Source of the DNA: a virus
Length of the DNA stretch: 34,585 nucleotides
IMG/VR virus record: IMGVR_UViG_3300021165_000457
Coordinates: 1 to 34,585 of that record
Strand: one strand, 5' to 3'
Shown: in pieces, positions 1-34,585 of the stretch
Numbering within the stretch: position 1 is the stretch's first letter
Layout: every line of letters begins with the position of its first letter
The notes under the pieces: generated by a model
What the model saw: the letters and a program-made list of their open reading frames with translations, nothing else
Databases searched by the model: none
What the model was told of the DNA's origin: nothing
Translations under genes and position numbers: made by a program

Positions 1-162
1 AGGATTAGTTAAACTACATATTGTTAATGGTAATGCAATTCCTGGACTAAGTATTGTATAAGTTATAGTAAAATTAGCATTTGTCTTTTGAAAAGCTACC
101 CTAATTTTATCGCCCGTACCATCGTTTGCACTACTACCTACGTTTATTGTTTGCTTTGCCAT
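1..162 (-). CDS. Tail fibre protein, N-terminal 54 codons (partial at window start)
   Basis: The frame starts at ATG 162..160 and runs off the window at base 1 without a stop. It begins MAKQTINVGSSANDGTGDK and continues IRVAFQKTNANF. This opening (AKQTINxGxxxNDGTGDxxRxAFxKxNxNF) is a very common N-terminus of phage tail-fibre and structural proteins, probably the part that docks on the virion. The last codon ends exactly at base 1, and the fibre frame entering at 34585 starts on a codon boundary, so a circular join is in frame and gives about 934 aa. The start overlaps the preceding 35-aa gene. Being a fibre N-terminus is well supported; the join is inferred. Confidence 0.75.
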   Translation of the reverse strand, partial: MAKQTINVGSSANDGTGDKIRVAFQKTNANFTITYTILSPGIALPLTICSLTNP

Positions 163-241
163 TTTGCTCTTTACTTAATAAATATTTTCGTAATTTTTCC
201 TCGTTTTTTAACCTTGCTGGATTTTGTTTTTTATCTTTCAT
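134..241 (-). CDS. Small basic hypothetical protein (35 aa)
   Basis: ATG at 241..239 overlaps the TGA of the connector gene (ATGA), the coupling used throughout this genome. The product starts MKDKKQNPARLKNEEKLRKY, is lysine/arginine rich and probably helical, and stops at 136..134 inside the start of the fibre gene in another frame. I recognise no family. It lies between a head-tail connector and the fibre, so it could be a small structural or assembly peptide, or only a frame that carries ribosomes to the fibre start. Confidence 0.45.
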   Translation of the reverse strand: MKDKKQNPARLKNEEKLRKYLLSKEQNGKANNKRR

Positions 242-768
242 CTTATATCCCCACTATCGTTTAAAATATTACCCACACCCTCATTCCCAAAATACCAACT
301 TGAAACATTTAATGATTTTGTGTTTAATATTTCAGATGTTTGTAAATATTCAGGAATAGAATTAAAAGTCAACCAACGTTTCATTCTAGTTCCGTAAACT
401 TCCATTTTAGTACGTTGCTGTACCATCAAATAGTCAATTTCTTCTTTGCTTATTGTTTCAGCATTTTCTGCACTATGTTTATAAATACCACCATTAGCAA
501 CTTGATAAGCTCCGATTAAAAAATAATTCTTTGCACTTGCCCGAATTAAATAATCTACTAAGAATTTATTGTACAAATCTAAGTACAAACCTGTTAAAGT
601 TTCTGCTTCATAGTCATCTAAAATCTTATCAAATAAAATTTGTCCTAGTAATGGTTCTAAGTCTGCTACTTGTGCATCTTCTATACATGGAACTAATTTA
701 TCGTAGTCAATGTTACCGTTAAACGGTGTTTTGTCTATTACTTGCTGTGGTGTGATTAATAGTATCAT
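238..768 (-). CDS. Head-tail connector-like protein (176 aa)
   Basis: It directly follows portal in transcription order (7-nt gap), where a head completion or connector protein is expected. The sequence is mostly helical and acidic: an N-terminal stretch LLITPQQVIDKTPFNGNID, a helical segment with DLEPLLGQILFDKIL, and a C-terminal part rich in aromatic residues (MKRWLTFNSIPEYLQ). This resembles the gp6-like/DUF6712-type connectors that Bacteroidota phages place beside portal. The family assignment comes from pattern memory and position, not a search. It would build the ring under the portal at the neck. Confidence 0.5.
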   Translation of the reverse strand: MILLITPQQVIDKTPFNGNIDYDKLVPCIEDAQVADLEPLLGQILFDKILDDYEAETLTGLYLDLYNKFLVDYLIRASAKNYFLIGAYQVANGGIYKHSAENAETISKEEIDYLMVQQRTKMEVYGTRMKRWLTFNSIPEYLQTSEILNTKSLNVSSWYFGNEGVGNILNDSGDIR

Positions 769-775
769 AATTATT

Positions 776-2422
776 TTATATATCGTGTGGTGCTATTCCA
801 GCTATTCCGCTTGCTCTATCTTTTGCAGCCTCATCAATTGCAATTGGTGATTTTACATCAGGTTTTACATCTTTTATTCTATAGGTTAATTTTTCCCAAT
901 AATGCTTACAAGTTCCGCCTGTAAATTTTGCACTTAATAAACCACCCCCTTTGTATTTCCATATTGAATAAGGATTGTCAGGATTTGGGTGCATACCAAA
1001 ACCAGCATTTACAACTACATCTCCCATCGCTTCAATATCTTCTCTTCTGTATATTTTATTTGCTGACATCATATTTCTACAGAAATCTCTTTCAGGACTT
1101 TCATTTCCTGCATAACGGTATCTAAATATATAAAAATCAGTATCATAAACGCTTTTTCTATAAGGATTTGCACTTCCTGTACTTGCAAATTTATAAGTTA
1201 TTTTTTCTTCTTCTTCATAATCGACTGGCTTAGTTTCTATTAACTCGTAATTCTCTAAATCTTCATCTTCTCCAAGTTCAATTAACGCATTACCTATCTT
1301 TTTTTTTTCGCTTGCCATTTTTACTACAGGAGCTTGAATTATTTTAGGTCTTAAAGGCTCAAAATACAGTTGTAACGTGATATTATTTTGTCCTAATACA
1401 TATTCAAAGCCATCTGTTAATGTGTCCTGTAATGGCTTAATAACGTTTAGCATTGTTTCGTTAAATGCAGTTTCTATTTCATCGGCATTACTACTGAATC
1501 CTGTTGCAGTTTGTATGCCTAAAATTGCACCACTAACAACTTTGTGAGCTGTTAATAATTGCTTTCTTGCTTCTTCTGTTAAAAATTCATATTGTTGGTG
1601 TGCATCTGAAACTTGTACCGCTTCCAAAGTTGTTGCACTATCCTTATTTGAGTTAAAAGATAAGATGAACTTATTTGCGTTTTCTGATCCTGTAAATTTT
1701 CTAATTACATTTCTTTCAAAAGCATCTTTTACCTCATCGTCTGTTATACCCTCATTTACATTAATAATGTATCCCGCGCTTAAACCGTTTTTAATATGGT
1801 TTATACAATAAATAGAAATCTGTTCTTCTAATTCTGCATAGTTTAAACCTGAATAGTAAGATGGTCTTGCAAAATAGAAGTCATTAATAGTATATTCTTT
1901 AATTACAAATATTGTCTTTTTTTCTGTAGTACCTTGTGTGAAAGCTGCTATTTCTATCGCTGGATATTTACGCAAATCGTTCCAGTTATAGCTATACCAA
2001 TAAGATGGAATTTCACCGTACTCATTTGCTTCAGTTGGCACTACTTTATTTTTAGGTAAATGATTTATTTCTGCAATTTCATTTCCTGTTTTACCTAAAA
2101 TAATTTCAAAGCTAGCCTCGTGAAACAAAGAAAAATCTTTAACTATTTTTTTTACATTATCTTTTGAAAATAGCTTTTGAATTATAGCCATTTGCCCAGC
2201 TTGATTTACTGTATAATTAGCAGTCAATCCACGCCCATAAATATAAGAATAGTAAGAATCTAAAATTGCTGAGTTTGTTGGCGAATATTTATAGCGATCA
2301 ATAACGTAATCATAGCCACTATTATTTTTACCGTTTAAAATATAACTTTTACCACTCGGTTTAAATTCTTGAAATACCTCTGTTATGTGTGAACTTAAGC
2401 TAATTGCTCTAACATCTCCCAT
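776..2422 (-). CDS. Portal protein with C-terminal Cys/His-containing extension (548 aa)
   Basis: Portal proteins form the dodecameric DNA gate of the capsid. Support here: length, position between capsid genes and a connector, a polar N-terminus with GDVRAISLSSHITEVFQEF, a middle rich in Y/N, and the helical stretch EEARKQLLTAHKVVSGAILG followed by a NADEIETAF-type segment typical of portal stem regions. About the last 140 residues form a separate domain with ERDFCRNMMSANKIYRREDI, VNAGFGMHPNPDNPYSIWKY and GGTCKHYW. I have seen this arrangement in Bacteroidota phage head proteins; the Cys/His pattern may bind metal. I chose ATG 2422, one base after the stop of the upstream gene. An in-frame ATG at 2467 would add 15 residues and overlap that gene by 44 bp. 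Confidence 0.75.
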   Translation of the reverse strand: MGDVRAISLSSHITEVFQEFKPSGKSYILNGKNNSGYDYVIDRYKYSPTNSAILDSYYSYIYGRGLTANYTVNQAGQMAIIQKLFSKDNVKKIVKDFSLFHEASFEIILGKTGNEIAEINHLPKNKVVPTEANEYGEIPSYWYSYNWNDLRKYPAIEIAAFTQGTTEKKTIFVIKEYTINDFYFARPSYYSGLNYAELEEQISIYCINHIKNGLSAGYIINVNEGITDDEVKDAFERNVIRKFTGSENANKFILSFNSNKDSATTLEAVQVSDAHQQYEFLTEEARKQLLTAHKVVSGAILGIQTATGFSSNADEIETAFNETMLNVIKPLQDTLTDGFEYVLGQNNITLQLYFEPLRPKIIQAPVVKMASEKKKIGNALIELGEDEDLENYELIETKPVDYEEEEKITYKFASTGSANPYRKSVYDTDFYIFRYRYAGNESPERDFCRNMMSANKIYRREDIEAMGDVVVNAGFGMHPNPDNPYSIWKYKGGGLLSAKFTGGTCKHYWEKLTYRIKDVKPDVKSPIAIDEAAKDRASGIAGIAPHDI

Positions 2423-2423
2423 T

Positions 2424-2714
2424 TTAATTAATTTTATAATTTTGCAAATCTGTTTGATTTGTCGCAAATGCTTTTCCTCTAAATAATAATTCTGAATCTA
2501 TGTCATAAACTGCATACTCAAAACTTTCTTGTTCCAAAACTGTTTTTGTTATTTGAAAAGTTAAATAACCATTTAAAAAAGTAGTTTCAATATCTTCAAT
2601 AGTTTCAGTTGTATTCTTACTTTCATTTTTAATTACAATAGATATTTCACTCGCATTTATACGAGGAATAATTGTAATTGAATGAGTAGCGTTTTCGGGT
2701 TTAAGTATTACCAT
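2424..2714 (-). CDS. Hypothetical beta-rich structural-region protein (96 aa)
   Basis: The product alternates hydrophobic and polar residues in a beta-strand pattern (HSITIIPRINASEISIVIK, then FEYAVYDIDSELLFRGKAF). It has no signal peptide or membrane segment. I do not recognise a named family. It is the first gene after a strong terminator and one of three genes whose start codon is the end of the shared 32-bp element. Portal begins one base after its stop, so the two are probably translated together. A head- or neck-related role is inferred only from context. Confidence 0.6.
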   Translation of the reverse strand: MVILKPENATHSITIIPRINASEISIVIKNESKNTTETIEDIETTFLNGYLTFQITKTVLEQESFEYAVYDIDSELLFRGKAFATNQTDLQNYKIN

Positions 2715-2743
2715 ACTAATATAACGTAAAAATATTGTTTTGT
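2712..2743 (-). promoter_or_regulatory. Shared 32-bp late element, copy 1
   Basis: On the minus strand the sequence is ACAAAA, ten variable bases, then ACGTTATATTAGTATG, with ATG the start codon of the 96-aa gene. The same block occurs at 5521..5552 and 13066..13097 with identical spacing. This copy follows the terminator hairpin at 2752..2777 directly, the layout expected for a promoter restarting transcription. TATATTAG loosely resembles the host -7 box TAnnTTTG, so the message could be nearly leaderless. Promoter, operator and translation-start roles are all possible. Confidence 0.65.
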
Positions 2744-2744
2744 A

Positions 2745-2777
2745 ATAAAAAAGCCTACTAAATTTAATTAGTAGGCT
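2745..2777 (-). terminator. Rho-independent terminator after the major tail protein gene
   Basis: AGCCTACTAA and TTAGTAGGCT form a perfect 10-bp stem (2752..2761 with 2768..2777) around a 6-nt loop. On the minus strand the stem is followed by a T run reading TTTTTTATT. It ends the capsid/major-tail transcript just before the next late element. A-rich flanks on both sides could let it work in both directions. Confidence 0.8.
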
Positions 2778-2798
2778 AATATTATTTAAGAAAAAGTA

Positions 2799-3332
2799 TT
2801 AATCATTTACATAAACTGCTGAAACGATAGCCAATAATGAAGTTACAGCACTTGAGCTTAATATCGGAGCTGTATCTGGCTCTAATGTTTGAAAGCTCAT
2901 TTTCAATCCGTAAAATCCACCTAAATCGCCACCTATTTCTCTTGTTCCTGTAGTTTTGTTAGCACCGTTAGCAATTCCAAATAAGTGAAATTTACCGTTG
3001 TTATCTTCAATAAAAATAACACTTCTATCTCTTGATAATAGTTTAGCTTGATTAACTAAAGGAGCAGTTAAACCAGTTAATACTAAATCAATTTTCGCAT
3101 CATAAAAAACCGTTCCGTTATCCACTGAACTTGTTTCTGTTTCAAGTGGAATATTTCCAACGTTTTTAAGCTCAAATTTAAAAACTTCTGCTAAAGTTCC
3201 TATACTTGTAAGCTCTGATGCAGCTACTACAAAATCGTAGTCTTCCCATTTTGCAAAGTAAGCGTTTCTTAAACCTGATGTGTTATTTACACATTCAAGC
3301 AATCGCCCGCTAGTAATAAAATCACAAGCCAT
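2799..3332 (-). CDS. Probable major tail (tube) protein (177 aa)
   Basis: The N-terminus MACDFITSGRLLECVNNTSG and following LRNAYFAKWEDYDFV match a pattern I associate with Bacteroidota phage major tail proteins (ACDFxxGRxxxCxxxxGGLxxxYF). The rest is beta-rich, consistent with a tube fold: NGTVFYDAKIDLVLTGLTAP, then RSVIFIEDNNGKFHLFGIAN and a glycine-rich REIGGDLGGFYGLKMSF. It lies right after the major capsid gene between two terminators, so it can be made in large amounts. The assignment is from pattern and position. It could also be a head-decoration protein. Confidence 0.55.
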   Translation of the reverse strand: MACDFITSGRLLECVNNTSGLRNAYFAKWEDYDFVVAASELTSIGTLAEVFKFELKNVGNIPLETETSSVDNGTVFYDAKIDLVLTGLTAPLVNQAKLLSRDRSVIFIEDNNGKFHLFGIANGANKTTGTREIGGDLGGFYGLKMSFQTLEPDTAPILSSSAVTSLLAIVSAVYVND

Positions 3333-3350
3333 AATTATATATTTTAAATT

Positions 3351-3373
3351 AAGGCGGTATTTTCAACCGCCTT
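3351..3373 (-). terminator. Hairpin between capsid and major tail genes
   Basis: AAGGCGGT and ACCGCCTT form an 8-bp GC-rich stem around a 7-nt loop. On the minus strand it is followed by a weak T-rich tract (TTAATTTAAAATATATAA), so it may be a partial terminator or an mRNA-stabilising hairpin that sets the capsid to tail-protein ratio. No gene lies in the 49-bp gap it occupies. Confidence 0.55.
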
Positions 3374-3381
3374 GTTATTTA

Positions 3382-4404
3382 TTAACCTCCGTAAAGAACT
3401 CCTTTTGTAGCTTGTCCTACATTTGCTGCTAAAGTATAGATTGAACGTACAAATTGAACATCTCCATCATTTACTAATTTACCTACTTCAAATCTGTTTA
3501 CATCATCAGTTAAATCTGTATTCCAAGAAACAGCTGCTTTTCTTTGAGCGTAAGCCATCAAGTTATTTGGAGCTGGTACAAAAAGAATTTCAACACCGTT
3601 GTAAAATACTCTTGAAGTATTGAAGTTATTTCCATCTATTTGGAAATTGATTTGTTGTGCTGCACCAACTGCGTTATTAGCATTGTAGCAAAGTTGTTTC
3701 CAAGCTCTAGGAGCATAGATAACAGTTGGACTAACAGTATCGTTTAAGTTTTCTGCTGGTATTGCTGCAAATATTTTGCCACATTCTGCAGCAATATTTG
3801 CTGATGTAACTGTAGTTCCTGTTACTTTAATATAACCACCTATTGCTGATAAATCATAAAGAACTTTTGCAAAAACACCATCAACTAAACCTGCTGTTAA
3901 AGCAGCTACTGCTGTTTGAGTTGCAGCTGTAATTGAACCTTGTGCAGCGTTTGGAGTTAATGCTGCAATAGCTGTTTTTGTAGCCGATGTAATACCACCC
4001 CAATAAATAGATTCAGCATCTTGAGAAACGTTTGGTCCAACCATAGCTAAAACAGTTGAAGCAAACTCATTACTTTCAATGTTAAAAGCACCCGGTGACA
4101 TTGAACGGTTAAAACGTGCGCTTCTTAAACTATCTTGTAAGAAAGTTTGTTTGTACTCTAATTTTGTTGGAGTAATAATACGATCTGAAATGTTCATTGA
4201 ACCACTTGAAGATAAAGCTGAACCTGTATAAAGTTGTGCTGTTACATCTACTCCTGCTTCTGTGAAAATTGTACCAGCTTTAATGTCGGTATTAAATGTT
4301 ACGTACCCATCCGCAATGGTTTTATTTGCGAATAATACTTCTTCTAAGATAGGTTCTACTGCAACCCCTCTAATGTCTACTGCTGTTGAATAACTTATTG
4401 CCAT
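3382..4404 (-). CDS. Major capsid protein (340 aa)
   Basis: Position (directly after a protease-scaffold gene), size and composition point to the major capsid protein, probably with the HK97 fold. It starts MAISYSTAVDIRGVAVEPIL and has a small-residue-rich middle with two similar Ala/Thr-rich stretches, ATKTAIAALTPNAAQGS and ATQTAVAALTAGLVDG. A later segment, VIYAPRAWKQLCYNANN, resembles the P-domain region of capsid proteins, and the C-terminus ends VGQATKGVLYGG. The low charge and high Ala/Thr/Gly content contrast with the Lys-rich neighbours. The two Ala-rich stretches could be a short internal duplication. Confidence 0.8.
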   Translation of the reverse strand: MAISYSTAVDIRGVAVEPILEEVLFANKTIADGYVTFNTDIKAGTIFTEAGVDVTAQLYTGSALSSSGSMNISDRIITPTKLEYKQTFLQDSLRSARFNRSMSPGAFNIESNEFASTVLAMVGPNVSQDAESIYWGGITSATKTAIAALTPNAAQGSITAATQTAVAALTAGLVDGVFAKVLYDLSAIGGYIKVTGTTVTSANIAAECGKIFAAIPAENLNDTVSPTVIYAPRAWKQLCYNANNAVGAAQQINFQIDGNNFNTSRVFYNGVEILFVPAPNNLMAYAQRKAAVSWNTDLTDDVNRFEVGKLVNDGDVQFVRSIYTLAANVGQATKGVLYGG

Positions 4405-4419
4405 TTTTTATTTAATTTA

Positions 4420-5523
4420 TTAGTTAATAATTGTTTGAATGTTTTTTTTAATTTCTCGGTATCTTTCTAATGCTGAAAGTTCAACATCAATTGCTTTAGG
4501 ACTTACTACTGTTTTTTGTGTCGCTGGAGTAGCTGACAATTCTGTTTTTAAAGTTTCGTTTTCTTTACTTTGCTCTGAAAGTTTAGTTTCAATAGCTGTA
4601 AATCTTACATTCAAATCCTCGTTAAATTTAATTAGCATAGAGCTAATTGCGTTTTTTAATTCGGCTACATCAGGAATAGAATTTCCTGTACTTAATTCTT
4701 CAACTGGTGCAATTACTTCTTCTTCTTCAATTGTTGAAATTTCAGAAATAACTCCAACTTCTGCAACTGAAATAGTAATGCCATCAGCAAGAGTATATTC
4801 TCCAATCGGTGCTGGTACATTTCCATCAGGTGTTACAAGTGTAATTGTGCCACCTATTTCAGGCATATCCGTTTCAGTTTCTAGTGTCAATGTTCCGTCT
4901 GCTGACTTCCATTGTGCTAATTTGATTTGTTTAGAAAATAAACTTTTAAGCTCATTTACTATTTCGTCTTTCATCGTTTTTAAATCCATATTATTCTCAT
5001 TTTTAGTTAATATTACTTTTTCGTTAAACATACCCTCTATTGAAAAGCCTGTTCCGTTTTCTTTGCAAAGTTCCCATTGCTCTTTATCTTCAATTTTCAT
5101 CGCTACAACCCAACTGCCTACAGGTGCATCTATACCATACAAAGCTGTTTTGTCTTTTTTCAAATCTTCAACTATCCAACTTTCTACTATTGTACCGCTT
5201 AAAGCTAGTTTTGAATGTTCTAAATTTGCATTACTTTGATTTCCTTTTTTTAGATATAATTCGGATGCTCTTTTTATTGTTTCTTTTGAAAAGAATACAT
5301 TAAACTCCTCTTGTGTATCTTCATCAAATCTGTAAATCTTTTTTTCAGGTATCATTGCAACCCCTAATAAGATTTGTTTTTCGTTGTCAATCTTTGCAAA
5401 TGAAACTCTTTTTTCTTCTGAAAGCATTATAAATTGACTTTCCATTGCTGGTGATCCAACTACAGAAATAGCGTCAATTCCTTGCACTTCTTCATCCGAT
5501 AAAATCAATTCGTATAGTTTCAT
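4420..5523 (-). CDS. XkdF-like prohead serine protease fused to a scaffold domain (367 aa)
   Basis: The N-terminal ~170 residues match the phage XkdF-type putative serine protease. Visible elements: IPEKKIYRFDED, NLEHSKLALSGTIVESWIVE with candidate catalytic His103, GIDAPVGSWVVAMKIED, and GTGFSIEGMF with candidate nucleophile Ser161. The remainder is acidic (EEEEVIAPVEE) and ends in a likely coiled coil at about 310-350, as expected for a scaffold. The protein would shape the prohead and cleave scaffold during maturation. An in-frame ATG at residue 179 (MDLKTMKDEIVNELKSLFSK) could make scaffold alone, as lambda does with C/Nu3, but that is only inferred. Its start codon ends the second 32-bp late element. 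Confidence 0.75.
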   Translation of the reverse strand: MKLYELILSDEEVQGIDAISVVGSPAMESQFIMLSEEKRVSFAKIDNEKQILLGVAMIPEKKIYRFDEDTQEEFNVFFSKETIKRASELYLKKGNQSNANLEHSKLALSGTIVESWIVEDLKKDKTALYGIDAPVGSWVVAMKIEDKEQWELCKENGTGFSIEGMFNEKVILTKNENNMDLKTMKDEIVNELKSLFSKQIKLAQWKSADGTLTLETETDMPEIGGTITLVTPDGNVPAPIGEYTLADGITISVAEVGVISEISTIEEEEVIAPVEELSTGNSIPDVAELKNAISSMLIKFNEDLNVRFTAIETKLSEQSKENETLKTELSATPATQKTVVSPKAIDVELSALERYREIKKNIQTIIN

Positions 5524-5552
5524 ATTAATATAACGTATAAATTATTTTTTGT
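5521..5552 (-). promoter_or_regulatory. Shared 32-bp late element, copy 2
   Basis: On the minus strand it reads ACAAAA, ten bases, then ACGTTATATTAATATG. It differs from copies 1 and 3 by one base (A for G before TATG) outside the variable spacer, and its ATG starts the protease-scaffold gene. It lies in the 57-bp gap after the tape measure gene, where I see no hairpin terminator. It would give head genes their own start of expression. Confidence 0.65.
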
Positions 5553-5580
5553 AATATTCTTTTTTGTATATTTTTTTTTA

Positions 5581-7476
5581 TTACCCTCCAAAAGTACTTG
5601 TTTGCACCGCATTTCTATCTAAACTTTGTTGGGTTGTAACATCGCCAGCTACTACATAAGTTTTTATCGGTTGCTTTTGTTGTGTTGAAATTGTTTGCGC
5701 TAATTGGTTTGTTGAACTTTGCCCTACTATGTTAAATTGTGGCGCTGAAGTACCACCTGCACCACCGCCTGCACCAGTTGCTCCAGATGCACTTGCACTT
5801 GCACCGCCACCGCCTAAAGCTTGCAAACCTTTTGCCGATGCAGCTAAAATAGAAGCTATTGAAATTCCCATTTTGGCATATAAAATAGTAGAAGTAGTTA
5901 AACCAAAAATACCTTTTGTTGCAACCTCTTTTGAACTACCTACATTTGTATTTAAAATTACATTTGCAATTCCTAAAGCTGTTTCTGCTACTAATGCAGC
6001 CTTTTGTATTCCTTTGTTTTTTTCTCCAATAGATTTAGCTAAACCTACTAAACCTCCTAATGCATCTAACGCTCCTTGTTGAATAGCTAACTTAGTATCG
6101 GCTACAGCTTTTTCATCTGCTATTTTTTTATCATCTATAACTTTTTGGTCTGCTGCTTTTTTATCTGAATCTGTTTTAGAGGCAATACCCATTCTAACTT
6201 TATGCTCCGCGTCTAACTTTTCAATTAAAGTATTTTTTTCGGTTTCTGTTTTAGCAATAGATTCGATTTCTTTTAACTGTCTGCTATATTCTAATTCCTC
6301 TTTTTTAACAGCAGTATCAGCTAATCTATTTGCTTTTTCATCATCATACTTTTTATTTAAATCCGCTATAGCTTTGTTATGTTCCTCAATAGATTTTTTT
6401 TCCTCTTCATTTATTTTTTTAAGGAATTCATTTTTATCTTTTATAGCTAACTTATTATCATTATTAACTAAATCTCTTTGCTGTTGGAATGATAACTGAC
6501 TATCTTTTAACTTTTCATCTATTAAAGCTTTCTCTGCATCTTGTGCCTCTTTTAATGCTGTTTTTTGTGCATTAATAGCTTCTTTTTGATTTGATACTCT
6601 TTCTTTTTCTAATTGCTTTTGTTGCTTATTTGCTGACCTTTTAATATTTGCACTTTCAGTTTCTAAATCAATAAGTGATGTTTGTGCTTCTGCAATCGCT
6701 TTTGTTCTTTCATCTGTAGATAATTTTTTTTCTAATTGTGCAGCTAATAATCTTTTTTTAGCAAATCCTATAGCATCGTCTGTAAATTTACCCTCCCCAA
6801 TTCTAAGGTCTTCAATAGCTTTTTTCTTTTGAGCATAAGTAGCATTTTCATCTGTTAAAAGTTCTTTTGATTCTGCTAAATTTTTATTTAATTTTGCTCT
6901 TTGAACTCCCAAACTTACCATTCCATCCTCAACTTCTTGAAGTAGTTTAGTTGCCTCACTTGCTTTTTTAAATTCTTTTTGCACCTCATCACCAAATCCA
7001 GTTACTGCTTCTTTACCATCTTTTAAAGCTCCTTTAAAATCACCTGAAAAGAATTTAACTATTGCACCACCTACTTTTAAAACCCTATCTCTGACTACTA
7101 CTAAGGTCGCACTTAAGCCAGCCATTACTTGATCTAGTTTATCAGCTCCTTCATCTGTAGATTGGAACGCTTTAAACAATCCTGTTAAGGCTAAGACTAT
7201 TGCTGCAATAGTCAAGCCTATTGGGTTTGCTAATAATATTAATAGTTGTTTATTAAATGTACTTGCTCCTGTACTTGCTTTATCAAAGCCTGGCACTATA
7301 CCACCAATGGCATCTTTTAAACCTGAAAGTTTACCAGTTCCTTTGTCAGAATTTAAAGTCTTATTTAGGTTTTCACTACTTTGACTGGCTTTATCCAATG
7401 AAGTACTAATAGCACCTATATTTTGTTGTGCATTTGGTGCAACTACGTCAATCTCTATTGTTTTCTTAATAGCCAT
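5581..7476 (-). CDS. Tape measure protein (631 aa)
   Basis: The tape measure sets tail length and is ejected with the DNA. The N-terminus (KKTIEIDVVAPNAQQNIGAI) resembles tape-measure starts. A hydrophobic segment follows at about 78-105 (LLILLANPIGLTIAAIVLAL). Long Lys/Glu/Ala-rich coiled coil fills about 150-470 (KAIADLNKKYDDEKANRLAD), then comes a second hydrophobic region at about 490-560, and a Gly/Ala/Ser-rich stretch near 570. At about 0.15 nm per residue this predicts a tail near 95 nm, so a siphovirus with a medium tail. It starts inside the end of the 49-aa gene. It is not next to the chaperone gene as it is in lambda-like phages. Confidence 0.85.
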   Translation of the reverse strand: MAIKKTIEIDVVAPNAQQNIGAISTSLDKASQSSENLNKTLNSDKGTGKLSGLKDAIGGIVPGFDKASTGASTFNKQLLILLANPIGLTIAAIVLALTGLFKAFQSTDEGADKLDQVMAGLSATLVVVRDRVLKVGGAIVKFFSGDFKGALKDGKEAVTGFGDEVQKEFKKASEATKLLQEVEDGMVSLGVQRAKLNKNLAESKELLTDENATYAQKKKAIEDLRIGEGKFTDDAIGFAKKRLLAAQLEKKLSTDERTKAIAEAQTSLIDLETESANIKRSANKQQKQLEKERVSNQKEAINAQKTALKEAQDAEKALIDEKLKDSQLSFQQQRDLVNNDNKLAIKDKNEFLKKINEEEKKSIEEHNKAIADLNKKYDDEKANRLADTAVKKEELEYSRQLKEIESIAKTETEKNTLIEKLDAEHKVRMGIASKTDSDKKAADQKVIDDKKIADEKAVADTKLAIQQGALDALGGLVGLAKSIGEKNKGIQKAALVAETALGIANVILNTNVGSSKEVATKGIFGLTTSTILYAKMGISIASILAASAKGLQALGGGGASASASGATGAGGGAGGTSAPQFNIVGQSSTNQLAQTISTQQKQPIKTYVVAGDVTTQQSLDRNAVQTSTFGG

Positions 7477-7604
7477 CTATATGAGTTTTTAAATAATTCT
7501 TTAAACGTTCTTGGAAATCTATAACCTCCTTTTGCAATATGTATATTTTCAGTAGTGTTATGCCACTCTTGAAACTGTAATAATTCTATTATATCCCTTA
7601 TCAT
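7455..7604 (-). CDS. Small hypothetical tail-region protein (49 aa)
   Basis: ATG 7604..7602 overlaps the stop of the 795-aa tail gene (ATGA) and the frame ends at TAG 7457..7455, 22 nt inside the tape measure gene. The product starts MIRDIIELLQFQEWHNTTEN and has a basic aromatic C-terminus with FPRTFKELFKNSYRW. I recognise no family. The tight overlaps on both sides argue for a real gene that fills the gap and couples translation into the tape measure. It could be a small tail assembly factor. Confidence 0.6.
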   Translation of the reverse strand: MIRDIIELLQFQEWHNTTENIHIAKGGYRFPRTFKELFKNSYRWLLRKQ

Positions 7605-9988
7605 AATTGTTGTTGTGTTATAGTTATTGTAAATGAATCGCCACCAATACCTACTGATAAATCCATACTTCTATCCGTTGTACTTTCATCTACTTTAATT
7701 TGTAAATAATTCGTTGTTTGTCCTAATTCTCTTTCTAAATTTATCCATCCTATGCCGTCTCCTGTATCTACTTTCTCAACTAAATAAGGTGAGTTTGCAT
7801 TTATCTTACAGTCAAAATCTTGCCTAGCATAACTCACTAATAAATTTTCATATTCAACTCCATTTGGAATAGGTGATAAATCTGCTAAATAAATATAAGT
7901 CATATCTGCACTTAATAGAGTAGTATCTGCTGAATAATCTACTGTATCGGCTGTTAATGGAATGTTAGAATTTACCGAAGTAAAAGGCAACCCGATATAA
8001 TTTAATAACTCTAAATCTACATCGCCTGTACTAAGGTTTGTTTTCATCGAGTTAATAATATAGGCTTTGTCATCTATAACTATCCTATCATTTAAGTTTA
8101 ACCTTATAATTATTCCAATAGGTAAATTAGCTTTCCAGTTTGAAATCCTACGCTTTGTAGAGTACAAATCTGAAATGTAATCTTGCCAAAAGTTTGAGTA
8201 TAAATTTCTAGGTATTTCAGAAAATATAAACGTGCTTATATCAGTTGAATAGTTTACACTATTGGAAACTTGTTCTAAAATAAAATCGTTTTCAGTTGAT
8301 GTTAAATAAGTATAAGTTAAGTCTGTGTGTCCGTTTGCTTTTATTGGTAAATCATAATTCTGAAACCCACATTTATAAAAGATGTAAGGCTTGCCAATGT
8401 AAGGCTGTGTATTTTTGTCTAATGACAAACCAACTTGAACGTTAGTAACATCGCCTGTAGCAATATTACTCAACCTACTAAACATTAAATTTTCAACTTC
8501 GGTCTGTACTTTTAATTCTGCTCCATCGATTTGATAAATTGCTTGCAAATCACCATACCCTAAAATACCGCCTTGATTGTTTCTAAATTGTTCATTTAAA
8601 ATTTGCCCTGACTTTTGATGCTGAAATAATATATCTTTAAATAGTTTAGGTCTTTTAAAATTTACATCTTTGCTATCGATATACTTTGTTAAATCTATTA
8701 AATTACCTTGAAAATACCAATCATCAAGCGGTAACAAATTGAAACTGTTTGAATTTATAGGAACTAAAGCAAGGTTAAACATTTTTATTAACGATGTAAT
8801 AAAATCTCTAACTTTTATTTTAGGCATATTTGCTGAAATACTAATAGGAACGTCTATTGTTTGAATTGATTGTGTTGCAAATTTATTTAAAAACCCTCCA
8901 ACTGTTTGGAGCAACTTCATTTCAATTTTTAAAACATATTGAAAACTTTGATTTGCTGTGATTTTTACTTTATATATTTTTGATTCTGTTAAAGAAATAT
9001 AATTGCTCATTCCACGAATGCCAGAAACATTTTGACTTTCGAGTACAATATTATCAAACTCATCAACAACAAACATACTGTAAACTACATTTTCAAATGA
9101 AGCTTCTGGTGTTATTCTAATACTGAAACTTCTAGTTCTAATATTGGCTACTGTGTTTGGTGCTATATTTATAGTGTCTAAAGTAAAATCTAAAGTAGTA
9201 TCAGCTTCATTTAAAGTACCTTGATTCGATAATTGAGAAACAATTGAGCCAGAAGTATTTGGAACTAAATCTAAATTCCCAAAAACCCACATGTGCAAAT
9301 TCCCAAAAACCGCACGCCCTAAAAATTCCCTATCAAAACTAAAATTGTACTTTGTTTCAATTGCTTCAATAATTCTAATTAGTTTTAAAGCTGGTCTTAA
9401 ATCTGTATAAAGTATTTTACCAGAAGTATTAGTAATATCATTTGCATCGGCTGTGCCTATTTGATAAGGTCTCGTACTTGTTACTAATGGATAATATAAA
9501 TCTTCGCCTAAACTATTTGAATAAGTTGCGTCAAAAATATCTGAATTATACAAATGGTCAAACTCGCTTAAATCCAAAGTAGTTAAATCGTCATCTCCAA
9601 ACCTATCTGATAAATTTACACTTGCTGAAAAGAATCGCACCGTATAAGAATCAGGTTGCATATCTTTTAGCTTTACATCTTCTAATTGAATAACACCATA
9701 GCGAAAAGGCAAAGAACCACATTCAATATACCCTCTAATTCTTATGTTAGGGTTAAATGTTCCATCTACATCGGTATTGTAATAGTGTTGAAATACACCG
9801 TTATTTTTATCACTTGCAGGAATAGTAAAGGATTGACTAAAATCACTAAATGTTTTACTAATATCATTTACATTTTGAATACTAGAATTTAACTCTATAT
9901 TCTCATCTTTAAATAAATCTACTTTAATATAAGAAATAGGATCTGTGTCTTGTCTAATATCCTGAATGTATAAATCTGTATTTATCAT
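7601..9988 (-). CDS. Large tail/baseplate protein with a BACON-like C-terminal domain (795 aa)
   Basis: The N-terminal part contains NDISKTFSDFSQSFTIPASD followed by KNNGVFQHYYNTD, a pattern I recall from tail-tip proteins of flavobacterial phages. The centre is beta-rich and has FKRPKLFKDILFQHQK. About the last 75 residues look like an Ig-like BACON domain, with a repeated hydrophobic pattern ending RSMDLSVGIGGDSFTITITQ. BACON domains are linked to carbohydrate or mucin binding in Bacteroidota and their phages. A role at the tail tip in host contact is inferred. Its start overlaps the 468-aa gene by 4 bp and it lies upstream of the tape measure. Confidence 0.55.
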   Translation of the reverse strand: MINTDLYIQDIRQDTDPISYIKVDLFKDENIELNSSIQNVNDISKTFSDFSQSFTIPASDKNNGVFQHYYNTDVDGTFNPNIRIRGYIECGSLPFRYGVIQLEDVKLKDMQPDSYTVRFFSASVNLSDRFGDDDLTTLDLSEFDHLYNSDIFDATYSNSLGEDLYYPLVTSTRPYQIGTADANDITNTSGKILYTDLRPALKLIRIIEAIETKYNFSFDREFLGRAVFGNLHMWVFGNLDLVPNTSGSIVSQLSNQGTLNEADTTLDFTLDTINIAPNTVANIRTRSFSIRITPEASFENVVYSMFVVDEFDNIVLESQNVSGIRGMSNYISLTESKIYKVKITANQSFQYVLKIEMKLLQTVGGFLNKFATQSIQTIDVPISISANMPKIKVRDFITSLIKMFNLALVPINSNSFNLLPLDDWYFQGNLIDLTKYIDSKDVNFKRPKLFKDILFQHQKSGQILNEQFRNNQGGILGYGDLQAIYQIDGAELKVQTEVENLMFSRLSNIATGDVTNVQVGLSLDKNTQPYIGKPYIFYKCGFQNYDLPIKANGHTDLTYTYLTSTENDFILEQVSNSVNYSTDISTFIFSEIPRNLYSNFWQDYISDLYSTKRRISNWKANLPIGIIIRLNLNDRIVIDDKAYIINSMKTNLSTGDVDLELLNYIGLPFTSVNSNIPLTADTVDYSADTTLLSADMTYIYLADLSPIPNGVEYENLLVSYARQDFDCKINANSPYLVEKVDTGDGIGWINLERELGQTTNYLQIKVDESTTDRSMDLSVGIGGDSFTITITQQQL

Positions 9989-11391
9989 ACTTTGTTTAAG
10001 GTATTAAATGCGTACTTAAATCCAAACTCATACTGTATTAATCGCTCTACTTTTGTTTGTTTGTAGTCTAGTGATTTAGTTTCTAAAACCGCTGGGCTTA
10101 TAACTCCATTTTCAATTAGCCATATCGACTCACTTAATAACATTTCTTGAATAATATTATTTTCAACCTCGTTTAAATAATCTGTATTACATTTTACTTT
10201 ATTGGTCCCGTTAATATTAAACGATACTGTTTGATGTGAAGTAGTGTTATAAACTCCAAAGTTTGAAATTAAACCTCTATAATCTTGACCCTCTATATCG
10301 ATGCTAGGCTTTGAAACTTTTGTTAGTGAGAATGTTTGAGGGTAACCGTATTTATTTATAAAAACACAATTTACAATATCGTAAAAACATTCCTCTTTTA
10401 CATTGAAAATTAACTGCTCTGTATAAGTATCATAGTCTAAAAATAAATAAATAACAGGCTCTGTAGTATATTCTTTTAAATTAATACTAGCTATCATTTG
10501 ATAGTTTAAATCTGTATTAAATTCATACGGTACTAAAACATCGTTTACATAAATACTAACTAAGTCTGTAGTTTGAAAATATACTCGATAATCTTGATCC
10601 TTATAAATTGTAAATTTATCACCCGTTATAAGTGCCTTTGTAGTTGGTATCGGATTGTAACCCTCTTGAAAATATCCAGCTCCATAGGTTGCTAATAATA
10701 AACCCTCAGTTTCATAAACTGGTGTAGTATCACAACTTGCAAAATATTGAATCCATACATTTGAATCTGCCAAAACATCTTGAACGCCATCTAAGGTATA
10801 GTTTCCTATAGAGTTATTTATGTATTCTTTTGCGATGTGGTTTATATCAAATGATGCTACTGTTTGCCCTAGTTGTACTACTTGCTTTGATAGTGAATAA
10901 GCTGGTAAAGTTGGAGTTGCATTCTTATCTCCTGTCCACGCATACAATAACAAATCACAATTTATAAAAGGTAAATTCGGTATTACTCTAAGCGAATAAG
11001 TTGAACGCATTTGAGCTAATTGTGGTGTTAATATTGTTGGAGGTGCTGGCGGTATGTATGTATTCGTTATTGTTGCTGTTACATTTGTTGTAGTTTCAAA
11101 ATCTGAAAAATTAACTGTTTCGCTTGTGCTTCTTATTTCAACAATATGAAAAGCACCTGATGCATAACCTAACATTAAAAAGTCGCCTGTCGTATTATAA
11201 TCTAATGTAAAAGCATTAAAATAATTAATAGCATTATCAGTATAATCTGATAAGCTTCTTGTTACTTCAAAGTTTGTAGTTCTTACTGTTTTAAAAGTTT
11301 CAATAAGTTCAACTCCATTTACTTGAAATTTAATATATTCATCTACATTTGGAATATCACCGAACTGTAAAACTATTTTACTATTTGCCAT
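9985..11391 (-). CDS. Tail structural protein (468 aa)
   Basis: A beta-rich protein opening MANSKIVLQFGDIPNVDEYI with further strands such as KVECFY-like patches and FVNGVEL-like elements (FQVNGVELIETFKTV). A proline-rich linker (TYIPPAPPTILTPQ) at about 112-125 separates an N-terminal domain from the main body. It has no membrane segment or enzymatic motif. Flanking overlaps of 4 and 11 bp place it firmly in the tail operon. It may be a distal tail or tail-tip protein. I cannot name a family. Confidence 0.5.
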   Translation of the reverse strand: MANSKIVLQFGDIPNVDEYIKFQVNGVELIETFKTVRTTNFEVTRSLSDYTDNAINYFNAFTLDYNTTGDFLMLGYASGAFHIVEIRSTSETVNFSDFETTTNVTATITNTYIPPAPPTILTPQLAQMRSTYSLRVIPNLPFINCDLLLYAWTGDKNATPTLPAYSLSKQVVQLGQTVASFDINHIAKEYINNSIGNYTLDGVQDVLADSNVWIQYFASCDTTPVYETEGLLLATYGAGYFQEGYNPIPTTKALITGDKFTIYKDQDYRVYFQTTDLVSIYVNDVLVPYEFNTDLNYQMIASINLKEYTTEPVIYLFLDYDTYTEQLIFNVKEECFYDIVNCVFINKYGYPQTFSLTKVSKPSIDIEGQDYRGLISNFGVYNTTSHQTVSFNINGTNKVKCNTDYLNEVENNIIQEMLLSESIWLIENGVISPAVLETKSLDYKQTKVERLIQYEFGFKYAFNTLNKV

Positions 11392-11908
11392 TTTTTATAC
11401 TTGTTTTTAATAACGATTCAATATCTAATCCATAGGCTTCTATAACTTCATCGGGTAATCTTTTAAAAGCTGTTTCAAAAGGCTCTGTAAAAAAGTTAGT
11501 AGTTCTTAATCCTGTTTCATATATTGACTTTCTTATTCTATAATTCAATAATTTCCTATCTATAAAACGCCCTTGTGCATCTCTTGGTGCAATTCCTTTT
11601 CTAACTACCCACGCATTTATAGCAGTCTTAAATATTCCTTTTGGAGCTGAGCCAGTTCCCATTTTATAAGGTGAGTTTGGTGCTTTTTTACTCGATTTAC
11701 TTCCCTTAACTCCTAAATCTTGAAATGTTCCATAGTCTTCCATCTCAAAACTCAACTGAAAACTATTTTTTGATACCTTATATTCGCCTTTAATCGACTT
11801 GTTTAAGTTACCTGATGCATTTTTTTTAAGCCTATTTAAGTTTGACTTCGACTTATCGACTACATACTTACTAAATAAGCTTAATGCCTTGTCTAAATTA
11901 GCATACAT
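11381..11908 (-). CDS. Neck/tail-completion-like protein (175 aa)
   Basis: A basic protein (N-terminal KYVVDKSKSNLNRLKKNASG) with MEDYGTFQDLGVKGSKSSKK and a mid-region GSAPKGIFKTAINAWVVRKG. A Y-GTFQ-DxGVxG patch in a small basic protein beside a tail-terminator candidate is typical of the HK97 gp10-like neck/tail completion group. The assignment rests on this and on position. It overlaps both neighbours by 11 bp. Confidence 0.45.
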   Translation of the reverse strand: MYANLDKALSLFSKYVVDKSKSNLNRLKKNASGNLNKSIKGEYKVSKNSFQLSFEMEDYGTFQDLGVKGSKSSKKAPNSPYKMGTGSAPKGIFKTAINAWVVRKGIAPRDAQGRFIDRKLLNYRIRKSIYETGLRTTNFFTEPFETAFKRLPDEVIEAYGLDIESLLKTSIKNGK

Positions 11909-12353
11909 TTATTTCGTTGTTTGGTATTATTAACTCTATTTCAGTACGCCACCCATCTAATAAATTAGTTTCTTCAAATATTATAGGCTGGCACGTAGGC
12001 TCGTTATTAAGCTCTATTTTAAAATCGTTACGTGTATTCCTCAATTTCGTTAATAATCGATTTAAAATAGCGTGAGTAGTGTTTAAGTTGTCTAATTCAT
12101 TATCGTTGCCCAACCATTTATCAGTTATCATTTGCTTTGATACGTTTCTTAAATCTACTGCAACTATCTCAAATGTAAATCCAACATAACCTGTTTGAAT
12201 AGTTGAGTTAGTTACCTGAATGTGTGCAATAGGGAATATATTCTTTTTGTTTATATCCATAGTCGATTTAAGTCCGTGCAAAATAGTATGAACATTAATA
12301 TCTTCTTGAAGTAAACTCTTTAAAAAATCTATTACGGTATAAAATTCTCTCAT
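11898..12353 (-). CDS. Possible tail terminator/neck protein (151 aa)
   Basis: A small alpha/beta protein with DFLKSLLQEDINVHTILHG at the N-terminus and strands such as IFPIAHIQVTNSTIQTGYV. The size and arrangement (helix, then strands, then a C-terminal GWRTEIELIIP strand) resemble tail-terminator-like proteins that join head and tail, but the similarity is weak. Its ATG overlaps the stop of the chaperone's -1 frame (ATGA at 12353..12350), which supports that frame as coding. Confidence 0.4.
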   Translation of the reverse strand: MREFYTVIDFLKSLLQEDINVHTILHGLKSTMDINKKNIFPIAHIQVTNSTIQTGYVGFTFEIVAVDLRNVSKQMITDKWLGNDNELDNLNTTHAILNRLLTKLRNTRNDFKIELNNEPTCQPIIFEETNLLDGWRTEIELIIPNNEINVC

Positions 12354-12598
12354 TGTCTTTTCATTAATTGTTTAGCTACATTCGCCTTGTCTTTTTCAAA
12401 TTCTAACAAAGTGTATATTTCACTTATTGAATATTCTAGTATTTCGTTTGTCCGTTTGTGTTCTAATTCCGCTAAGGCTCTAAGGCTAACATACCAGCTC
12501 CACTTCTTATTGAAGTTGCTTTCGACTGTGGATGTTTCTTCAAAATTTTCTGTGAATAGTCCGTCATGGCGTTTAATAAGTCGTTCCCTAAATTGTAA
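12350..12598 (-). CDS. -1 frame extension of the tail assembly chaperone (82 codons after the slip)
   Basis: This frame is open from about 12625 to TGA 12352..12350. It has no ATG, GTG or TTG between the slip site and the conserved-looking part, so it needs frameshifting or another recoding event. The region NFNKKWSWYVSLRALAELEH resembles the KWGWYxSLxxLA motif I recall in the second chaperone product of Bacteroidota phages, followed by YTLLEFEKDKANVAKQLMK. The stop forms ATGA with the next gene. Joined at 12598, the fusion is 157 + 82 = 239 aa. A one-base sequencing deletion in the T9 run would look the same. Confidence 0.6.
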   Translation of the reverse strand, partial: LQFRERLIKRHDGLFTENFEETSTVESNFNKKWSWYVSLRALAELEHKRTNEILEYSISEIYTLLEFEKDKANVAKQLMKRQ

Positions 12599-13068
12599 AA
12601 AAAAACCGTTGCTCCTAAATAATATTCAGCGGGTGCATCAATAAAGAAATCGTGAGCTTCGGTGTACTGTTCGATGTCGTAAAAATCGTGATTGCTTTTA
12701 TCAAACCAATTCTTTTTTCTTGTTGTTATTGGTCTGTATAAAATACTCATCGCTTTGTGCCACGTTTCAGGCTCTTTCATATAATTTTCTAAATCGATGA
12801 ACTCTCCGCCTGTAATAGAATCTAGTTTAGGAATAAATCCAAAATCAATATCTTTATATTTAAAAGTTTTTATTAGTGCAGGATTTGAATTTAAAACATC
12901 GCTTAATAATAATACTATTTCTTTGTATTCTGAAATAGGGATTTTCTTTGCATCAGGAATGTTGCAAAATATCTGTATCAAATCAATTTCTGATTTCTCT
13001 GACTGCTCCCACTTTACAAAAGATGAAAGTGGAATTTCCGTTAATGTAGTTGGTATAATTAATTCCAT
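12472..13068 (-). CDS. Tail assembly chaperone, zero-frame product (198 aa)
   Basis: Tail chaperones coat the tape measure during tail assembly; in lambda gpG and gpGT are made from one gene by -1 frameshifting. Segments here match the Bacteroidota phage chaperone pattern I recall: LTEIPLSSFVKWEQSE, DLIQIFCNIPD, IDFGFIPKLDSITGGEFIDL with ENYM, WHKAMSILYRPIT, and LGATVFFYNLGNDLLNAM. The zero frame ends soon after SGAGM at TAG 12474..12472. An 8-bp tandem repeat (GCCTTAGA then GCCTTAGC) lies at this stop. It begins directly after the third 32-bp late element and follows TerL. Its tape measure is several genes away. Confidence 0.7.
   Translation of the reverse strand: MELIIPTTLTEIPLSSFVKWEQSEKSEIDLIQIFCNIPDAKKIPISEYKEIVLLLSDVLNSNPALIKTFKYKDIDFGFIPKLDSITGGEFIDLENYMKEPETWHKAMSILYRPITTRKKNWFDKSNHDFYDIEQYTEAHDFFIDAPAEYYLGATVFFYNLGNDLLNAMTDYSQKILKKHPQSKATSIRSGAGMLALEP
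12597..12605 (-). other. Candidate -1 ribosomal slippery site (T9 run)
   Basis: Nine T residues follow G in the chaperone gene, read in zero frame as GTT TTT TTT TAC. The heptamer T_TTT_TTT (12604..12598) fits the X_XXY_YYZ rule. It is the only such heptamer I found in the stretch where both frames are open (12625..12474). Homopolymer length error is the alternative explanation. Confidence 0.55.
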
Positions 13069-13097
13069 ACTAATATAACGTAAAAAAAGCGTTTTGT
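13066..13097 (-). promoter_or_regulatory. Shared 32-bp late element, copy 3
   Basis: On the minus strand it reads ACAAAA, ten bases, then ACGTTATATTAGTATG, matching copy 1 outside the spacer, and ends in the chaperone start codon. It almost exactly fills the 32-bp gap after the TerL stop (13101). This would start the tail operon separately from the terminase operon. Confidence 0.65.
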
Positions 13098-13100
13098 TTT

Positions 13101-14261
13101 TTAACGGAAGTCTTTTGCTGTTTTTTGTTGCTTGCCTAGGCTTTCCATTTCGTGGTATCGTACTCCATCAATAGCGTGATTAAACATATCAATAGGCTTG
13201 TTTGTTTGGCTACTGGTACGCTTATCTTTATCCCACGCATATTTTCTTAATTCATTTATTAAGTTTGCTGAAGATTGCGTTACTAAGTACTCATTATTTT
13301 GCATTATCTGAATACCATAATTAATACTATCAGCTCCCTTTCTTACTGCTATTGAATTAACATTGTATCTTCTTAATTCTGCAATAGATTTAGGCTCTGC
13401 ACTATCGCAATAAACAGGCTTTTTTGTAGTTATGAATTTAGCTATCTGACTATTTGATAATTCCTTTTGATAACAAATTTCGTTTAATATTCTTTTGTTG
13501 TTATATTTATAAACTTCAATTATTGCTGTAGGGTCGTTTGAATAGCCAAAATCTAAACCGTAACCGATTAACTCCGCATCTACAGGAATAGTATCAATTT
13601 GTTTCCAATTATTAAAAATAACACCGTCTAAAGTCCCTGTTTCCCCTAAGCCATAAACTCGCCACCAGTTATCCCAATAAGTTGATGTTAATGCTTTCTC
13701 TTTTGCTTTTTCAATTTCAGTAACTATTGATTGTGAAAGTGCCTCGTTATCTTTATAAGTTAAAATAATAAAATCTGAATCTTTATCATTCTTTAATTCA
13801 GTATGCACCCAAAACTCATTTGTAGGATTGTAGTCTAAATAAATAAATTTGTTAGTACGAATAGATAGCTGTTGGTAACTTTCAAATGTAACATTATTAC
13901 ATTCGTTTATAAAAAGAATATCACGTCTTGCACCTCTTAATTTATCAGGTTGGTCTGCACTGAAAAATTCAATATAAGAACCGTTTGAAAACTTGTAGGT
14001 TAAATTTGATTTATTAAAATTGTTAGGATTAAAATTATTTGTCCAATCCATTATTTTTAGAAAGTCTTTTAAAGCACCACGTTTTAAATGCGGTATTGAT
14101 TCAGCTACTACAGAAATTTCTGTATTCGGTTTTTGTGTAGCATAATGAATTAAAAAAGGAATAATTGTAAAAGTTTTTGAACTTGATGTGCCACCCTGTA
14201 CAATCCTAATTCTTTTGCGAAGTTGTTTTAATTTAGTCTGTGCTGTTGTTATCTGTAACAT
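13101..14261 (-). CDS. terL: Terminase large subunit (386 aa)
   Basis: TerL pumps DNA into the prohead and cuts it. An ATPase is clear: Walker A QGGTSSSKT at residues 22-30 and Walker B DILFINE at 114-120, followed by N-rich sequence. The nuclease domain starts near IGYGLDFGYSNDPTAIIEVY, whose Asp is a probable metal ligand, and continues through KPVYCDSAEPKSIAELRRY to DMFNHAIDGVRYH. The length (386 aa) is short for the family but both domains are present. It overlaps TerS by 29 bp. No packaging-type inference (cos or pac) is possible from sequence alone, though the permuted ends hint at headful packaging or an arbitrary assembly break. Confidence 0.9.
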   Translation of the reverse strand: MLQITTAQTKLKQLRKRIRIVQGGTSSSKTFTIIPFLIHYATQKPNTEISVVAESIPHLKRGALKDFLKIMDWTNNFNPNNFNKSNLTYKFSNGSYIEFFSADQPDKLRGARRDILFINECNNVTFESYQQLSIRTNKFIYLDYNPTNEFWVHTELKNDKDSDFIILTYKDNEALSQSIVTEIEKAKEKALTSTYWDNWWRVYGLGETGTLDGVIFNNWKQIDTIPVDAELIGYGLDFGYSNDPTAIIEVYKYNNKRILNEICYQKELSNSQIAKFITTKKPVYCDSAEPKSIAELRRYNVNSIAVRKGADSINYGIQIMQNNEYLVTQSSANLINELRKYAWDKDKRTSSQTNKPIDMFNHAIDGVRYHEMESLGKQQKTAKDFR

Positions 14262-14610
14262 CTAAATCTAATTCTTTAAAAATAGGTTTTTCAACTTCTT
14301 CTGTTACTTGATGATTCATCGATAACTTTCTTAACTCCTCAGGACTTGCAATTAATTTCATTAATGCCATTTGCAAAGCTGGAGCGTTTGAGGTGTACCA
14401 TTTTGAACGCATTGAAACTTTTAAAGTAACTCTATTAGTTTCTAACAATTCTTTTAGCTCGTTGTATTCGTTGCTTTCAGGCTCAAAGAATCTGTAAAAT
14501 GTAGTTTTATCACAAGGTAAAAACGCAACTATATCTTCAATAAAGAAAAGTTTATGTTTAACTATCATTTCCTTAGCCTGTTCAAATATTTTTACTCTAT
14601 CGTATGCCAT
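14233..14610 (-). CDS. terS: Terminase small subunit-like DNA-binding protein (125 aa)
   Basis: Its position directly before and overlapping TerL, its size, and a predicted N-terminal helix-turn-helix region (IFEQAKEMIVKHKLFFIEDI, then LPCDKTTFYRFF) fit a TerS that recognises packaging-start DNA. The C-terminal part is acidic (KELDLDVTDNNSTD) and could contact TerL. It starts one base after the oxygenase gene stops, so the modification cluster and packaging genes share an operon. Confidence 0.7.
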   Translation of the reverse strand: MAYDRVKIFEQAKEMIVKHKLFFIEDIVAFLPCDKTTFYRFFEPESNEYNELKELLETNRVTLKVSMRSKWYTSNAPALQMALMKLIASPEELRKLSMNHQVTEEVEKPIFKELDLDVTDNNSTD

Positions 14611-14611
14611 C

Positions 14612-15400
14612 TTATAATCCTTTAAATGCTTTTAGTGGATAAAATACTAAACTATTTCTATAACCTCCTTCAAAGGTAGGTAAAATAGGTGTAACTCCGT
14701 GAACATTTCTCCAAGCTGGATAAACTAAAATAGAGTTATCTTGTTGTCCGATAGTTGCGTTATAGTCAGGCACGTGCAAATCACCGCCCTTTGAGTTAAA
14801 CTTTTTACAAATAATTACATTGACTGCTCCTACTATATTCCCTGTATCTCGGTGAAAAGGTGCAGAAATATTATAATTTGAAATTGAGCTTGTGAATAGG
14901 TTTGCAAATCTCCATTTTTCAGGAACATCTTTAAATAACTCAATTTGTTGTTCGTATTGTTTTGGAAGGATTTCTTTAATTAATAGTTCGCTTTCCTTTG
15001 CTAGTAATAGCATAGCTTTTATAAAAGTTTGTGCAGTTTTCACACCGTGAACAGAAGATATAGTTTCATAGTTCCTTCTCATATGTGGCTTTGGTGGAAC
15101 ACTACCTAAAATAGTTGAATATTGGTCAACTACATTTTTATATTTATAAGTTCCGTTTTCATTTTTACCATCAGGAATCTGTCTTGTCATAACAGTTTTT
15201 GGTACGTTTTTAGACCTTAATTCTAAATTTGCTAAATCAGCAAGTTTACACATTTTTTCAGGCATTTTCGTCATATAAAAACCTACTGGTTCCCCATCAG
15301 CATAAAATATACAATCTTCTGTAACGTTTGGCTCAATATACTCACAAGCTTCACCAATTTTACGGTTGTGTTCTATTTGTATTAAATCAATTCTTTTCAT
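14612..15400 (-). CDS. Fe(II)/2-oxoglutarate oxygenase, TET/JBP-like (262 aa)
   Basis: The C-terminal half has the iron-binding facial triad: HRD (His183, Asp185) in APFHRDTGN, then GGDLHVP (205-211) and distal His234 in VHGVTP. Arg248 in YRNSLVFY is the expected 2-oxoglutarate ligand. The HRDxxN start and the H-x-x-TP...R-x-SLVFY end closely recall TET dioxygenases (TET2 has HRD and HATTP...RISLVFY), which oxidise 5-methylcytosine; JBP relatives oxidise thymine. The N-terminal half is helical and less conserved. It overlaps the FkbM gene by 14 bp and precedes TerS by one base. The phage also encodes a C5 methyltransferase that could supply 5mC. A generic prolyl-hydroxylase-like role is the alternative. 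Confidence 0.65.
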   Translation of the reverse strand: MKRIDLIQIEHNRKIGEACEYIEPNVTEDCIFYADGEPVGFYMTKMPEKMCKLADLANLELRSKNVPKTVMTRQIPDGKNENGTYKYKNVVDQYSTILGSVPPKPHMRRNYETISSVHGVKTAQTFIKAMLLLAKESELLIKEILPKQYEQQIELFKDVPEKWRFANLFTSSISNYNISAPFHRDTGNIVGAVNVIICKKFNSKGGDLHVPDYNATIGQQDNSILVYPAWRNVHGVTPILPTFEGGYRNSLVFYPLKAFKGL

Positions 15401-16082
15401 AGCAAAATACGTTTGTGCAGGGAACTATAAATCTTTTAGGAATATGTTCATCTGCTAGTTCATAATATCTTTTATCTTGAATATCTACTTTATTATAAAT
15501 TTCTTTTTGATTATCAATAATTTTCCTAAATCTATTTAGACTACCATCTATATCAAAACTCCATTCATAGACTAATTTTTTGAATACTTTTGTTGTATTT
15601 TCTAGGATTAGCATTTCAGCTCCTTCAATATCCATTTTACAACAATCGAAGTTTTTAGCCTCGTTTTCAAAATTTATGCAAGGTACTTTTATACCTTTAT
15701 TGTTCCATTTCTTAACTATTGAGTTTCTCCATACGTTACCATTATTACCAATAAACAAAGTTAGTTGTTTTGTATCGTTATGAACTAATGCAGCTTGAAT
15801 AATTTTAGCTTGAAATCCATTTAATTCAAGGTTTTTTTTAATCATTTCGCAGTTGTATGGATCAGGTTCGTAAACTGTTACTTTTGCACCTTTTGCACAA
15901 GCTAATAAAGTAAAAGCTCCAACGTTTCCCCCGCAATCCATCCAAGTTTCACCAGGGTGTATTGTCATACCTTTTTTTAAGTAGGTTTCATTTCCTATTA
16001 CTTCTTCAAAGGTTTTTAGGTCCGACATACCTTGACGATGATAAAATTTAATTCCTTTTATTTCGCTTTTTTGTAAAATCAT
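15387..16082 (-). CDS. FkbM-family methyltransferase (231 aa)
   Basis: A SAM-binding fold is clear: WMDCGGNVGAFTLLACAKG (motif I near 47-65) and VTVYEPDPYNCEMIKKNLEL (acidic SAM-ribose contact near Glu72), then CCKMDIEGAEMLILENT, the DIEGAE signature of FkbM O-methyltransferases. FkbM enzymes usually methylate hydroxyl groups, often on sugars. Between ParB and the TET/JBP-like gene it could methylate an oxidised or glycosylated base, or a surface glycan. The start overlaps the ParB stop (ATGA). Family confidence is high; the substrate is inferred. Confidence 0.75.
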   Translation of the reverse strand: MILQKSEIKGIKFYHRQGMSDLKTFEEVIGNETYLKKGMTIHPGETWMDCGGNVGAFTLLACAKGAKVTVYEPDPYNCEMIKKNLELNGFQAKIIQAALVHNDTKQLTLFIGNNGNVWRNSIVKKWNNKGIKVPCINFENEAKNFDCCKMDIEGAEMLILENTTKVFKKLVYEWSFDIDGSLNRFRKIIDNQKEIYNKVDIQDKRYYELADEHIPKRFIVPCTNVFCYEKN

Positions 16083-16648
16083 AGCTTTTCCTTTTCAGCT
16101 TTTAAATATTCCATAATCATACCACCTACATAGGCATCCTTTTCTCTCCAAAATTTAACAAGTGCATAAGCTTCTTCGTAGTGTTCAGCTTCAAATTCTA
16201 TTTGAATTGCTTTTTTAACTCCATCGGTCATATTTTCTAACTGCTCGCTAACATCATCGTCATCAAGAATTGAATAATCAACATCAGTTGCAAAACTAGG
16301 TATATCTAAACCCCAATCAGCTAACTGCTCAGCGTTCCATTCATTAGCTAAAACTTCCCAATCCCATTCGCCACCGCTTGTATTGTCTTTAATTAAAAAC
16401 TCCCTTTGCTGTGCTTCTGTTAAGTCCGCAATAATAATAGGCACTTCTTTTAATCCAGCTTCTTTGCAGGCCTTATAACGCATATTGCCACCGAGTATAA
16501 TCATATCTTGATTTACTACTATAGGTCTAATATTAAGCATTTCAGGAAAGTCTTTAATAGACTGAACTAATTTTTTAAACTTATCGTCTTTAATTAAACG
16601 AGGATTATTCGGGTTTAGTTTAACCTCTTGAATTTTTACTATTTCCAT
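16079..16648 (-). CDS. ParB-like N-terminal (ParB/Srx fold) protein (189 aa)
   Basis: ParB-domain motifs are visible: KLNPNNPRLIKDDKFKKLVQ, RPIVVNQDMIILGGNMRYKA (the GGxxRxxA signature), and CKEAGLKEVPIIIADLTEAQ, then REFLIKDN. The C-terminal half (EWDWEVLANEWNAEQLADWG) matches phage ParB proteins found beside DNA methyltransferases and other base-modifying genes. Phage members of this fold can act as CTP-binding clamps, nucleases or modification accessories. It has no ParA partner here, so plasmid-style partition is unlikely. The gene heads the ParB-FkbM-oxygenase run, overlapping FkbM by 4 bp and the lipoprotein gene by one base. Confidence 0.75.
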   Translation of the reverse strand: MEIVKIQEVKLNPNNPRLIKDDKFKKLVQSIKDFPEMLNIRPIVVNQDMIILGGNMRYKACKEAGLKEVPIIIADLTEAQQREFLIKDNTSGGEWDWEVLANEWNAEQLADWGLDIPSFATDVDYSILDDDDVSEQLENMTDGVKKAIQIEFEAEHYEEAYALVKFWREKDAYVGGMIMEYLKAEKEKL

Positions 16649-16887
16649 TACTTACACTCAACTTTAAAATATTTATCGCTACCTATCTGTACATATTTCC
16701 CTGTAGCATCTTGACAATATGTAGGCTCTGTATAAGTCTTTTGATAGTAGAAAGTTGCCTTAACTCCATCAAGTCTTACTTTGTAATCATAATACACTTT
16801 TTCGCAGTTGCAATCTATTTGTACTTCATCTTTACTGCAGCTAAAAAATAGTATTGATAATAATAATAGTAGTAGTTTAGTTTTCAT
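16648..16887 (-). CDS. Small lipoprotein, possible superinfection-exclusion factor (79 aa)
   Basis: The N-terminus MKTKLLLLLLSILFFSCSKD is a lipoprotein signal with Cys17 as the acylation site (FFSC). The residues after it (SKDE) are acidic/polar, as in Bacteroidota surface-export signals. The mature part has three further cysteines in a compact region (DCNCEKVYY and PTYCQDATG) and a last one in KVECK, so disulfides are possible. A lipoprotein in a phage middle operon recalls T5 Llp-type receptor blocking, but that is inference. Host lysogenic conversion is less likely because no integrase is present. Confidence 0.65.
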   Translation of the reverse strand: MKTKLLLLLLSILFFSCSKDEVQIDCNCEKVYYDYKVRLDGVKATFYYQKTYTEPTYCQDATGKYVQIGSDKYFKVECK

Positions 16888-17047
16888 AATTAATTATACT
16901 AGGAATATTAATTGATTCGTGTAGATTTACTGGAACTACTTCGGTTATGTCTCTTATACCGTTTGAATATAAGCATTCATAATACATTTGTCCGTTTGGC
17001 TGATTATCAACAAGTTCAACACTGTTTAAATAATATTTAGTTTTCAT
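16877..17047 (-). CDS. Small hypothetical protein (56 aa)
   Basis: ATG 17047..17045 lies inside the end of the 110-aa gene and the frame stops at TAA 16879..16877, 11 nt into the lipoprotein gene. The product starts MKTKYYLNSVELVDNQPNGQ and has a mixed strand/helix pattern. The overlaps at both ends and lack of any other reading of this 150-bp stretch support it. No family is recognised. Confidence 0.55.
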   Translation of the reverse strand: MKTKYYLNSVELVDNQPNGQMYYECLYSNGIRDITEVVPVNLHESINIPSIINYEN

Positions 17048-17369
17048 AAGCTTTCTTTAATTTCTTAATAATTGACACCCAAACACCTGAGCAACCAATA
17101 CAAGGATGAAACGGTTTAACTCTAAATACTCTGAAATAAATATCTAATATATCTTTCTGGTCCTGTTTGTTTAGTTCCCCTTTATCTTCTGCAAAGAATG
17201 TGCCTAAATATGTTTTTTCATCTTCTGTAAATTCTTCAATACCAAAAGGAAATAATCTATTTAGTTGTTCTTTTCTTTTATTGCAACCCTCACAAGGTTC
17301 AATTCCTACAGCAGTTGTTATATTTGCTATAACATCTCCTAATCCTAAATTCTTTTTATTTCTTGCCAT
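17037..17369 (-). CDS. Small protein with two CxxC pairs, probable zinc binder (110 aa)
   Basis: CEGC (residues 26-29) and CIGC (near 92-95) are placed to bind one zinc ion between an N-terminal and a C-terminal segment. GLGDVIANITTAVGIEPCEG and KRKEQLNRLFPF match a short protein that I often see in Bacteroidota phages just before terminase or late genes. Function is unknown. It follows the sigma-factor gene with a 25-bp overlap, so it may be a transcription-related partner, but nothing in the sequence proves it. Confidence 0.6.
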   Translation of the reverse strand: MARNKKNLGLGDVIANITTAVGIEPCEGCNKRKEQLNRLFPFGIEEFTEDEKTYLGTFFAEDKGELNKQDQKDILDIYFRVFRVKPFHPCIGCSGVWVSIIKKLKKAYEN

Positions 17370-17818
17370 AACTGTTTTTTAGTTTTTTTTATTGTTTGAT
17401 TAATAACTACAAATGCAATATCTGTTTCTCTTGCTAATTGTCGCTGGCTTACTTTTTGAGATTCTATTAATAATTCACGTTCAAAATAAGGTAATTCTTT
17501 TACTTTTGTTAATGCTAATTCTTTAAGATAATCAGTATCGTAATCGTAAAAATCATAATTAATTTCACATATTTTTTTTTGAACTTCAAAAGGAAATAAA
17601 TCAATATTAATTGTTTGTATTCTTTTTTCAATCCTTAAATAGTCTAAAAATATAGTCTTTAAAGCAAAAAAAATATAATGATCATTAATTGGTTTATTAT
17701 AGTTTGCAAATTTAATATACATATCCTGTACAATATCATCCGCTAGATCTTTGCTCTTACAGAAATGAAAAGCCATCTTTCGCCATTCCTTATCTCTTTT
17801 GCAAAGTTCATCTAACAT
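17345..17818 (-). CDS. Phage sigma-70-family (ECF-like) RNA polymerase sigma factor (157 aa)
   Basis: Region 2 is visible near residues 10-60: EWRKMAFHFCKSKDLADDIV, then QDMYIKFANY (the DDIVQDMYIKF core of -10 recognition and core binding). Region 4 follows near 105-155: ELPYFERELLIESQKVSQRQ and LARETDIAFVVINQTIKKTK, an HTH for -35-type contacts. It has no anti-sigma domain. It lies just upstream of the late genes in transcription order, where it could switch host RNA polymerase to late promoters. The three 32-bp late elements are candidate targets. A host-type -7 box (17823..17830) sits four bases before its ATG, so its message may be leaderless. Confidence 0.75.
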   Translation of the reverse strand: MLDELCKRDKEWRKMAFHFCKSKDLADDIVQDMYIKFANYNKPINDHYIFFALKTIFLDYLRIEKRIQTINIDLFPFEVQKKICEINYDFYDYDTDYLKELALTKVKELPYFERELLIESQKVSQRQLARETDIAFVVINQTIKKTKKQLWQEIKRI

Positions 17819-17822
17819 TAAA

Positions 17823-17830
17823 CAAATATA
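17823..17830 (-). promoter_or_regulatory. -7 promoter box before the sigma-factor gene
   Basis: Minus strand TATATTTG matches the Bacteroidota -7 consensus TAnnTTTG. Only TTTA separates it from the ATG at 17818, so transcription would start at or near the start codon. I do not see a TTG at the expected -33 distance, which lowers confidence. Confidence 0.5.
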
Positions 17831-17835
17831 TAAAA

Positions 17836-18075
17836 TTAATCATTCATTTTGCTTTCTAATATCAAATATTTATCTTCATCACTAAAATTCAAATTATTAA
17901 TAAGTAAATTAAATTGATTTTCGTTTAGATAAATAACTCCATAAACCTGAAAGCTTCCTTTAATTCCCATAACTTTCATTTTATCTCTAACGGATCGGTC
18001 GGGTTTATTTAATTTGTCAGCTACTTCTTTAATCGTGTAAAATGGTTCGTAAAAGTTTGGTTTTGTTCTGCTCAT
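17836..18075 (-). CDS. MerR-like/excisionase-type winged HTH protein (79 aa)
   Basis: YTIKEVADKLNKPDRSVRDK followed by MKVMGIKG is a typical MerR-family or excisionase helix-turn-helix (TIKEVAxxLxxxxxxVRxxMK). The protein is too short for a MerR ligand domain, so it would bind DNA alone, as Xis/Cox-type or small phage regulators do. With no integrase here, a regulatory role just before the sigma gene is more likely than excision. It overlaps the upstream 78-aa gene by 4 bp. Confidence 0.6.
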   Translation of the reverse strand: MSRTKPNFYEPFYTIKEVADKLNKPDRSVRDKMKVMGIKGSFQVYGVIYLNENQFNLLINNLNFSDEDKYLILESKMND

Positions 18076-18308
18076 AATTTATGTAAAAATTTATCGTTAT
18101 AGTCGAACTCAAAAGAAACAAACCCATCTTGTTCATCTAAGTATCTGAAAGTATAAATCCAATGGCTATTATACCCTTTTTTAATATACTTCTCAGGAAC
18201 TTGCAAATTTTTACATATACCACTCAATCGAATAAGCCTGCCACTCGGTGAAGTTTGTGGCTCAAAGTCTAAATTTAATTTTAATTTATTCAGGGTAATT
18301 TGTTTCAT
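18072..18308 (-). CDS. Hypothetical protein (78 aa)
   Basis: A small beta-rich protein with TLNKLKLNLDFEPQTSPSG, IRLSGICKNLQVPEKYIKKG and SHWIYTFRYLDEQDGFVSFE. No motif is recognised. Overlaps of 4 bp with the HTH gene and 23 bp with the nuclease gene place it in the replication operon. Confidence 0.55.
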   Translation of the reverse strand: MKQITLNKLKLNLDFEPQTSPSGRLIRLSGICKNLQVPEKYIKKGYNSHWIYTFRYLDEQDGFVSFEFDYNDKFLHKL

Positions 18309-18543
18309 AATCTGTCCAGATTTTAGTTATTATTCCGTAGCTTCTTAATTGTTCTATTCTTATTTTTTGCACTGCTGAAAGTTTGCCCTTTGGTCTTTTA
18401 ACTTCTATGTACATTGTTTGTCCATCTCTATGGCAAATCAAATCAGGATAACCTGAATGTGAAAGCTTAATTACTTTTAAACAAAGCCAGTTTTCTTTTT
18501 TTAATTTGTTTATTATTTTCGTTTGTATCTGTTGCTCTAACAT
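18286..18543 (-). CDS. VRR-NUC-type endonuclease (85 aa)
   Basis: The VRR-NUC core is visible: SHSGYPDLICHRDGQTMYIE (PD...ExK-like catalytic arrangement) and VKRPKGKLSAVQKIRIEQLR, then SYGI. These small nucleases act on branched or flap DNA in phage replication and recombination. I chose ATG 18543 (MLEQQIQTKIINKLKKENWL), because a farther start at 18630 gives an N-terminal 29-residue Lys-rich extension that lies wholly in the helicase frame. It still overlaps the helicase end by 77 bp. Pairing of VRR-NUC with an SNF2-like helicase is common in phages. Confidence 0.75.
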   Translation of the reverse strand: MLEQQIQTKIINKLKKENWLCLKVIKLSHSGYPDLICHRDGQTMYIEVKRPKGKLSAVQKIRIEQLRSYGIITKIWTDYETNYPE

Positions 18544-19762
18544 TGTAGTCTTTTTTAAAGGTTGAGTTTGTATAATCTTTTTTTCCCTGTACTGTTTTGT
18601 ATATTTTTTCTTCAATGCCATCTTTTGCAAATATCCAAAAAATTGTGTTTTCTTTACGTTCTAAAGTCGTCATTCTATCTTTCGCCTGAAAGTAACTAAC
18701 AGCACTAAAATCAATATTTATAAATACTAAATGGTCTGCATTTTTTAAAGAGATTCCCTCACGACCTGAAACAATTTGCAAAGCTATGTTTTTATCAGTT
18801 GTATCGAACTCGGTTAAATCTGTAGTTAAACTACTTCCAAATACTGATTTAAGCATTTCTAATTCTGCAATAAATTTATAAAATATTCCTATCTTATAAC
18901 CTGCAAACTTTTCTTTTATAAACTCGGCTTTTGATGTATCAATAACTCTTGTACTTCCATCTTCAAACTTTACCGTACCACTAAATAACTGATGCGTTTT
19001 TTGCTGTAGTTTTACGCCTGTATCACCTAATATTAGTTTGCCATCGCTTGACTTAACAACTAAGTTTTTAAGCAGCTTATTAATTATTAAATAAGTAATC
19101 GGTTTCATATCGCAAAATAATACATTTTCGTTTACGGTTGTAGTAAATCCCGCTTCCTGCTGGGTATAAGTTAAAATGTAGTATCTAATGTGGTGCCAAA
19201 AGTCTTTTTTACGTGCATCTTTATAATCTTTCACTTGTGCATAACCTAAGTATTTTAATTTAATATTTACGAACTCATTTGCCCACTTATAAAAGTTTTG
19301 ATATTGTTTAAAAGGCGAATGATTTGAAAGCCAAAAAATATGATAAAATTGTGAGTAGCTTTCAGGTGTTGGAGTTCCTGAAAGCATTATCATAGGTAAA
19401 TCACCAAATCTATTTTTTATCTCTTTTGCAAATACTGATGGCTTTGGATAGGAGCTGTAACCGTGAACCTCATCTATAATTATAATATCAAAATCATTCG
19501 TTTCAATTTTATGTAATGATTCCCTGTTTATAATAGTAAGATTAAATTTATACTGCATACTATCGTAGTCTTTTTGAATAGAACTAAAAGCTTTAATTTT
19601 AGTAATAAACAAAACATTTTTAGCATTTTGTAGATGGCAAGTTTGCAAAGCTGTTAAAGTTTTGCCACAACGTACTTCCATAAACAAACATACTATTTTT
19701 TTACGCTCTAAAATATGTGATGCATCTTCTGAAATCCTTATTTGATATTTTCTAAGTTCCAT
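18467..19762 (-). CDS. SNF2/SF2-type DNA helicase (431 aa)
   Basis: SF2 motifs are visible: an N-terminal Q-like MELRKYQIRISEDA, Walker A MEVRCGKT, DEVH box in DFDIIIIDEVHGYSS, motif III MIMLSGTPTPESYSQFYHIF, and helicase C-terminal motifs AGYKIGIFYKFIAELEML, QIVSGREGISLKNADHLVFI and QAKDRMTTLERK. The last is like the SNF2 arginine-finger motif (QxxxRxxR). It is short for SNF2 and fits phage DEAD/SNF2 helicases that work with a VRR-NUC nuclease in replication fork restart. Start is two bases after the primase gene ends. Confidence 0.8.
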   Translation of the reverse strand: MELRKYQIRISEDASHILERKKIVCLFMEVRCGKTLTALQTCHLQNAKNVLFITKIKAFSSIQKDYDSMQYKFNLTIINRESLHKIETNDFDIIIIDEVHGYSSYPKPSVFAKEIKNRFGDLPMIMLSGTPTPESYSQFYHIFWLSNHSPFKQYQNFYKWANEFVNIKLKYLGYAQVKDYKDARKKDFWHHIRYYILTYTQQEAGFTTTVNENVLFCDMKPITYLIINKLLKNLVVKSSDGKLILGDTGVKLQQKTHQLFSGTVKFEDGSTRVIDTSKAEFIKEKFAGYKIGIFYKFIAELEMLKSVFGSSLTTDLTEFDTTDKNIALQIVSGREGISLKNADHLVFINIDFSAVSYFQAKDRMTTLERKENTIFWIFAKDGIEEKIYKTVQGKKDYTNSTFKKDYNVRATDTNENNKQIKKRKLALFKSN

Positions 19763-19764
19763 AA

Positions 19765-22158
19765 TTAAAACATTATATCATCGTTAATATCTTCGCTTAC
19801 TGGCTCATTTTTATTTACAATTTCAAACCATCGCTCCCCGTTTGAATTCCCTGTAAGGTATTCAAATGTATAAAATTTAGCATACTGCTCAATCCATCTT
19901 GTAAATCTGTTTTGACTTAATTTGTATGTTTTAAAATCAGGATATTCATTTATAAAACTATTGTAATACGTTTGCTTATTGCATCTAGTATTTAATTCTA
20001 TATTTTCATTCTTACCATTTGCATCAGGTTTTGTCCATTCGTAAAATTCAAAGGATGTATTTTTAATAAACTTTCTAACTTCTAAGTTTTTAAAATCGTG
20101 TTTAGTTAATCCATTTATTAGATAAAACTGTACACATTGTATCATAAAATTATCAAATCTTGACCATTCTAAATTATCCCAATCATCAAAAAGTAAATGC
20201 CCAAATTCATCTAGTGGTGTATGTTTATAACTAAAATAGTCTGCAAGTTCTACTTCAAACTTTCTACGTTCAAATGAACCTCCAACGCCACCAATTGTAT
20301 AGTTAGTTGTTATAAGTATTTTAGGACTTTGTTGTACTGGTAATTTAATTGCATCTTGACCTTTATACTCTAAAGTAATACCCTCAGTAATTAAACTAAA
20401 TAAACTCTCAAAATTAAAGTTCTTTTTAACATCGTCAAACACTAATATTTGTGTATCAGTGCTAACAGTTTGATAAGGAAAACTTTTGGTGAACTCAAAG
20501 GTTTTCCCATCAATACTGCTAACTTTTTTCATTTGTGAAAGTGCATTCCAAAACAAACCTTTTCCACTTCCGCCATTTGGATTTTCGCTAATTGTTTCAT
20601 CATTAAAAATAATAGCTTTGTTATTTGCTGAGGTCTTAAAAGAATGCAATAAATAACCGATAACAGATTTAAAACTATTATATTTCTCTGAATCTTTACC
20701 AGCTATCATCCAAAGGAATGTTCTAAATACTGAATCGTGATGGTCTGCTGCAATAAATTCTCTATCTATTATTTGTCTTTTCCAAACAAATCCATCTAAA
20801 TCTAAGTAGTCAATAGTTGATATACTATCTTCTGTAACTTTTACAACACAATTTTTAAAGTATAAAAAGCAATCTGTTTGCGTATCTTCTTTTATTTTAA
20901 TTTCAGAACTTTCTAAAAAACTCAAAAAATCAGTTTGAAAATATTTAGGACTTGAAGCCATAAAATCATAAGGACTAAATCCAATATCTTCACGTGATAA
21001 TAAATGTTCTAAAACAAAATCCTTAATTCTTTTTTCGCTTGTTTCTTCTACTAAATTCTGTTCTATTTTTATAAAAGTAAAAGTATTTGTATCAGTTGGA
21101 AAGTATTTAAAAAAGTTGTTTTGTTGTAGCCAAAATTTATATTTATGTGGGCTTAAATTTATTTTACCTTTATCATTATAATACCAAAAATCTGAAACAG
21201 AAATATCCTCTTTTATTTCATCAATACACTTTTCAATTTCTTTTTTATCATAACTAGAATGAAAGTCTATAACTTCTTTTTTATTTTTTCCTGTTCTAAT
21301 TTGCTTTTCAATCTTTTGCTTTATAGATTTATCTTCAAAAAATTTAGTTCCAAAGCTATTAGTTTTCTTGTACGCTGAATTAATAGTATTTTGTATCTCA
21401 TTTCGTGTAAAGTCTTTTTCTTCATACTGGTAAAATGTTTGTTCAGCTACATTTTTATTAATACCAAATTCATTAAATGCAGATGCTAATCTAAATAAGT
21501 TTTTATTTCGTTCCTGACTAAAAGTATATTTTTTATTAAACCAAACCATTAAATTATTAATAATCAAATTATCTGATTTAATTGCAATACTTACATCTTT
21601 AAACCCTAAATCTTCAACTTCGGGAGTGTCTATTTTATCCCAAACTAATGAATCACTATTTACAAATAAATCAGGGTCATAACTTTCAAAACAAAATCTA
21701 CTAACATCGCTTCCACTATCATCCCAATTAGAGTGATTATAATAGTTTTTAAGGCTTTTAAAATACTCTTTGTGGTTTTCTATTTCTGTAGGGATTTTAA
21801 CAAGTGCTTTTATTCCTTTTCCACTAGGTGAAATCCAGCAACTAAAAATATAATTATCATCGGATATTGAATTTCTAAAATCAATAGCATCTTGTGAAGT
21901 ATCAAATTTATCAAAATCTAAAATACATAAACCTGAATGTTCTTTTATTCCAGCTAATGAACGATATTCAAAAACTCCATTAAAACAAACCCCAGGAAGT
22001 TTACTCTTATTTTTATCATAATCAATTTTAGGTAAAGTTCTAAGCCATTCAATTGTTTCTTTACTTTTACCCTGTTTAATACGTTCCAAACAAAATAAAA
22101 CATCTTTAGTAAAGCCGTTAGATACATCTGTAGCTTTCTTGTAAATTGTTACATTCAT
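19765..22158 (-). CDS. Primase-helicase with VirE/BT4734-like N-terminus and SF3/D5-like ATPase (797 aa)
   Basis: The N-terminal ~180 residues resemble the BT4734/VirE-type primase region of Bacteroidota mobile elements: LPKIDYDKNKSKLPGVCFNG, HSGLCILDFDKFD, SCWISPSGKGIKALVKIP, and SDVSRFCFESYDPDLFVN. A PriCT-like helical middle follows (KKYTFSQERNKNLFRLASAF, then FNEFGINKNVAEQTFYQYEE). The C-terminal half has an SF3/D5-type ATPase: Walker A NPNGGSGKGLFWNAL, Walker B DTQILVFDDV and sensor-like PKILITTNYTIGGVGGSFER. It would open and prime the replication origin; no phage DNA polymerase is visible. Its own leader carries a kissing-loop structure ending 16 nt before the ATG. Confidence 0.8.
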   Translation of the reverse strand: MNVTIYKKATDVSNGFTKDVLFCLERIKQGKSKETIEWLRTLPKIDYDKNKSKLPGVCFNGVFEYRSLAGIKEHSGLCILDFDKFDTSQDAIDFRNSISDDNYIFSCWISPSGKGIKALVKIPTEIENHKEYFKSLKNYYNHSNWDDSGSDVSRFCFESYDPDLFVNSDSLVWDKIDTPEVEDLGFKDVSIAIKSDNLIINNLMVWFNKKYTFSQERNKNLFRLASAFNEFGINKNVAEQTFYQYEEKDFTRNEIQNTINSAYKKTNSFGTKFFEDKSIKQKIEKQIRTGKNKKEVIDFHSSYDKKEIEKCIDEIKEDISVSDFWYYNDKGKINLSPHKYKFWLQQNNFFKYFPTDTNTFTFIKIEQNLVEETSEKRIKDFVLEHLLSREDIGFSPYDFMASSPKYFQTDFLSFLESSEIKIKEDTQTDCFLYFKNCVVKVTEDSISTIDYLDLDGFVWKRQIIDREFIAADHHDSVFRTFLWMIAGKDSEKYNSFKSVIGYLLHSFKTSANNKAIIFNDETISENPNGGSGKGLFWNALSQMKKVSSIDGKTFEFTKSFPYQTVSTDTQILVFDDVKKNFNFESLFSLITEGITLEYKGQDAIKLPVQQSPKILITTNYTIGGVGGSFERRKFEVELADYFSYKHTPLDEFGHLLFDDWDNLEWSRFDNFMIQCVQFYLINGLTKHDFKNLEVRKFIKNTSFEFYEWTKPDANGKNENIELNTRCNKQTYYNSFINEYPDFKTYKLSQNRFTRWIEQYAKFYTFEYLTGNSNGERWFEIVNKNEPVSEDINDDIMF

Positions 22159-22174
22159 AAATAATTAAAAAGTT

Positions 22175-22242
22175 AATGCCACTCAAACACGCTGGAAGTC
22201 GTGAAAGAGTGGCATTGATAATATTTTCTCAATAGCTTCCAG
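22175..22242 (-). ncRNA. Kissing-loop leader of the primase-helicase mRNA
   Basis: On the minus-strand RNA a 5' segment CUGGAAG (22242..22236) sits in an 8-nt loop closed by UAG/CUA. Downstream is a long hairpin: 10-bp stem AAUGCCACUC/GAGUGGCAUU (22216..22207 with 22184..22175), symmetric UUU/UUU internal loop, 4-bp stem CACG/CGUG, and 8-nt loop ACUUCCAG, which contains CUUCCAG, fully complementary to the 5' segment. The hairpin ends 16 nt before the start codon and is followed by an A/U-rich tract with UUUUU. Pairing is visible; regulation is inferred. Confidence 0.65.
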
Positions 22243-22251
22243 ACTACACGA

Positions 22252-22259
22252 CAAATATA
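22252..22259 (-). promoter_or_regulatory. -7 promoter box of the primase-helicase gene
   Basis: Minus strand TATATTTG, matching TAnnTTTG, follows an A/T-rich tract containing TTTAATTAAAA. Transcription would begin near 22247, at the very start of the structured leader. Confidence 0.6.
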
Positions 22260-22524
22260 AAAAAATATTTTAATTAAATTACATAATTATTATTATTTTT
22301 TTTATAATTACTATAATTAATAAAATAAAAAAAGTGTACTGATGCTAAACCCTATAAAATAAAGGCTTAACGGTTAAATAGTACACTTTTTCATTTTTTT
22401 TGCAACTTTTCAAAAATAAAAACAATTTTTATAAAAAAATTTATTCCTTATAATATAGTGAAGTACCTAAAAGTGTATTTGTGTACTTAAGAAAACTAAT
22501 ATTATTGACTGCTTTAGTAGTCAA
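22260..22524 (-). other. 265-bp A/T-rich noncoding region with AAGTGTAC-type repeats, possible origin
   Basis: No convincing gene is present. It holds several related words: AAAAGTGTACT (22330..22340), its inverse AGTACACTTTT (22380..22390), AAAAGTGTAT (22469..22478) and GTGTACTT (22481..22488), plus hairpins AAGTAC/GTACTT (22461..22488) and ATTGACT/AGTCAAT (22504..22525, 8-nt loop). Repeats next to a primase-helicase gene suggest an origin or operator; this is a guess from context. Confidence 0.35.
22322..22391 (-). terminator. Long-armed hairpin, possible terminator
   Basis: AAAAAGTGTACT (22329..22340) and AGTACACTTTTT (22380..22391) form a 12-bp stem around a 39-nt loop. On the minus strand it is followed by TTTTTTTATTTT, and on the plus strand by another T run, so it could terminate in either direction, second in tandem after 22525..22554. 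The large loop makes an origin element or small RNA possible. Confidence 0.45.
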
Positions 22525-22554
22525 TAAAAAAAGCCACCTTAAAAAGATGGCTTT
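22525..22554 (-). terminator. Rho-independent terminator after the SSB-like gene
   Basis: On the minus strand AAAGCCATC, TTTTTAAGG and TGGCTTTTTTTATT form a stem (AAAGCCA/TGGCTTT) with a T-rich tail. It closes the transcript of the SSB-like gene 23 bases after its stop, so that the primase gene relies on its own promoter. Confidence 0.75.
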
Positions 22555-22577
22555 GTAACTAATTTGTATGGCGTGTA

Positions 22578-23261
22578 TTAAAATTCTAAATCATCTCCAT
22601 CAGCATCATTACCTAAAGGTTCATCAAAAGTTTCCTCAACTGCTGGCTCTGACTTTACTAAGTAAGCTTTTAAGTAGGCTTCTAAAGTATCAAAACAACT
22701 ATCAGCTTGTTCATTCTCTGAATCTGATAAAGTACGTTCAAATGTAAAGTCAGGCATCGAGAATTTAACAGCTCCTTTTTTACCATCTTTTGCAGTTTTT
22801 ACAATTACCCATTCTTCAGGAAGTCGTGTTCTTGATTTTTGCGTAAACTCTCCCCAAGCTTGAACGCTTGAGCCCTTTAATTGTAAATTAGCAAGTGAGC
22901 CATCTTCAAGCATAATGTAAATGCTTTTAGTGTAGTGTCCTCCTGCTGCAACAATCTTCTCTTTAATGTCTTTGTACAGACCTTTTGCAATTTCATTTCC
23001 CTTGAAAGGTTTTACAGTCATAATTTCTTTACTGATAAACTTTACTTCGTTGGAATAAATTGAGCTTGATGTAGCATCATTCCAACCTTTTACGGTGTGC
23101 AGTTCATCGAGAACTAAAAACTTAAAAGGTAAAGGAATTGAAACTTTCTTTTGTGCTTCTTTATCGTAATATTCAAATGCTTTGTCATTTGATTTCCATT
23201 CGATAAACTTTGTTGCTGGGTTGGACTGTGGCGACTGAAACGCCTGCTTTCTGTTTGACAT
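22578..23261 (-). CDS. Probable single-stranded DNA-binding protein with acidic C-terminal tail (227 aa)
   Basis: The main domain has strand-like segments (SIPLPFKFLVLDELHTVKGW, YSNEVKFISKEIMTVKPFKG, HYTKSIYIMLEDGSLANLQL) with aromatics that could contact ssDNA, and a basic patch (QKSRTRLPEEWVIVKTAKDG). The C-terminus is highly acidic and ends GNDADGDDLEF, a form shared by bacterial SSB (DDDIPF) and T7 gp2.5, where the tail recruits partners. Size and early-operon position fit a phage ssDNA-binding protein. It is expressed alone: own promoter, structured leader, strong terminator. The leader has a compact pseudoknot and A/U-rich tract like T4 gene 32 autoregulation. I have no OB-fold search result. 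Confidence 0.55.
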   Translation of the reverse strand: MSNRKQAFQSPQSNPATKFIEWKSNDKAFEYYDKEAQKKVSIPLPFKFLVLDELHTVKGWNDATSSSIYSNEVKFISKEIMTVKPFKGNEIAKGLYKDIKEKIVAAGGHYTKSIYIMLEDGSLANLQLKGSSVQAWGEFTQKSRTRLPEEWVIVKTAKDGKKGAVKFSMPDFTFERTLSDSENEQADSCFDTLEAYLKAYLVKSEPAVEETFDEPLGNDADGDDLEF

Positions 23262-23277
23262 AATATTTATTTTTTAT

Positions 23278-23309
23278 GGCTTGAAATTACGATGCCCAAG
23301 CCTTGCATC
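23278..23309 (-). ncRNA. H-type pseudoknot leader of the SSB-like mRNA
   Basis: On the minus-strand RNA: GAUGC (23309..23305), AA, GGCUUG (23302..23297), G, GCAUC (23295..23291), GUAAUUU, CAAGCC (23283..23278). GAUGC pairs with GCAUC, and GGCUUG with CAAGCC, giving a compact H-type pseudoknot with loops of 2, 1 and 7 nt. It is followed by AUAAAAAAUAAAUAUU and the ATG, 16 nt away. A pseudoknot plus A/U-rich tract before an SSB-like gene matches the T4 gene 32 operator layout. Confidence 0.7.
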
Positions 23310-23324
23310 TGTTATTATGAATTG

Positions 23325-23332
23325 CAAATATA
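23325..23332 (-). promoter_or_regulatory. -7 promoter box of the SSB-like gene
   Basis: Minus strand TATATTTG matches TAnnTTTG. It overlaps the end region of the 52-aa gene and would start the pseudoknot leader. No clear TTG at -33. Confidence 0.55.
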
Positions 23333-23337
23333 CAAAA

Positions 23338-23496
23338 TTAAATCCATTTAATTATTGCTAAAAGACTATTATTAAAACTAATTATATTAACATCTTTTAC
23401 TTCTGCATCTATATGGTTATTTACTGCATTATTTACTTTTACTTCAAATTCTTCTAAAGTATCATTTGAGTATTTTTGTATTATTTCTATGTACAT
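23338..23496 (-). CDS. Small protein, Cse60-like pattern (52 aa)
   Basis: ATG 23496..23494 begins MYIEIIQKYSNDTLEEFEVK and ends at TAA 23340..23338, just before the -7 box of the next gene. The pattern (short strand, helix LEEFEVKVNNAVNNHI, strand DVNIISFNNSLLAIIKW) resembles the Cse60 group of tiny proteins found in phages and Gram-positive bacteria, but the match is from memory. It follows the 145-aa gene by 11 bases, so both are likely on one message. Confidence 0.5.
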   Translation of the reverse strand: MYIEIIQKYSNDTLEEFEVKVNNAVNNHIDAEVKDVNIISFNNSLLAIIKWI

Positions 23497-23507
23497 AATT
23501 TTTAATT

Positions 23508-23945
23508 TTAAAATGATATTGCTAATGATGATTTTCTCGGAGTAGTTGAAACCTTTGGCACTTCATTACCGTATGCATCAAACATATCCTGTTTAAGAGC
23601 AAGTTTTAATAATTCAGCCCTATCGTCTAATTCTTTTTTTATAGTGGCGTAAATTGCATCTTCTGCATAGTTAATAGTATCGCCACCACTTCTAAATGTA
23701 CCTTTTAATCCGTATGCTTCAAAGTTCTCTTGTGGTAATACTTTTAGCAGTTCAGTATTAATAATATCTAATGCTTCGCCCATTCTTTTAGCTTGAGCTA
23801 ATAACTCAAATTTGTCAATTTCTCCAGCATCTAAAATCTCTTTAATAAAACTTTGACTAGATAACTGGATTTCCTTTTTAGTTGGAAGGAAGTTAGATGT
23901 TTGAACTTCCTGTTCACGCATCATAAAAAATAAATCTTTACTCAT
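23508..23945 (-). CDS. Hypothetical early protein (145 aa)
   Basis: A mainly helical protein: SKDLFFMMREQEVQTSNFLP, EIQLSSQSFIKEILDAGEID, FELLAQAKRMGEALDIINTE, then a mid Gly/Arg patch (KGTFRSGGDTINYAEDAIYA). The C-terminal Pro/Ser-rich tail ends SLAISF. I recognise no family; it may be a DNA-replication or recombination accessory. I chose ATG 23945. A TTG at 23972 would start inside the leader region, 17 nt from the hairpin. Its leader carries the same loop-complementarity design as the primase and SSB-like genes. Confidence 0.65.
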   Translation of the reverse strand: MSKDLFFMMREQEVQTSNFLPTKKEIQLSSQSFIKEILDAGEIDKFELLAQAKRMGEALDIINTELLKVLPQENFEAYGLKGTFRSGGDTINYAEDAIYATIKKELDDRAELLKLALKQDMFDAYGNEVPKVSTTPRKSSLAISF

Positions 23946-23962
23946 ATTGTTATAAATTAAAA

Positions 23963-24020
23963 ACTCTCCCAATGACCGCCAAGTGCAAAGAGAGAGTAGT
24001 TATAGTTTCAATCTTGGCGG
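23963..24020 (-). ncRNA. Loop-complementary (pseudoknot) leader of the 145-aa gene
   Basis: On the minus-strand RNA the 5' segment CCGCCAAG (24020..24013), flanked by AAU/AUU, is followed by hairpin ACUCUC/GAGAGU (23997..23992 with 23968..23963). The 23-nt loop contains CUUGGCGG (23983..23976), complementary to the 5' segment over 8 bp. The hairpin ends 17 nt before the ATG and is followed by UUUUUAAUUU. Sequence differs from the other leaders, but the design is the same. Confidence 0.65.
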
Positions 24021-24030
24021 ATTTCTTTAG

Positions 24031-24038
24031 CAAATATA
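24031..24038 (-). promoter_or_regulatory. -7 promoter box of the 145-aa gene
   Basis: Minus strand TATATTTG matches TAnnTTTG. A TTG lies 15 nt upstream, slightly closer than the usual -33 spacing. It sits just after the end of the 50-aa gene. Confidence 0.55.
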
Positions 24039-24042
24039 ATAA

Positions 24043-24195
24043 TTAAATCGATACAACATCTAATTTTTGCCAACATTTTGACATATTGTATCCGCTCCAG
24101 TAAAGCTCATACTTAAAAATTTGCTGTTGTGTAGTTTTGTTGTAAAATTCATATCCTCTAACGGACTTGCAAAATTCTAGGAATGATTGATTCAT
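24043..24195 (-). CDS. Small hypothetical protein (50 aa)
   Basis: ATG 24195..24193 overlaps the stop of the 31-aa gene (ATGA). The product starts MNQSFLEFCKSVRGYEFYNK and contains a Trp/Tyr/Cys-rich C-terminal segment (FKYELYWSGYNMSKCWQKLD). It stops at TAA 24045..24043, upstream of the next promoter. No family is recognised. Confidence 0.55.
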   Translation of the reverse strand: MNQSFLEFCKSVRGYEFYNKTTQQQIFKYELYWSGYNMSKCWQKLDVVSI

Positions 24196-24287
24196 TTTAA
24201 TATTGATTTTATAAAGTTTATTATTCCATAAATTACTGTAAATATAATCCCTATTGAGATTCCGATTATTATTGTGTGGTAGATCAT
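24192..24287 (-). CDS. Tiny single-pass membrane protein (31 aa)
   Basis: ATG 24287..24285 overlaps the TGA of the 57-aa gene (ATGA) and its own TGA overlaps the next ATG. The product MIYHTIIIGISIGIIFTVIY is a transmembrane helix with a short tail ending NFIKSILK. Overlaps on both sides support it. It could be an early host-membrane modulator; no family is recognised. Confidence 0.5.
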   Translation of the reverse strand: MIYHTIIIGISIGIIFTVIYGIINFIKSILK

Positions 24288-24457
24288 AGCTTGATTTTAA
24301 ATTGTTCGATACTTTGTCCTGTTGTAATACAGAATTTAAGTTTCTGACTTACATCGTTTATAACCTCTAATTGTTCTCTTACTGATGAACCGCTTTCAAT
24401 TAGTAAAGCTACAACCTGCATTGCTAGGTTGTGAGTTCTTTGTTGCTTTGGTGTCAT
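24284..24457 (-). CDS. Small hypothetical protein with MTPK start (57 aa)
   Basis: I chose ATG 24457 (MTPKQQRTHNLAMQVVALLI), four bases after the upstream gene. A farther start at 24502 would run back into that gene. The product is helical: LAMQVVALLIESGSSVREQL, then EVINDVSQKLKFC. The ATGACACC start shares its first bases with three other early genes. No function recognised. Confidence 0.5.
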   Translation of the reverse strand: MTPKQQRTHNLAMQVVALLIESGSSVREQLEVINDVSQKLKFCITTGQSIEQFKIKL

Positions 24458-24461
24458 AATT

Positions 24462-24653
24462 TTAAAGTTCTTTACCGCATTGACTGCAGTGGTTAATATC
24501 AAATTCTAATAAAAAATGTTCTTGTTTTAGCTTGAAGTACTTTTCAAGTGTACCAAAATATCTTACTGAGTTTACTAAATCTATTTCAGGATATTCCTTT
24601 TGAATAGTAGCCATTTTACGCTCTAGTGATTTCAATTTTTGCTTTGGTGTCAT
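24462..24653 (-). CDS. Small protein with C-terminal zinc-knuckle-like motif (63 aa)
   Basis: Starts MTPKQKLKSLERKMATIQKE and ends FDINHCSQCGKEL, where HCxxCG suggests half of a zinc knuckle. Helical N-terminus. The start codon region (ATGACACCAAAG) matches the 57-aa gene next to it. No family recognised. Confidence 0.55.
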   Translation of the reverse strand: MTPKQKLKSLERKMATIQKEYPEIDLVNSVRYFGTLEKYFKLKQEHFLLEFDINHCSQCGKEL

Positions 24654-24666
24654 AACTTGTGTTTAT

Positions 24667-25164
24667 TTAATAAATACCTAATTTAATTTTAGAAATTATT
24701 GTTTGAGATAAATTAAATTTTAATGCAATATCTTTTTGAAGAATATCTTTATTTAATATTTTTTTTATTTCTATTAATTGATTTTCACTTACTTTTTTAT
24801 TTATTTTTTGAAGTCCTGTTTTATATGAATGTATAGTATTTTCACTTCTAGTACACCACTCTAAATTTTCAAGTCTGTTATCAGTTTTGATTCCATTAAT
24901 ATGATTTATTTCTTTTTTATTTAAAGAATTTAATATAAAATTTATACCTACTAACCTATGTATTTTGTACATTTTATATTTATATCCATCAAATAAAGTA
25001 ACACTATAATATCCAAAAATACATTTATTAGGATTTAAAATTTTTTCTTTTTTTAAAGCTTTTCCACCATGATAATGATTAACAAATCTTTGTAAACTTT
25101 TTACTCTTCCTAAATTACTAATTTCATAATTAGGATAATCTTTAATGCTTTTCCAAACTTCCAT
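24667..25164 (-). CDS. HNH homing-type endonuclease with NUMOD4 domain (165 aa)
   Basis: NUMOD4 is at the N-terminus (VWKSIKDYPNYEISNLGRVK). The HNH fold follows with HRLVGINFILNSLNKKEINH, the active-site His in INHINGIKTDNRLENLEWCT, and RSENTIHSYKTG. A C-terminal HTH-like part (DILQKDIALKFNLSQTIISK) fits NUMOD-type DNA targeting. These are free-standing mobile nucleases common in phages. I chose ATG 25164 because a TTG at 25179 lies inside the leader stem. It has its own promoter and a kissing-loop leader like the replication genes, which is unusual for a mobile element. Confidence 0.8.
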   Translation of the reverse strand: MEVWKSIKDYPNYEISNLGRVKSLQRFVNHYHGGKALKKEKILNPNKCIFGYYSVTLFDGYKYKMYKIHRLVGINFILNSLNKKEINHINGIKTDNRLENLEWCTRSENTIHSYKTGLQKINKKVSENQLIEIKKILNKDILQKDIALKFNLSQTIISKIKLGIY

Positions 25165-25173
25165 AATACAAAA

Positions 25174-25248
25174 AACCAACCGAAAAAAGGGACTAGACTT
25201 TTAACGATTGGTTATTTATTAAATTATTAATATCGCTAGTCCTCGATA
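25174..25248 (-). ncRNA. Kissing-loop leader of the HNH endonuclease mRNA
   Basis: On the minus-strand RNA a first hairpin UAUCG/CGAUA (25248..25231) has 8-nt loop AGGACUAG. A second hairpin has 9-bp stem AACCAAUCG/CGGUUGGUU (25213..25205 with 25182..25174, one GU), inner stem AAAAG/CUUUU and 8-nt loop UCUAGUCC. GGACUAG and CUAGUCC are 7-bp complementary, so the two loops could kiss. The second stem runs into UUUUUU, so it may also act as a terminator. It ends 9 nt before the ATG. Confidence 0.65.
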
Positions 25249-25251
25249 AAG

Positions 25252-25259
25252 CAAAGATA
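25252..25259 (-). promoter_or_regulatory. -7 promoter box of the HNH gene
   Basis: Minus strand TATCTTTG matches TAnnTTTG, directly before the kissing-loop leader. It follows the 35-aa membrane gene. Confidence 0.55.
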
Positions 25260-25270
25260 CAAATTAATTT

Positions 25271-25378
25271 TTACATTTTATATTTATCGAATAGAAATTT
25301 AACGATTAACATCCCTGCTATGGTAAAGAATATACATATTCCCAACCCTATTGCTACTGATGGCTCTAACTCTTTCAT
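25271..25378 (-). CDS. Tiny single-pass membrane protein (35 aa)
   Basis: ATG 25378..25376 overlaps the TGA of the 60-aa gene (ATGA); stop TAA 25273..25271. The product MKELEPSVAIGLGICIFFTI continues AGMLIVKFLF as one transmembrane helix, with a basic end. Short membrane peptides in early phage genes may affect host division or defence; no family recognised. Confidence 0.55.
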   Translation of the reverse strand: MKELEPSVAIGLGICIFFTIAGMLIVKFLFDKYKM

Positions 25379-25557
25379 GGCGTTACAATTTCATATCCAT
25401 TAACTTCTAAGTTATGAATAGGTTTATAATAGTTAGGATCGCTTAATTTTGCTTTAAAAGCAAGTTCTTTAAACTTTTCCATTTCAATATTTAGTCTTTC
25501 AACTTCTTTCTGTAAGGCTAATATTTGAGCCTTATATTGTTCCATTAAATCATTCAT
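25375..25557 (-). CDS. Small coiled-coil protein (60 aa)
   Basis: Starts MNDLMEQYKAQILALQKEVE and continues RLNIEMEKFKELAFKAKLSD, a clear heptad-type coiled coil, then LEVNGYEIVTP. The start overlaps the previous gene by 4 bp. No function recognised. Confidence 0.55.
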   Translation of the reverse strand: MNDLMEQYKAQILALQKEVERLNIEMEKFKELAFKAKLSDPNYYKPIHNLEVNGYEIVTP

Positions 25558-25757
25558 AGTTTTAGTATTAGTTTTGCGATTGTATCAATTAACCTAGCTT
25601 TTTCTATTTGCTGGTCAAGAGTTAAATCATAAGTATTTTCAAGTCTAATCAACTCTTGAAAGTTGTAATGCAGTAAAGTACTTACTTCATCTAGTTCAAA
25701 GGCTAAACGCTTCATCGGTATCGTTTTAGCCAGTTCCATTAATTTCTCGTTAATCAT
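25554..25757 (-). CDS. Small helical protein (67 aa)
   Basis: MINEKLMELAKTIPMKRLAF, then a helical stretch LLHYNFQELIRLENTYDLTL, and a C-terminal helix EKARLIDTIAKLILKL. Overlaps both neighbours. No family recognised. Confidence 0.5.
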   Translation of the reverse strand: MINEKLMELAKTIPMKRLAFELDEVSTLLHYNFQELIRLENTYDLTLDQQIEKARLIDTIAKLILKL

Positions 25758-25971
25758 TGTAAGATTGTAAGCTGGTTATACATTCATCCTCAAAATCGTA
25801 AATTTGACAATTTAACAAATCGCTTGCATCAATACCATTTAAGGTAATGTTATAGATTTCGTATTCATCGTATTCCTCAGGCTCCTCGTGAGTAGCAGGA
25901 CAACCTTTGGAAAAGGTATAATTAAACTCGAACTCAAACCCTTTATAGGTTATACTGTGGCTAGCTGACAT
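25750..25971 (-). CDS. Small acidic hypothetical protein (73 aa)
   Basis: SITYKGFEFEFNYTFSKGCP, then acidic HEEPEEYDEYEIYNITLNGI and DASDLLNCQIYDFEDECIT. A YxGFEFxFxYxF pattern and acidic loop recall small phage proteins beside DUF-type genes, but I cannot name it. It overlaps the next gene by 22 bp. Confidence 0.5.
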   Translation of the reverse strand: MSASHSITYKGFEFEFNYTFSKGCPATHEEPEEYDEYEIYNITLNGIDASDLLNCQIYDFEDECITSLQSYND

Positions 25972-26204
25972 AATTCTGAATTTACTTTGTTAAACATTTC
26001 GTTAAATTCCTGTTCGGTGCAAAATTCATAGTCTAGGACCGTAAATATAGTAGCGTGTTTTATACCAATTTCGCCATCGTAAACCTGTATGCAGTAATCC
26101 TCTGAATACACTTTGTAATAAAAGTTTTTTGTTTTACTTCTAATAAAAGATGGAACAGGAATATCAATTTCAAATTCGACTGTTTTTTTTGTTGTAATTT
26201 TCAT
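25950..26204 (-). CDS. Small hypothetical protein (84 aa)
   Basis: Begins MKITTKKTVEFEIDIPVPSF and has strands FYYKVYSEDYCIQVYDGEIG, then helix TEQEFNEMFNKVNSELCQL. Hairpin ATGCG/CGCAT (26213..26229) lies just upstream of the start. Function unknown. Confidence 0.5.
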   Translation of the reverse strand: MKITTKKTVEFEIDIPVPSFIRSKTKNFYYKVYSEDYCIQVYDGEIGIKHATIFTVLDYEFCTEQEFNEMFNKVNSELCQLATV

Positions 26205-26212
26205 AATTAATT

Positions 26213-26229
26213 ATGCGTTACAGTCGCAT
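26213..26229 (-). other. Short hairpin before the 84-aa gene
   Basis: ATGCG (26213..26217) and CGCAT (26225..26229) form a 5-bp stem with 7-nt loop, 8 nt before the ATG. Its loop has no complementary partner upstream, so it is not of the four-leader type. Confidence 0.35.
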
Positions 26230-26247
26230 CCCTGATTAAGTTTTTAT

Positions 26248-26445
26248 TTAGTTATTTAAATTGTTTTCTAATTGACAAAATTTGTTAGCAAAAATTAACA
26301 TAATATGAACTTTATCTTTATTCCATTCATCTGAAGTAATTCCTAATTCTTTGGCCATTACTACGCATTGTTTTCTAAAGTTTACATCATTTACTAAATC
26401 TGTTCTTCTTTTGTATTCTGCTTTAATCATTTCTTGTGGTGTCAT
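26248..26445 (-). CDS. Small hypothetical protein with MTPQ start (65 aa)
   Basis: MTPQEMIKAEYKRRTDLVND, then helix FRKQCVVMAKELGITSDEWN and HIMLIFANKFCQLENN. ATGACACC start like three neighbours. It is the first gene after the promoter at 26483..26515. No function recognised. Confidence 0.55.
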   Translation of the reverse strand: MTPQEMIKAEYKRRTDLVNDVNFRKQCVVMAKELGITSDEWNKDKVHIMLIFANKFCQLENNLNN

Positions 26446-26482
26446 AATTTCTATTTTTTATCTTTTAGCTTCTTTGCTGGTA

Positions 26483-26515
26483 CAAATATATAAAAGTTAA
26501 TTTAATTAAACGCAA
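26483..26515 (-). promoter_or_regulatory. Early promoter with -33 and -7 boxes
   Basis: Minus strand TTG (26515..26513), 22 nt, then TATATTTG (26490..26483), a full TTG/TAnnTTTG match. The A/T-rich spacer (TTTAATTAAATTAA) nearly repeats the block upstream of 28126..28133. It would drive the gene run from 26445. Confidence 0.7.
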
Positions 26516-26536
26516 TTAAAATGAATTATTTTTAAA

Positions 26537-27502
26537 TTATTTTATAAATGAGAAAATATGTTCTATTATTGGTAGTGTCCAACCATCGCCTAGAAGTGAT
26601 CCGGCTTTTGCAGTTGTAAGAATATCGCAGTAATCATCAGGGAAACCTTGAAGTCTGCACATTTCAACTTTATTAACTGTTCTAACTATGCCATCTTTTT
26701 TAATTAAAGTAATCATTCCAGTAGTTTCGTTTCTGTGTTGCAAATATCTTTGACTAGATTTTTCAGTAGTACCACTTCCAGTATTTAAACAAGTGTGTTT
26801 ATCAGTATCAACGTAAATCATATTTATAAAATCTTTCCGCGCTCGTTTCTTAATACTTTCCTGACTTGTACAAGCTCTGCTTTCACTTTCTAATATTGCT
26901 AATGCTTTTACTCTTTCAACTGTACCACCTGTAATAATATCCTTAAACATTATACCTTTATCTTTAGGTTGTGGAATATCTGTAACAACATCAAACATTG
27001 TTTCTTTAGTTCGTATGTTACTCCAGTAATAACGATCACGTAATTGTGCAGTTACTAAACTACTATTGATACGAACTGGATAAACTCCCAACGCTCGGCT
27101 CATAATACCTACATCTAATTTATTTGCACTACCTACATTCTCTTGTAGAAATAATACATTTGGATTAAGTGTTTTAATGTAATCTAATATTTCAACAAAA
27201 GTAAAGAACAAATTGCTTTTACTTCCATTAATTCCTGCACGTTTCCCAGCTGCACTTAAATCTTGACAAGGCGAACCTGACAAAACTAAATCAATACTTT
27301 TCCAATCAATATCCCATTCACGCCACTTTGTAACATCACCTACCTGAATAGTATCAGGGAAATGGTGTTGTGTTAATTGGATTGCATACGGTTTGATTTC
27401 GCTTGAATAATATTTATTAACTTTTATACCAACGTTTTCAAGAGCTTGCCTACCTGTATTCATTCCGTTAAATAACGATACTACATTTAAAGCCTTTTTC
27501 AT
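26537..27502 (-). CDS. C5-cytosine DNA methyltransferase (321 aa)
   Basis: Motif I VVSLFNGMNTGRQALE (7-22), motif IV with catalytic Cys79 in GSPCQDLSAAGKRAG, motif VI LQENVGS (119-125), motif VIII QLRDRYYWSN (153-162), motif IX CRLQGFPDDY and motif X GSLLGDGWTLPIIEHIF. All catalytic motifs are present. The FNGMxxGRxAL form and SPCQDLS-AG resemble the DNMT3-like phage type. It may shield phage DNA from restriction and supply 5-methylcytosine to the TET/JBP-like oxygenase at 14612..15400. The variable target-recognition region lies between VIII and IX, so the site cannot be read. No restriction partner is visible. Confidence 0.9.
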   Translation of the reverse strand: MKKALNVVSLFNGMNTGRQALENVGIKVNKYYSSEIKPYAIQLTQHHFPDTIQVGDVTKWREWDIDWKSIDLVLSGSPCQDLSAAGKRAGINGSKSNLFFTFVEILDYIKTLNPNVLFLQENVGSANKLDVGIMSRALGVYPVRINSSLVTAQLRDRYYWSNIRTKETMFDVVTDIPQPKDKGIMFKDIITGGTVERVKALAILESESRACTSQESIKKRARKDFINMIYVDTDKHTCLNTGSGTTEKSSQRYLQHRNETTGMITLIKKDGIVRTVNKVEMCRLQGFPDDYCDILTTAKAGSLLGDGWTLPIIEHIFSFIK

Positions 27503-27648
27503 TACCTGTATTCCTTAGTAATTTCTTCAATACTTTTAAGTATTTCTGCCTCACAATCTGCGACTATTAGCGGATGTATCCGTTTAACTACCGTTCCTGT
27601 TTTGTACTTTTTTTTTGCTCCTGCTCCTTTTGGATTAGATTCTTTCAT
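27502..27648 (-). CDS. Small basic protein (48 aa)
   Basis: ATG 27648..27646 overlaps the TGA of the previous gene (ATGA), and TAA 27504..27502 overlaps the methyltransferase ATG (TAATG). Product MKESNPKGAGAKKKYKTGTV, then VVKRIHPLIVADCEAEILKS. Basic N-terminus, helical C-terminus; could contact DNA or the methyltransferase. No family recognised. Confidence 0.6.
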   Translation of the reverse strand: MKESNPKGAGAKKKYKTGTVVKRIHPLIVADCEAEILKSIEEITKEYR

Positions 27649-27881
27649 TTTATTTGTTGTTTATAGATTTCTAATAGTTCATTAATAGTATTATTACAGA
27701 ATGTAATTGAATCATCTGATTCATATAAATTTAAATACCACTCTGCAAATCCAATAGATAATTCGTTTTGTAGTTGCTTTTCCATTTCTTTAGCATCATC
27801 AATTAGCCAATGTGCATTATCGCTGATGTAATTGTTTATTTTTAGTTGTTCTACTAACCATTCTACTGCTGTTTGTTTCAT
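27645..27881 (-). CDS. Small protein of a common Bacteroidota phage type (78 aa)
   Basis: I chose ATG 27881 (MKQTAVEWLVEQLKINNYIS), two bases after the upstream stop; a start at 27917 overlaps that gene. The MKQTAVEWLVEQL opening followed by a helix with AKEMEKQ is common in small early proteins of Bacteroidota phages. Function unknown. Confidence 0.65.
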   Translation of the reverse strand: MKQTAVEWLVEQLKINNYISDNAHWLIDDAKEMEKQLQNELSIGFAEWYLNLYESDDSITFCNNTINELLEIYKQQIK

Positions 27882-27883
27882 AT

Positions 27884-28102
27884 CTAGTTTAAATAAATTA
27901 TTTGTCCATTTACCCATTGTGAGTAAGTTTTTGGAGTTCCGTATTTTTCTAAATTATTCATATTTCTATTGAAATAATCTAAATAAGCAACTTCACATTC
28001 TTTTATAAAGTTGCTGTAACCTTGTGCAGAAAATTTAGTACTTTCTGTTTTTAAGAATAAAATTCTTAAATCTTGATCTTCAATTTTTAAATCTGGTGTC
28101 AT
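27884..28102 (-). CDS. Small hypothetical protein, first early gene (72 aa)
   Basis: MTPDLKIEDQDLRILFLKTE, helical middle QGYSNFIKECEVAYLDYFNR, C-terminal YGTPKTYSQWVNGQIIYLN. First gene after the promoter at 28126..28133, so an early gene. Start ATGACACC resembles three other genes. No family recognised. Confidence 0.55.
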   Translation of the reverse strand: MTPDLKIEDQDLRILFLKTESTKFSAQGYSNFIKECEVAYLDYFNRNMNNLEKYGTPKTYSQWVNGQIIYLN

Positions 28103-28125
28103 ATCTAATTTGTTTTAAATTTCTA

Positions 28126-28133
28126 CAAATATA
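28126..28133 (-). promoter_or_regulatory. -7 promoter box of the first early operon
   Basis: Minus strand TATATTTG, preceded by GTTTAATTAAATTAAA, a near copy of the block upstream of 26483..26490. No TTG at -33. It follows the terminator of the late operon and would start early transcription. Confidence 0.6.
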
Positions 28134-28163
28134 TAAATTTAATTTAATTAAACTAATTTATTT

Positions 28164-28197
28164 ATAAAAAAACTCGATGCAATAATTACACCGAGTT
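28164..28197 (-). terminator. Rho-independent terminator at the end of the late operon
   Basis: Minus strand AACTCG (28197..28192), GTGTAATTATTGCAT, CGAGTT (28176..28171) then TTTTTTT. It separates the lysis genes from the first early promoter and marks the late/early border on the circular map. Confidence 0.75.
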
Positions 28198-28220
28198 ACT
28201 ATCCCTCCTTAAATAGTATT

Positions 28221-28835
28221 TTAAAGCATAGGAAATTTTAAATATCCTTTATAATATCGATATGCTAAATACAAAGCAATTAGAATAATCAACCACAACC
28301 ACCAGAATGATAAAACAAAACTACTCCAGTTAAATTGTGGTTTTTCAGTAAGTTTTTTAATGATTTCTTTATTAACTGCTATCTTATTATTCAAACTTGA
28401 AACGCTATCTTTTAAAGTTGCAATTTCAACGTCTTTTTGTTCGATTTTACGCACTATTTTTGATTCTTCTATAATAGAGTTGTCTTTTGTTTTATTAGTC
28501 TTTATACGAACGTTTTTAAAAGTCTTTGTTTTACCGTTTTCATCTGTAAAAGTGCTTACTTCTTTTGCATCAATAGGCTCTAATTCTAATTCATCAGTAA
28601 ACACATTTACAATAGTCTGCTTTTTCTTTTCTGAAAGGCTATCTATTTTAGTAGTTTCCTTTATAGTTTCAATTTCTTTAATAGCTGTTTCTATTTTAGT
28701 AGTTGCAGTACTATCTATTTTAACATCGGATTTATTAGTATTTCTAGCCGAGCAACCGAATAATAAAAAAAGGAATAAAACACCAATTACAATTAAGTAA
28801 GAATGTTTTTCAATAAAATTAAGGTTTGTTTTCAT
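28221..28835 (-). CDS. Unimolecular spanin-like lipoprotein with C-terminal membrane segment (204 aa)
   Basis: The N-terminus is a lipoprotein signal (KHSYLIVIGVLFLFLLFGCS, acylated Cys after LFG), which would anchor it in the outer membrane. A long polar coiled-coil-prone region follows (SIIEESKIVRKIEQKDVEI-type and LKDSVSSLNNKIAVNKEIIK). The C-terminus has a strong transmembrane helix FVLSFWWLWLIILIALYLAY for the inner membrane. This two-membrane layout is that of unimolecular spanins such as T1 gp11, which fuse the membranes at lysis. It sits next to the endolysin and holin-like genes. No sequence homology is claimed. Confidence 0.65.
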   Translation of the reverse strand: MKTNLNFIEKHSYLIVIGVLFLFLLFGCSARNTNKSDVKIDSTATTKIETAIKEIETIKETTKIDSLSEKKKQTIVNVFTDELELEPIDAKEVSTFTDENGKTKTFKNVRIKTNKTKDNSIIEESKIVRKIEQKDVEIATLKDSVSSLNNKIAVNKEIIKKLTEKPQFNWSSFVLSFWWLWLIILIALYLAYRYYKGYLKFPML

Positions 28836-28971
28836 TTGTTTTTAATTTTTGAGGTGGTTTCTTTAATTTAACCTCCGATTGCATTCTTACTCGAACATAA
28901 TAATAGCCTATTTTATGCCATTCCCTACCGTATTTGTCAAAATATACTCGTTCAAATAGTTTGAGATACAT
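28819..28971 (-). CDS. Small hypothetical protein between endolysin and spanin (50 aa)
   Basis: ATG 28971..28969 overlaps the endolysin TAA (TAATG) and the frame runs into the spanin start (stop 28821..28819). Product MYLKLFERVYFDKYGREWHK, then IGYYYVRVRMQSEVKLKKPP and KLKTNENKP. Aromatic N-terminus, Lys-rich C-terminus. It may be a lysis modulator; no family recognised. Confidence 0.6.
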   Translation of the reverse strand: MYLKLFERVYFDKYGREWHKIGYYYVRVRMQSEVKLKKPPQKLKTNENKP

Positions 28972-29447
28972 TACTCTTTTGTAAAGTACAACTGACTTTC
29001 TTTAATTCGTCTTTTTGTCAATCCATCTATAACACGACCGCCAGCCTTATTCCACTTAATAAACTCTTTTGCTATATTTCCATCGTTAGGATTTGCATTT
29101 ACAAACCTTAATAATCTTGAATCGCCTAAACCCTCTGGAATATTGTCTTGATCAATATCGCTTCCAACGTTAAAAGCAAATGAAACTAAAGCATTAAACT
29201 GATTTTGATTTATAGTTGAAGTTACTAAACTATCTACATCTTTTGCAAACATATCAGCAACTACTTTTAACATCACAAATGCAGTACCTTGTGTTATTGG
29301 TGCATCTCGCATAGTAACTTTACGCCCACTAGGATAAAACGTATTTCCGTAGCCAATCGTTGGCACTCCAGCACTACACAAATAAGGCTTTAATCTCAAA
29401 CCCTCAAACTCACAAATTAACAAATAACCTTTATTATCTAGTTTCAT
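28971..29447 (-). CDS. GH24 lysozyme-type endolysin (158 aa)
   Basis: The catalytic arrangement E15-x8-C24-x5-T30 is visible in CEFEGLRLKPYLCSAGVPTI and GYGNTFY, the classical T4/P21 lysozyme triad with Cys in place of Asp as in many phages. Later conserved parts: NQNQFNALVSFAFNVGSDI and LRFVNANPNDGNIAKEFIKW, then NKAGGRVIDGLTKRRIKE. No signal peptide is seen, so it depends on the holin for release. Overlaps holin-like gene by 4 bp. Confidence 0.9.
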   Translation of the reverse strand: MKLDNKGYLLICEFEGLRLKPYLCSAGVPTIGYGNTFYPSGRKVTMRDAPITQGTAFVMLKVVADMFAKDVDSLVTSTINQNQFNALVSFAFNVGSDIDQDNIPEGLGDSRLLRFVNANPNDGNIAKEFIKWNKAGGRVIDGLTKRRIKESQLYFTKE

Positions 29448-29695
29448 AATTGTTCATCTTTATTAGTTGGTAAATTTGTATAACTGTTACTTTTTATTTG
29501 TTGCTGTAAATCGATGCCTAAACAAGCTGCTGAATATCCTAAAAAAGCAATTACTACAAACTCTTTAACATCGATTAAAGGAAATAATATAGGTAAAAAT
29601 ACATAAATAATCATAGAATGAAACGATACAAAAGCCATCAATCGCTTATGCGCCCATTTGCCGTTTATCTTTAATGTATCATTTATCAATTTCAC
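29444..29695 (-). CDS. Holin-like two-segment membrane protein (83 aa)
   Basis: Two hydrophobic segments, RLMAFVSFHSMIIYVFLPIL and EFVVIAFLGYSAACLGIDL, with a hydrophilic C-terminal tail. Position directly before the endolysin (4-bp overlap) is typical of a holin, which opens the inner membrane at the set time. No named family recognised. Confidence 0.6.
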   Translation of the reverse strand: MKLINDTLKINGKWAHKRLMAFVSFHSMIIYVFLPILFPLIDVKEFVVIAFLGYSAACLGIDLQQQIKSNSYTNLPTNKDEQL

Positions 29696-30030
29696 TTGTT
29701 ACGCTCTTTTTTATACAAAGTCTTTTCATCTCTATTTGGTACAACTACAGTATTAAATAAATAAGTACTAAACATTCCTATCAAGAAAATAAATACTGGT
29801 TTTACAACTGAATTAAGGTATCTATTTTCAGCTTTTTCTAGTTCCATAGCACGAACCCTTTCAGGTAAATTATCGACTTTGTTTAATATAATTTTTAAGG
29901 TAGTGTTTATATCAACCATACCTATATTTATATCGTCTAACCGTTTCTTAAACTCTTTTTCGTGTCTGTCTAATGATTGTATATCTTTATCTAGTTGCAT
30001 GAATTTAACTGCTAATTCTTTATCGGTCAT
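29692..30030 (-). CDS. Coiled-coil protein with C-terminal membrane anchor (112 aa)
   Basis: An N-terminal helical coiled coil (KELAVKFMQLDKDIQSLDRH and EFKKRLDDINIGMVDINTTL), then a transmembrane helix VFIFLIGMFSTYLFNTVVVP and a basic tail. This XhlA-like arrangement is often found next to holin and endolysin genes. It overlaps the holin-like gene by 4 bp. A holin partner or antiholin role is inferred. Confidence 0.5.
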   Translation of the reverse strand: MTDKELAVKFMQLDKDIQSLDRHEKEFKKRLDDINIGMVDINTTLKIILNKVDNLPERVRAMELEKAENRYLNSVVKPVFIFLIGMFSTYLFNTVVVPNRDEKTLYKKERNK

Positions 30031-30070
30031 TTTGCTTGTCTATTAATTGTGGTATTTTTATGTAAATGTA

Positions 30071-30424
30071 TTATTTTTTTAGTTGTGTATAGATTTCTTT
30101 ACCGATAAAAAATAAAATCAATGCAATATTTGTATAAAACACATAGTTATTATTCCAAAGCATAAAACATACTACAGAACCTAAACAACCCCCAACACCA
30201 CTCCAACGAATATCATTCCAATCTGTTTTACCTTCAAAGAATTTAGACTGTAACCATTCCCAAAAGAAACCCATACAAAAAGTAATAAAAGTAACTGCGT
30301 AAACTCCAACCACTTTATTAATAAGTGAATATTTGTTAAAGTCTGTTAGGCTTGTTAAATTGTACCCTATGCAATACCCTACGATTAAATGTAGGTAGTA
30401 TCGTGATGTTATAAATTTGTTCAT
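30071..30424 (-). CDS. Multi-pass membrane protein (117 aa)
   Basis: About three hydrophobic helices: SRYYLHLIVGYCIGYNLTSL, VGVYAVTFITFCMGFFWEWL and CLGSVVCFMLWNNNYVFYTN followed by IALILFFIGK. WEW and DWNDIRWSGVGGCLGSV recall small membrane proteins of Bacteroidota phage lysis regions. It may be a second holin. Overlap of 4 bp with the next gene. Confidence 0.5.
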   Translation of the reverse strand: MNKFITSRYYLHLIVGYCIGYNLTSLTDFNKYSLINKVVGVYAVTFITFCMGFFWEWLQSKFFEGKTDWNDIRWSGVGGCLGSVVCFMLWNNNYVFYTNIALILFFIGKEIYTQLKK

Positions 30425-30849
30425 AATTTAAAAATATTAGTTGGTAATTCGTTTTTATATGTTCCTTTTATTTTATGCCTTAATACGTTTAAGAATGTTA
30501 GTCGCATTAACAACCAACGCTCGATTATTAGTTTAGGGTTGTAATTCAAAGCTATCATTATACAAATAAACTCATTATCTATTTCTTTGCCTACATATCC
30601 CTTGCTGTTTCTCCAATCGTGTATAAATGCTCCTACTTCAAAGATAGTTATTGGATTTCTTTCATTTAAAAAAGTAGCTCCATCGTAGCTAAATTTATGC
30701 ATTATAAAATCAACCCAAGCATCGGCAAACAGTTCTTTTATTGGGTGTATTTTAGGTAATACTTTTAACTCCTGAATCATAAAGTTATGCCCTGTCTTTA
30801 ACTGGTCTTCACTAAACTGATTGAAGTATTTACCTATACTAATTCCCAT
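30421..30849 (-). CDS. DUF1353-like protein (142 aa)
   Basis: GAFIHDWRNSKGYVGKEIDN followed by EFICIMIALNYNPKLIIERW has the HD-x..D-x-F arrangement of DUF1353-type phage proteins, then helix LLMRLTFLNVLRHKIKGTYK. The match is from memory. His and Asp residues could bind metal. Located between the tail and lysis genes, perhaps a tail-tip or cell-wall-related enzyme. Confidence 0.45.
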   Translation of the reverse strand: MGISIGKYFNQFSEDQLKTGHNFMIQELKVLPKIHPIKELFADAWVDFIMHKFSYDGATFLNERNPITIFEVGAFIHDWRNSKGYVGKEIDNEFICIMIALNYNPKLIIERWLLMRLTFLNVLRHKIKGTYKNELPTNIFKL

Positions 30850-31223
30850 TGTGCGCCCCTTACTGCTTCTAAATTATTTATAAGCAAATGACCTAACTGC
30901 GTATATTTTTTACGTCTAAAAGCACCTGTTTCAGTTATAGTGTACATCAAATCTAAATTATCAGTCAATGTATCAGCTTCAATAAAAGTCATAACTCTTG
31001 AATGACTGCGAATGTTTTGAATACTTGTAAAAGTTTCTACTACAGTTCCACCGTTACCGTCAGGCACTTCTGCTGTATAAGGTAATTCAATCCATTCTTG
31101 AATTGACAAAGTATAAGTTTCAGCCTCGTCATTTCTTGAGGTGTTTGTAATTTTTGCAAAAACGATAGCTGTTAAAGTTGGATTAACTAAATCGTACGGT
31201 ACTTGTGTTGTTGTTTTTATCAT
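30834..31223 (-). CDS. Hypothetical beta-rich structural protein (129 aa)
   Basis: Beta-strand patterns (NPTLTAIVFAKITNTSRNDE, ETYTLSIQEWIELPYTAEVP) with DGNGGTVVETFTSI. No family recognised. Its upstream sequence contains ACGTTATACTAAACACAATG, a weak relative of the 32-bp late element. Follows the LamG protein, so likely a virion or tail-accessory protein. Confidence 0.5.
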   Translation of the reverse strand: MIKTTTQVPYDLVNPTLTAIVFAKITNTSRNDEAETYTLSIQEWIELPYTAEVPDGNGGTVVETFTSIQNIRSHSRVMTFIEADTLTDNLDLMYTITETGAFRRKKYTQLGHLLINNLEAVRGAQWELV

Positions 31224-31228
31224 TGTGT

Positions 31229-31939
31229 TTAGTATAACGTGTTATAAATATCTGTTACTTCGGATGCACTCAATTCTCGATTGTTCCAAATTCTTGTTTG
31301 GTCTAATCTACCGTTTAAATATCCTGCCCCTGTATTTCCTTGTCTGCCAAAAACAATACCTGCTGCTGTGTTTGCCATTCCTGTATAAGTACCTGATGCT
31401 AAATTTCCAAAAGTTGTAATTTCTATTGCATTTAAATAGGCTTTTAAACCTGTTCTTGCTGTTATTCCTGTTCCTCCGTTTGATGTGATTGTAACCATTT
31501 GCCAAACGTTTGTCGCTAAAGTTATACTAAACGCTTTACCTACGGTGTTCGCTGTTGTTCCACCAGAATAGATACTAAAAGTAAGTGTTGATAAAGTAAT
31601 ATTATAGGATAATTGATACTCAATAAAACTTGCATTTCTTTTATTTATTAATAATCCTGAAACTCCTGATGTATTAACAAAAACCCACATATTTATTGAA
31701 AACGGATTTGTTCCGAAGCTTAAAAAGTCTATAGGAACTGTGTCAGGAACACTTATTAAAGATGAAGAACCGTTAAATGTTGCACTATTACCAACTTTAC
31801 CAGCGTTTGCATAACTTATATTAGTACTCGTTCCATTTTGTGAATTTATTAAATCATTTGCATTAGTATCAAATGGATAATGTGCAACTTGATTTACTAG
31901 GTAAGGGTCTGATTGTATTAATTGTCTGTAGTAGCTCAT
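31229..31939 (-). CDS. LamG/concanavalin-A-like lectin protein (236 aa)
   Basis: Most of the protein is a LamG/laminin-G jelly-roll: VNQVAHYPFDTNANDLINSQ, NSATFNGSSSLISVPDTVPI, FSINMWVFVNTSGVSGLLIN, NVWQMVTITSNGGTGITART, LKAYLNAIEITTF, and the ending NGRLDQTRIWNNRELSASEV. Such domains bind sugars or proteins. Next to the fibre gene, it probably takes part in adsorption or is a fibre-associated protein. No signal peptide. Confidence 0.75.
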   Translation of the reverse strand: MSYYRQLIQSDPYLVNQVAHYPFDTNANDLINSQNGTSTNISYANAGKVGNSATFNGSSSLISVPDTVPIDFLSFGTNPFSINMWVFVNTSGVSGLLINKRNASFIEYQLSYNITLSTLTFSIYSGGTTANTVGKAFSITLATNVWQMVTITSNGGTGITARTGLKAYLNAIEITTFGNLASGTYTGMANTAAGIVFGRQGNTGAGYLNGRLDQTRIWNNRELSASEVTDIYNTLY

Positions 31940-31942
31940 AAC

Positions 31943-34585
31943 TTAAGGTTTTACTATCCAATATTCAACTCTAGAACCTGAAACCCATTCTGCATAAATA
32001 ATATTTAAAACTGATACAGTATAAGCACCTGTACCTAATTTAACCCAACCAGCTGGATATGTTGGTTCAACTGATTTGTTAGAATATATCTTTTGAACAA
32101 CTCCTATTTTAGCCGTTCCTAAACTATCTGTTATATCTAAGGCTGTAGGACTTGTAAAAGTATTATAAATTTGAGGCGTTGCAAATGAAATAACCGCCCC
32201 TGTTGTAGCTACTGAGAAAGGTTGTTTAGTGTCTAATTGCGTCTGAATAGAACTTGTTGTGCCTTTAACATTTATTAATTCATTAGGACTTGCAAAAGTT
32301 CCTGTGTCCAAGCCGCTTATTTGTCCGCTTGATTCAACTATTAATATTCTTTGAACTCCAGTTGAAGGCATTGTAAGTAATGAAGAAAAAGTTTTTGCTC
32401 CTGCAATTGTTTCAGCACCTGTATTGTTTACTTTACCATTCAATTGAGTTTGAATAGAACTAGTTGCATCGTTAACAGTTTCTTGAGCATCTGTTTGATA
32501 ACGTTTGTTTACGCTATCAGCTATGTCATCAGTTGTTAAAACAACAACTCCTGTTTGACCGTTTACGCTTACTACACCAGTTGGAAATGTAGTTATTACT
32601 TCACATAAATGACTATTTTCAGTATGCATAGTTATTGTTTTACTGCTATTAATAACGTAAAACCTAACTGCAAGCCTATCAGTCGCAAGCAATACAGTAT
32701 AGGGTACTGCTAATGCTGAAAAATATAAATCAATAGATGTACCACCCGTAATATATTCTGGAGTTGCTGAATTTGATGCTAATAATGTTAATGTAGCACC
32801 ATCGTATTTATACAATTCAATATAAAATCTAGGACTTCCCCCGTTTGAATTAGCACTAAAATACGTTTCAAAATTCCAATTTCCTGCTGGTATTATTAAT
32901 CTATTAGGGTCTGCAACGTCTGTTAAAAACTGCGCAATATATCCGTTTGTACTTATGGCAAAATCTGTTCCTGTTCCAATTACGGGAACGCTATTCATTT
33001 CTTTATAAGCATTTCCCCCAATATTACCTTGACTAACACTACCATTTAAGTAATATGTTAAAGAACCATTACCGCCTCCTGAAATAATTTGCAACTCCCA
33101 AACCGCTGCAGTACTTGTAGCGTCTTTACAAATATAAAGGTCTCCGTTATCTAAAATCCAACGACTACCTACAACAAATCCTTTTGTACTATCGTCTGTT
33201 GCCGTTGGTGTAATTGCAAAGTTATATTTTGTTTCACGTACAGTAAATCCATCTTGCTCTAATACATACAATGTACCCGCTTCCCACTTGTACTCGTAAT
33301 CAATTGAACATTTTAAAGCTATTCCTTTTGCACCTCCTCGACCTGCATCAGTAACTCCTTTTATTAATCGAGAACCGTTATCCATAAATACACCATCGCC
33401 ATCGGAAACTAATATATCTTCGCCATCTGTTTCATTTCCTAATACTAAAGTTTCTGCTAATGTTTGAGAACCACCGCCCCCTGTAGCATTTACAATAGGA
33501 TTTAAAGGATCGGTATTATCTACAGTTACATTCGTACCCGCTACAACTGAATCAATTTTACCATCATACAATTCAGTAAAATTAGCTATACCATGACAAG
33601 TCATTGCTAAATAGGTACTTCCTTGTCTAGCAAATACTAACGATTGTATTGCTGTATCATCTCCTCTAGTTGCTCCAATTTCCCAGCAATTATTATACCA
33701 CAAAAATTTAAGACTATTTACACTTCTAGCAATAGTATTTGCTGCACCTGAGTTATAATTATAAGAACAGTTGAGAGACATATATATGGCTCTATCATCT
33801 CCTGAGGTACAAGAAATAGTTAGGGTATTTGAAATTAATCCTGCGTTTGTACAAACTGTATTTGCAAATGTTGCGGATGAGTTGGAATTAAAAGTTAATA
33901 CTGCTGTTCCATTCTTACGAATAACTAAACATTCTGTTCCTGTATTTGCAGTATCATATGTTAAATAACCAGTATTTGTATACCTATAATCGGTTGATTG
34001 TACACTATTTGTAAATATAGCTAATCCTGCACATGTTATATTTAATCGTTGATTATTACCATTTGTATATACACTAAATCCATTTCCAGTTGTAGACCAT
34101 ATTGCCATATCTTTTGTAGTATTACCTACCAAAGAACCAATACTACCCACATATCCAAAATCAGTTCCTTGACTTCTAAATGCTATATTATTACCCCATC
34201 CTGTTGCATTGGCTCCATCGAGATATAAGTTACTATAAGAAGTTGATGAAAATATTCCAGATGCTCCACATACAACACCCGACGTACATAGTGTACCACC
34301 AATTGTTACTGATCCACTTACATCTTGAATGCAAGAATCATAAAGATGATCACCTCCACCACTCTTTGCAATATAGTTACAAGTTAAAGTTGTCTCACTA
34401 CCCAATGTTGCTGCTCTTGGTCCTGACATTAATAAACCTCCAGAATAACCAATAGTTGATGGGTTACTATATATCCATCTATTACATAAGCTATCCCATA
34501 ACATAGAACCAGTTATTCCGGCAGAACTTCCACTATCTTGTACCGCCAAACCTGCAAATCTCACAATTGGGTTTGCAGTGTTAAG
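31943..34585 (-). CDS. Tail fibre/receptor-binding protein, open at window end (at least 880 codons)
   Basis: The frame is open to 34585 (codons L N T A N P I before the GTG at 34564), so it is 5'-incomplete here, and it stops at 31943. It has fibre features: Gly/Ser/Thr/Asn-rich, repeated units such as RLNITCAGLAIFTNSVQ and TYLAMTCHGIANFTEL, a glycine-rich hinge (ATGGGGSQTLAETLVLGNET), and a C-terminal part with FTSPTALDITDSLGTAKIGV. It would bind the host surface. Closing the circle gives an in-frame join to codons 1-54 at 162..1. Confidence 0.75.
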   Translation of the reverse strand, partial: LNTANPIVRFAGLAVQDSGSSAGITGSMLWDSLCNRWIYSNPSTIGYSGGLLMSGPRAATLGSETTLTCNYIAKSGGGDHLYDSCIQDVSGSVTIGGTLCTSGVVCGASGIFSSTSYSNLYLDGANATGWGNNIAFRSQGTDFGYVGSIGSLVGNTTKDMAIWSTTGNGFSVYTNGNNQRLNITCAGLAIFTNSVQSTDYRYTNTGYLTYDTANTGTECLVIRKNGTAVLTFNSNSSATFANTVCTNAGLISNTLTISCTSGDDRAIYMSLNCSYNYNSGAANTIARSVNSLKFLWYNNCWEIGATRGDDTAIQSLVFARQGSTYLAMTCHGIANFTELYDGKIDSVVAGTNVTVDNTDPLNPIVNATGGGGSQTLAETLVLGNETDGEDILVSDGDGVFMDNGSRLIKGVTDAGRGGAKGIALKCSIDYEYKWEAGTLYVLEQDGFTVRETKYNFAITPTATDDSTKGFVVGSRWILDNGDLYICKDATSTAAVWELQIISGGGNGSLTYYLNGSVSQGNIGGNAYKEMNSVPVIGTGTDFAISTNGYIAQFLTDVADPNRLIIPAGNWNFETYFSANSNGGSPRFYIELYKYDGATLTLLASNSATPEYITGGTSIDLYFSALAVPYTVLLATDRLAVRFYVINSSKTITMHTENSHLCEVITTFPTGVVSVNGQTGVVVLTTDDIADSVNKRYQTDAQETVNDATSSIQTQLNGKVNNTGAETIAGAKTFSSLLTMPSTGVQRILIVESSGQISGLDTGTFASPNELINVKGTTSSIQTQLDTKQPFSVATTGAVISFATPQIYNTFTSPTALDITDSLGTAKIGVVQKIYSNKSVEPTYPAGWVKLGTGAYTVSVLNIIYAEWVSGSRVEYWIVKP

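Follow-up and report, generated by a model that had tools for sequence, protein, structure and literature searches.

A first-pass annotation of a viral sequence of 34,585 nucleotides (IMG/VR record IMGVR_UViG_3300021165_000457, hereafter the window) proposed that four early mRNAs share a leader in which a hairpin loop is complementary to the RNA 5' end. This raises the question of whether the four leaders are of one kind, and of what such folds would do for the genes that follow. The label "early" is deduced from what the downstream genes do.

Two leader types in the window

The features are listed below, all on the minus strand. The box-to-TSS spacing used for the predicted transcription starts was taken from the literature (PMC6847099).

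25252..25259, minus: promoter -7 box of the HNH gene, TATCTTTG; predicted +1 at 25247
25174..25248, minus: K-leader of the HNH gene; H1 25247-25232 with loop AGGACTAG, B 25213-25205, A' 25196-25190, B' 25182-25174, inner stem AAAAG/CTTTT, then a U-run
24667..25164, minus: HNH homing endonuclease (NUMOD4 and HNH_3)
24031..24038, minus: promoter -7 box of gene Y, TATATTTG; predicted +1 at 24026
23963..24023, minus: K-leader of gene Y; H1 AAT-CCGCCAAG-ATT 24023-24010, B 23997-23990, A' 23983-23976, B' 23970-23963, then a U-run
23508..23945, minus: gene Y, 145 aa, with no Pfam or PHROG family
23325..23332, minus: promoter -7 box of gene X, TATATTTG
23278..23309, minus: H-type pseudoknot 5/2/7/0/6 of gene X; S1 23309-23305/23295-23291, L1 AA, S2 23302-23296/23284-23278, L3 23290-23285
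23262..23277, minus: unstructured A/U tract with UAAA repeats, to the start codon
22578..23261, minus: gene X, probable ssDNA-binding protein (phrog_6706, acidic DDLEF tail)
22252..22259, minus: promoter -7 box of the primase gene, TATATTTG; predicted +1 at 22247
22175..22246, minus: K-leader of the primase gene; H1 TAG-TCTGGAAG-CTA 22246-22233, B 22216-22207, A' 22198-22192, B' 22184-22175, inner stem CACG/CGTG, then CTTTTT
19765..22158, minus: primase/helicase (BT4734-like N-terminal domain, PriCT_1)

A position check confirmed the segment order A-B-A'-B' in the minus RNA of all four leaders at the annotated positions, each leader being preceded by a TAnnTTTG box. The complementarity measures 7, 5, 8 and 7 nt in the primase, gene X, gene Y and HNH leaders, as annotated: CTGGAAG (22242-22236) pairs with CTTCCAG (22198-22192), GATGC (23309-23305) with GCATC (23295-23291), CCGCCAAG (24020-24013) with CTTGGCGG (23983-23976), and GGACTAG (25242-25236) with CTAGTCC (25196-25190). 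The gaps between B' and the ATG (9 nt for HNH, 17 for gene Y, 16 for gene X and 16 for the primase) and the U-runs after three of the four leaders were also recovered, the gene X leader being the one with no U-run. With the known sigma-A spacing, transcripts are predicted to begin at or before the 5' segment, and none downstream of it.

The proposal of one common leader type, on the other hand, did not hold. The account of an 8-nt hairpin loop engaged in a kissing interaction applies to the HNH, primase and gene Y leaders (the K-leaders), but not to that of gene X (23309..23278), which is a compact H-type pseudoknot. Likewise, the claim that the fold is conserved and the sequence is not is borne out by strong covariation, but no single fold is common to all four. 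A single family was ruled out, as the gene X leader has another topology, another tail and another partner gene, and two unrelated families take its place.

The combined score of the K-leaders was matched by 1 of 500 dinucleotide shuffles for HNH and by none of 500 for either gene Y or the primase, and the gene X pseudoknot score by none of 2000. Comparison with relatives, presented in the following sections, backs the folds far more strongly than these shuffle tests. Rfam returned 0 matches at the gathering threshold and nothing relevant up to E = 10 for both leader types, and no description of the K-leaders or of the gene X leader element was found in the literature. On sequence comparison, the retention of both folds while their letters change freely marks them as real, so far undescribed switches.

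K-leaders in related phages

A K-leader consists of a 5' hairpin, a linker, a second hairpin (B:B') that resembles a terminator, and a U-run; the ATG lies 9-20 nt after the second hairpin. The loops of the two hairpins are complementary: segment A in the first, of 6-10 nt, pairs with A', which forms the apical loop of the second. In some relatives the region of the 5' hairpin is single-stranded instead. As a rule, B rests on a purine-rich internal loop with a short inner stem, and the internal-loop purines recur (AGUA/GAA, UGAA/GGAU, GGA/GAA).

In a set of 74 dissimilar leaders, picked blind to the kiss and to segment A, the complementarity between each leader's own 5' segment and loop stands at z = 12.6 against mismatched (permuted) pairs. 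Class b K-leaders present a covariation score of 0.534, versus 0.149 when shuffled (slid maximum 0.162). In alignment A4 some rows are off by about 1 nt in A, which brings the kissing helix down to 83.7% paired. Covariation of the paired segments in homologous leaders was thus looked for and is strongly present, which supports the annotated view of a cis-acting RNA family whose 5' segment pairs with a hairpin loop. The first paired nucleotide has its mode at about +1/+2 of the predicted starts. The spacing from A to A' is mostly 36-41 nt, independent of the length of B, and larger values occur mostly where the linker contains an extra hairpin. T content reaches 60-81% at +1..+8 after B', and the U-run was not a selection criterion.

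Related phages carry 1-4 K-leaders per record among those examined, on many different genes, including replication and homing-endonuclease genes; the cultured Flavobacterium phage mumin6-1, which infects Flavobacterium sp. LMO6, has two, located near 11674 and 12709. A promoter precedes every K-leader found, given that the search required the box and leaders without one would escape it. Homologs of gene Y bear several K-leaders of mutually unrelated sequence. As a result, a MAFFT alignment of these leaders (A5) was unusable, and the permutation test was applied instead. Gene Y homologs in the lillamy, mumin and tooticki phages have no leader; hence gene Y and the leader do not always go together. 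In one clade (L158-L204) the primase leader is of another, pseudoknotted kind, with no U-run directly after the last stem. A covariance model (R1) found no match in 150 Flavobacterium genomes, with 28 candidates scored per genome and no positive control. We therefore relied on our own detector, which gave 3 borderline matches in 1.009 Mb of host DNA, where K-leaders are therefore essentially absent.

Possible roles of the K-leaders

The K-leader fold is solid; its mechanism is what we infer from it. Attenuation or put-like antitermination is the most likely role, with protection of the 5' end as the main rival. Judged from the sequence, control of transcription in cis through the leader is a serious candidate, to which we give somewhat less than an even chance. 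The nascent 5' end would dock onto the half-made terminator hairpin before B' emerges. Since docking would close B into a loop, B:B' would be unable to wind up in time; alternatively, the docked RNA would remain on the RNA polymerase, as put RNA does. The polymerase would then read past the U-run. If some signal or factor blocked docking, B:B' would form freely and transcription would halt before the gene.

Attenuation is possible. K-leaders share with intrinsic terminators and attenuators a stable stem directly followed by a U-run. Like classical attenuators and riboswitch expression platforms, they carry a hairpin of terminator type and a U-run close to the ATG, but they have no strand-sharing antiterminator, leader peptide or conserved aptamer. 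In the K-leaders inspected, A and A' lie outside B and B'. Given that A:A' and B:B' have no common strands, they do not form a classical, mutually exclusive terminator and antiterminator. The two helices can coexist, so that nothing in the fold itself makes them exclusive, and the topological reasoning is ours. Transcription starts and termination sites are predictions. The U-run lies close to the ATG and could have a role in translation instead.

HK022 put RNA is similar in being an RNA of about 70 nt that folds into two stem-loops and lies right behind an early phage promoter (PMC9378689). However, put is sequence-conserved and acts on the E. coli polymerase, whereas K-leaders, which keep only their fold, contain a kissing interaction and finish with a hairpin and U-run. 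In a search for put-like conserved nucleotides, no sequence common to the K-leaders was found except the recurrent internal-loop purines. More tentatively, K-leaders may represent a new, shape-defined class of phage cis-regulatory RNA, in which the 5'-end kiss on the terminator hairpin sets read-through into early operons, and each gene has its own, interchangeable kissing sequences, which prevent cross-talk between the leaders of one phage.

K-leaders might instead protect 5' ends, the docked first nucleotides being hidden from pyrophosphohydrolase and RNases so that phage mRNAs outlive those of the host. This is consistent with pairing that begins at +1/+2, with a structure that is kept when sequence is not, with the restriction of K-leaders to phages, and with the need of RppH and RNase E for single-stranded 5' ends (PMC3997798). 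We consider it unlikely, since it leaves unexplained the U-run, the fixed ATG spacing and the need for more than a plain 5' hairpin.

The K-leaders could also be bound by a phage or host protein that recognises the shape of the kiss rather than its sequence, and that influences the translation or stability of many early mRNAs together. In the ColE1 system, the fully complementary loops of RNAI and RNAII, variable in sequence, are read by shape by Rom/Rop. K-leaders also have fully complementary, variable-sequence loops, but both lie in one leader, whereas ColE1 pairs two RNAs in trans. The full pairing of loops of 6-8 nt, as in known kissing complexes, the presence of K-leaders on many different genes, and the recurrent purine internal loops, suggestive of docking by a protein or through tertiary contacts, fit such a reader. 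Yet it has no candidate protein, and we regard it as rather unlikely.

That B:B' and its U-run, which resemble an intrinsic terminator, mainly terminate or insulate the upstream gene, with the 5' complementarity as a by-product, is already disfavoured and appears very improbable, because the own-pair complementarity, the A:A' covariation and the regular distance between A and A' demonstrate that the kiss is under selection, and separate U-run hairpins lie upstream of the primase leader's promoter in the window.

The gene X leader and wider significance

The pseudoknot of gene X is conserved in 49 close leaders (98.8% paired, covariation 0.676 versus 0.177) and in 15 distant ones (100% paired, 0.610 versus 0.142). 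Between the pseudoknot and the start codon lies an unstructured tract rich in UAAA and UUAAA (AUAAAUAAAUA..., AUUUAAA...). As to the protein, diverse homologs end in an SSB C-terminal tip (DDLPF/DDIPF), and a marginal profile match links it to the SSB Orf34p2 (E = 0.067). AlphaFold with a deeper alignment yielded a model of pLDDT 87, and the shallow-alignment model (pLDDT 44) was discarded. The fold search found no OB-fold SSB, its closest solved match being the phiC31 recombination directionality factor.

By analogy, the leader most likely works like the autogenous translational operator of T4 gene 32. In T4 and RB69, a 5' H-type pseudoknot is followed by an unstructured UAAA/UUAAA tract that extends to the ATG of the SSB gene (PMC535899). 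The gene X leader has the same anatomy, with a putative SSB gene downstream, and its tract would be the counterpart of the gp32 cooperative-binding tract. Gene X probably encodes an SSB that binds the pseudoknot of its own leader and spreads cooperatively along the UAAA tract, which would shut off its translation as gp32 does. The systems differ in that gene X belongs to an unrelated, putative SSB family in phages of another host phylum, and its pseudoknot lies 15-20 nt from the ATG with no Shine-Dalgarno sequence, repression being predicted only.

STAXI motifs are also pseudoknots, located close to the genes of SSBs and other proteins that handle DNA (Weinberg 2010, PMC2864571), but they occur in Enterobacteriales as 2-3 repeats with frequent UUCG tetraloops, whereas the gene X leader is a single pseudoknot. 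A ligand-binding riboswitch of the preQ1-I type or a structural stabiliser would share the general topology of small H-type riboswitches. This is quite improbable for gene X, given the lack of conserved binding-pocket nucleotides besides the stem ends, the lack of an Rfam match, and a leader linked across wide divergence to only one, SSB-like gene family. The K-leader mechanism together with the gene X operator is the best explanation as a whole, and we place it just short of even odds.

In viruses of Flavobacterium-type bacteria, many early mRNAs begin with a small folded RNA whose 5' end is docked in the loop of a terminator-like hairpin, and a different knot precedes a probable SSB gene. 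Elements in which nearly every letter can change are missed by Rfam and by covariance models, i.e., by sequence-based RNA discovery. As mumin6-1 is cultured and carries two K-leaders, the proposal about K-leaders can be tested directly. The gene X element, a probable SSB operator, would extend gp32-like autogenous switching to a distant group of phages. Given their number in each related phage genome examined and their place on replication and homing-endonuclease genes, K-leaders would form a main layer of gene control in Bacteroidetes phages, a subject on which hardly anything is known.

Two leader families in the window

The record (34.6 kb, IMG/VR, 30% G+C) has all of its long genes on the minus strand, and its relatives are Flavobacterium-type phages. 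The features under study are the following.

22320-22540, A/T-rich region between gene X and the primase promoter
22578-23261, minus strand, gene X, probable ssDNA-binding protein
23278-23309, minus strand, gene X leader
23508-23945, minus strand, gene Y (145 aa)

The first-pass annotation had described four leaders with complementary segments in the order A-B-A'-B'. These are present in the sequence as described, and the observation is both confirmed and extended here. Its interpretation was right only in part: the conserved fold with free sequence stands, while the single family does not, as the four leaders form two. The gene X leader is one; the HNH, gene Y and primase leaders (K-leaders) are the other, consisting of a 5' hairpin (H1), a linker, a terminator-like hairpin with stem B:B', a U-run and the ATG, the 5' segment A being complementary to the apical loop A' of the second hairpin. 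In dinucleotide shuffles of the span from the promoter box through the end of B', the observed A+B score was matched in 1/500 (HNH), 0/500 (gene Y) and 0/500 (primase) cases, and the score of the gene X pseudoknot in 0/2000.

The gene X leader and protein

The gene X leader is an H-type pseudoknot with S1 of 5 bp, L1 of 2 nt, S2 of 7 bp, L2 of 0 nt and L3 of 6 nt, followed by AUAAAAAAUAAAUAUU-AUG. Among 49 distinct leaders upstream of gene X homologs (alignment A2), 98.8% of pair cells hold standard pairs, both sides change at 10 of 12 pairs, and covariation is 0.676, versus 0.177 ± 0.017 in shuffles and 0.175 for the best slid comparison. In 15 distant homologs (A8), with almost unrelated leader sequences (GCCC-AA-GCGGTCA-GGGC...), every cell pairs, and covariation is 0.610 versus 0.142 ± 0.031 when shuffled.

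The protein belongs to phrog_6706, a family annotated as of unknown function. Its C-terminus is an acidic tail, ending in DDLEF in the window and in DDLPF, DDIPF, DEVPF or EDMPF in distant homologs; acidic tips of the DDLPF type are typical of single-stranded DNA-binding proteins (SSBs). The sole PDB matches of a profile of 50 homologs are to the lactococcal SSB Orf34p2 (PMC3208561), with marginal E-values of 0.067 and 0.18. AlphaFold yields a confident model (pLDDT 87); among solved structures it best matches the phiC31 recombination directionality factor (E 0.015, TM 0.36), hence the OB-fold identity stays putative. The family appears to be an ssDNA-binding protein whose modelled fold resembles that factor. 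The leader is built like the operator of T4 gene 32, with a pseudoknot at the 5' end and then a UAAA/UUAAA tract (PMC535899), and by this analogy autogenous translational repression by a probable SSB would be the best reading.

Family phrog_6706 also occurs in Mycobacterium phages, adjoining polymerase/primase genes; the pseudoknot is absent from the single leader examined there (Gaia). At two related loci (L307/L308), an SSB-type pseudoknot starts a few nucleotides past the 3' end of an apparent tRNA gene, upstream of an SSB-like gene. Gene Y, which has no family match in Pfam or PHROG, lies directly upstream of gene X in the window and several relatives.

Pairing, anatomy and distribution of K-leaders

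In the three window K-leaders, each loop matches its own 5' segment (scores 18, 22 and 18) and none cross-matches another's (at most 10.5). An unbiased set, for which a promoter, a hairpin stem, a T-run and an ATG were the sole criteria and 5' segment-loop complementarity was ignored, comprised 303 candidates, or 74 at under 75% similarity. In these 74, 5' segments have a mean complementarity of 16.5 with their own loops, versus 10.9 ± 0.44 when pairs are permuted (z = 12.6), and a score of 15 is reached by 70% of own and 13.8% of mismatched pairs. The alignable class A4 presents a covariation of 0.534 versus 0.149 ± 0.023, with both sides changed in 14/21 pairs. Covariation of paired segments in homologous leaders, the check proposed by the first-pass annotation, is found in A2, A8 and A4.

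Homologs of gene Y and the primase keep the K-leader layout with entirely different letters. Between the window and the related locus L085, gene Y is 93% identical from position 23963 on, as is the upstream DNA as far as the point near 24043 where the preceding ORF ends; between these blocks the promoter and leader are replaced, and L085 has an additional small ORF there, which indicates that the leader moves as a module. These comparisons show a conserved, predicted fold of freely changing sequence at phage transcript starts.

Start sites were predicted from the Flavobacterium -7 box (T-12 to G-5), where transcription begins 5 nt past the final G (PMC6847099), and pairing most often begins at +1 or +2. 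H1 has a stem of 3-8 bp and a loop of mostly 6-9 nt; the second hairpin has B of 7-15 bp and an inner stem of mostly 3-5 bp topped by the complementary loop, with recurrent purine-rich internal loops (AGUA/GAA, UGAA/GGAU, GGA/GAA). A and A' lie 36-41 nt apart in most K-leaders, whatever the length of B, and 29 nt apart in the gene Y leader of the window; an extra linker hairpin is present in most K-leaders at 49-54 nt. In inspected K-leaders, A/A' and B/B' occupy separate strands. The eight positions past B' are 60-81% T, which was not a selection criterion.

An ATG-started ORF follows 39/47 unique K-leaders. Among the genes behind them, judged by sequence, are primase-helicases, gene Y, endonucleases of the HNH and GIY-YIG types, a helicase and a gene for a RecT-like protein. 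Genes of the HNH type starting MEVWK/MEVWR, and of the GIY-YIG type starting MIGIYKIT, often have their own promoter and K-leader (window 24667-25164; L089, L028, L121, L423:11674), as if the K-leader travelled with the homing endonuclease.

Nine further phage records near the window hold roughly 1-4 K-leaders each, a few of the listed matches being A/T-rich and probably due to chance. A scan of four isolates gave two convincing K-leaders in mumin6-1, before the gp034 endonuclease and gp037, and none in P12024S, Leef_1 and lotta8-2. In 1.009 Mb of Flavobacterium host DNA, three matches were found, each scoring at the threshold and lacking the full layout.

The region at 22320-22540, a candidate replication origin, carries GTACAC/AGGTACT motifs and a long hairpin (GTGTACT...AGTACAC). 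Distant primase loci (L164, L165, L196, L199) have iteron-like repeats in the same place, AGGTACACATTT or GGGGCAGATT in tandem. In L158-L204, the primase homolog is preceded by a second type of pseudoknotted leader, in which the pairing is between 5' AAAGGGG and CCCCTT, with covariation to AGGCAG/CTGCCT (L196) and ATAGGGG/CCCCTAT (L172); this leader type also has a GTTGTCGGAGGCATCCAC block, which is conserved, and a hairpin whose loop can pair with a repeat immediately 5' of the ATG.

Proposed function of the K-leaders

The leaders had no family matches in Rfam, and neither type is described in the limited set of literature searched. Since K-leader pairing begins at the first nucleotides, the main rival reading is 5'-end protection; RppH and RNase E require single-stranded ends (PMC3997798). 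The U-run, the position close to the promoter and the regular geometry would favour a control over whether transcription passes through the leader. The K-leader might act on the polymerase, a parallel being put RNA, of about 70 nt with two stem-loops and adjoining an early promoter (PMC9378689); or docking of the 5' end on the loop would kinetically block the terminator stem, and the K-leader would thereby control transcription into the phage gene behind it.

Follow-up and report, generated by a model that had tools for sequence, protein, structure and literature searches.

Does the 5′ leader of a gene for a probable single-stranded DNA-binding protein (SSB) in a phage of Bacteroidetes carry a translational operator like that of phage T4 gene 32? 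The gene 32 pseudoknot is the textbook example of how an SSB senses its own free level through its mRNA, and a sequence-only reading of the DNA analyzed here had pointed to a pseudoknot of that kind. The window, that is, the whole 34.6-kb stretch that was analyzed (positions 1 to 34,585 of the IMG/VR record IMGVR_UViG_3300021165_000457), comes from a viral collection and carries the tailed-phage genes for terminase, portal, and tape measure proteins as well as replication genes. The gene behind the leader (positions 22578 to 23261, minus strand) encodes a 227-aa protein of the phrog_6706 family with a predicted gp32-like (OB-type) fold. It is flanked by a 145-aa gene and a primase-helicase gene and lies immediately upstream of the primase gene both in the window and in actinophage Gaia. 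In cellular genome collections, relatives of this SSB-like gene were found on contigs of one Bacteroidetes assembly and one Flavobacterium assembly. The window phage also encodes both a TET/JBP-type oxygenase (Tet_JBP in Pfam) and a C5-cytosine methyltransferase (14612 to 15400 and 26537 to 27502 (−), respectively), a pair that suggests the presence of oxidized methylcytosine in its DNA.

Anatomy of the leader

The leader of the 227-aa gene contains an H-type pseudoknot at positions 23309 to 23278 of the minus strand, where the sequence up to the start codon reads TAACA GATGC AA GGCTTGG GCATC GTAATT TCAAGCC ATAAAAAATAAATATT ATG. From its 5′ end, the structure consists of the 5′ strand of stem 1 (S1; GATGC, 23305 to 23309), loop 1 (L1; AA, 23303 to 23304), the 5′ strand of stem 2 (S2; GGCTTGG, 23296 to 23302), the 3′ strand of S1 (GCATC, 23291 to 23295), loop 3 (L3; GTAATT, 23285 to 23290), and the 3′ strand of S2 (TCAAGCC, 23278 to 23284), all on the minus strand, with the stems assigned from sequence and covariation and L3 from sequence and the comparison of leaders. 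The sequence-only reading had S1 (5 bp) and the 2-nt L1 right and made S2 one pair too short, at 6 bp with the other loops of 1 and 7 nt. The seventh S2 pair, G·U in the window, is GC, AU, GU, or CG in the relatives, with 19 double-sided changes; since S2 is 7 bp long in the relatives, the two stems abut directly, with no inter-helix base (L2 = 0) and an L3 of 6 nt.

The A/U-rich tract reported between the pseudoknot and the ATG is there as well: these 16 nt with UAAA elements (23262 to 23277, minus strand) are unstructured if folded alone. On the other side, the longer reading of the leader, TATATTTG-CAATTCATAATAACA-GATGC-AA-GGCTTGG-GCATC-GTAATT-TCAAGCC-ATAAAAAATAAATATT-ATG, takes in a promoter element of the Bacteroidetes TAnnTTTG type (TATATTTG, 23325 to 23332, minus strand), predicted from the sequence and from matches in near leaders. 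Similar elements (TTTG, TTTA, or TTAG) occupy the equivalent position in 101 of the 112 distinct near leaders, and the strict TAnnTTTG in 21 of the 112. The span originally marked, 23278 to 23332, therefore shrinks to 23278 to 23309 for the pseudoknot, the rest (23310 to 23332) being upstream leader and promoter match. A frameshifting element was excluded, as the pseudoknot is located between the stop codon of the preceding gene and the ATG.

Conservation and covariation

Nested folding of the single window leader is unremarkable (z = −1.8), as it would be if the pseudoknot were a chance pairing; comparison with related leaders refutes that explanation. The scan of viral contigs yielded 80 relatives of the gene, and nearly all of their readable leaders share the structure, 15 to 22 nt 5′ of the ATG. 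In an alignment of 48 distinct leaders, 98.6% of the cells that should pair do so (100% in S1 and 97.6% in S2), compared with 72.6% after shuffling, and double-sided changes affect 10 of the 12 pairs (5 of 5 in S1 and 5 of 7 in S2). The covariation score of these leaders, 0.708, compares with 0.181 ± 0.017 for the shuffles and with at most 0.173 when the partner is slid by 1 to 3 columns. The S1 variants include GATGC/GCATC, GCTCG/CGAGC, GCAGC/GCTGC, GTTGG/CCAAC, GGAGC/GCTCC, and AATGG/CCATT, among others. Further scans added distant relatives at 38 to 60% protein identity, whose stem sequences are mostly unrelated to those of the window but whose leaders keep the geometry and the distance to the ATG, as in GCCC aa GCGCTTC GGGC aaga GAAGCGT, TGTGG aa GCAGTTG CCACA aactc CAACTGT, and GTAGG a TGCTTACA CCTAC ataatt TGTAAGCG.

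A descriptor that combined a fixed geometry with a position constraint recognized 111 of the 112 near leaders and 31 of the 36 distant ones, as opposed to 2.0% and 3.5%, respectively, of dinucleotide-shuffled versions. A 122-row protein tree, drawn without the clade of L414, implies no fewer than 34 changes of S1 and 75 of S2, and 118 of the 122 rows have nevertheless retained the pseudoknot. The pseudoknot is certainly real and under strong selection, and the covariation, the descriptor counts, and the changes on the tree reduce the probability of chance pairing to a negligible one.

Certain positions change far less than the stems. The first base of S2 is G in all 144 structured leaders (stems read as 7 bp), L1 is AA in 108 of the 111 near leaders and has at least one A in every distant leader, and the spacer has a G+C content of 4%, with two or more UAAA elements in 70 of 111 leaders (17% for other genes). 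The L3 sequence is UAAUU-like in the near relatives. Such conserved loop letters (AA in L1, UAAUU-like in L3) could form a ligand site, in which case a factor other than the SSB-like protein (a different protein of the host or the phage, or a small ligand of the preQ1 riboswitch kind) would bind the pseudoknot and time the production of the SSB-like protein. This explanation appears improbable, though: the distant clade does not keep the L3 letters (it has AAGA and AACUU, among others), the association of the structure with one gene family (see below) points to that family's own product, and no riboswitch or any other Rfam family matched the window or 12 relatives at the gathering score, with covariance models that score pseudoknots incompletely.

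Some members of the protein family do without this structure. The L414-L425 clade (∼50% identity) has no leader, the ATG being within a few bases of the stop codon of the upstream 144-aa gene, so the regulation of its SSB-like gene must differ from that in the leader-bearing relatives. In the actinophage-like group of phrog_6706, including mycobacteriophages, none of the 13 distinct leaders, both read and scanned with the descriptor, contains the pseudoknot.

The 227-aa protein

The family to which the protein belongs, phrog_6706 (E = 4e-33), is annotated as having an unknown function, includes gp93 of mycobacteriophage Gaia and its relatives, and is distinct from phrog_224 and phrog_1764. The 227-aa protein had no match in Pfam or NCBIfam and no credible match in PDB sequence searches with the protein and its profile, Foldseek alone returned nothing from PDB with an E value below 0.001, and the hhalign profile comparison with gp32 (probability 0.2%) found no homology. 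A structure model from 33 close relatives had a pLDDT of 43; 80 diverse relatives were used instead and gave an AlphaFold model (pLDDT 88.6, pTM 0.81) that is confident save for the tail.

The best solved-structure matches of this model were the recombination directionality factor (RDF) of phage phiC31 (Z = 7.0), the T4 gp32 core (5.6), and gp32 with dT17 (5.0), followed by BRCA2-DSS1 with single-stranded DNA (ssDNA; 4.7), RB69 gp32 (4.2), and RPA70 with ssDNA (3.7). Notably, three of the first six matches are gp32 entries (PDB 1gpc and 8gme for T4 and 2a1k for RB69), a moderate fold similarity over 136 to 146 residues with Z scores of 4.2 to 5.6, middling values that are compatible with common fold arrangements. 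Many of the top matches are OB-fold proteins, the sequence-only reading having proposed structure prediction as a check for that fold. The sequence contains a single Cys residue, and the gp32-type zinc site (three Cys and one His) is therefore absent.

The acidic, Phe-ending tail that had been read from the sequence, DGDDLEF, is conserved across the relatives, and an acidic tail with an aromatic last residue is found in nearly all members of the family. An acidic C-terminal tail is a feature of T4 gp32, too, whereas the terminal Phe is that of bacterial SSBs, whose acidic C-terminal tails end in this residue. From the moderate fold match, the tail, and the neighboring primase gene, the 227-aa protein is a probable SSB. 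With the phiC31 RDF as its best fold match, it could instead be an RDF-type or other nucleic acid-binding factor that still regulates itself through the leader; this is unlikely, given that the proteins scanned from the window (part of its open reading frames) include no integrase and that both the conserved acidic tail ending in Phe and the primase neighbor are SSB features. Separately, the position of the phiC31 RDF as the top fold match of this family hints at a possible origin of some RDFs from SSB-like proteins of phages.

Association with a single gene family

A context-blind DNA pattern, in which only AAGG, two Ts, and a CCATAAA tract were fixed and both stems were left mostly open, had 68 matches in the viral collection. 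All 61 matches with both stems lie 5′ of a gene of this protein family, and none of the 7 without both stems precedes such a gene. Of the 42 matches of the descriptor that were assigned to other genes, about half precede family members missed by the filter and two precede leader-carrying endonuclease genes; the remainder are weak, mostly A/T-rich pairings at a near-chance rate. The compact pseudoknot is certainly tied to one gene family.

In the contigs L058 and L063, a GIY-YIG/NUMOD3 homing endonuclease gene (3580 to 4325 and 3985 to 4740, respectively) separates the SSB-type leader from the SSB-like gene. The endonuclease gene and the SSB-like gene each have their own pseudoknot, and the two differ; that the SSB-like gene keeps a second pseudoknot behind the endonuclease suggests that it needs one.

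Comparison with the T4 gene 32 operator

In the T4 operator, the pseudoknot nucleates gp32, which then spreads over a UUAAA/UAAA tract (PMC535899, PMC3014915), the T2 gene 32 pseudoknot has helices of 5 and 7 bp (PMC5684407), and the gene for the GIY-YIG homing endonuclease SegG is located directly upstream of gene 32 in T4 (PMC535899). The descriptor used for the Bacteroidetes phage leaders also recovers the T4 operator (TGCC a GCTATGA GGTA aagtg TCATAGC, 39 nt 5′ of the ATG) and a leader of Mosigvirus, of the RB69 group (ATACC a GCTACGA GGTAT aagtg TCGTAGC); in six other gp32 genes and a Krischvirus, it found none or only weak pairings. According to published reports, the gene 32 pseudoknot is patchy even among the relatives of T4, RB49 being without it.

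The claimed likeness to the gene 32 operator is borne out in geometry and in the UAAA-rich tract. The operators of T4, T2, and RB69 share with the leaders described here the H-type fold, an S1 of 4 to 5 bp, a 7-bp S2 opening with G, an A-containing L1, a coaxial junction without an inter-helix base, and an L3 of about 5 to 7 nt (5 nt in T4); in T4, as here, there follow an unpaired UAAA-rich tract and the ATG of an SSB (here, probable SSB) gene. The position of SegG resembles that of the GIY-YIG endonucleases in L058 and L063. On the other hand, L1 has 1 nt in T4 and usually 2 nt here (some leaders can be read as having 1), and the spacer to the ATG is 15 to 22 nt here as opposed to 39 nt in T4. 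The RNAs have no sequence homology, a clear Shine-Dalgarno sequence is absent here, and the hosts are Bacteroidetes. Gaia gp93 and its relatives share with the 227-aa protein the family and the place before a primase or polymerase gene, but their leaders are without the pseudoknot. As the profiles of gp32 and the 227-aa protein show no homology, either the two designs converged or any common origin lies too far back to be visible.

A second class of larger pseudoknots

Autogenous control had been suggested to extend to three other leaders of the window. Those of the primase (22158), 145-aa (23945), and HNH (25164) genes, at positions 22159 to 22260, 23946 to 24030, and 25165 to 25260 of the minus strand, do contain H-type pseudoknots before the ATG, but of a different, larger architecture, which does not bear out the suggestion. 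In these three leaders, S1 has 7 to 8 bp, L1 15 to 22 nt, S2 8 to 10 bp, L2 6 to 8 nt, and L3 5 to 7 nt; with the relatives included, the class ranges over 7 to 11 bp for S1, mostly 15 to 25 nt for L1, 7 to 14 bp for S2, and mostly 2 to 10 nt for L2 and L3, so its loops are much longer than those of the compact class. The sequence is highly variable and the plan constant. Such structures were found in 68 of 129 primase, 15 of 108 145-aa, and 11 of 12 HNH leaders of the relatives, compared with 4 of 645, 2 of 540, and 1 of 60 shuffles, respectively. A run of U residues often follows S2 on its 3′ side, which makes attenuation one idea for their function. As other genes are preceded by this second class, pseudoknots in 5′ leaders may serve a more general purpose in these phages.

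In L404, the leader of an HNH gene carries a pseudoknot (CCGCCAAG.../...CTTGGCGG) like those found before the 145-aa gene, suggestive of a capture of leaders by homing endonucleases from the genes that they invade.

Proposed function of the compact pseudoknot

By analogy with gp32, the leader is probably a cis-acting translational operator through which the phage SSB regulates its own synthesis. That the letters of the stems have been rewritten dozens of times while the shape was kept points to a self-control switch as the most likely function. In this proposal, protein in excess of the ssDNA of replication would recognize the shape of the pseudoknot, for which the stem letters would be free and the A in L1 and the G opening S2 would not; the bound protein would then spread cooperatively over the A/U tract to the start site and block initiation on an mRNA poor in Shine-Dalgarno sequences, in the manner of T4 gp32 at gene 32. 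Counted against the operator are, on the side of the protein, the lack of gp32 profile homology, the moderate Z scores, the phiC31 RDF as the best fold match, and the missing zinc site and, on the side of the RNA, the second pseudoknot class before other genes, the leaderless L414 clade, the pseudoknot-free actinophage homologs, and a spacer shorter than that of T4.

The pseudoknot might also act constitutively at the 5′ end, by shielding the mRNA from degradation or by keeping its start site accessible to the ribosome, with no protein feedback, a role that would suit its location close behind the predicted promoter in most leaders and the presence of the larger pseudoknots before several other genes of these phages. 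We consider this rather unlikely, the more so as the leaders of L034 and L063 have no promoter and start a few bases past the upstream stop codon, the compact class is restricted to one gene family and the captured endonucleases, and a generic stabilizer would need neither the fixed L1 and opening G nor the fixed distance to the ATG.

Implications

The open-access literature, to which the search was confined, contained nothing relevant on this RNA in phages of Bacteroidetes. It is possible, if somewhat short of an even chance, that the compact pseudoknots constitute a new RNA family of shape-recognized SSB operators of Bacteroidetes phages, either independent of the T4 design or anciently related to it, and that, together with the second class, they put much of the early-gene control in these phages under 5′ pseudoknots. 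A covarying, deeply sampled counterpart in unrelated phages of another host phylum makes a comparative system out of what had been known from a single lineage, in which well over 100 natural variants separate the parts of the RNA that matter (the shape, the A in L1, the G opening S2, and the spacer) from the rest. The apparent leader capture by homing endonucleases has a parallel in T4 segG. Shine-Dalgarno pairing is rarely used in the mRNAs of Bacteroidetes, and the operator reading, if true, would provide a regulatory logic for such mRNAs as well as a function for phrog_6706.
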